Below, in pieces: positions 1 through 23,557 of a DNA stretch of 23,557 nucleotides. Under the pieces are notes generated by a model that had not been told where the DNA came from, did no database searches, and saw nothing but the letters and a program-made list of their open reading frames with translations. Position numbers and translations under genes: made by a program. The DNA lies in IMG/VR virus record IMGVR_UViG_3300049846_001224, positions 1 to 23,557 of that record. One strand, given 5' to 3'. This DNA comes from a virus. Within the stretch, counting starts at the first letter, position 1. Each line of letters begins with the position of its first letter.

Positions 1-2
1 CG

Positions 3-173
3 TGGGACACAATGCCGGATATGGCGCAACGACAGGTCATGAACAAGGTGTTCGAGATGACCAAGAGCGTCGGCAAATACGCCGCCGTGCCGCCGGAACA
101 GATACAGCAGAAAGCGCAAGAGATCGCAGCCGAACTCCAGCGCCGTATGCAGCCCAAAACGCAGTCAGAGTGA
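3..173 (+). CDS. 3' end of an unidentified late gene (partial)
   Basis: An open frame enters from the left edge and ends at TGA 171-173, giving the last 56 residues of a protein. The segment is hydrophilic and probably helical, with regularly spaced Gln, Glu, Lys and Arg (for example VPPEQIQQKAQEIAAELQRR), and it ends in QSE. It lies 39 nt upstream of the tailspike gene on the same strand, so it is probably a virion structural or assembly protein of the late operon. Too little is visible to name a family. The frame is supported by the absence of stops and by its coupling to the next gene. Confidence 0.6.
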   Translation, partial: WDTMPDMAQRQVMNKVFEMTKSVGKYAAVPPEQIQQKAQEIAAELQRRMQPKTQSE

Positions 174-212
174 ATGCGGTACCCCGAGCACCGCACCGAT
201 TAAGAGGACGCC

Positions 213-2576
213 ATGACGGTCAGCACGACAACTTCCAGAGCAGACTACACCGGTAACGGTACGACCACCGCGTTCACGGTGCCGTTTTATTTTCTCGACA
301 ACACGCACCTGACTGTACTTCGGACACAGATCAGCAGCGGCGTGGTGACGACCTTGGCGCTGACCACCGATTACACGGTCACGGGCGCAGGCGTGTCGGG
401 GGGCGGCACGGTGACGTGCGTCACTGCGCCAACCAGCGACCAGCGGCTCAGCGTCCTTCGCAACGTCCCGCTGACCCAGCTCATTCATTACGTCGAGAAC
501 GATCCGTTCCCCGCCGCCAGCCATGAACGGGCGCTTGATCAGTTGACAATGGAAGTGCAGCAGATAAGCGAAGTGGCTGGTCGCGCGCTGCAGCTTTCGC
601 CGAACACTCCCGCCGGGACTGCATCCACTTCGCTGCCCACTCCGGCCGGCAATAAGCTGATTGGTTGGAATGAGACCGCGTCCGGTTTGCAAAACGTCGA
701 CCCCACCACACTCGCCACCATCGTGGCCTATGGCACGTCCGGCTGCGATATTTTCAGCGGCAACGGCGTTCAAACCGTTTTTACTTTGTCCGCCAATCCT
801 GGCGCGTTGTACAGCCTGGACATTTCGATCGGTGGCGTGGATCAGCGTCCGGGGGTCGACTACACGTGGACGGGCGGGACGGCGCTTACGTTTACGAGCG
901 CGCCGCCATTGGGCACGAACAACATCAAAGTGCGCTATATGCAAGGGCTGCCGCAAGGGTACACCGACAGCGCCAGCTCTTCGTTTCTCCAGGCAGGCAC
1001 GGGCGCAGTGACGCGCACTGTACGCGATAAAGCGCGGGAGATTGTAAGCGTCATGGATTTCGGTGCAAAGGGCGACGGGGTAACCGATGATGGCCCCGCT
1101 TTTACGGCAGCTTTGGCGGCGGGCAAGTCGATCTATCTGGGGGGTCCGGGATCAACCTACAGACTCGCGTCTTTTGTAGCTATTCCTGATCAGAACTTAG
1201 CCGCAGACACTGCTTTCTATATCACGGGTGATGGCGCTACGGTAAAGATCGACGCTACACTGGCCCCGTTTACGTCCGCGTCATGGGCGGCAAACCAAAC
1301 TCTTGCTACAAACCCATTCACTGGCAAGGTTTTCGTTAGCGGAATAAATTTTATCGGGACTGCCGCAGACGGCGTTTTTGACTGCGATCACATCTACAAC
1401 CTGATTGTTGAGCGGTGCCACTTTAAAGGGTTAAACAGGGTCTTTACGTCTAGCCGCGCAAAGACCGGGTTTCCAAACGGTTACATCCAATCGTTGTTTG
1501 TCAGATCTTGTGTTTTTTCGCTGGTATCGCAGTACATAATCATGGCGAAAAACGCTTTCAACGTTGTTTTTGACAGCAACCAGTGCGAGGACTGCGTAGG
1601 CGGGATCACGATAAACGGCACTGATGTTTATGCAGTCAATACGCTGCGCGTGACAAACAATCTGTATGAGGGTGGCGGCGTTTTCGTTACCGCAACTAGC
1701 ACCCTTGCCGGAACAATTTCCGGCAATTATTTGGAAGACAATATAAACGGTGACATTGGCACGAGGAAGTGCCATTTCGATTTGACCTACGACACCGTGG
1801 CGGTTGGTGGATCAAATCCATCAACGTGGGTCATACAGGGCAACTCGTCCCAAGACGTGTTGTCTCAACGTAGCGATGTTGATTTTGGCATGGTCAAAAT
1901 TAACGGTAGTTACAGCACCGTCACAGTAACCGGAAACTGGGCGAACTCTGCCGTCACCGTATCGCCTATTTTGAATGTGTACGGGAATTATTCCAGGCGC
2001 GAGCAATACTACGTAATTTCCAATTCGGCGCAGCAGTCTGGGATTGACAGTCGAGGTTCTGTGCTTGAGCGGTCACTTGCCGCAAACCTAAGTGGTACCA
2101 CGTTCACGTTTGCTTCACTGACACTGCTTCCGGACGCGCTATCTGTCGCATACCGCGGATGCGTGCTTGATATGTCAGTGGTATTGAAGTCGATGACCGC
2201 CGCCGGTTTGGTGTTTGGTGAATGCGCGTTTGATTGCAAAGTGTTTCTGTCGCCGTATGGTAGCGGTGTTGTAAACGGCTTCGGGCGTCCGACGTACTGG
2301 GATGTCAAAGGCGTTATCTCTAACTTCCTTCAGCAAACGTCCGAAGTTGTTGACAGCAGATACGCGGCGTCAACCGTCCCAGTGTTCACGGCCACGCCGA
2401 CCTTTAACCTTAGCCGGTCTGGCGCGATCATCAACTTGCTCGCAACAAACTTCAATTCCGTCACCATCCCTAACTACGGCGCGATAACCAAAGTCCTGGC
2501 GTGCGTCACGGTTCAAATCAATGGTCTGTCCGCCTTGTCTGGTGGCGCTGCGAACTGGTTTAGGCTTTCCAACTAA
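213..2576 (+). CDS. Tailspike / tail fibre with T7-like anchor and pectate-lyase-type beta-helix
   Basis: This 787-residue protein is predicted to be the receptor-binding tailspike. The start ATG at 213 follows AAGAGGA. Residues 1 to about 125 (ADYTGNGTTTAFTVPF, then the HYVENDPFPAASHERALDQLT segment) resemble the N-terminal virion-anchoring domain of T7-type tail fibres. A second related module follows near residues 180-245 (GNGVQTVFTLS through IKVRYM). FGAKGDGVTDD at about 283-293 is the hallmark opening of pectate-lyase or GH28-like beta-helix tailspikes, and the next 300 or so residues are Asn-, Val- and Gly-rich as expected of a beta-helix. Depolymerase activity on capsule or O-antigen is inferred from the fold only, because no catalytic residues can be assigned by eye. 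The DNA after about 1150 is visibly richer in A and T than the start, which suggests exchange of the host-range domain. Confidence 0.88.
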   Translation: MTVSTTTSRADYTGNGTTTAFTVPFYFLDNTHLTVLRTQISSGVVTTLALTTDYTVTGAGVSGGGTVTCVTAPTSDQRLSVLRNVPLTQLIHYVENDPFPAASHERALDQLTMEVQQISEVAGRALQLSPNTPAGTASTSLPTPAGNKLIGWNETASGLQNVDPTTLATIVAYGTSGCDIFSGNGVQTVFTLSANPGALYSLDISIGGVDQRPGVDYTWTGGTALTFTSAPPLGTNNIKVRYMQGLPQGYTDSASSSFLQAGTGAVTRTVRDKAREIVSVMDFGAKGDGVTDDGPAFTAALAAGKSIYLGGPGSTYRLASFVAIPDQNLAADTAFYITGDGATVKIDATLAPFTSASWAANQTLATNPFTGKVFVSGINFIGTAADGVFDCDHIYNLIVERCHFKGLNRVFTSSRAKTGFPNGYIQSLFVRSCVFSLVSQYIIMAKNAFNVVFDSNQCEDCVGGITINGTDVYAVNTLRVTNNLYEGGGVFVTATSTLAGTISGNYLEDNINGDIGTRKCHFDLTYDTVAVGGSNPSTWVIQGNSSQDVLSQRSDVDFGMVKINGSYSTVTVTGNWANSAVTVSPILNVYGNYSRREQYYVISNSAQQSGIDSRGSVLERSLAANLSGTTFTFASLTLLPDALSVAYRGCVLDMSVVLKSMTAAGLVFGECAFDCKVFLSPYGSGVVNGFGRPTYWDVKGVISNFLQQTSEVVDSRYAASTVPVFTATPTFNLSRSGAIINLLATNFNSVTIPNYGAITKVLACVTVQINGLSALSGGAANWFRLSN

Positions 2577-2639
2577 CACCGACGCACCCGTAAACCGGGG
2601 CTCCGAAGGCAACCTCTAACAGAAAGGCAGGGCCGATGA

Positions 2640-3530
2640 ATGACGCAACAAGTACCAAACAGCATGGTCGCCTTCGATGGCGGCGCGTTTTCTTTTCGCA
2701 ACAGGCTCATTAACGGCAGTATGCGGATGGTGCAACGCGCCACCACGTACTCACTGACGACATCGTGGGTGTACGGCTCGCTTGATCGCTGGGCGTTCGT
2801 CCAACCCACGTCGGCCAACGGCGTGGCCAACCAAGTAGCCGCGGGGCTGACGGGGTTTCAATCAGCGCTGAAGCTGGGGCGTAATAGCGGCGCTACGCAG
2901 TTGGGTCAGCTCCAGATGGGCCAAGCGCTGGAGTCAATCAACTCCATTCCGTTGCAAGGGCAGACCGTCACGCTGTCGTTCTACGCCAAGGCCGGTGCTA
3001 ATTTCAGCGGGGCCAACCTTGTACCCACGTTGTACTACGGCACCGGCACCGATCAGTCGATCACTATTGTTGGCGGATGGACTGGTGGCACCAGCGTCAA
3101 CTTCACGCAAGCCATCACAACGTCTTGGGCGCGTTATTCGTTCACCACGACATTACCTTCAACGGTGACGCAGTTGGCAGTGCTCATCGCGTACACCCCA
3201 ACAGGAACGGCAGGCGCAGACGACAATGTGTACATTACTGGGGTACAGCTTGAAGTCGGTACGGTCGCCACGCCTTTTGAGTTTTTGCCGTTCTCGACCG
3301 AACTTGCGCTGTGCCAGCGGTATTTTTGCTTTGGCGCAGGCGGTACGGTGGTGTTCAACGCAGGGGCTTACAACAGTTGCCAGTTTCCTGTGTTTATGCG
3401 CGCAACGCCTACGGTCGTCGTGACGCCCACAACAGGCACGATTAGCGGCCTTTCGGCTACGCCCAGCGGTTTCCTGGCAGCCAACTCCGCGATTTCTGGT
3501 GCAAGCTACACGGCATCCATCGAACTCTAA
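2640..3530 (+). CDS. Tail-associated carbohydrate-binding-like protein
   Basis: A 296-residue protein lies 63 nt after the tailspike and is preceded by an AAAGGCAGGG-type ribosome binding site. Its N-terminus (FSFRNRLINGSMRMVQRAT then LDRWAF) and the C-terminal third (VQLEVGTVATPFEFLPFSTE followed by LALCQRYF) match a common phage tail module in which a jelly-roll carbohydrate-binding-like domain carries the phrases FRNRLINGxM, DRW, GxxATPFE and LCQRY. Such proteins accompany tail fibres or spikes and are thought to bind surface glycans. The last 75 residues are a Thr/Ser/Gly-rich tail without a recognised domain. Its position suggests that it is a second adhesin or a spike partner. That role is inferred. 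Confidence 0.75.
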   Translation: MTQQVPNSMVAFDGGAFSFRNRLINGSMRMVQRATTYSLTTSWVYGSLDRWAFVQPTSANGVANQVAAGLTGFQSALKLGRNSGATQLGQLQMGQALESINSIPLQGQTVTLSFYAKAGANFSGANLVPTLYYGTGTDQSITIVGGWTGGTSVNFTQAITTSWARYSFTTTLPSTVTQLAVLIAYTPTGTAGADDNVYITGVQLEVGTVATPFEFLPFSTELALCQRYFCFGAGGTVVFNAGAYNSCQFPVFMRATPTVVVTPTTGTISGLSATPSGFLAANSAISGASYTASIEL

Positions 3531-3552
3531 CGCCAACTCTCACAGGCCAGCC

Positions 3553-3759
3553 ATGGATAACATTGATCCGATCAAGTTCGGGTTGCTGATGGGACAGGTC
3601 AAGGTGCTTGAAGACCAAGTCTCCGAACTTCAGAAGGACGTTAAGCTGTTACTGAAGCTGGCCAACCGTTCCGCGGGCGGCCTGCTTGTGGGCATGACGT
3701 GCGCCAGCACTGTGGGGGCAATCTTTTCGTGGATCGTCAGTCACATGAAATTCAATTGA
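3553..3759 (+). CDS. Small coiled-coil membrane protein (XhlA/holin-like)
   Basis: This is a 68-residue protein starting at MDNIDPIKFG. The frame is open back to an ATG at 3499, but that start would overlap the previous gene, so 3553 (shortly after ACAGG) is preferred. Residues 8-35 form a heptad-like helix (MGQVKVLEDQVSELQKDVKL). LANRSAGG follows, then a single hydrophobic segment (LLVGMTCASTVGAIFSWIVS) and a short charged end. The coiled coil followed by one C-terminal membrane segment is typical of XhlA-like and other small phage proteins encoded next to endolysins. It may assist holin function or act as an accessory membrane protein. Topology and role are inferred. Confidence 0.65.
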   Translation: MDNIDPIKFGLLMGQVKVLEDQVSELQKDVKLLLKLANRSAGGLLVGMTCASTVGAIFSWIVSHMKFN

Positions 3760-3821
3760 CAGGTGCGGCGCAGTCGTACATGCAGTGATGCTGTGGTCAC
3801 ACCATCTGTTGAGGTAATCAC

Positions 3822-4205
3822 ATGGCCAACACACTGAGCGAACGAAGCGAGCGACGGTTGCAGGGTGTGCACCCGGCGCTCGCATCCGTGGTGCGGCGGG
3901 CGCTGGAGCTATCAAGCGTCGATTTCACCGTGGTCGAAGGGTTGCGCAGCCTCGCGCGGCAAAAGGAATTGGTTGCGGCCGGGGCCAGTAAGACCCTGCG
4001 CTCGCGGCACCTGACCGGCCACGCCGTGGATCTAGCCCCAATCGTGGGCGGTGTCGTGCGTTGGGATTGGCCGCTCTTCCACAAGCTTGCCGACGCCATG
4101 GACGCGGCGGCGCAAGAACTCAAAGTGCCTATAGAATGGGGCGGGCGTTGGGTTTCTTTCAAAGACGGCCCCCATTGGCAACTACCTTGGAAGAGCTACC
4201 CATGA
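3822..4205 (+). CDS. Endolysin, peptidase M15 family (L-alanyl-D-glutamate/D-Ala-D-Ala peptidase type)
   Basis: A 127-residue single-domain lysozyme-like protein is predicted to cleave the peptide stems of peptidoglycan. The zinc-peptidase signature SxHxxGxAxD is present as SRHLTGHAVD (residues 61-70), giving candidate ligands H63 and D70. The second motif DGPHW provides H118 near the C-terminus. FTVVEGLRSLARQKEL (about 35-50) is the conserved start of the M15C fold, as in CwlK and Ply500. There is no signal peptide, so release must depend on a holin. The ATG at 3822 has GAGGT upstream. The stop overlaps the start of the next gene by ATGA, which indicates translational coupling in a lysis cassette. 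No clear Rz/Rz1 spanin pair is visible nearby. Confidence 0.92.
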   Translation: MANTLSERSERRLQGVHPALASVVRRALELSSVDFTVVEGLRSLARQKELVAAGASKTLRSRHLTGHAVDLAPIVGGVVRWDWPLFHKLADAMDAAAQELKVPIEWGGRWVSFKDGPHWQLPWKSYP

Positions 4206-4375
4206 ACGCGATCGTCATCCAGGCGCTTGTGCGCCACATCCTCACCGCCATCGCCGGCGGGTTTGCCGTACGTTACGGGGTCGACGGCGCTACCGTTGAC
4301 GCCATTATCGGCGGCGCAGCGGCAGCCGCCGGCGTTGGCTGGTCCGTGTACGACAAGCGCCGGGCCCAACCTTAA
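4202..4375 (+). CDS. Putative holin, Pam3-gp28-like
   Basis: A 57-residue protein starts at the ATG that overlaps the endolysin stop (ATGA at 4202-4205). The frame is open further upstream, but only this start avoids a deep overlap. The sequence MNAIVIQALVRHILTAIAGG, a central DGATVDAIIGGAAAAAGVGW segment and the basic end VYDKRRAQP fit the small phage holin family named after Pam3 gp28. That family has two short hydrophobic stretches separated by an acidic turn and a positively charged C-terminus. It would permeabilise the inner membrane so that the M15 endolysin reaches the peptidoglycan. The family call comes from recognition of the pattern and the location. Confidence 0.75.
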   Translation: MNAIVIQALVRHILTAIAGGFAVRYGVDGATVDAIIGGAAAAAGVGWSVYDKRRAQP

Positions 4376-4395
4376 TACCGTTCACGCCGCCACCA

Positions 4396-5508
4396 TTAGG
4401 CTCGGGTCTCTTCCCGGGCCTTTTTTATTTGGCCAAGGATCTGATCCGCCGTTGCGGTGGCTGCGGCTGTGGCCACCTCGTCGACTAGGTGGGCGTAACG
4501 CTTGGTGGTCTGGGTCGATGCGTGACCCAGCAACTCGCCGATTTGCGACAGCGATAGACCCGCCGACAGCGCCGCCGAGGCGAACGAGTGCCGCAAATCG
4601 TGCATGCGCAGATCGGGGCATCCGGCCTCACGGCGCACCCGCTCCCAAAGCTTTTGCGGCGTCAGAATGCCTGTGATGGTTCCGCTGGTGCGGGGCAGTC
4701 GGTCGAGCACGTCGAGCGCCGCGGGTGGCAGATAGACTTGCTTCTCGCCGGTCTTGGAGTCCGGCAGATGGATCACGTTGCCGCGTAGCCACTCCCACTT
4801 GGCGTTGGCGATCTCGCCACGGCGCGCCCCTGTGAGGATGAGTAGGTAGAGAAACGCCACCGACTCGGGGCTGTCCTTGGCGCTGGCGTCCAGCACTTCC
4901 GCAATACGGGCCGCCTCTTCGCCTTTCATGTAGCGCCGGCGCTTGACTTCGGGGTAGCGTTTGACGCCTTCGACCGGGTTCTCTGAGACCCACTTCAACG
5001 GCCGACGGCCAAAGTTGAACATCCCCGACAAGAACGCCAACACGCGATTGGCTTCAGCGGGCGTCTCGACCATGGCTTCGTGCATGTCCGCGATCATGGC
5101 GTAGGTCACTTCACGCGCTTTCATCCGGCCAAACCTTGGCTCGACGTGGATCCGCCATTGGCGGGCATAGGTGCTGCCGCTTTTGATCCGGCTCGCGTGG
5201 CGCTTCCAGTATTCGCTCCACAGATCCGTCACCGTGGGTTCAGCCCTGGCGTCGGCGCGGGCCTGAGACGGGTCGCGCCCCGCCGCCACCTCAGTCAACA
5301 ACTCCTGCGCCACCTTGCGGGCCTGCGCCAAAGTGATGCTGCCGTATTCGCCCAGCTTGGGACGGCGCTCCTGCCCGGCCTTGGTCCGGTAGTAGAGCAA
5401 GAAGGATTTGCCGGAAGCGGTCACGCGTAGGTGCAGCCCCTTGATCGTGGCGTCGCGCAGCACGTCCCCAGGCATGGCCGCTTTGATGTTCCGTTCGCTG
5501 AGTTCCAT
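4396..5508 (-). CDS. int: Phage integrase, tyrosine recombinase
   Basis: This 370-residue site-specific recombinase is predicted to integrate the phage at a tRNA-Asn gene. The N-terminal part (GLHLRVTASGKSFLLYYRTK, then LGEYGSITLAQAR) is the DUF4102-type arm-binding domain. A core-binding domain follows at about 92-185. The catalytic set is complete: R229 in LTGARRGE, K252 in SKTGE, H303 and R306 in HDLRH, H329 in LLGHAS, and the nucleophile Y338 in TKRYAHL. The start at 5508 has GGAG 8 nt upstream. The gene lies 127 nt from the attachment core and reads away from it. Length and motifs are normal for the family, so it looks functional. Confidence 0.96.
   Translation of the reverse strand: MELSERNIKAAMPGDVLRDATIKGLHLRVTASGKSFLLYYRTKAGQERRPKLGEYGSITLAQARKVAQELLTEVAAGRDPSQARADARAEPTVTDLWSEYWKRHASRIKSGSTYARQWRIHVEPRFGRMKAREVTYAMIADMHEAMVETPAEANRVLAFLSGMFNFGRRPLKWVSENPVEGVKRYPEVKRRRYMKGEEAARIAEVLDASAKDSPESVAFLYLLILTGARRGEIANAKWEWLRGNVIHLPDSKTGEKQVYLPPAALDVLDRLPRTSGTITGILTPQKLWERVRREAGCPDLRMHDLRHSFASAALSAGLSLSQIGELLGHASTQTTKRYAHLVDEVATAAATATADQILGQIKKAREETRA
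4399..4426 (+). terminator. Rho-independent terminator of the late operon
   Basis: GGCTCGGG (4399-4406) pairs with CCCGGGCC (4413-4420) around the loop TCTCTT, with one G-T wobble, and six T residues follow directly. It ends the rightward tail and lysis transcript 24 nt after the holin stop. The hairpin lies within the last codons of the convergent integrase gene. There is no T-run in the opposite direction, so it should act on rightward transcription only. Confidence 0.85.
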
Positions 5509-5520
5509 ATCGAAGTCTCC

Positions 5521-5540
5521 AGGTCGCAGTCAGGTCGCAG
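5521..5540. promoter_or_regulatory. Left pair of putative integrase/Xis arm-type sites
   Basis: AGGTCGCAG occurs twice, at 5521-5529 and 5532-5540, as direct repeats 11 bp apart (one helical turn). It lies between int and the attachment core, and the same pair in the same orientation and spacing recurs on the other side of the core. Binding by Int or Xis is inferred from position and phasing. Confidence 0.6.
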
Positions 5541-5634
5541 AACTGGATGATCGTCGAGTATGTCGAAATATGCAAGCCCTTGTTTTTGATGGGTCGGTAC
5601 ATCACCAGATACCTACAAATACCCCCATAAAAAA

Positions 5635-5681
5635 GACTGTTAATCGCTAGGTCGTAGGTTCGAGTCCTACTCGGGGAGCCA
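5635..5681 (+). other. attP: attP core: 3' part of a tRNA-Asn gene
   Basis: The segment reproduces the 3' end of a tRNA: anticodon loop CTGTTAA (anticodon GTT, Asn), T-stem GTAGG (5654-5658), loop TTCGAGT, T-stem CCTAC (5666-5670), then TCGGGGA, G73 and CCA. No 5' half is present, since A-rich phage DNA precedes it, so it is not a working tRNA. It fits a phage attachment core that would rebuild the host tRNA-Asn on integration. Its place between two phage modules means this is attP rather than a prophage junction. The exact crossover length needs the host site. Confidence 0.85.
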
Positions 5682-5729
5682 ACAAAACCAAACACTTACA
5701 AACGCCGGACGATGTAGCGAAAAAACCAC

Positions 5730-5749
5730 AGGTCGCAGATAGGTCGCAG
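5730..5749. promoter_or_regulatory. Right pair of putative integrase/Xis arm-type sites
   Basis: AGGTCGCAG is repeated at 5730-5738 and 5741-5749, again 11 bp apart and in the same orientation as the left pair. It lies between the attachment core and the xis-like gene. A related 9-mer, AGGTCGTAG, also falls inside the tRNA core at 5649-5657. Confidence 0.6.
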
Positions 5750-5775
5750 CCACCAGTGGTTCTGGAGTACGAACA

Positions 5776-5973
5776 TCACCCCGCGCCGGCGGTGCTTGCG
5801 CGAAGCTGGCGCTGCTCGAACGCTTCGATTTCGGCCATCGGGTAGAGCACCTTGCGCCCCATCTTGATGAAGCGCGGACCATCGCCACGCACGCGCCAAT
5901 TCGCCAAGGTGGTGACGCGGACGCGCAGACGGTTGGCCGTCTCTTTGGTCGTGAGGTTCATGGGGTTTTCCAT
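5776..5973 (-). CDS. AlpA/excisionase-like helix-turn-helix protein
   Basis: A 65-residue DNA-binding protein shows the AlpA/MerR-like winged-helix pattern of excisionases: LTTKETANRLRVRVTTLANW (HTH), then GPRFIKMGRKVLYP (wing) and AEIEAFE. The ATG at 5973 has GGAG 9 nt upstream and begins 2 nt after the primase stop, so it is the next gene of the leftward operon. It lies immediately beside the right arm-type repeats and attP. A role as Xis, bending the att DNA to favour excision, is therefore likely but inferred. Regulation of int transcription is an alternative. Confidence 0.8.
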   Translation of the reverse strand: MENPMNLTTKETANRLRVRVTTLANWRVRGDGPRFIKMGRKVLYPMAEIEAFEQRQLRASTAGAG

Positions 5974-5975
5974 GT

Positions 5976-8141
5976 TCAGTTACTCCAATCGTGCGAACCG
6001 CCAATGAAGCGGTCCCAATCGCCGCGCAGCTCCGCCACGCCGGGGTTCTTGAATGAGTAGGTCGCGTCCTCTGGATCCTCGGGTCGCGCTTTGACCTTGG
6101 TGAACGACGGGGCCATGGTCTTGATGTCGCCCATGAACTCGTTGCGCCCGGGCAGACGGCTGCGAATGTTCCGGCCTTTGGCCCATTGTTCGAAAGCTGA
6201 GCGGATCCGGTTGGTCGGAATCAACGCCGGCAGCGCGCCTTCCCAATCGCTGCCCACGAGCGAATCGCTGGTGATGCAGTCGAGCCACCATTCCTGGATC
6301 GGGGCCAAGCTGGCGTGCTTCTGGTCGATCAATCCTTGGGTGCAAGGCGCAGCGTTCACGTCAACGCCCGACAGATCGTAGTCCATCAGAAACCGAAGCA
6401 GGCAAGCGTAGCCGCCCCGCTCCATCCCAAGCCGCATTTCTTCAAAGAACTTGCGGTCCTGGCGGCGGCCGTTGCCCACGTTGAAAACGGCGAACCGGCG
6501 CTCGTCCACGGTGGCGGGGATCAGCCACTTCTCGTTGCCGAGGATCGCCACCCGAGTGAGGTTGTCCACCTGATAGGGCTCGTGGCCCTTGCGTTCGATG
6601 TTGTGTCGGCTACCGGTGATCAGCCCCTTGAGCTTGCCTTCGGCCCGCTTGTCCCCGGCCCAGCTCGCCTCGTCCAGCACGAAGAACAGATTGGATTCGA
6701 GGTGGCTGTTGAAGTTCGAAAGCAGATACCGCTCGTCGTCGGCCACCAGAAAGTGTGGACCAAGAAGCGCCCCCACCCGTTCGACCAAAGCGTTCTTGCC
6801 CGTGCCCTTGTCGCCCTTGAACACCAACGCGACTAGCGGTTTTTCAAAAGGGCGTTGGATAGCGTGGGCAAAGTAACCCAGCAGCCAGCGGTACAGGGCT
6901 TCGTCGTTATTGCAGACGTTCTGCAACGCGTGCTCCAGAAACTGGTCGACGGAAGGATGCTCGCCCGTGGCAGCCGGCTCCACTGAGAAGCCGCGCCACA
7001 GGTTGTAGAAGCGTCCTTGCACCCTGTTCAGTGGGCTAAACACCACACTGTCGTACTCGCGGCGGCTTGGCCGAGCCATCCACAGCTTGGACAACGGCAC
7101 GGGCTTGTTGCCCTGCGGTGTGGAGACCTGCAGCGTCTTGTTGGAGAACCAAGCGTGCATGTCGGACGGCGTGAGTCTGATCGTTGTGAAGCGGCCCTTG
7201 TGATCGGTCGTCTCCTGGAGAACGAAAGCGCCCGACTTGATGAACGCGTACTCGTTGTTGAGCGCGTCCACGGGGTGGGAGGCCTCGTCTTCATCCTTTA
7301 CGGAAGACGTAAAAACGGCTTCGGGCGCGCCCACGCCCTGCGGTTCGCGGCCGTACTTGAACGCGTGGGCGACCTTGGCGACCAGTTCATCATGCGACCA
7401 AGGTGGTTCGCACCGATCATTCCAGTAGTGGCACAGCAGGTCAAAAGCTTGGTTCTCGTTGCACCCTAGATCTTTCAGCCGCGCCGCCACCTTGTACGCT
7501 GTCTGGTCGCCGGCGTTCCCCTCGATTGAGACCGGCGCGGTGCCGAGATAACCAACCGCCCGATGGCGTGCGCGATCAGCATTGACGCCATCCAACACGA
7601 CGCCGCCAGCAGCAGGGCGCTCGCGATCAGCGCCAAGGCGATCAACCAGCCAACCAGGAGCACTGGCGATGCAGCAGCGGCCGTCAATTTGCCGATACGA
7701 CTTGCCGTCAATCTCGCTACCCGGACCAACAATGTACCCACCCCGGCTGCGCACATCGAGGCCTTCTCCCAAAATGTTGACGCCCTGGCGGCAAGACTGC
7801 TGCGCCACGTAAACAATGTGCCGGCCGCCGCTGGGCGTGGTCTGCTCAAAACTGGCAGGCAATTCGCACCCTTCAAGTTCGAGCGCCAGTAGCTGCGCGT
7901 CGCCGTGCTTCCCGGACTTGTTGTCCACATCCACTACAACCAGCGCGGCGTCGTCTCCGAACTTGGTCGTGCTGATCCCGATGTTGCAATCCCGCCCCTC
8001 GAACCACTTGCGGATCTGCTCAGGATCGCGCGTGGCCCTGTTGGGAAAATCCTTCAAGAGTGGCAGCTTGCCGTTGGGTTCACAGGGGAAAATGTGAAAC
8101 CCGCGAGAGGCCAACTCAAGCGCATGTTGCAATCTGTTCAC
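5976..8141 (-). CDS. Bifunctional primase-polymerase / SF3-type helicase
   Basis: A 721-residue replication protein. The frame is open to an ATG at 8174, but GTG 8141 is the better start. It follows a GGGAGGGG ribosome binding site, overlaps the previous stop as GTGA, and gives MNRLQHALELASRGFHIFPC, the usual beginning of this family. Residues 1 to about 170 form an archaeo-eukaryotic-type PrimPol domain, with acidic pair D71 and D73 in VVVDVD, H108 in SGGRHIVY, and DVRSRGGYIVGPGS. The C-terminal half is a D5/DUF5906-like ATPase: Walker A GDKGTGKN (443-450), Walker B LFFVLDEA (485-492), and VAILGNEKWLIP as the sensor region. It should prime and unwind phage DNA, working with the PolA-type polymerase encoded upstream. 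Confidence 0.92.
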   Translation of the reverse strand: MNRLQHALELASRGFHIFPCEPNGKLPLLKDFPNRATRDPEQIRKWFEGRDCNIGISTTKFGDDAALVVVDVDNKSGKHGDAQLLALELEGCELPASFEQTTPSGGRHIVYVAQQSCRQGVNILGEGLDVRSRGGYIVGPGSEIDGKSYRQIDGRCCIASAPGWLVDRLGADRERPAAGGVVLDGVNADRARHRAVGYLGTAPVSIEGNAGDQTAYKVAARLKDLGCNENQAFDLLCHYWNDRCEPPWSHDELVAKVAHAFKYGREPQGVGAPEAVFTSSVKDEDEASHPVDALNNEYAFIKSGAFVLQETTDHKGRFTTIRLTPSDMHAWFSNKTLQVSTPQGNKPVPLSKLWMARPSRREYDSVVFSPLNRVQGRFYNLWRGFSVEPAATGEHPSVDQFLEHALQNVCNNDEALYRWLLGYFAHAIQRPFEKPLVALVFKGDKGTGKNALVERVGALLGPHFLVADDERYLLSNFNSHLESNLFFVLDEASWAGDKRAEGKLKGLITGSRHNIERKGHEPYQVDNLTRVAILGNEKWLIPATVDERRFAVFNVGNGRRQDRKFFEEMRLGMERGGYACLLRFLMDYDLSGVDVNAAPCTQGLIDQKHASLAPIQEWWLDCITSDSLVGSDWEGALPALIPTNRIRSAFEQWAKGRNIRSRLPGRNEFMGDIKTMAPSFTKVKARPEDPEDATYSFKNPGVAELRGDWDRFIGGSHDWSN

Positions 8142-8323
8142 CGCCCCTCCCGTCTTTCCCAATCGTCTCGGCAATCTGCGTCACACCAACGCATCATGGG
8201 CCCAACATCGTCGCCGCAATTCGCGCAATGGCCTGTAAATTCAGGGCCGCTTTTGCGCCGCTGTTGCAGTGCGATCTGTCGGGACTTCTCTTCGTGCTGC
8301 TCTGCGCTGTCTGCGATGTCCAT
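8138..8323 (-). CDS. Small putative zinc-binding protein
   Basis: A 61-residue hydrophilic protein that starts MDIADSAEQHEEKS and ends in HCANCGDDVGPMMRWCDADC followed by RDDWERREGR. The CxxC and CxxxC pairs make a compact zinc-knuckle or treble-clef fold likely, and small phage proteins of this layout are common in replication modules. ATG 8323 is preferred because AGGAA lies 7 nt upstream. An in-frame ATG at 8329 overlaps the polymerase stop but has no spacing for that site. The stop overlaps the GTG of the primase, so it is tightly coupled between polymerase and primase genes. Function unknown. Confidence 0.75.
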   Translation of the reverse strand: MDIADSAEQHEEKSRQIALQQRRKSGPEFTGHCANCGDDVGPMMRWCDADCRDDWERREGR

Positions 8324-8325
8324 GG

Positions 8326-11181
8326 TCATTTCCTGTATCGAAAGCCCCGCCAGCCTTCGGCGGAGAGTGGCAACCCCGTGGCCCAATCTGGAACCACGGA
8401 CACGATCCCCTCGATCTCCGTAATGACTTCGTCGCCAATGTCCTCGGCGATCTCTGTGACAACCTCATCGTGTACGTGCATGACCACCGGATACCCGGCG
8501 TCGTGCAGCCGCAGCATGGCTTCCGCTAACAGGTCGCGCGCCACCGCCTGGGTGATGTTCTCCGACAGCGACCCGCCGTAAGTCTTGGTCTCTTCCCATT
8601 TCTTGGTGACGCCGTTCACGCTCCAGAAATGCAGCGCCGATTTGTCTTCGCCCCACGGCGTCGTGATCGATTTGACGCTGGGGTACGGGTAGCAGAGCAC
8701 GCGGCCACTCGGCAGACGGCACCACAAGAACGATCCGGACTTCTTGAAGACCACTTGCCGCCCGATGGGCCCGGCCTTGCAAACGACGCCTAGCTCGACC
8801 GCGTTGATCGCTGCTTTTTCCAGGTCGTACCAATACCGAACGATCTTCGCGTGGCTCTCGCGCCAAGCGCGCTTGATCTCGTCGGCCAATGTGTCGTCGA
8901 CCTTGACGCCATACACACGCGCCATGCTCTGGAACGCGCCCACACCGCCGCCATAGCCCAGCGCAAGACAGTTATGTACAAGAAGCGGACCTCTCGATGT
9001 CATCACCGTGAATCGGTGACGCGGCCCCGCATTCACAACGTCGTAAACAGGCCTCCAATTCCTGGATTCGCTTCTGGAGTGCGCCGACTCGGCGTTTGTT
9101 CGCCGCGTTTTCCGCTCGGCCGATAAACCGAAGGTTGCCGGGGGCGTAGCCCCCATCAACATCGATGCGGTCAAGTTCAAGAGACGGCTGATCCCAACCC
9201 GCGAGCGTGACGATATGGGCCAGAAATTCCCGTCTATTCTTGCGCCAGGGCTCGTATACAAACACGCCTCGGCCCCCATAATGGACATATCCGGAGTCGT
9301 TGGGGTTGTGGCACCTGTTGATGCACGCGGAGATGCGGTTGAGAAGTCTGCGCCTGTGGCCGTCGTCCGGAACGACGTCTGCATACGCCCAAAAATTTTT
9401 GCGCCAATGCCCCGCTTGCCTCTTGGCGCATACGTTGCACCGAGTGCTTCGCCCTTTACGCAAGTTGTAATCCAGGACCAGATGCGGCGGAGCCTGACAG
9501 GAACATTGCACGCGAACCATGTTCTGATGACACGCGCCATACTTGTGCCGCTCGATCCCAAGCACGGTAAGTTCTCCGAACCTGTCTCCAGCGCTTGGCG
9601 GAGGATACTTTCGCTTGAAGCGAGTTCCCGCGCCCGCGTCCAAGTTTGATTCGTTCTGATTAAATGATCCGGAGTTACCTCCAACCCGGCCACGCTTATT
9701 ACTTGCTTGCTGCCCTGGCATACCACTCCTTCATGCTGGACCCATTCCACCCCGTCCCACAGCAAATCCCGCTGTGTAACCGCGATCATACTCTTTATCC
9801 CGTTATTGGTTAGCACTTGAGTATGGGGGCCAAAACACGCCACCTTGCCGATTTGGCGCTCCGCCTTGGTGACCTCGCGGATGTCCTTGCGGTAGATGCC
9901 GCTGGCCGCGTGTTCGTAAATCTTGCCGTGAGTGCGGAAGATGTCGAGCACCTTTTCTTCGCCCGCCAGCCACGCCAACACGCGCGCCTCAATAGCGCTA
10001 AAGTCCATGGCCACCAGCTCGTGCCCAGGGCTTGCGATGATCATGCCTCGGATGCTGTCGGCCATGGCGTCCATGGTCGGGCCGTAGATCATGTCAAGGA
10101 GTTGGTGCTGATTGCGGGCGATCAACTCATTGATGTGCAGGATCAGGCGCACGTTCTCGTCGTCATCCTTGGTCAACTTGCGCGGGCGCGGAAGGTTGCC
10201 GGGTTGAATGCCACGATGCGCCCAGCGGCCAGTCGATGCGCCGTGGTACTGGAAGCAACCACGCACACGGCCATCCCGGCTGGCGCGGTTCTTCATGGCG
10301 ATGAGCTTGGCGGTGCTCGACTTGGCCGCCTCTTGGCGCAGCAGTAACGCCTTACGGACAACGGAAGGCATGTCCTCAATCTTCAAGGCGTCGAGCACGT
10401 CCGCCTTGGCCAAGCCTTTGAGCTCCACACCTTGGGTACGGATCCACTTGATCAGGAGTTGGACTTCGGTGCACTTGCCAACCGCGCCGCCGGTGACGCG
10501 CAGCATTTCCTTGTCGAGCCGCGCCTTCTCGATCTCCACCATGGCGATGGCGTTGTCGATGGCGGGTAGATCGACGCGGATCCCGCGCTGGTTGATGATC
10601 TGATCGAGCACCCACACGCGCTGCTCTTTGTCCGAGAGCTGCATCATTCGCCGATCCAGTTCGCGCTCGACCTCCACGTCCTGCTTGCAATAGTCGTACA
10701 GGCGCTTGAACTTGTCGGGCGCGTCCTCTGGTTTCCAGAACGAGCCATCGGCTTTAGGCTTGGCCAACTGCATCATGATGCGGCTGCCGGCCATGTCTTT
10801 TTGCTGCGTGATGCCAAGCGCTTTGGCCGCATTCTCCAACGCGCCGGGCAAGCTCATGGCGTAGGCTTGGGCCATGGTGCATCGCATTTGTTTGGGCGAG
10901 AGGATAGGCCAACCGTACTTGGGCACGCAGACCTTGTTCCAGATTGCCAGTTCGAAGGCCGCGTTGTGGGCGACCACTTCGCCGCCGTTGCGCACGTGCT
11001 CAACAACCTTGTGGTTCAGCCCGGTTCCGGGCGTGGGAGCGTAAAGAAACGGACTTTCATCATCAAACGCAAAGGCCATGCAATGCACGCCCGTGGTCGG
11101 ATCGGTGGCGTAGTTATCCAGCCCGCACTTGGGCAAGTCGGCAGCAGAAAAAGTTTCGAGGTCGATGTGTAGTGTAGTCAT
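8326..11181 (-). CDS. polA-like: DNA polymerase I-like (family A) polymerase interrupted by an intein
   Basis: The 951-residue precursor would give a polymerase of 662 residues after splicing, a normal size for phage family A enzymes. The N-terminal DEDD 3'-5' exonuclease shows HIDLET (D7, E9), VVAHNAAFEL (70-79) and YDYCKQDVE (162-170). Polymerase motif A is LVAMDFSAIEAR (D393). Motif B is split: RQIGKVA (442-448) lies before the intein and CLALGYGGGVGAF (738-750) after it. Motif C is VMHVHDEVV (D905, E906). The ATG at 11181 has no clear Shine-Dalgarno and follows a hairpin terminator by 10 nt, so its expression may depend on read-through or coupling. Splicing is needed for an active O-helix. 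Confidence 0.96.
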   Translation of the reverse strand: MTTLHIDLETFSAADLPKCGLDNYATDPTTGVHCMAFAFDDESPFLYAPTPGTGLNHKVVEHVRNGGEVVAHNAAFELAIWNKVCVPKYGWPILSPKQMRCTMAQAYAMSLPGALENAAKALGITQQKDMAGSRIMMQLAKPKADGSFWKPEDAPDKFKRLYDYCKQDVEVERELDRRMMQLSDKEQRVWVLDQIINQRGIRVDLPAIDNAIAMVEIEKARLDKEMLRVTGGAVGKCTEVQLLIKWIRTQGVELKGLAKADVLDALKIEDMPSVVRKALLLRQEAAKSSTAKLIAMKNRASRDGRVRGCFQYHGASTGRWAHRGIQPGNLPRPRKLTKDDDENVRLILHINELIARNQHQLLDMIYGPTMDAMADSIRGMIIASPGHELVAMDFSAIEARVLAWLAGEEKVLDIFRTHGKIYEHAASGIYRKDIREVTKAERQIGKVACFGPHTQVLTNNGIKSMIAVTQRDLLWDGVEWVQHEGVVCQGSKQVISVAGLEVTPDHLIRTNQTWTRARELASSESILRQALETGSENLPCLGSSGTSMARVIRTWFACNVPVRLRRIWSWITTCVKGEALGATYAPRGKRGIGAKIFGRMQTSFRTTATGADFSTASPRASTGATTPTTPDMSIMGAEACLYTSPGARIDGNFWPISSRSRVGISRLLNLTASMLMGATPPATFGLSAERKTRRTNAESAHSRSESRNWRPVYDVVNAGPRHRFTVMTSRGPLLVHNCLALGYGGGVGAFQSMARVYGVKVDDTLADEIKRAWRESHAKIVRYWYDLEKAAINAVELGVVCKAGPIGRQVVFKKSGSFLWCRLPSGRVLCYPYPSVKSITTPWGEDKSALHFWSVNGVTKKWEETKTYGGSLSENITQAVARDLLAEAMLRLHDAGYPVVMHVHDEVVTEIAEDIGDEVITEIEGIVSVVPDWATGLPLSAEGWRGFRYRK
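8971..9837 (-). mobile_element. Intein in polymerase motif B (289 codons)
   Basis: All splicing motifs of a class 1 intein are visible in the polymerase frame. Block A is CFGPHTQVLTNNG, starting with Cys1 (codon 9835-9837). Block B is LEVTPDHLIRT, with the TxxH motif at intein residues 55-58. Block F is VYDVVNAGPRHRF, and block G is LLVHN with the penultimate His and final Asn289, followed by Cys+1 of the polymerase. The junctions rejoin as GKVA/CLALGYGGG. The splicing modules occupy roughly residues 1-85 and 250-289. The 165 residues between them are Arg/Ser/Thr/Ala-rich and resemble no domain, because that DNA encodes an HNH endonuclease in another frame. No in-frame LAGLIDADG or HNH domain is present. 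Confidence 0.95.
8972..9721 (-). CDS. HNH homing endonuclease nested out of frame within the intein
   Basis: This 249-residue protein lies on the polymerase strand but in another frame. Its ATG (9721) has GAAGGAG four bases upstream, and its TAA (8972-8974) ends on the last intein codon. Residues 45-55 (GDRFGELTVLG) begin the conserved fold of free-standing phage HNH enzymes. A zinc site is suggested by CSC (73-75) and CNVC (95-98). The HNH region runs from YVHYGGRGV through LELDRIDVDGGYAPGNLRF (182-199) to ENAANKR (204-210), the usual pattern LDRIDxxGxYxPxNxRxxxxxxxxxNKR. A helical tail (LQKRIQELEACL) follows. It should cut intein-free polymerase alleles and so spread the intein. The enzyme assignment is strong. 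Its independent expression and target are inferred. Confidence 0.93.
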   Translation of the reverse strand: MPGQQASNKRGRVGGNSGSFNQNESNLDAGAGTRFKRKYPPPSAGDRFGELTVLGIERHKYGACHQNMVRVQCSCQAPPHLVLDYNLRKGRSTRCNVCAKRQAGHWRKNFWAYADVVPDDGHRRRLLNRISACINRCHNPNDSGYVHYGGRGVFVYEPWRKNRREFLAHIVTLAGWDQPSLELDRIDVDGGYAPGNLRFIGRAENAANKRRVGALQKRIQELEACLRRCECGAASPIHGDDIERSASCT

Positions 11182-11191
11182 GGTGCGCCGA

Positions 11192-11216
11192 TAAAAAGCG
11201 ACCCCGAAGGGCCGCT
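11192..11216 (-). terminator. Rho-independent terminator/attenuator just upstream of the polymerase gene
   Basis: On the minus strand AGCGGCCC and GGGTCGCT pair around a TTCG tetraloop (one G-T wobble), followed by TTTTTAT. It lies 20 nt after the DUF2815 stop and 10 nt before the polymerase ATG, inside what is otherwise a continuous leftward operon. This is a textbook intrinsic terminator shape. How strong it is in this operon is unknown. Confidence 0.8.
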
Positions 11217-11236
11217 GTTGTGATCATCTCAACACG

Positions 11237-11794
11237 TCAATCGAAGAGATTGCCGGCTGACTTGCCGCTGGATCCGCCGCCAAAAGCCTCGAACGCTTTG
11301 GAAGCAGGCACACGGCCGCTGCCAAGCGGCTCGTCGTCGCGCAGCTTCTGAACGTTCTCAAGCCCGAACGCTACGCCACGGTTGCCGGCCTGCTCGTAAG
11401 GGTAGGCGCGGATCTGCGCACGAAACCACGCGCCCGAATACACCTCGCTCTCGTCGATGATGTCGTTGAGATTGGCGTCGACGAGCCCAGGGCGACGGTC
11501 TTCGTTAGCGCTGAACGTCATGACCACAGCGTCATCGGGGACTCCGGGGATTGGGTCGTCGAGTTCTTCGTTGGTGCGAAACGGAGACCGCATGGTCTTG
11601 GGTGGGTTGTTGCCCCACTTCTCCGCCACAGCGGCTTTGGCCGCCGCTTTCAGCCCCGACAGATCCGCGTCCGGCATGAACACCGCACGCATGCTGTACT
11701 TCTTCTTGCCATCAGGGTTTTCTCTTGGCGCGGTGGCGCGGAACAGGCCGACAAACGCGGCGCGAAATTCTGGGGTGATGAGCTTTTCAGCCAT
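11237..11794 (-). CDS. DUF2815 family protein, probable phage ssDNA-binding protein
   Basis: A 185-residue protein beginning MAEKLITPEFRAAFVGLFRA, with KYSMRAVFMPDADLSGLKAA and a C-terminal run ending GNLFD. This matches the DUF2815 family, which is repeatedly encoded beside phage PolA, DUF2800 and SNF2 genes and is regarded as a single-stranded-DNA-binding protein (OB-fold) of the replication module. The short acidic or aromatic C-terminus is in keeping with SSB-like tails, but that is a weak argument. ATG 11794 follows AGGA by 7 nt. A hairpin terminator lies directly after its stop, so this protein may be made in excess over the polymerase, as expected for a stoichiometric ssDNA binder. Confidence 0.82.
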   Translation of the reverse strand: MAEKLITPEFRAAFVGLFRATAPRENPDGKKKYSMRAVFMPDADLSGLKAAAKAAVAEKWGNNPPKTMRSPFRTNEELDDPIPGVPDDAVVMTFSANEDRRPGLVDANLNDIIDESEVYSGAWFRAQIRAYPYEQAGNRGVAFGLENVQKLRDDEPLGSGRVPASKAFEAFGGGSSGKSAGNLFD

Positions 11795-11815
11795 GGTGAT
11801 TTCCTAGTTACAGGG

Positions 11816-12946
11816 TTACGAGTTTGCGAATGCCGAAGCAGCACCCACCTTGATCGCCGGACGTTTGTCACTTTCGTGCACAAGCGTGTGGCCAGAACTT
11901 TCCTTGACGGTCAGTTCATCCAGCAAGCCACGTTGATCTTTGGACAGCAGCTTTTCAGCAGCGGCGGGGGTTATGACTTCGGCAGGCTTGTATGCAGCTT
12001 CGCCAAGCAACGCGCCCAACTTGGCTTCGGCCATGCTGTCGTCACGCCACTTCCGCGTTGCGCGCTTCTCCACCAACTTCCACTGCGGGATCACCTTGCC
12101 CTTCTCAGCTTCTTCGTAGGCGAACTCGCGCGTGTTCTTGATCCAGCCTTCCAGGATGGGCAGAAAATCCAGCGTCTCGGCCAGCGCGACGGGATCGTAA
12201 GGCAAGCCCGGTGCAAACACTTGCTTGGCTAAGGTCTGCGCCTTCGATTTCAGCTTCGGGCACTTGGGCGCGGCCAAGCACCAGCGGCAGCCTTTCTCGC
12301 TGGGGGTGAGGTATCCCAACCAATAATCTGAATATCCACCAAACTCTTCGCGGCACTCGGTGACGCGCTTCACCGCGTCCTCAAGGTCCGCGTGGAAGTC
12401 CAGCAGATCCACCACATCAAATGTCACAGAGCGCACGGGGCCGTCAGAGTGCGGGCAGCGCGGCTGCACGATGGTGGCGGTGACTTGCGTGGCCGGATAC
12501 TTGAACGTCAGCAATGCGGCCAAGGCGTAGATCTTCAATTGAAGATTGCCGTGCACCTCTACCGCCACCCCTGCCCCATACTTCAGGTCAACGATGTGCA
12601 GATGTTTTTGCTCCGGCTGCCACACCACAGCATCGGCCGTGCCATACACCTCATCACTGACCTTGACGCGCTGCTCGACGTGAAGCGCAGTCGTCTCGCC
12701 GGATATCGGATCGGCGAGATTGAGCACGTGGTTGGTGTAGATAGAGACGTGCGCCACCATTTCGGGATCGTCATCCGCATGCAGCTCGGCGTGGTTTAGT
12801 AGCCGCTCGGCCAACTCGTGGGCTTTGGTCCCCTCTTCGGCAAACGCGCTGGTCTTTTGCGGCATGCCCTCGGACAGCACCACGCTCCCCGGGCACGTCA
12901 TCCAGCGCTCAGCCGCACTCGGGGAGAGTTTGGCGTGTGTGCTCAT
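11816..12946 (-). CDS. DUF2800 family PD-(D/E)XK nuclease with Cas4/AddB-like cysteine pattern
   Basis: A 376-residue protein. ATG 12946 is chosen over 12955 because it overlaps the upstream stop as ATGA and gives the family start MSTHAKLSPSAAERW. RecB-like nuclease motifs are visible: H43 in EEGTKAHELAE, D105 in YGTADAVVW, D120 and K122 in HIVDLKYG, and Q136 in NLQLKIYALA. One Cys lies near the N-terminus (C18, WMTCPGS) and three near the end of the nuclease fold (C220, C223 and C229 in KGCRWCLAAPKCPKL), the arrangement that holds an iron-sulfur cluster in Cas4 and AddB. It probably processes DNA ends in recombination-dependent replication with the adjacent SNF2 helicase and DUF2815 protein. 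The cluster itself is inferred. Confidence 0.88.
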   Translation of the reverse strand: MSTHAKLSPSAAERWMTCPGSVVLSEGMPQKTSAFAEEGTKAHELAERLLNHAELHADDDPEMVAHVSIYTNHVLNLADPISGETTALHVEQRVKVSDEVYGTADAVVWQPEQKHLHIVDLKYGAGVAVEVHGNLQLKIYALAALLTFKYPATQVTATIVQPRCPHSDGPVRSVTFDVVDLLDFHADLEDAVKRVTECREEFGGYSDYWLGYLTPSEKGCRWCLAAPKCPKLKSKAQTLAKQVFAPGLPYDPVALAETLDFLPILEGWIKNTREFAYEEAEKGKVIPQWKLVEKRATRKWRDDSMAEAKLGALLGEAAYKPAEVITPAAAEKLLSKDQRGLLDELTVKESSGHTLVHESDKRPAIKVGAASAFANS

Positions 12947-13434
12947 ACAGCGCACTCAGCGGCAAAGGCTGCGTAGTCCTTGGCGTCTAGCTCGCTCACG
13001 CGGCCGGCGTTGTACTTACGCAACAGGGTCAGCCCAGCGACTATGCCGTTGGCGGCGGTGTATTGCTGCAGCGCTGAGCGCACTTCGTCGAGCGATAAAG
13101 CGGCGACGTAATCCGACTGTTGATCCGCTTCGTTGTCGAATTCGGGTTCCAGTTCCGCGTCCACCTGTGGAGCGGCTTCAGGCTCGGCGACTGCGGTCTC
13201 AACCGCCTTCGCCTTGCGACCGCGCTTTGGCGCTTCGGTCTTCGCCGCGGGGGCTTCGACTTCGGGTTCAGCGACTGGGGCCGGTGCTTGCGCTGGGGCT
13301 GGGGCTGGGGCTGGGACCGGGGCTGAGGTCTGCACGATCTCAACGGCAGCGCCGACCGTTGGCGCGACCACCGACAGGAATTTGTCCAAGAATTCAAGGT
13401 CTTTGGGGTTGTTGGTGTCGAATGTGATGTTCAT
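12943..13434 (-). CDS. Hypothetical protein with Pro/Ala-rich linker
   Basis: A 163-residue protein in three parts. There is a short N-terminal region (MNITFDTNNPKDLEFLDKFL), then a low-complexity Pro/Ala/Glu linker (about residues 38-100) that includes a basic patch KRGRKAK resembling an AT-hook. A compact C-terminal domain at about 108-163 (LSLDEVRSALQQYTAANG through VSELDAKDYAAFAAECA) is probably helical and recurs in phage replication or recombination neighbourhoods. The DNA of the linker is a tandem GGGGCT-type repeat that could expand or contract. Its stop overlaps the DUF2800 start. I do not recognise a function. A DNA-binding or scaffold role for the replication module is possible. 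Confidence 0.72.
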   Translation of the reverse strand: MNITFDTNNPKDLEFLDKFLSVVAPTVGAAVEIVQTSAPVPAPAPAPAQAPAPVAEPEVEAPAAKTEAPKRGRKAKAVETAVAEPEAAPQVDAELEPEFDNEADQQSDYVAALSLDEVRSALQQYTAANGIVAGLTLLRKYNAGRVSELDAKDYAAFAAECAV

Positions 13435-13488
13435 GAGTATGCTCAGTTATGTTTAGATGGCAACGAATATTGCGGTAATCGCAATGGC

Positions 13489-14868
13489 TTAGTCAATCAC
13501 TTTCGTGATGTTCCGCGTCTTGTGGACAACAACGCTCATTACTTCTTCGTCCACCGACCCTTCACACGTGAAGAACCGCACGCGCACGGGCTTGATCTGG
13601 CCCACGCGATGGCAGCGCATGGCCGCTTGCGCGTTGTCGGCGGGCACCCAGGAAGACTCAATAAACGCCACTTCGTGCGCGGCGGTGAGTGTAATCCCCG
13701 TGCCTGCGGCCACGATCTGCCCAATGAACACCCGGCAGCGTTTGTCGTTTTGAAACTTGTCGATGTGCTCCTGACGTTTTTTGGCAGGGGTGCCGCCAAA
13801 GAGCGTCACCGCGCCATACTTCCTGAAGCGAAGGCGCGTGAGCTCGATCACCTGCTGATGGATGGCGAAGAGCACGATCTTGTCGACCGCTTTGGTGGCT
13901 AACTCTTCTTCAATGATGTCGAGCACGTTGGGCAGTTTCGCCAATCCAATGTAACGGCGAAGCGTGCTGGTCGATTTACTGAACGAGTCCACCAGACGCA
14001 GGGTGTCGTCAAAGTTGTGATGGTGGCCACGCTTAGCCACCTGCATCGCAGTCTTGAGCGAGCTATCGACCTCTTTGAGCTGATCAAGAAACGCCGGAAT
14101 GCCGATCGATTGCCAGTTCTCGAAGAACCATGGATCGAGATCCACTGGGCTGCGTTGCACTGTGACTTCGGAGAACGTAATTGGGGGTAGCTGCGTCATA
14201 ACCTCATCCTTCTTGCGGCGCAGCATGAATTGCGCCAACAAGTTCTTCAATTGGGGAACGTTCTTGACTCCGGTGATCTTGTGGCCAAACTCAGAGTCAA
14301 ACCCTTGGCAAAACTCGTAGACAAAATCCCAGTACGAGCGCTGTTCGATGCCCGCGCTTTTGAGGTGGGTGTAGAGTTCGGATGCGTTGTTGGGCATCGG
14401 CGTGCCTGTCAGCCGCCAACAACGTTTGGCGCTGCCGATGATCCCGACATGCCTCGCGTTGCCGTACAATGCCCGCGTGCGTTTGGCTGAGCGCTCTTTG
14501 AGGTAGTGGGCTTCGTCGAGCACCAGCACGTCCCACGGATCTGCCTTGATCTGTTTGCACAGCTTGTCGTTAGCCGCCAATAGGTCGTAACTGATGATGT
14601 TGACGCCCGAGGTGGGCTTCACCTTGCCGTTCATGATCAAAGTGATCCGGCGATCCATTGGGCTGAACCGCTGAAACTCCCGCGCCCAATTGATCCGCAC
14701 AGCCGCGGGGCAGACGATGATGATGTCATCCGCGGCCACGAGATCGCATGCCATCACCGCCTGCGCACTCTTTCCCAACCCCATCTCATCGGCGAGCAAC
14801 GCTTGTGGCATTTTCGCCAACCACTCTGCGCCCTCGTACTGATAGGGAAACGGCGTCTCAATATTCAT
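13489..14868 (-). CDS. SNF2-family DEAD/DEAH helicase (SF2)
   Basis: A 459-residue SF2 helicase or translocase without extra domains. The Q-like start FPYQYEGAEWL precedes Walker A DEMGLGKS (27-34). DEAH is at 118-121, motif III is RLTGTPMPN (152-160), and motif VI is QAAMRCHRVGQ (about 414-424) followed by IKPVRVRFF, the SNF2 signature. Phages carrying PolA, DUF2815 and DUF2800 genes usually encode this protein too. It may remodel replication forks or drive branch migration for recombination. The ATG at 13-17 nt after the upstream gene's end has only a weak ribosome binding site, so translation may be coupled to the gene upstream. Confidence 0.93.
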   Translation of the reverse strand: MNIETPFPYQYEGAEWLAKMPQALLADEMGLGKSAQAVMACDLVAADDIIIVCPAAVRINWAREFQRFSPMDRRITLIMNGKVKPTSGVNIISYDLLAANDKLCKQIKADPWDVLVLDEAHYLKERSAKRTRALYGNARHVGIIGSAKRCWRLTGTPMPNNASELYTHLKSAGIEQRSYWDFVYEFCQGFDSEFGHKITGVKNVPQLKNLLAQFMLRRKKDEVMTQLPPITFSEVTVQRSPVDLDPWFFENWQSIGIPAFLDQLKEVDSSLKTAMQVAKRGHHHNFDDTLRLVDSFSKSTSTLRRYIGLAKLPNVLDIIEEELATKAVDKIVLFAIHQQVIELTRLRFRKYGAVTLFGGTPAKKRQEHIDKFQNDKRCRVFIGQIVAAGTGITLTAAHEVAFIESSWVPADNAQAAMRCHRVGQIKPVRVRFFTCEGSVDEEVMSVVVHKTRNITKVID

Positions 14869-14873
14869 ACAGG

Positions 14874-15053
14874 CTAGACGAGACCAATCAGGTTGCGCGG
14901 TTTGTCGGTCTGCTCAAGATCAGACAGCGACGACTCCAGCTCCAACACTCTGTCGCGCAAGTAATCGCGTTGGGCCTTGATGCACTCCGGGTGGTGGCAG
15001 TAGTACGAGCAGGAATGCAACTTGTAAGCACTGCTTAACGGTTCGTCTGTCAC
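14874..15053 (-). CDS. Small Cys/His-rich coiled-coil protein (GTG start)
   Basis: A 59-residue protein begins with GTG 15053, which overlaps the upstream stop (GTGA) and has GAGGA 7 nt before it. Residues 13-24 (HSCSYYCHHPEC) form a dense Cys/His cluster that may bind zinc. A helical stretch follows (IKAQRDYLRDRVLELESSLS), which looks like a coiled coil. The gene ends 5 nt before the SNF2 helicase start. Short proteins with this CSYYC-type motif followed by IKAQRD occur in other phages as hypotheticals. The coupling signals on both sides make this a real gene. Function unknown. Confidence 0.75.
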   Translation of the reverse strand: MTDEPLSSAYKLHSCSYYCHHPECIKAQRDYLRDRVLELESSLSDLEQTDKPRNLIGLV

Positions 15054-15307
15054 TTGAGTTCCTCGTCATCAGTTAGGCATTTGATGTTGTTGATCCGCGC
15101 GTGAATCTCGACCGTCCGCGCAGCGTCGCGCAGTTTTGATGGATTGGTCTTCGCAAAGACCTTGAGCGCAATGGCGATGAAGGTCTCGATCTCTGCCCAT
15201 GCGCTTTCATCAGTCTGCGAAGCGACGGGGCGCAGTCGGCTGACGGCCGCAACAATGTCGGCGGCGATTTCTGAGGTGTCGGTGCGGGCGCGGGCGGTCT
15301 TAATCAC
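15050..15307 (-). CDS. Hypothetical helical protein
   Basis: An 85-residue protein with a GTG start at 15307, supported by GAGGA about 9 nt upstream and a 12-nt gap to the previous gene. The sequence (IAADIVAAVSRLRPVASQTD, then WAEIETFIAIALKVFAKTNP) looks all-helical and has no recognisable motif, membrane segment or cysteine cluster. Its stop overlaps the start of the Cys-rich small gene. It is translated as part of the leftward accessory block. I do not recognise the family. Confidence 0.68.
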   Translation of the reverse strand: MIKTARARTDTSEIAADIVAAVSRLRPVASQTDESAWAEIETFIAIALKVFAKTNPSKLRDAARTVEIHARINNIKCLTDDEELK

Positions 15308-15319
15308 GTTATTTAATCC

Positions 15320-15703
15320 TCACGGCATCGTTTCAAGGTCTTCGGCTGTCACCACGCGCTCCCGCGATTTGCCGACGATCTTCCAATACTTCGACACATT
15401 TACGTGCTTTTCAATCCAGGTGTTGAGTAGCTGGCGCAGTTCTTCCTTGGCATCGTCCGTCACGTTATAAAAATCGTTGCCAGATATCTCTCCAATTTTC
15501 TCGTACAAGTCATCGTCGAACTGCTCGAGGATTGATCCAATTCGATGCTTATTAATGAGGTCAGAGGGCAATAAGTTTCGAAAATCGGCCTCGTAGTAGA
15601 CCCGACCGACGACCAGTTCGCCGCACGAATCCAGGGCGTCAAACAGTTCTCCAACGCCCTGGTATATGAAGTCCTCATCGTTGGCGCTATAGCACTTATC
15701 CAT
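15320..15703 (-). CDS. Hypothetical acidic protein
   Basis: A 127-residue acidic protein beginning MDKCYSANDEDFIYQGVGEL, with a strong AAAGGA ribosome binding site 6-7 nt before ATG 15703. It alternates acidic and aromatic patches (VVGRVYYEADFRNLLPSDLI, then FDDDLYEKIGEISGNDFYNV) and has a helical end (LRQLLNTWIEKHVNVSKYWK). No catalytic motif is visible. Similar small acidic proteins occur in phage accessory blocks. Functions such as inhibition of host nucleases by DNA mimicry are conceivable from the charge alone, but nothing else supports that. Confidence 0.72.
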   Translation of the reverse strand: MDKCYSANDEDFIYQGVGELFDALDSCGELVVGRVYYEADFRNLLPSDLINKHRIGSILEQFDDDLYEKIGEISGNDFYNVTDDAKEELRQLLNTWIEKHVNVSKYWKIVGKSRERVVTAEDLETMP

Positions 15704-15719
15704 ATCAATCCTTTCTTAG

Positions 15720-15926
15720 TTACTTAATCCGCACCGCGTTCGGCGTCGGGGCTGGCCGCGTCACGTTGCGCAGACTGTCGAGCGTCACATGCTCCACCAG
15801 GATCTCTGACGTAACCGGCTTAAGCGCATCAACTAGAGGCGCGGCCTCTTTGATCGGTACAGTCTGGCAGTGCAGCTTTGGTTCTGCGCACTGCGGGGCG
15901 TTGTAGCGGTAGAAGACGTTGATCAT
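15720..15926 (-). CDS. Hypothetical protein
   Basis: A 68-residue protein starting MINVFYRYNAPQCAEPKLHC, with VPIKEAAPLVDALKPVTSEI and a basic C-terminus (RPAPTPNAVRIK). The ATG overlaps the stop of the upstream HTH gene (ATGA), which supports both the start and translation. It contains two cysteines and no obvious membrane segment. Not recognised. The overlap with the HTH gene suggests it is co-produced with that regulator. Confidence 0.6.
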   Translation of the reverse strand: MINVFYRYNAPQCAEPKLHCQTVPIKEAAPLVDALKPVTSEILVEHVTLDSLRNVTRPAPTPNAVRIK

Positions 15927-16222
15927 GATTCATTCTCCGCGTCATTTGTCGTAGCTTGAACCACCTTCGGTGCTTTCCAGTTCAGGGCAATCGGCTCTCG
16001 GTTTTCCCAGCAAGCCGCGCTCTTTTGCTTATTCGGGAAAGCATTCACCGTCTTTGCGTCGTAGTAGAACCGACCATTGATCTTGACGGCCTTCGGACCA
16101 CGCCCATCGGCCCGCATGTTGTGCAGCCCACGCGTCGTGATACACATGATCTTTGCTGCTTCCTCAGTCGTGATGTAACCATTGGGAGCCGGAGTGGTTT
16201 TGCTTGATCGTTTGTTAGTCAC
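15923..16222 (-). CDS. AlpA/MerR-like helix-turn-helix DNA-binding protein
   Basis: A 99-residue protein. GTG 16222 follows GAGGTGAG at good spacing. After a basic, disordered N-terminus (MTNKRSSKTTPAPNG), an HTH is seen at YITTEEAAKIMCITTRGLHN (about 16-35), then the wing-like GRGPKAVKINGRFYYDAKTV. This is the layout of AlpA, Xis and other small phage regulators. A second such protein next to attP is the better Xis candidate, so this one may be a transcription regulator or a replication initiator that binds the iteron-like array. Both are guesses. The C-terminal 40 residues are hydrophilic and unassigned. Confidence 0.75.
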   Translation of the reverse strand: MTNKRSSKTTPAPNGYITTEEAAKIMCITTRGLHNMRADGRGPKAVKINGRFYYDAKTVNAFPNKQKSAACWENREPIALNWKAPKVVQATTNDAENES

Positions 16223-16223
16223 A

Positions 16224-16290
16224 CTCTCACCTCATAGTCATGACCATATCGAGGATTTGCTCGGGATGGTCATGCTCTCACCTCATAGTC
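16224..16290. repeat. Duplicated gene junction (16-bp direct repeat, 51 bp apart)
   Basis: On the minus strand GACTATGAGGTGAGAG occurs at 16290-16275 and again at 16239-16224. The first copy encodes the end of the upstream protein (HDYEVRA stop). The second would read HDYEVRV stop in the equivalent frame but here serves as the ribosome binding region of the next gene. Between them is an 11-codon mini-ORF (16238-16273). The pattern fits deletion or replacement of a gene by recombination at repeated junctions. Confidence 0.7.
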
Positions 16291-16983
16291 GTGGAACACG
16301 GTGCCGCGCGCTGCGTCACCAACCCGGCACGGCTTAACCCATACCTGCTTGCCGCCCGGCAGCCGGCGCATATGCCCGCGTCGGTCGTGCTGGCGCGGCG
16401 ATGCGTGTGTACCGCCCAGGCGCTCGCGTTTAACTGGCTTGATCGGCTGAACGATCACGGTGCGCCAGTCATAAAGCGGTGGCTGTCCTTTCTTGATAAG
16501 CCGATCCGACGTTAGGCCGCGCTTGATTGATGGCACATGCGCCTGGGTGGCTTGCTTTGCCAAGCTCTCAAACCACAGCTCAATCAGCCCGAGCGACCAC
16601 CTAACATCGTGCTCGCTCATTGTCTCATCGGCCTCGCATGGCCCGTACCGCACCACGCCATCATCAAGGTAGTAGAAATACAGCGGGCTGGACTTTGGCT
16701 TCCAGCCGTTTGTACTGACCCACGAGTTAAACACGATGCCTTGATGCGGATCAGAACCAATCACGGTAACAAATAGCTCGTATGCCTTGCCGGTGCGCGC
16801 TGCCTTGCCGATGATAATGTTGCGATCAAACGGCGGCCGGTAATCGATCAGCCAGTCGTTTTGCTTGTATTCATCGTCGCCGCGAGCATTAAGAACCGCA
16901 GAAACGTCAAACCATGCAAGCTCGGTCGGATCGACTCCGGCCGATGCAAACCACTTCACGGATTCTTTGATAAACGGGGTCAT
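16270..16983 (-). CDS. Conserved phage hypothetical protein
   Basis: A 237-residue protein. Its middle (YELFVTVIGSDPHQGIVFNS, then PLYFYYLDDGVV) has beta-strand character. The C-terminal 45 residues contain the phrase GGTHASPRQHDRRGHMRRLP followed by GKQVWVKPCRVGD and VFHDYEV. That ending (RRGHxRxLxxGKxVWVxxxxVGD...G...HDYxV) recurs in many phage and prophage hypotheticals and suggests a nucleic-acid-binding or small beta domain. Function is not known to me. ATG 16983 overlaps the preceding stop, and the coding end is duplicated 51 bp downstream. Confidence 0.78.
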   Translation of the reverse strand: MTPFIKESVKWFASAGVDPTELAWFDVSAVLNARGDDEYKQNDWLIDYRPPFDRNIIIGKAARTGKAYELFVTVIGSDPHQGIVFNSWVSTNGWKPKSSPLYFYYLDDGVVRYGPCEADETMSEHDVRWSLGLIELWFESLAKQATQAHVPSIKRGLTSDRLIKKGQPPLYDWRTVIVQPIKPVKRERLGGTHASPRQHDRRGHMRRLPGGKQVWVKPCRVGDAARGTVFHDYEVRA

Positions 16984-17171
16984 GCTTTACCCCTTGCTCG
17001 AATGGCTTTTCTGATATCAGCTTCAACAATCCTTTCTTCCGTCCGCTCGTCCACTGGATCAGCCCACCGGCCGCATGTCCGGCACTGCCAGTTGATGCAC
17101 CCATTACGGTCTCGTTTTATGTCGCCGCCCGCATGAAACCAGTCACACAGTTTGTCTTTGATCCACTTCAT
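16980..17171 (-). CDS. Small zinc-ribbon-like phage protein
   Basis: A 63-residue protein, MKWIKDKLCDWFHAGGDIKR then GCINWQCRTCGRWADPVDER. C45-like pairs in CINWQCRTCG plus upstream Cys and His make a small zinc-binding fold plausible. Phage genomes often carry this KWxxDxLCDWFHAGGDIKRD family with unknown role. ATG and stop both sit in CATGA junctions with the neighbouring frames, which means tight coupling. Its terminal coding bases (CAAGGGGTAAAGCATGA) are repeated at its own start junction. Confidence 0.72.
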   Translation of the reverse strand: MKWIKDKLCDWFHAGGDIKRDRNGCINWQCRTCGRWADPVDERTEERIVEADIRKAIRARGKA

Positions 17172-17184
17172 GCTTTACCCCTTG
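16980..17184. repeat. Second duplicated gene junction (17-bp direct repeat)
   Basis: CAAGGGGTAAAGCATGA (minus strand) is found at 16996-16980, where it ends the zinc-ribbon gene (RARGKA stop) and starts the next gene. It recurs at 17184-17168, where it ends a 17-codon mini-ORF (RSRGKA stop) and starts the zinc-ribbon gene itself. Stop and start overlap identically in both copies. Confidence 0.75.
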
Positions 17185-17221
17185 AGCGGATATAGGTCGT
17201 CTCAAATGGCATGGTGATCAT
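17168..17221 (-). other. 17-codon mini-ORF, likely recombination scar or leader peptide
   Basis: MITMPFETTYIRSRGKA overlaps the previous stop (ATGA at 17221-17218) and the next start (ATGA at 17171-17168). Its last codons are copied from, or are the source of, the end of the zinc-ribbon gene. It may be what remains of a deleted gene: a start joined to another gene's end. Translation is plausible because of the overlaps, but a separate function is not shown. Confidence 0.4.
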
Positions 17222-17700
17222 GAGCCGCCCTTGGCCACATAGCAGCGTTGTTGTTCCATCTTGATCCGCTCTCGTTCAGAGTTGGCCACAAGGTAGGCGA
17301 AATGTTCAATGTCTCCGTGCAACGTCAGGCCGTTGTCCTCGATCAGCCGGAAGACGTTTATGCCATCCAAAGGTTGCCGCTGGCAGTTGCATTCTGCGGT
17401 TCTGTCTAACCGACCGGAATTCGGGGTTGCGCCATCGCACAATTTGCAGCGCCCTTCGATTGGCGAACCAGAAGTTTTGGCTTGATTCGCTATTTGGTTC
17501 GCTATCAGTTCGCCGCTGGGCCTATTGCTGATACCCCACAAATACTTTCGCCATGCATCCAGCGCTTCGTGAGCGGAGCCCCACCATTTGCTGACGCTTG
17601 CTATATCCGAGCTGTCCAACAGTAGACATTCCAGTTCCAGCGCCAGTCGGCCCCCCAAACTTGCTAGATCTTGAGCTTCTTGTTCGTATAAAGTTTCCAT
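17218..17700 (-). CDS. Hypothetical protein with Cys pairs
   Basis: A 160-residue protein. The frame extends to 17748, but ATG 17700 is preferred. It has GGAG 7 nt upstream and avoids overlap with the upstream gene. The N-terminal half is helical (METLYEQEAQDLASLGGRLA and WWGSAHEALDAWRKYLWGIS). Then come CKLCDG and CNCQRQP cysteine pairs that could form a zinc site, and a C-terminal helix (DIEHFAYLVANSERERIKME) similar to the end of many phage accessory proteins. Function is not recognised. Confidence 0.68.
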   Translation of the reverse strand: METLYEQEAQDLASLGGRLALELECLLLDSSDIASVSKWWGSAHEALDAWRKYLWGISNRPSGELIANQIANQAKTSGSPIEGRCKLCDGATPNSGRLDRTAECNCQRQPLDGINVFRLIEDNGLTLHGDIEHFAYLVANSERERIKMEQQRCYVAKGGS

Positions 17701-17726
17701 AAATTGCTCCGATAAATCTTTGTTTC

Positions 17727-18152
17727 TCAGGTTGCAAATAGGTCGCATGGCACAGTGATTTCGTCGCGTGGCATTCCCTCCCCCTTTGCTTTGTTGCTAT
17801 ACACAGCGGCGAGCTGCCGGCACTTGCGATCAGTTGCCAACTCTTGTGAGAGCCGTGCTATTTCCACACCGCAGCGCATGTATTCAGCGAACGCCCGCGG
17901 TTCGCTCTGCACTTTGTAGTGCGGCCGGCGCTCCGCAAATGCTCGCATCATGTTTTTGTGCTGCCGTCTTTGGGTAATACCAAGCACGCGCTTAAGCAAT
18001 CGGTGTTTGCGGCGAATGCGGCAGAGCAAGTGCAATAGCTCTGTCCGAGTTAAGAATCCGCGCTCGTCTTCGCAGCCAGTCTGGCTAACTGCGATGGCCG
18101 CCTGCCTGTTGACCGGGTGTGCGCTAAGCACTCTGGACCATTTATCAGTCAT
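17727..18152 (-). CDS. Hypothetical basic protein
   Basis: A 141-residue basic protein starting MTDKWSRVLSAHPVNRQAAI. The open frame continues upstream to 18428, but that part is a shadow of the coupled DUF551-like and adjoining genes. ATG 18152 has AAGAGGA upstream and shares one base with the previous stop (TGATG). The centre is strongly Arg/His/Lys-rich (LLHLLCRIRRKHRLLKRVLG), followed by helical EPRAFAEYMRCGVEIARLSQ. The composition suits nucleic-acid binding, but no motif is identifiable. Confidence 0.65.
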   Translation of the reverse strand: MTDKWSRVLSAHPVNRQAAIAVSQTGCEDERGFLTRTELLHLLCRIRRKHRLLKRVLGITQRRQHKNMMRAFAERRPHYKVQSEPRAFAEYMRCGVEIARLSQELATDRKCRQLAAVYSNKAKGEGMPRDEITVPCDLFAT

Positions 18153-18346
18153 CACTTGATCCTCTTTGGCAAAGGGCTCCACGCCTGGAATCCGCCGTCC
18201 TTGGCCCACAGCCCAATCACTGCCACGCCACCGTCGGTCAGTAGCAGCAGTTTTCGGCCGACGGGCGGCGCGTACTGTGCTGGGTTGCGCCAGTACACCG
18301 ACCCAGGTTTCGCGCTGTAGGCCGGCAGGTTCGGGTTTTCGTTCAT
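18152..18346 (-). CDS. DUF551-like small protein
   Basis: A 64-residue protein. ATG 18346 overlaps the upstream stop as ATGA, whereas the longer frame to 18433 would run deep into the upstream gene. The phrase PPVGRKLLLLTDGGVAVIGL followed by WAKDGGFQAWSPLPK fits the short DUF551-type domain seen in many phages (PPxGxxVLxxxxGxxxxGxW...W.PLP). No enzymatic role is known to me for it. It is part of the coupled accessory gene run. Confidence 0.7.
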   Translation of the reverse strand: MNENPNLPAYSAKPGSVYWRNPAQYAPPVGRKLLLLTDGGVAVIGLWAKDGGFQAWSPLPKRIK

Positions 18347-18525
18347 TGCAGATGACCGCCATCGAGGCGGTGGCGCAGCAGATCCATGGTTGCGCGCAAG
18401 CGTTGCGCCGCTTCCAACACATCCGCAAGCCATTCCGGGCTGTCGTGATCCGTTTGCAACGACGCGGACAAACCGTCGACAGCGGCGTCGATCAGGTCAG
18501 CGTTCTGTTTGGTCTTCGCGTCCAT
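18343..18525 (-). CDS. Small helical protein with RHRL C-terminal module
   Basis: A 60-residue protein, MDAKTKQNADLIDAAVDGLS through LADVLEAAQRLRATMDLLRH and ending RLDGGHLQ. ATG 18525 has GGAG 8 nt upstream. A GTG at 18531 overlaps the upstream stop but is too close to the same GGAG. The last 20 residues resemble those of the 29-residue product encoded at 18896-18985 (RLxAxMDxLRHxLxxG), pointing to a duplicated module. It is predicted to be helical and cytoplasmic. Function unknown. Confidence 0.65.
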   Translation of the reverse strand: MDAKTKQNADLIDAAVDGLSASLQTDHDSPEWLADVLEAAQRLRATMDLLRHRLDGGHLQ

Positions 18526-18527
18526 GT

Positions 18528-18884
18528 TCACAGCTCCATCAGGTAATAGAAACTCACGCCTTCGACCACGCCTCGGGGTGCAATCGGCGCGATCACGTAT
18601 TGTTTAGGGAGTGCTGCGCCAACCAGCACGCCGGCAAAGTTCGCGACCATGTCCTTGACTGACGGCGTGCCGCTGCCGTCCATGTCGCTGACTTCTTTCG
18701 CAACGCCAGGAAGCATTGCAAGCACCATGCCCGCAGGCATCCCGTAAGACCTCGTCGTCAGCGCGGCCAAACTCGCCGACACAGCAAAGTGATTGGCTTT
18801 GTCCTGCGCAAACATCGGTTCGGCCATCGCGGGAGTGGAAACAGACAACGCCGCCAACAGACATGCGATGATCTTGGTTTTCAT
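18528..18884 (-). CDS. Exported YfiM/DUF2279-like protein
   Basis: A 118-residue protein. ATG 18884 is chosen because GAAGGAGG lies 5 nt upstream. MKTKIIACLLAALSVSTPAMA is a classical signal peptide (basic start, hydrophobic core, AMA cleavage site), so the product should be periplasmic. The mature part (FAQDKANHFAVSASLAALTT, GVAKEVSDMDGSGTPSVKDM, NFAGVLVGAAL) follows the DKxxHF...KExxD...D...N..G pattern of YfiM/DUF2279-like envelope proteins. It has no lipobox Cys. A possible role is modification of the cell envelope during infection or lysogeny. That is inferred from location only. Confidence 0.75.
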   Translation of the reverse strand: MKTKIIACLLAALSVSTPAMAEPMFAQDKANHFAVSASLAALTTRSYGMPAGMVLAMLPGVAKEVSDMDGSGTPSVKDMVANFAGVLVGAALPKQYVIAPIAPRGVVEGVSFYYLMEL

Positions 18885-18895
18885 GATTGCCTCCT

Positions 18896-18985
18896 TCAAT
18901 GGATCGTGCCGTTTTCAAGCTTGTGCCGTAACCGGTCCATCATTGCCTGTAACCGGGCAAGCGCGGCTGCGAGTTCTGGTGTCAT
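18896..18985 (-). CDS. 29-residue helical micro-protein
   Basis: MTPELAAALARLQAMMDRLR then HKLENGTIH. ATG 18985 overlaps the stop of the Ala-rich gene (ATGA) and has GGAGGGG 6 nt upstream. Its stop is followed at once by the GAAGGAGG site of the next gene. These signals argue for translation in spite of its size. The sequence matches the end of the 60-residue protein at 18343-18525 (RLxAxMDxLRHxLxxG), so the two are probably paralogous. Function unknown. An amphipathic helix that pairs with itself or with its relative is possible. Confidence 0.6.
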   Translation of the reverse strand: MTPELAAALARLQAMMDRLRHKLENGTIH

Positions 18986-19626
18986 GATTGCCCCTCCGCT
19001 TTAGCGATGGCGGCGCTGTCAGCACCCCCAAATCTACGTCTGAATTCTGCCCCTTGAGCGTTTACCGCAGCGGTCAACGCTGCGTCCACCGCTGCGGCCC
19101 TCGCTGCGCCCCTCGCTGCGGCCCCAGCTGCGGCCCACGCTGCGGCCCACGCTGCGTCCCTCGCTGCCCACTCTGCGTCCACCGCTGCGTCCCTCGCTGC
19201 GGCCCTCGCTGCGGCCCTCGCTGCGGCCATATTTGCGGTATACGCTGCGGCCCACGCTGCGGCATCCGCTGCGGCATCCGCTGCGGCCCACGCTGCGGCC
19301 CACGCTGCGGACAACTCGGCATCCGTTGCATTTCCAGTTGCATGTCGATCGGCAACATCTAATGCCGTAATAGACCTTTGATCGGTCATAAGATGCTGCA
19401 CTTGTCTTGCGCACCACGCCGCAAACAGTCGCGCGTCTTTGTCGATGTCGTCTATTGCACGCAAACACCATGCCGCATCATTGACACCATTACTGTCCAA
19501 AATAGTTATGATTGATAGCGGCTCATGGTCTGCCTGAGTTTTCCCAAGATTGCGCAAGAGTTTTTTCCATCCGTTTTCGCAAGGGCAGTGCTCTCGGATT
19601 TTATTCAGCGTCGTGTAGTAAGTCAT
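18982..19626 (-). CDS. Ala-rich repeat protein
   Basis: A 214-residue protein. ATG 19626 has GGGGGAG 8 nt upstream and shares one base with the preceding stop (TGATG). Residues 1 to about 105 form a unique N-terminal domain (TLNKIREHCPCENGWKKLLR, EPLSIITILDSNGVNDAAWC, RLFAAWCARQVQHLM). Then comes a long run of degenerate A(A)WAAA/RAAA/DAAA repeats to about 185, probably one long helix or stacked helices. N-terminal domains of this kind joined to Ala-rich repeats of variable length are widespread in phages and bacteria with no firm function. The repeat-coding DNA is a near-tandem GCTGCGGCC array, prone to length change. Confidence 0.72.
   Translation of the reverse strand: MTYYTTLNKIREHCPCENGWKKLLRNLGKTQADHEPLSIITILDSNGVNDAAWCLRAIDDIDKDARLFAAWCARQVQHLMTDQRSITALDVADRHATGNATDAELSAAWAAAWAAADAAADAAAWAAAYTANMAAARAAARAAARDAAVDAEWAARDAAWAAAWAAAGAAARGAARAAAVDAALTAAVNAQGAEFRRRFGGADSAAIAKAEGQS
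19070..19316. repeat. GC-rich imperfect tandem repeat inside the Ala-rich gene
   Basis: The top strand repeats GCTGCGGCCC/A(T/C)C-like units of 9 to 15 bp throughout this interval, with whole units such as GCGGCCCACGCTGCGGCCCA recurring. It encodes the Ala repeats on the minus strand and produces long but meaningless Cys/Gly/Pro/Arg frames on the plus strand. Slippage by multiples of 3 nt would change the length of the protein without a frameshift. Confidence 0.75.
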
Positions 19627-19826
19627 CACTTGCACTCCCCCTGATACGGGGGCCACCCGGTTCGGTTCTTCGGGGCCACGCCTGCGGCGGCGTCAGAGTT
19701 CCAGCGCGCGACCATGGCGCAATAGCGGGCTTCGGATTCGTCCGGTTTGTTCGCACCTTCTTGGCACCCGGATAGGGCCAAGGTCAGAACGGCCACGGCG
19801 TACAGAAAAGCTTGACGGGGTTTCAT
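19626..19826 (-). CDS. Small lipoprotein
   Basis: A 66-residue protein starting MKPRQAFLYAVAVLTLALSG with Cys21, a signal peptide with lipobox (LALSGC). The mature part is short: ESEARYCAMVARWNSDA and GWPPYQGECK, with a possible disulfide pair. ATG 19826 overlaps the upstream stop as ATGA. Related small phage lipoproteins with the YCxMVxxW...GWPxYxG pattern are common and unassigned. It is far from the lysis genes, so it is not an evident Rz1 spanin. A surface or superinfection-exclusion role is possible but untested. Confidence 0.78.
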   Translation of the reverse strand: MKPRQAFLYAVAVLTLALSGCQEGANKPDESEARYCAMVARWNSDAAAGVAPKNRTGWPPYQGECK

Positions 19827-20146
19827 CGCTCGACCCCATTGAGACGATCCGCCACCAGCTTGGCGTAGCCTGCAATGTCTATCCACGAGTCGACGTAGTC
19901 CGGATCGCCGTTTACGATGCGGCCAATCTTGTGCGCGATCATGTCCAAAGCTTCGCGTTGATCCGCAGCCAAGGACCGACCACGTTTGGCCAACGCTACA
20001 TTGATCACCCGCTTCAAGGTTTGGGTCACTCTCGCGTGCCCGGTGAACTTCCCGTACCGCTTGCCGCGCTCATCCAGGGTGGCGGTAATGTCGTCGTGTT
20101 GAGAGGCAGCGTCTCGCGCAAGCGATAATTTCGTGTCTTTTTTCAT
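19823..20146 (-). CDS. DUF6378-like protein
   Basis: A 107-residue protein. Residues 24 to 100 carry the phrases LDERGKRYGKF, REALDMIAHKIGRIVNGDPD and YVDSWIDIAGYAKLV, which fit the DUF6378 family of phage proteins (LxERGxxYGxF...ALDMIAxKxARIxNGDPxxxDSWxDIAGYAxL). The conserved acidic and His residues recall all-alpha NTP pyrophosphohydrolases of the MazG type, so a nucleotide-pool role is an attractive but unproven idea. The Shine-Dalgarno at 20146 is weak. Confidence 0.8.
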   Translation of the reverse strand: MKKDTKLSLARDAASQHDDITATLDERGKRYGKFTGHARVTQTLKRVINVALAKRGRSLAADQREALDMIAHKIGRIVNGDPDYVDSWIDIAGYAKLVADRLNGVER

Positions 20147-20181
20147 GTCAATGTGTCCAAAAGAATGTGAATGAGCGTCGC

Positions 20182-20382
20182 TTACAAGACGTAACGCAGC
20201 GCGTCGTAAAACATGTGGCCAACAATCAAGATCAACGTCAGCGCAGCCACTGTCAGGGCCACGCAGACAGCGGTGTCGAGAATTTTTTGCAGCGGTGACT
20301 TCGCTTCGTCGAATTGCGCTTGATCGCTGTAAGGGCCGAAGGCTTCTTTAAGGGTTCTCGAAAACTTGTCCCGCTGGTTCAT
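20182..20382 (-). CDS. Small single-pass membrane protein
   Basis: A 66-residue protein, MNQRDKFSRTLKEAFGPYSD then an amphipathic KSPLQKILD and one transmembrane segment TAVCVALTVAALTLILIVGH, ending FYDALRYVL. ATG 20382 has GAGGT 7 nt upstream and starts 2 nt after the RuvC-like gene. It is expected in the inner membrane with the N-terminus in the cytoplasm. Unknown function. Early-expressed small membrane proteins of phages often act in exclusion or host takeover. Confidence 0.65.
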   Translation of the reverse strand: MNQRDKFSRTLKEAFGPYSDQAQFDEAKSPLQKILDTAVCVALTVAALTLILIVGHMFYDALRYVL

Positions 20383-20384
20383 AG

Positions 20385-20939
20385 TTAAGACCTCGCCTTC
20401 ACATGAAGTTTTTTGAGCCCGTACAGGGCAAGGAGAGCGGCTTCCGCCACCCCATCATCTTTCACACGCTTGAACCGCTCAGCATGTGAAGGAAACGCCA
20501 CCGACGCCACTCGCCGGGCTTCGGTTTTCTTGTCGGCTTTGGTCTCGTCCTGTGTGCGCCGGATCCCGAAAGCGGCTTTCCACACCGTGGGCGAAACCAA
20601 CTCAAAGGGCACGCCAAGCGCATGCAGCACGCCGTGCACCAGCCCCGCATTTACCCCGAACTGAAATTGCCCCGCCTGCCGCGGTCTGCCCGCAACCGCT
20701 TCAACGAACGCCACGGAAGGCGAGAACAACTCAACAATCGCCGCCAACCTCGCGCCATCGATCCGCGTCTTCTTGTTGACCACGTGCAACGGGAACGCCA
20801 CAGCATCAACAAGCCCCGTGTCGCGATCCAGCAACGCCAAGCCACCGCTTAGACCTGGATCAACGCCAAGGACGCGGACAGAGGCGGTGGAACCGGGGGC
20901 AGCGCCAGCGGTGATGTTGGATCGGGTCTGGCCACTCAT
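20385..20939 (-). CDS. RuvC-like Holliday junction resolvase
   Basis: A 184-residue RNase H-fold nuclease. Catalytic acidic residues fit the RuvC pattern: D27 in VLGVDPGLSGGLALLD, E80 in VAFVEAVAGRP, and the DDGVAEAALLALYG end (D161, D162, E166). SPTVWKAAFGI precedes a basic linker region (KADKKTEARR), as in phage RuvC-like enzymes. It probably resolves branched DNA produced by the recombination-dependent replication genes further down the operon. The start ATG overlaps the Cro-like gene stop as ATGA, so both are translated together early. Confidence 0.88.
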   Translation of the reverse strand: MSGQTRSNITAGAAPGSTASVRVLGVDPGLSGGLALLDRDTGLVDAVAFPLHVVNKKTRIDGARLAAIVELFSPSVAFVEAVAGRPRQAGQFQFGVNAGLVHGVLHALGVPFELVSPTVWKAAFGIRRTQDETKADKKTEARRVASVAFPSHAERFKRVKDDGVAEAALLALYGLKKLHVKARS

Positions 20940-21262
20940 GACAGCAGGTCCGAAAGATTAGGACGCAAAGGTTTGGGCGCGGCCTGAAGGTCTTTGGGGT
21001 AAGAGATCTTTTCAGGCACCCAGTCCTCAGGACGCAGCAACACCCCCTCCCCACGCGCCACGGACTTGATCTTTTCAATCTGCACCGTTGGGATCAGGCC
21101 ATCACAGCCATAAGGCCGCCGGTATTGCCAGCGGTAGACGCTGATCCGGCTCACGCCAATGAGCTTCGCCAAGTTCGCCTCACCACCAAACTTGCGCACG
21201 ATCTTCTGAGCTTGGTTGTAGGTGGGGTATCCAAACTGCCCCGAATTACGCCGCGCGGCCAT
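20936..21262 (-). CDS. Cro-like / YdaS-type HTH regulator, first gene of the leftward operon
   Basis: A 108-residue protein. Residues 20-50 (KIVRKFGGEANLAKLIGVSR and ISVYRWQ) form an HTH of the Cro/YdaS type, followed by GCDGLIPTVQIEKIKSVARG, where a gateway-like Pro-Thr-Val-Gln pattern is typical of such regulators. ATG 21262 has GAGGA upstream. It is divergent from the CI-like repressor with 219 bp of operator region between, the usual lytic/lysogenic switch layout. It should repress or tune both promoters once early transcription begins. The C-terminal 40 residues are Pro-rich and unassigned. Confidence 0.82.
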   Translation of the reverse strand: MAARRNSGQFGYPTYNQAQKIVRKFGGEANLAKLIGVSRISVYRWQYRRPYGCDGLIPTVQIEKIKSVARGEGVLLRPEDWVPEKISYPKDLQAAPKPLRPNLSDLLS

Positions 21263-21280
21263 CGCTCGCTTTCCTCACAG

Positions 21281-21454
21281 GTTGTTACGTTGTGGAACTT
21301 GCGTGCATTGTAAGCTGTTGTTACTGAAAGCGCAACAGGTGTTGTGTTTAAAACAAATTTTTTGGCTCTGGGCAAGGCGTGGCCGGCGATTGTCAGATTT
21401 TGGGGCTTGCGGTGGCGCTTGATTTCCACATTGGTCGTTGTTACGGTGACAACG
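21281..21454. promoter_or_regulatory. Operator-like sites of the immunity region
   Basis: GTTGTTAC occurs at 21281-21288, 21317-21324 and 21437-21444. The third is part of an imperfect 19-bp palindrome (21436-21454, GTTGTTACGGTGACAAC core), matching its reverse complement at 16 of 19 positions. They cover the space between the Cro-like and CI-like genes and overlap the leftward promoter. They are the best candidates for binding by either regulator. Confidence 0.6.
21307..21335 (-). promoter_or_regulatory. Candidate early leftward promoter
   Basis: On the minus strand TTGCGC (21335-21330), a 17-bp spacer and TACAAT (21312-21307) form a sigma-70-like promoter about 45 bp upstream of the Cro-like gene. 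One copy of the operator-like motif, GTAACAAC on this strand, lies within the spacer, where a bound repressor would block RNA polymerase. Confidence 0.6.
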
Positions 21455-21481
21455 CACTATTGACTCGAAAGGAACGATCAG

Positions 21482-21910
21482 GTGGACTTCGCAGCAGTCG
21501 ATACCAATTGGTTTAGAGACAAGTTGGCAGACAAGCGTTCCTCTCAGCGCCAACTCGCCAAACACATGTCTTTAGACCCTGCCGCCATGAGTCTGATGCT
21601 GCGCGGAAAGAGAAGGATGAGCGCGGCGGAAGCCGCCGATATCGCACGGTTCCTGGGGGTTGATGTCCAGGAAGTATTGACCCGCGCCGGTGTCGATTCC
21701 ACCCACCCCACCAAGACGCGGGACCAAGGCGGATGGGGGGCATCGCCAACGGCCACCCATCTGACCGCGATGGGTGAGCCCACAGAGAGCATGTTTGATC
21801 TGCCAGTGCCGCTCGCGGATGGGGGCGTGGCCGTGTTGAGGTTGCCCCACCGCTTGGGAAGCGCAGACGCTGAACGCATCGCGGCTCTGGTCAAAGCGTT
21901 TGCGGTTTGA
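21482..21910 (+). CDS. CI-like XRE-family repressor (no peptidase domain)
   Basis: A 142-residue protein with a GTG start at 21482, preceded by AAAGGAA. The N-terminal XRE HTH covers about residues 20-66 (SSQRQLAKHMSLDPAAMSLM and RMSAAEAADIARFLGVDVQE). The rest (about 70-142) is a Gly/Thr-rich linker and a short C-terminal region (FDLPVPLADGGVAVLRLPHR) without the S24 autoproteolysis domain of lambda CI. It is therefore probably induced by a route other than RecA-stimulated self-cleavage, such as an antirepressor. It is the only rightward gene in the right half and should maintain lysogeny by binding the TGTTAC-type sites. Confidence 0.85.
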   Translation: MDFAAVDTNWFRDKLADKRSSQRQLAKHMSLDPAAMSLMLRGKRRMSAAEAADIARFLGVDVQEVLTRAGVDSTHPTKTRDQGGWGASPTATHLTAMGEPTESMFDLPVPLADGGVAVLRLPHRLGSADAERIAALVKAFAV

Positions 21911-21968
21911 AAACTGAGGCGTGTTGTTACGGGTCAGCACGTTTGATGATGTTACAGAATTGTTCGTA

Positions 21969-22012
21969 AACGACCAGTGATCGACTCGTGAACGACCAGT
22001 GAGCGACCACTA
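21969..22012. repeat. Two-copy 22-bp tandem repeat
   Basis: AACGACCAGTGA begins at 21969 and again at 21991, with similar following bases (TCGACT and GCGACC). The 22-bp period equals that of the first half of the large array downstream. Confidence 0.6.
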
Positions 22013-22087
22013 ACCAGCCAAAAACAGGCTCCGGCGTTCTAAAGATAGCGTGTTCTGAATTGAGGGTGGCCAGGGTCTAGAAACAAG

Positions 22088-22110
22088 AAACCCAGCAACC
22101 ATGCGGGTTT
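22088..22110 (+). terminator. Possible terminator of the repressor transcript
   Basis: AAACCC (22088-22093) pairs with GGGTTT (22105-22110), with an inner GCA/TGC stem around ACCA. Only a short GATTTT follows a GC-rich stretch, so termination efficiency is doubtful. It is the only terminator-like hairpin seen after the CI-like gene. Confidence 0.35.
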
Positions 22111-22190
22111 GCGGGCGATTTTGAGGTCGTTTCTACTTGTTCTACTTGATTTCGAAAGTTCCTACAGAAAACGGAGTTGCAGGTAAAACA

Positions 22191-22224
22191 CATGTTACGC
22201 AGTAACGTAACATGCTGATGTTAC
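22191..22224. promoter_or_regulatory. Overlapping TGTTAC palindromes
   Basis: CATGTTACG (22191-22199) and CGTAACATG (22206-22214) are perfect 9-bp inverted repeats 6 bp apart. GTAACAT (22207-22213) also forms a second palindrome with ATGTTAC (22218-22224) across 4 bp. The central half-site is shared, so one arrangement excludes the other. The half-site contains TGTTACG as in the immunity-region operators, so CI or Cro binding is likely. Confidence 0.6.
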
Positions 22225-22225
22225 A

Positions 22226-22320
22226 TGCAGTATATATTTATACTGTATTTCTATTTTATATATAGAAATATAGAAAAAAGATAGTAAGTATATGATTTAT
22301 AAGGATTTTTTGATTCTGTT
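22226..22320. other. AT-rich tract (possible DNA unwinding element)
   Basis: This is by far the most AT-rich stretch of a GC-rich window. It is made of TA-steps and A/T runs and includes two short inverted repeats: CAGTAT/ATACTG at 22228-22245 and TTTCTAT/ATAGAAA at 22248-22268. Its position between the palindromes and the iteron-like array suits a melting region of an origin. A promoter region is an alternative. Confidence 0.55.
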
Positions 22321-22511
22321 TCCTGTTCTGTTTGAGTTCTAGTTCTAAGAAGGGTCGAAGCGTCGGCGGCTGGTGGGGCGGCCTCTCCCTTGGTCGGGGA
22401 TGGCTCTCAGAGGGCTTTAGAGGGCTTTTGAGGCGGGTTGCGAGGGGTGGGTGCTGGGTAGGTAGCTTGAAGGGGTGATGAGGGCCTTGTAGGGCGTTTA
22501 AAACGGTTTGA

Positions 22512-22539
22512 GGGTTTGAGGGTTTGAGGGTTTGAGGGG
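22512..22539 (+). repeat. G-quadruplex-type repeat
   Basis: Four G-tracts (22512-22514, 22520-22522, 22528-22530, 22536-22539) are separated by TTTGA with an exact 8-bp period, meeting the usual G3-loop-G3 quadruplex rule. The last G-tract runs directly into the first GTGAAGTG unit of the adjacent array. Confidence 0.7.
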
Positions 22540-22802
22540 TGAAGTGCTTTCGTCCAGGGAGTGAAGTGCTGACGGTCAGAGCGTGAAGTGCTTTCGTCCA
22601 GGGAGTGAAGTGCTGACGGTCAGAGCGTGAAGTGCTTTCGTCCAGGGAGTGAAGTGATGACGGTCAGGGTGAAGTGCTTTCGATTGGAGTGAAGTGCTGA
22701 CGGTCGGAGTGAAGTGATGACGGTCGGCGTGAAGTGCTTTCGACCGAGGATCGACTCCGCGACGGCCTGGGTGAAGTGCTTTCGACCGAAGATCGACTCC
22801 GC
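22539..22802 (+). repeat. Iteron-like array: 11 copies of GTGAAGTG at 20-22 bp spacing
   Basis: GTGAAGTG begins at 22539, 22561, 22583, 22605, 22627, 22649, 22669, 22689, 22709, 22729 and 22771. The spacing is 22 bp five times, then 20 bp four times, then 42 bp, so all copies lie on about the same face of the helix. Units alternate between GTGAAGTGCTTTCG and GTGAAGTG(C/A)TGACGGTC types. The last two carry a longer shared tail (TTCGACCGA/GATCGACTCCGC). The phasing, direct orientation and nearby AT-rich tract are typical of initiator- or partition-protein binding sites. The actual binding protein is unknown. Confidence 0.75.
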
Positions 22803-22878
22803 AAAGCACAAACCCGAGGGAGGAAAGGCTCTTCTCGGGTCCGGTGGTGAGACTGTGAGGCTGTGGGGCTGTGAAGCG

Positions 22879-23070
22879 TCAGGCAATTGCACCCATCAGC
22901 CAAAGACCAGCAAAGGCAAGTGCGCAAGCCACGGCGATGCTTGCCGCGGCTAGGTGTTGGATTGATGCACGTCGGCGGGGCTTGCGGTAAGCCTTGGGGG
23001 CTCTGGCGGTTCGGGGCCGGCATGCAGCGCGGTCGCAGAGGGATTGGTGGGCGTCAAATTCGGATCGCAT
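22879..23070 (-). CDS. Possible small membrane protein
   Basis: A 63-residue frame, MRSEFDAHQSLCDRAACRPR, a basic middle (APKAYRKPRRRASIQHLAAA) and one C-terminal hydrophobic segment (SIAVACALAFAGLWLMGAIA). The basic flank followed by a membrane helix is sensible for an inner-membrane protein. No Shine-Dalgarno is visible before ATG 23070 and there are no coupling signals, so the gene call is tentative. Confidence 0.4.
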   Translation of the reverse strand: MRSEFDAHQSLCDRAACRPRTARAPKAYRKPRRRASIQHLAAASIAVACALAFAGLWLMGAIA

Positions 23071-23124
23071 GATGTGTGTGTGGGGGCTTTGGGTTGGTTT
23101 GGTTGGTAGGCGGTCAGGCGGTGA

Positions 23125-23367
23125 CTACCGCACGGCGTAATGCGCTATCTCCCAGCGCAACTCGTCGAGGTTTTCGACAGCATCAACGTCGCGCCGATCT
23201 TGGTAGTAATAGGCGATGAGGGTATCGTTTCCGCATGGCACGCTAGCGGTAAATTCGATGATGTCCTCGAGTTCGCGGTGCGAAAAATCCGGGCTCTCAC
23301 TGTCCACGCGGTTAACAGCCTCAATGCCGCATTGGGCGATAGCTTGGTTACGAGTAAGTGTTTGCAT
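23125..23367 (-). CDS. Hypothetical protein
   Basis: An 80-residue protein, MQTLTRNQAIAQCGIEAVNR with VDSESPDFSHRELEDIIEFT, then DTLIAYYYQDRRDVDAVENL and WEIAHYAVR. The opening TRNQAIAxxGxEAVxxV and the AYYY...WEIAxYxV end resemble small hypotheticals that I associate with Burkholderia genomes, phages and plasmids. ATG 23367 is chosen because conservation appears to begin there. A start at 23409 would add an unlikely leader. No good ribosome binding site is seen for either, and the upstream DNA is a short ACTTAAACACTCAAACACT repeat. Function unknown. Confidence 0.6.
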   Translation of the reverse strand: MQTLTRNQAIAQCGIEAVNRVDSESPDFSHRELEDIIEFTASVPCGNDTLIAYYYQDRRDVDAVENLDELRWEIAHYAVR

Positions 23368-23418
23368 AGTGTTTGAGTGTTTAAGTGTTCGGTTGATGGG
23401 CGGAGACAATCCAACCCC

Positions 23419-23438
23419 GTGAGCCCCAATGGGCTCAC
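23419..23438. repeat. Perfect 8-bp inverted repeat
   Basis: GTGAGCCC (23419-23426) and GGGCTCAC (23431-23438) flank CAAT, a stable hairpin just after the stop of the leftward gene at the window edge. No T-run follows on either strand, so it is a weak terminator candidate or a protein-binding site. Confidence 0.5.
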
Positions 23439-23455
23439 AGTGTGGGACTGCGGGG

Positions 23456-23557
23456 TCAGGCTGTGCGCTCGATGCACACTAAATATCTGATATCCCCAGC
23501 CTTAAAACCGACTGCGGTGTATAGCTGCGCGCCAAATTCGCGCCCTGCTAACTCAGC
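23456..23557 (-). CDS. 3' end of a leftward hypothetical gene (partial)
   Basis: A frame enters from the right edge and ends at TGA (23458-23456), giving the last 33 residues, including REFGAQLYTAVGFKAGDIRY and LVCIERTA. It reads like the C-terminus of a small globular protein of the same hypothetical class as its neighbour. The gene lies on the same strand as the neighbouring small genes. The family cannot be named from this fragment. Confidence 0.5.
   Translation of the reverse strand, partial: AELAGREFGAQLYTAVGFKAGDIRYLVCIERTA

What the first reader, a model, noticed from the sequence alone, without database searches (positions are those of the whole stretch)
8971..9837. A complete HNH homing endonuclease gene nested out of frame inside an intein
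Seen: the polymerase frame is open through a 289-codon intein with blocks A, B, F and G intact. On the same strand but in another frame, a 249-codon HNH gene lies wholly inside it (8972-9721). Known: intein endonucleases are normally fused in frame, and separate ones are known with split inteins. I do not recall a well-studied case of full overprinting, but could not search. Inference: a free-standing HNH gene invaded a mini-intein, or vice versa, and both frames were kept, giving a two-product selfish element from one DNA segment.
Basis: partly seen in the sequence, partly recalled or inferred. Interest (0 to 1): 0.95.

Follow-up and report, generated by a model that had tools for sequence, protein, structure and literature searches.

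The report
Phage intein hiding out-of-frame nuclease gene
A self-splicing insert (intein) in a phage DNA polymerase carries a complete nuclease gene written in a different reading frame of the same DNA; about 200 distinct phage inteins share this arrangement, and both readings are kept intact by selection.

Summary
PolA (8326-11181, minus) is open through a 289-codon intein (8971-9837). A 249-codon HNH-family ORF (8972-9721) lies wholly inside it in another frame. HMM surveys of fetched loci found 196 non-redundant contiguous phage inteins with the same design and none with the HNH in frame. They form two classes: HNH at +2 (94 inteins, PolA motif B, including this one) and at +1 (102, PolA and SNF2 helicases). 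Across the HNH cores the intein frame has 0 stops; about 384 and 524 are expected under synonymous recoding. Codon-position substitution patterns switch from intein frame to HNH frame at the core and back. AlphaFold gives a confident split Hint fold (residues 1-93 and 252-289), a disordered linker between, and a confident HNH protein. In class I an ATG for the HNH is selected at invariant Trp codons. Intein-free polymerases 82% identical exist, and element and host similarities disagree, so the unit is mobile. Split inteins with overlapping HNH/GIY-YIG ORFs sit in related polymerases. Closest precedents: APSE-1 P45/P46 and the ShiLan insertion. Splicing and cleavage are inferred, not shown.

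The parts
8326..11181 (-). Family A DNA polymerase (PolA) precursor, 951 aa, open through the intein
   Evidence: Pfam DNA_pol_A 1.8e-22; phrog_17 DNA polymerase 8e-117
8971..9837 (-). Intein, 289 codons, Cys1 ... His-Asn, followed by Cys+1; inserted in PolA motif B between KVA and CLALGYGGG
   Evidence: intein-free relatives have Val/Ile/Glu/Thr at +1
9559..9837 (-). N-terminal half of the splicing domain (residues 1-93; blocks A and B)
   Evidence: AlphaFold pLDDT about 97; Foldseek prob 1.00 to gp41-1, DnaX, DnaB and RecA inteins; invariant C1, T55, H58
9085..9558 (-). Intein-frame linker (residues 94-251): predicted disordered, unconstrained except for absence of stops; same DNA encodes the HNH core
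   Evidence: pLDDT below 50; substitutions concentrate at the HNH third position; 0 stops against 384 expected over 94 class I inteins
8971..9084 (-). C-terminal half of the splicing domain (residues 252-289; blocks F and G)
   Evidence: pLDDT about 97; VYD...AGPRxRF...VHN conserved
8972..9721 (-). Nested HNH-family endonuclease ORF, 249 aa, in frame +2 relative to the intein
   Evidence: phrog_374 HNH endonuclease 4e-29; AlphaFold pLDDT about 95 over residues 41-235; conserved at 43-65% identity in relatives
9017..9601 (-). Folded core of the nested protein (residues 41-235), with CxC...CxxC zinc-binding-like cysteines and the LDRID...YxPGNLRF motif
   Evidence: invariant columns in A6; AlphaFold
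9726..9731 (-). AAGGAG, Shine-Dalgarno-like, 4 nt upstream of the HNH ATG (9719-9721)
   Evidence: sequence; start and spacer listed
   Evidence: sequence; ATG at this Trp is enriched in class I
8968..8970 (-). Cys+1 codon (first C-extein residue), required for splicing chemistry
   Evidence: C in 85 and S in 8 of 93 class I; other residues in the aligned intein-free relatives

Best explanation
This is a mobile two-protein element on one DNA segment. Frame 1, the polymerase frame, is translated straight through. The two ends fold into a class 1 Hint splicing domain around a disordered linker of about 158 residues, excise themselves, and restore an intact PolA active-site helix. Frame +2 of the same mRNA is translated from an internal start into a free HNH-family homing endonuclease, which is proposed to cut intein-free polA genes near motif B so that repair copies the whole segment in. 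The nuclease is thus uncoupled from splicing: the intein tolerates any stop-free linker, and the HNH evolves as an ordinary protein. Shown by computation: both ORFs, selection on both, fold predictions, start-codon selection (class I), empty sites, horizontal movement. Inferred: splicing, HNH expression, target cleavage.
For: (1) Same design in 94 (+2) and 102 (+1) non-redundant inteins, 0 in frame. (2) 0 stops in the intein frame over HNH cores against 384 and 524 expected; the third frame has 1004 and 690; eight relatives outside detected inteins have stops in both other frames. (3) Substitution rates by intein codon position, class I: extein .112/.059/.412, HNH core .090/.387/.141, last 48 nt .116/.069/.400; class II core is the mirror image.414/.169/.136. 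(4) AlphaFold: intein ends pLDDT about 97, linker below 50; HNH core about 95; Foldseek to solved inteins, prob 1.00. (5) In class I, A precedes Trp27 and Trp32 TGG (making ATG in the HNH frame) in 67/92 and 69/93 against 13 expected; class II, which does not use these sites, shows a weaker excess (20/89, 32/81; GAA:GAG not different from extein). (6) +1 residue: C or S in all 93 class I, other residues in aligned intein-free PolA, the nearest 82% identical. (7) Extein identity correlates poorly with HNH identity (r=0.26); L137 75% vs 57%, L006 36% vs 61%.
Against: No experiment. Pfam gives no HNH hit to the nested protein; the family call rests on PHROGs and structural neighbours, and the usual first HNH histidine seems replaced by Arg in 'LDRID', so catalysis is unproven. 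No strong PDB fold match for the HNH. The SD-like site has a short 4-nt spacer, and its conservation in relatives was not measured. The splicing domain is inferred from motifs and a model.
Confidence: 0.88

Rival explanations
1. Only one frame matters: the HNH gene is real and the open polymerase frame is chance in GC-rich DNA, or the intein is real and the HNH ORF is chance.
For: For this window alone the chance of an open frame is 0.016, not negligible.
Against: 0 stops against about 384 and 524 expected over 196 inteins, with many stops in the third frame; intein ends and exteins carry intein-frame periodicity and the middle HNH-frame periodicity; splice-site residues and Cys/Ser+1 track the intein.
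Confidence: 0.02
2. The HNH is made as a fusion to the N-intein by programmed -1 frameshifting rather than from its own start codon.
For: The HNH frame is the -1 frame in class I, and in many loci it is open upstream of the start.
Against: In the window the HNH frame is closed by a TGA just before its ATG. ATG at Trp27/Trp32 is strongly selected in class I and much less so in class II. 82 of 93 class I loci have an in-frame ATG before the core. Slippery sites were not scanned.
Confidence: 0.06
3. The insertion is removed at RNA level (group I intron) and not as an intein.
For: HNH ORFs are common in phage group I introns (general knowledge).
Against: No Rfam match in the window; the frame is open with intein blocks A, B, F and G and predicted Hint halves.
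Confidence: 0.01
4. The nested protein is kept for a role other than homing (for example regulation or packaging); the intein is sedentary.
For: No direct cleavage data; variant catalytic motif.
Against: Patchy distribution with 63-82% identical intein-free polymerases, host/element incongruence, and related composites at several sites and in two host proteins.
Confidence: 0.08

Closest known systems
Hamiltonella phage APSE-1 P45 (DNA polymerase) / P46 (HNH endonuclease)
   Same: P46 CDS lies wholly inside the intein-like insert of P45 in another frame; same kind of composite
   Different: Annotated as two overlapping CDS; HNH in frame +1 (class II). I found no held paper analysing it as a dual-frame intein, but van der Wilk 1999 and InBase could not be read.
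ShiLan domain (Arsenault, Gosselin and Gogarten 2025, PMC11855218)
   Same: Out-of-frame HNH inside an insertion that keeps the host frame open; a homing element in phages
   Different: No intein splicing domain, so the insert is thought to stay in the protein; no RBS, GTG start; methylase host
Salmonella Jerseyvirus DNA polymerase inteins (for example vB_SenS-Ent1 SEP1_gp37)
   Same: Same class I element; annotated as an intein 'encoding splicing domains'; nested HNH 42-43% identical
   Different: No nested CDS is annotated in the Ent1 record; Salmonella phage LPSE1 has a separate uncharacterised protein entry that matches it
Split inteins with an endonuclease gene between the halves (fractured genes; Dassa et al. 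2009, not held)
   Same: HNH or GIY-YIG ORF between and overlapping intein halves, seen here at another PolA site
   Different: There the intein frame is closed by a stop and the C-half has its own start; here one contiguous precursor is kept
Canonical inteins with in-frame LAGLIDADG or HNH domain (for example the intein in Ent1 helicase gp34)
   Same: Hint domain plus homing endonuclease between blocks B and F
   Different: Endonuclease is in the same frame and excised with the intein as one protein (by annotation)

Membership tests
Intein (class 1) | Cys/Ser first residue, block B TxxH, block F, terminal His-Asn, Cys/Ser/Thr +1 | tested here: met
   C1, T55, H58, D266, H288, N289 invariant in 23-55 sequences; +1 is C (85) or S (8)
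Intein (class 1) | Hint fold | tested here: met
   Both halves pLDDT about 97; Foldseek to solved inteins at prob 1.00, though E-values about 0.003 with the long linker in the query
Intein (class 1) | Inserted in a conserved host motif; intein-free homologues exist | tested here: met
   PolA motif B; L365 82% identical and uninterrupted
Intein (class 1) | Autocatalytic splicing | not testable with these tools
   Needs expression of the precursor
HNH homing endonuclease | Sequence or fold membership | tested here: met
   phrog_374 E=4e-29 and other HNH PHROGs; BFVD phage HNH neighbours
HNH homing endonuclease | Canonical H-N-H catalytic residues | tested here: inconclusive
   Conserved LDRID...YxPGN; first His appears to be Arg; no Pfam HNH match
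HNH homing endonuclease | Cleaves the empty allele | not testable with these tools
   Inferred from patchy distribution and incongruence
Canonical bifunctional intein | Endonuclease domain in frame with the splicing domain | tested here: not met
   HNH offset +2 here; 0 of 196 non-redundant relatives in frame
Split intein / fractured gene | Intein halves on separate ORFs | tested here: not met
   Single 951-codon ORF
ShiLan-type insertion | No splicing domain | tested here: not met
   Intact blocks and Hint halves here
Group I intron with HNH ORF | Group I intron RNA structure | tested here: not met
   No Rfam match in the window at gathering threshold

The most novel reading that the evidence does not exclude
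Out-of-frame nested inteins are a widespread architecture of phage mobile elements that arose at least twice (frames +2 and +1), and are a standing intermediate to natural split inteins: one stop codon in the unconstrained linker plus a start for the C-half turns a nested intein into a split intein with an endonuclease ORF between its halves, as seen at another site of related polymerases.
Probability: 0.5. Interest if true: 0.9.

Novelty: new variant of a known kind. Interest (0 to 1): 0.82.

Why it matters
Inteins are usually described as having their homing endonuclease in frame, or none. Here is an alternative design that stays stable across very divergent phages: splicing is uncoupled from nuclease evolution, so the endonuclease can be expressed alone and can change without disturbing splicing. 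Inteins that look endonuclease-free in annotation may carry a hidden one, which affects how the homing cycle is read. The linker frame is a natural case of selection acting on a reading frame almost solely to stay stop-free, useful for studies of overlapping genes. The side-by-side presence of nested and split versions makes an origin of split inteins testable, and yields inteins that appear to tolerate a long unstructured insert.

Tried and rejected
Pfam and NCBIfam gave no HNH or intein name for the window proteins; PHROGs did. Sequence search of PDB gave only weak matches for the HNH. PDB Foldseek gave nothing useful for the HNH. A group I intron was rejected. Sequencing error was rejected (L005; about 200 relatives). 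L120 (from IMG/VR 638275545; same length as the Salmonella phage SS3e record) is the only locus where the HNH core is in frame with intein-N; its intein frame is broken while its close relatives have the normal nested form, so I treat it as an indel in that record. The genome-contig scan gave only 5 loci, too few to judge prophages. The preprint Gosselin et al. 2025 (bioRxiv 2025.01.02.630785, 'Non-Canonical Architecture') and Dassa 2009 are not held; the preprint may already report overlapping-frame inteins, and PMC11855218 cites it for overlapping frames. I did not scan for slippery sequences and did not measure SD conservation across loci.

Full report
OBSERVATION. On the minus strand a 951-codon family A DNA polymerase ORF (8326-11181) is open through a 289-codon intein (8971-9837), and a 249-codon ORF (8972-9721) lies wholly inside it, 116 nt from the intein start, that is in frame +2. 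Splice residues are intact: Cys1, block B TPDH, block F VYD...AGPRHRF, His-Asn end and Cys+1. The polymerase is identified by Pfam and PHROGs. The nested protein matches HNH endonuclease PHROGs (phrog_374, 4e-29) but no Pfam family at a significant level.

RELATIVES. tblastn with either frame lands on the same places in phage DNA polymerase genes: EBPR siphovirus 2, Vibrio phage 97.13, Pseudomonas phage MR14 and about 150 Salmonella and E. coli phage records. In all 31 first loci the HNH is in frame +2 of an open intein, with polymerase flanks only about 22-58% identical to the window outside the identical contig. IMG/VR scans by HNH and by intein profile, then an HMM survey of 364 loci, gave 94 non-redundant class I (+2) and 102 class II (+1) contiguous inteins with nested HNH, and none in frame. 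The one in-frame record, L120, is a broken copy among normal close relatives. Class I sits at two neighbouring points of PolA motif B; class II mostly at a PolA ENI/TQA-motif site and, by flanking motif, in SNF2-type helicases, one confirmed by Pfam. Sampling was by similarity to these elements, so the numbers are not a census of all inteins.

BOTH FRAMES ARE SELECTED. Synonymous recoding of HNH cores with local codon usage predicts 384 (class I) and 524 (class II) stops in the intein frame; none occurs, while the third frame carries 1004 and 690. Inteins in this test were called on having both ends in one ORF, but only a handful of hits lacked the C-end, and those that were read were split inteins or the broken L120. 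The sequences share ancestry, so the sums are not independent trials. Eight HNH relatives outside any detected intein have stops in both other frames. For 20 disjoint class I pairs, substitution rates at intein codon positions 1/2/3 are .112/.059/.412 in the extein.136/.066/.276 at the intein start.100/.100/.231 over block B.090/.387/.141 over the HNH core.071/.142/.232 over the block F tail and .116/.069/.400 at the end. The variable position in the core is the HNH third position. Class II shows the mirror image.414/.169/.136. So the ends serve the intein, the middle serves the HNH, and only the flanks of the HNH ORF look dual-coding. The HNH third-position rate in the core (.387) is close to extein wobble (.412), so the linker sequence is nearly free apart from avoiding stops.

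STRUCTURE. AlphaFold on 55-sequence alignments gives the intein ends (1-93, 252-289) pLDDT about 97 and the linker (94-251) below 50, and the HNH core (41-235) about 95. The intein halves match solved inteins (gp41-1, DnaX, DnaB, RecA) at probability 1.00. The HNH has no good PDB match but matches phage HNH models, the first being a Salmonella phage LPSE1 protein at 40% identity.

EXPRESSION OF THE NESTED GENE. In class I, A precedes the TGG of Trp27 and Trp32 in 67/92 and 69/93 cases against about 13 expected, creating ATG in the HNH frame; class II, which does not use those sites, shows 20/89 and 32/81 (about 13 expected), a weaker excess. GAA:GAG before Trp32 is 37:13 in class I against 505:700 in exteins (p=8e-6) and 28:35 in class II (p=0.43). 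In the window the ATG at Trp32 is closed by a TGA, and the likely start is the ATG at 9721 preceded by AAGGAG with a 4-nt spacer. HNH stops fall inside the intein in 94/94 class I and 99/102 class II.

MOBILITY. The nearest polymerase, L365, is 82% identical and intein-free; the next intein-free ones are 63-68%. Aligned intein-free polymerases carry mostly Val, Ile, Glu or Thr at the +1 position, whereas intein-bearing ones carry Cys (85) or Ser (8). Extein and HNH identities to the window correlate weakly (r=0.26); L137 has 75% extein but 57% HNH identity, L006 36% and 61%. This fits horizontal spread; homing by the HNH is the inferred engine.

LINK TO SPLIT INTEINS. At an upstream PolA site (near the TGRW motif) in L018, L076, L094, L098, L121 and L190 the intein-N frame ends in a stop after about 90-130 residues, an HNH or GIY-YIG ORF overlaps it in another frame, and a new ORF carries intein-C and the rest of the polymerase. 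Nested and split forms differ in whether the linker frame stays open and whether the C-half has its own start. That one derives from the other is a hypothesis, and the direction is not tested.

PRIOR KNOWLEDGE. APSE-1 P46 is annotated as a separate CDS inside the insert of P45. Arsenault et al. 2025 (PMC11855218) describe an out-of-frame HNH in a methylase insertion without a splicing domain and cite a preprint on non-canonical actinobacteriophage inteins that I could not read. I found no held paper describing contiguous inteins with out-of-frame HNH genes as a class, but the library is incomplete. I therefore rate it a new variant of a known kind.

LIMITS. Splicing, HNH expression and cleavage are not shown. 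The HNH motif is variant (LDRID...N). Class counts depend on the search profiles.

Noticed in passing
L018:1271-2900, L076:2219-3500, L094:1966-2960, L098:1125-1930, L121:1569-2590, L190:695-1700: Split inteins at a PolA site near the TGRW motif with overlapping HNH (L094, L098, L121, L190) or GIY-YIG (L018; L076 by appearance) ORFs between the halves, in the same genes that carry a nested class I intein downstream.
   Followed up: partly
L019:2843-4849, L021:2882-5047, L078:3840-5996: Single PolA genes carrying two nested-HNH inteins in tandem, one in frame +2 and one in frame +1.
   Followed up: yes
L231:8085, L281:3080, L317:3082: Short inteins (about 120-180 codons) without a detectable HNH at PolA sites; possible mini-intein state of the cycle.
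   Followed up: no
L120: Class I intein with a broken intein frame and the HNH core fused in frame with intein-N, unlike its close relatives; probably a sequencing indel (same length as the Salmonella phage SS3e record).
   Followed up: partly
window 4396-5508 (-), 213-3530 (+): Integrase (phrog_1) and tail fiber genes: the window is a temperate-type phage with primase, PolA, ssDNA-binding protein, exonuclease and helicase genes on the minus strand.
   Followed up: no
window 16270-16983 (-): 237-aa ORF with no PHROG match.
   Followed up: no
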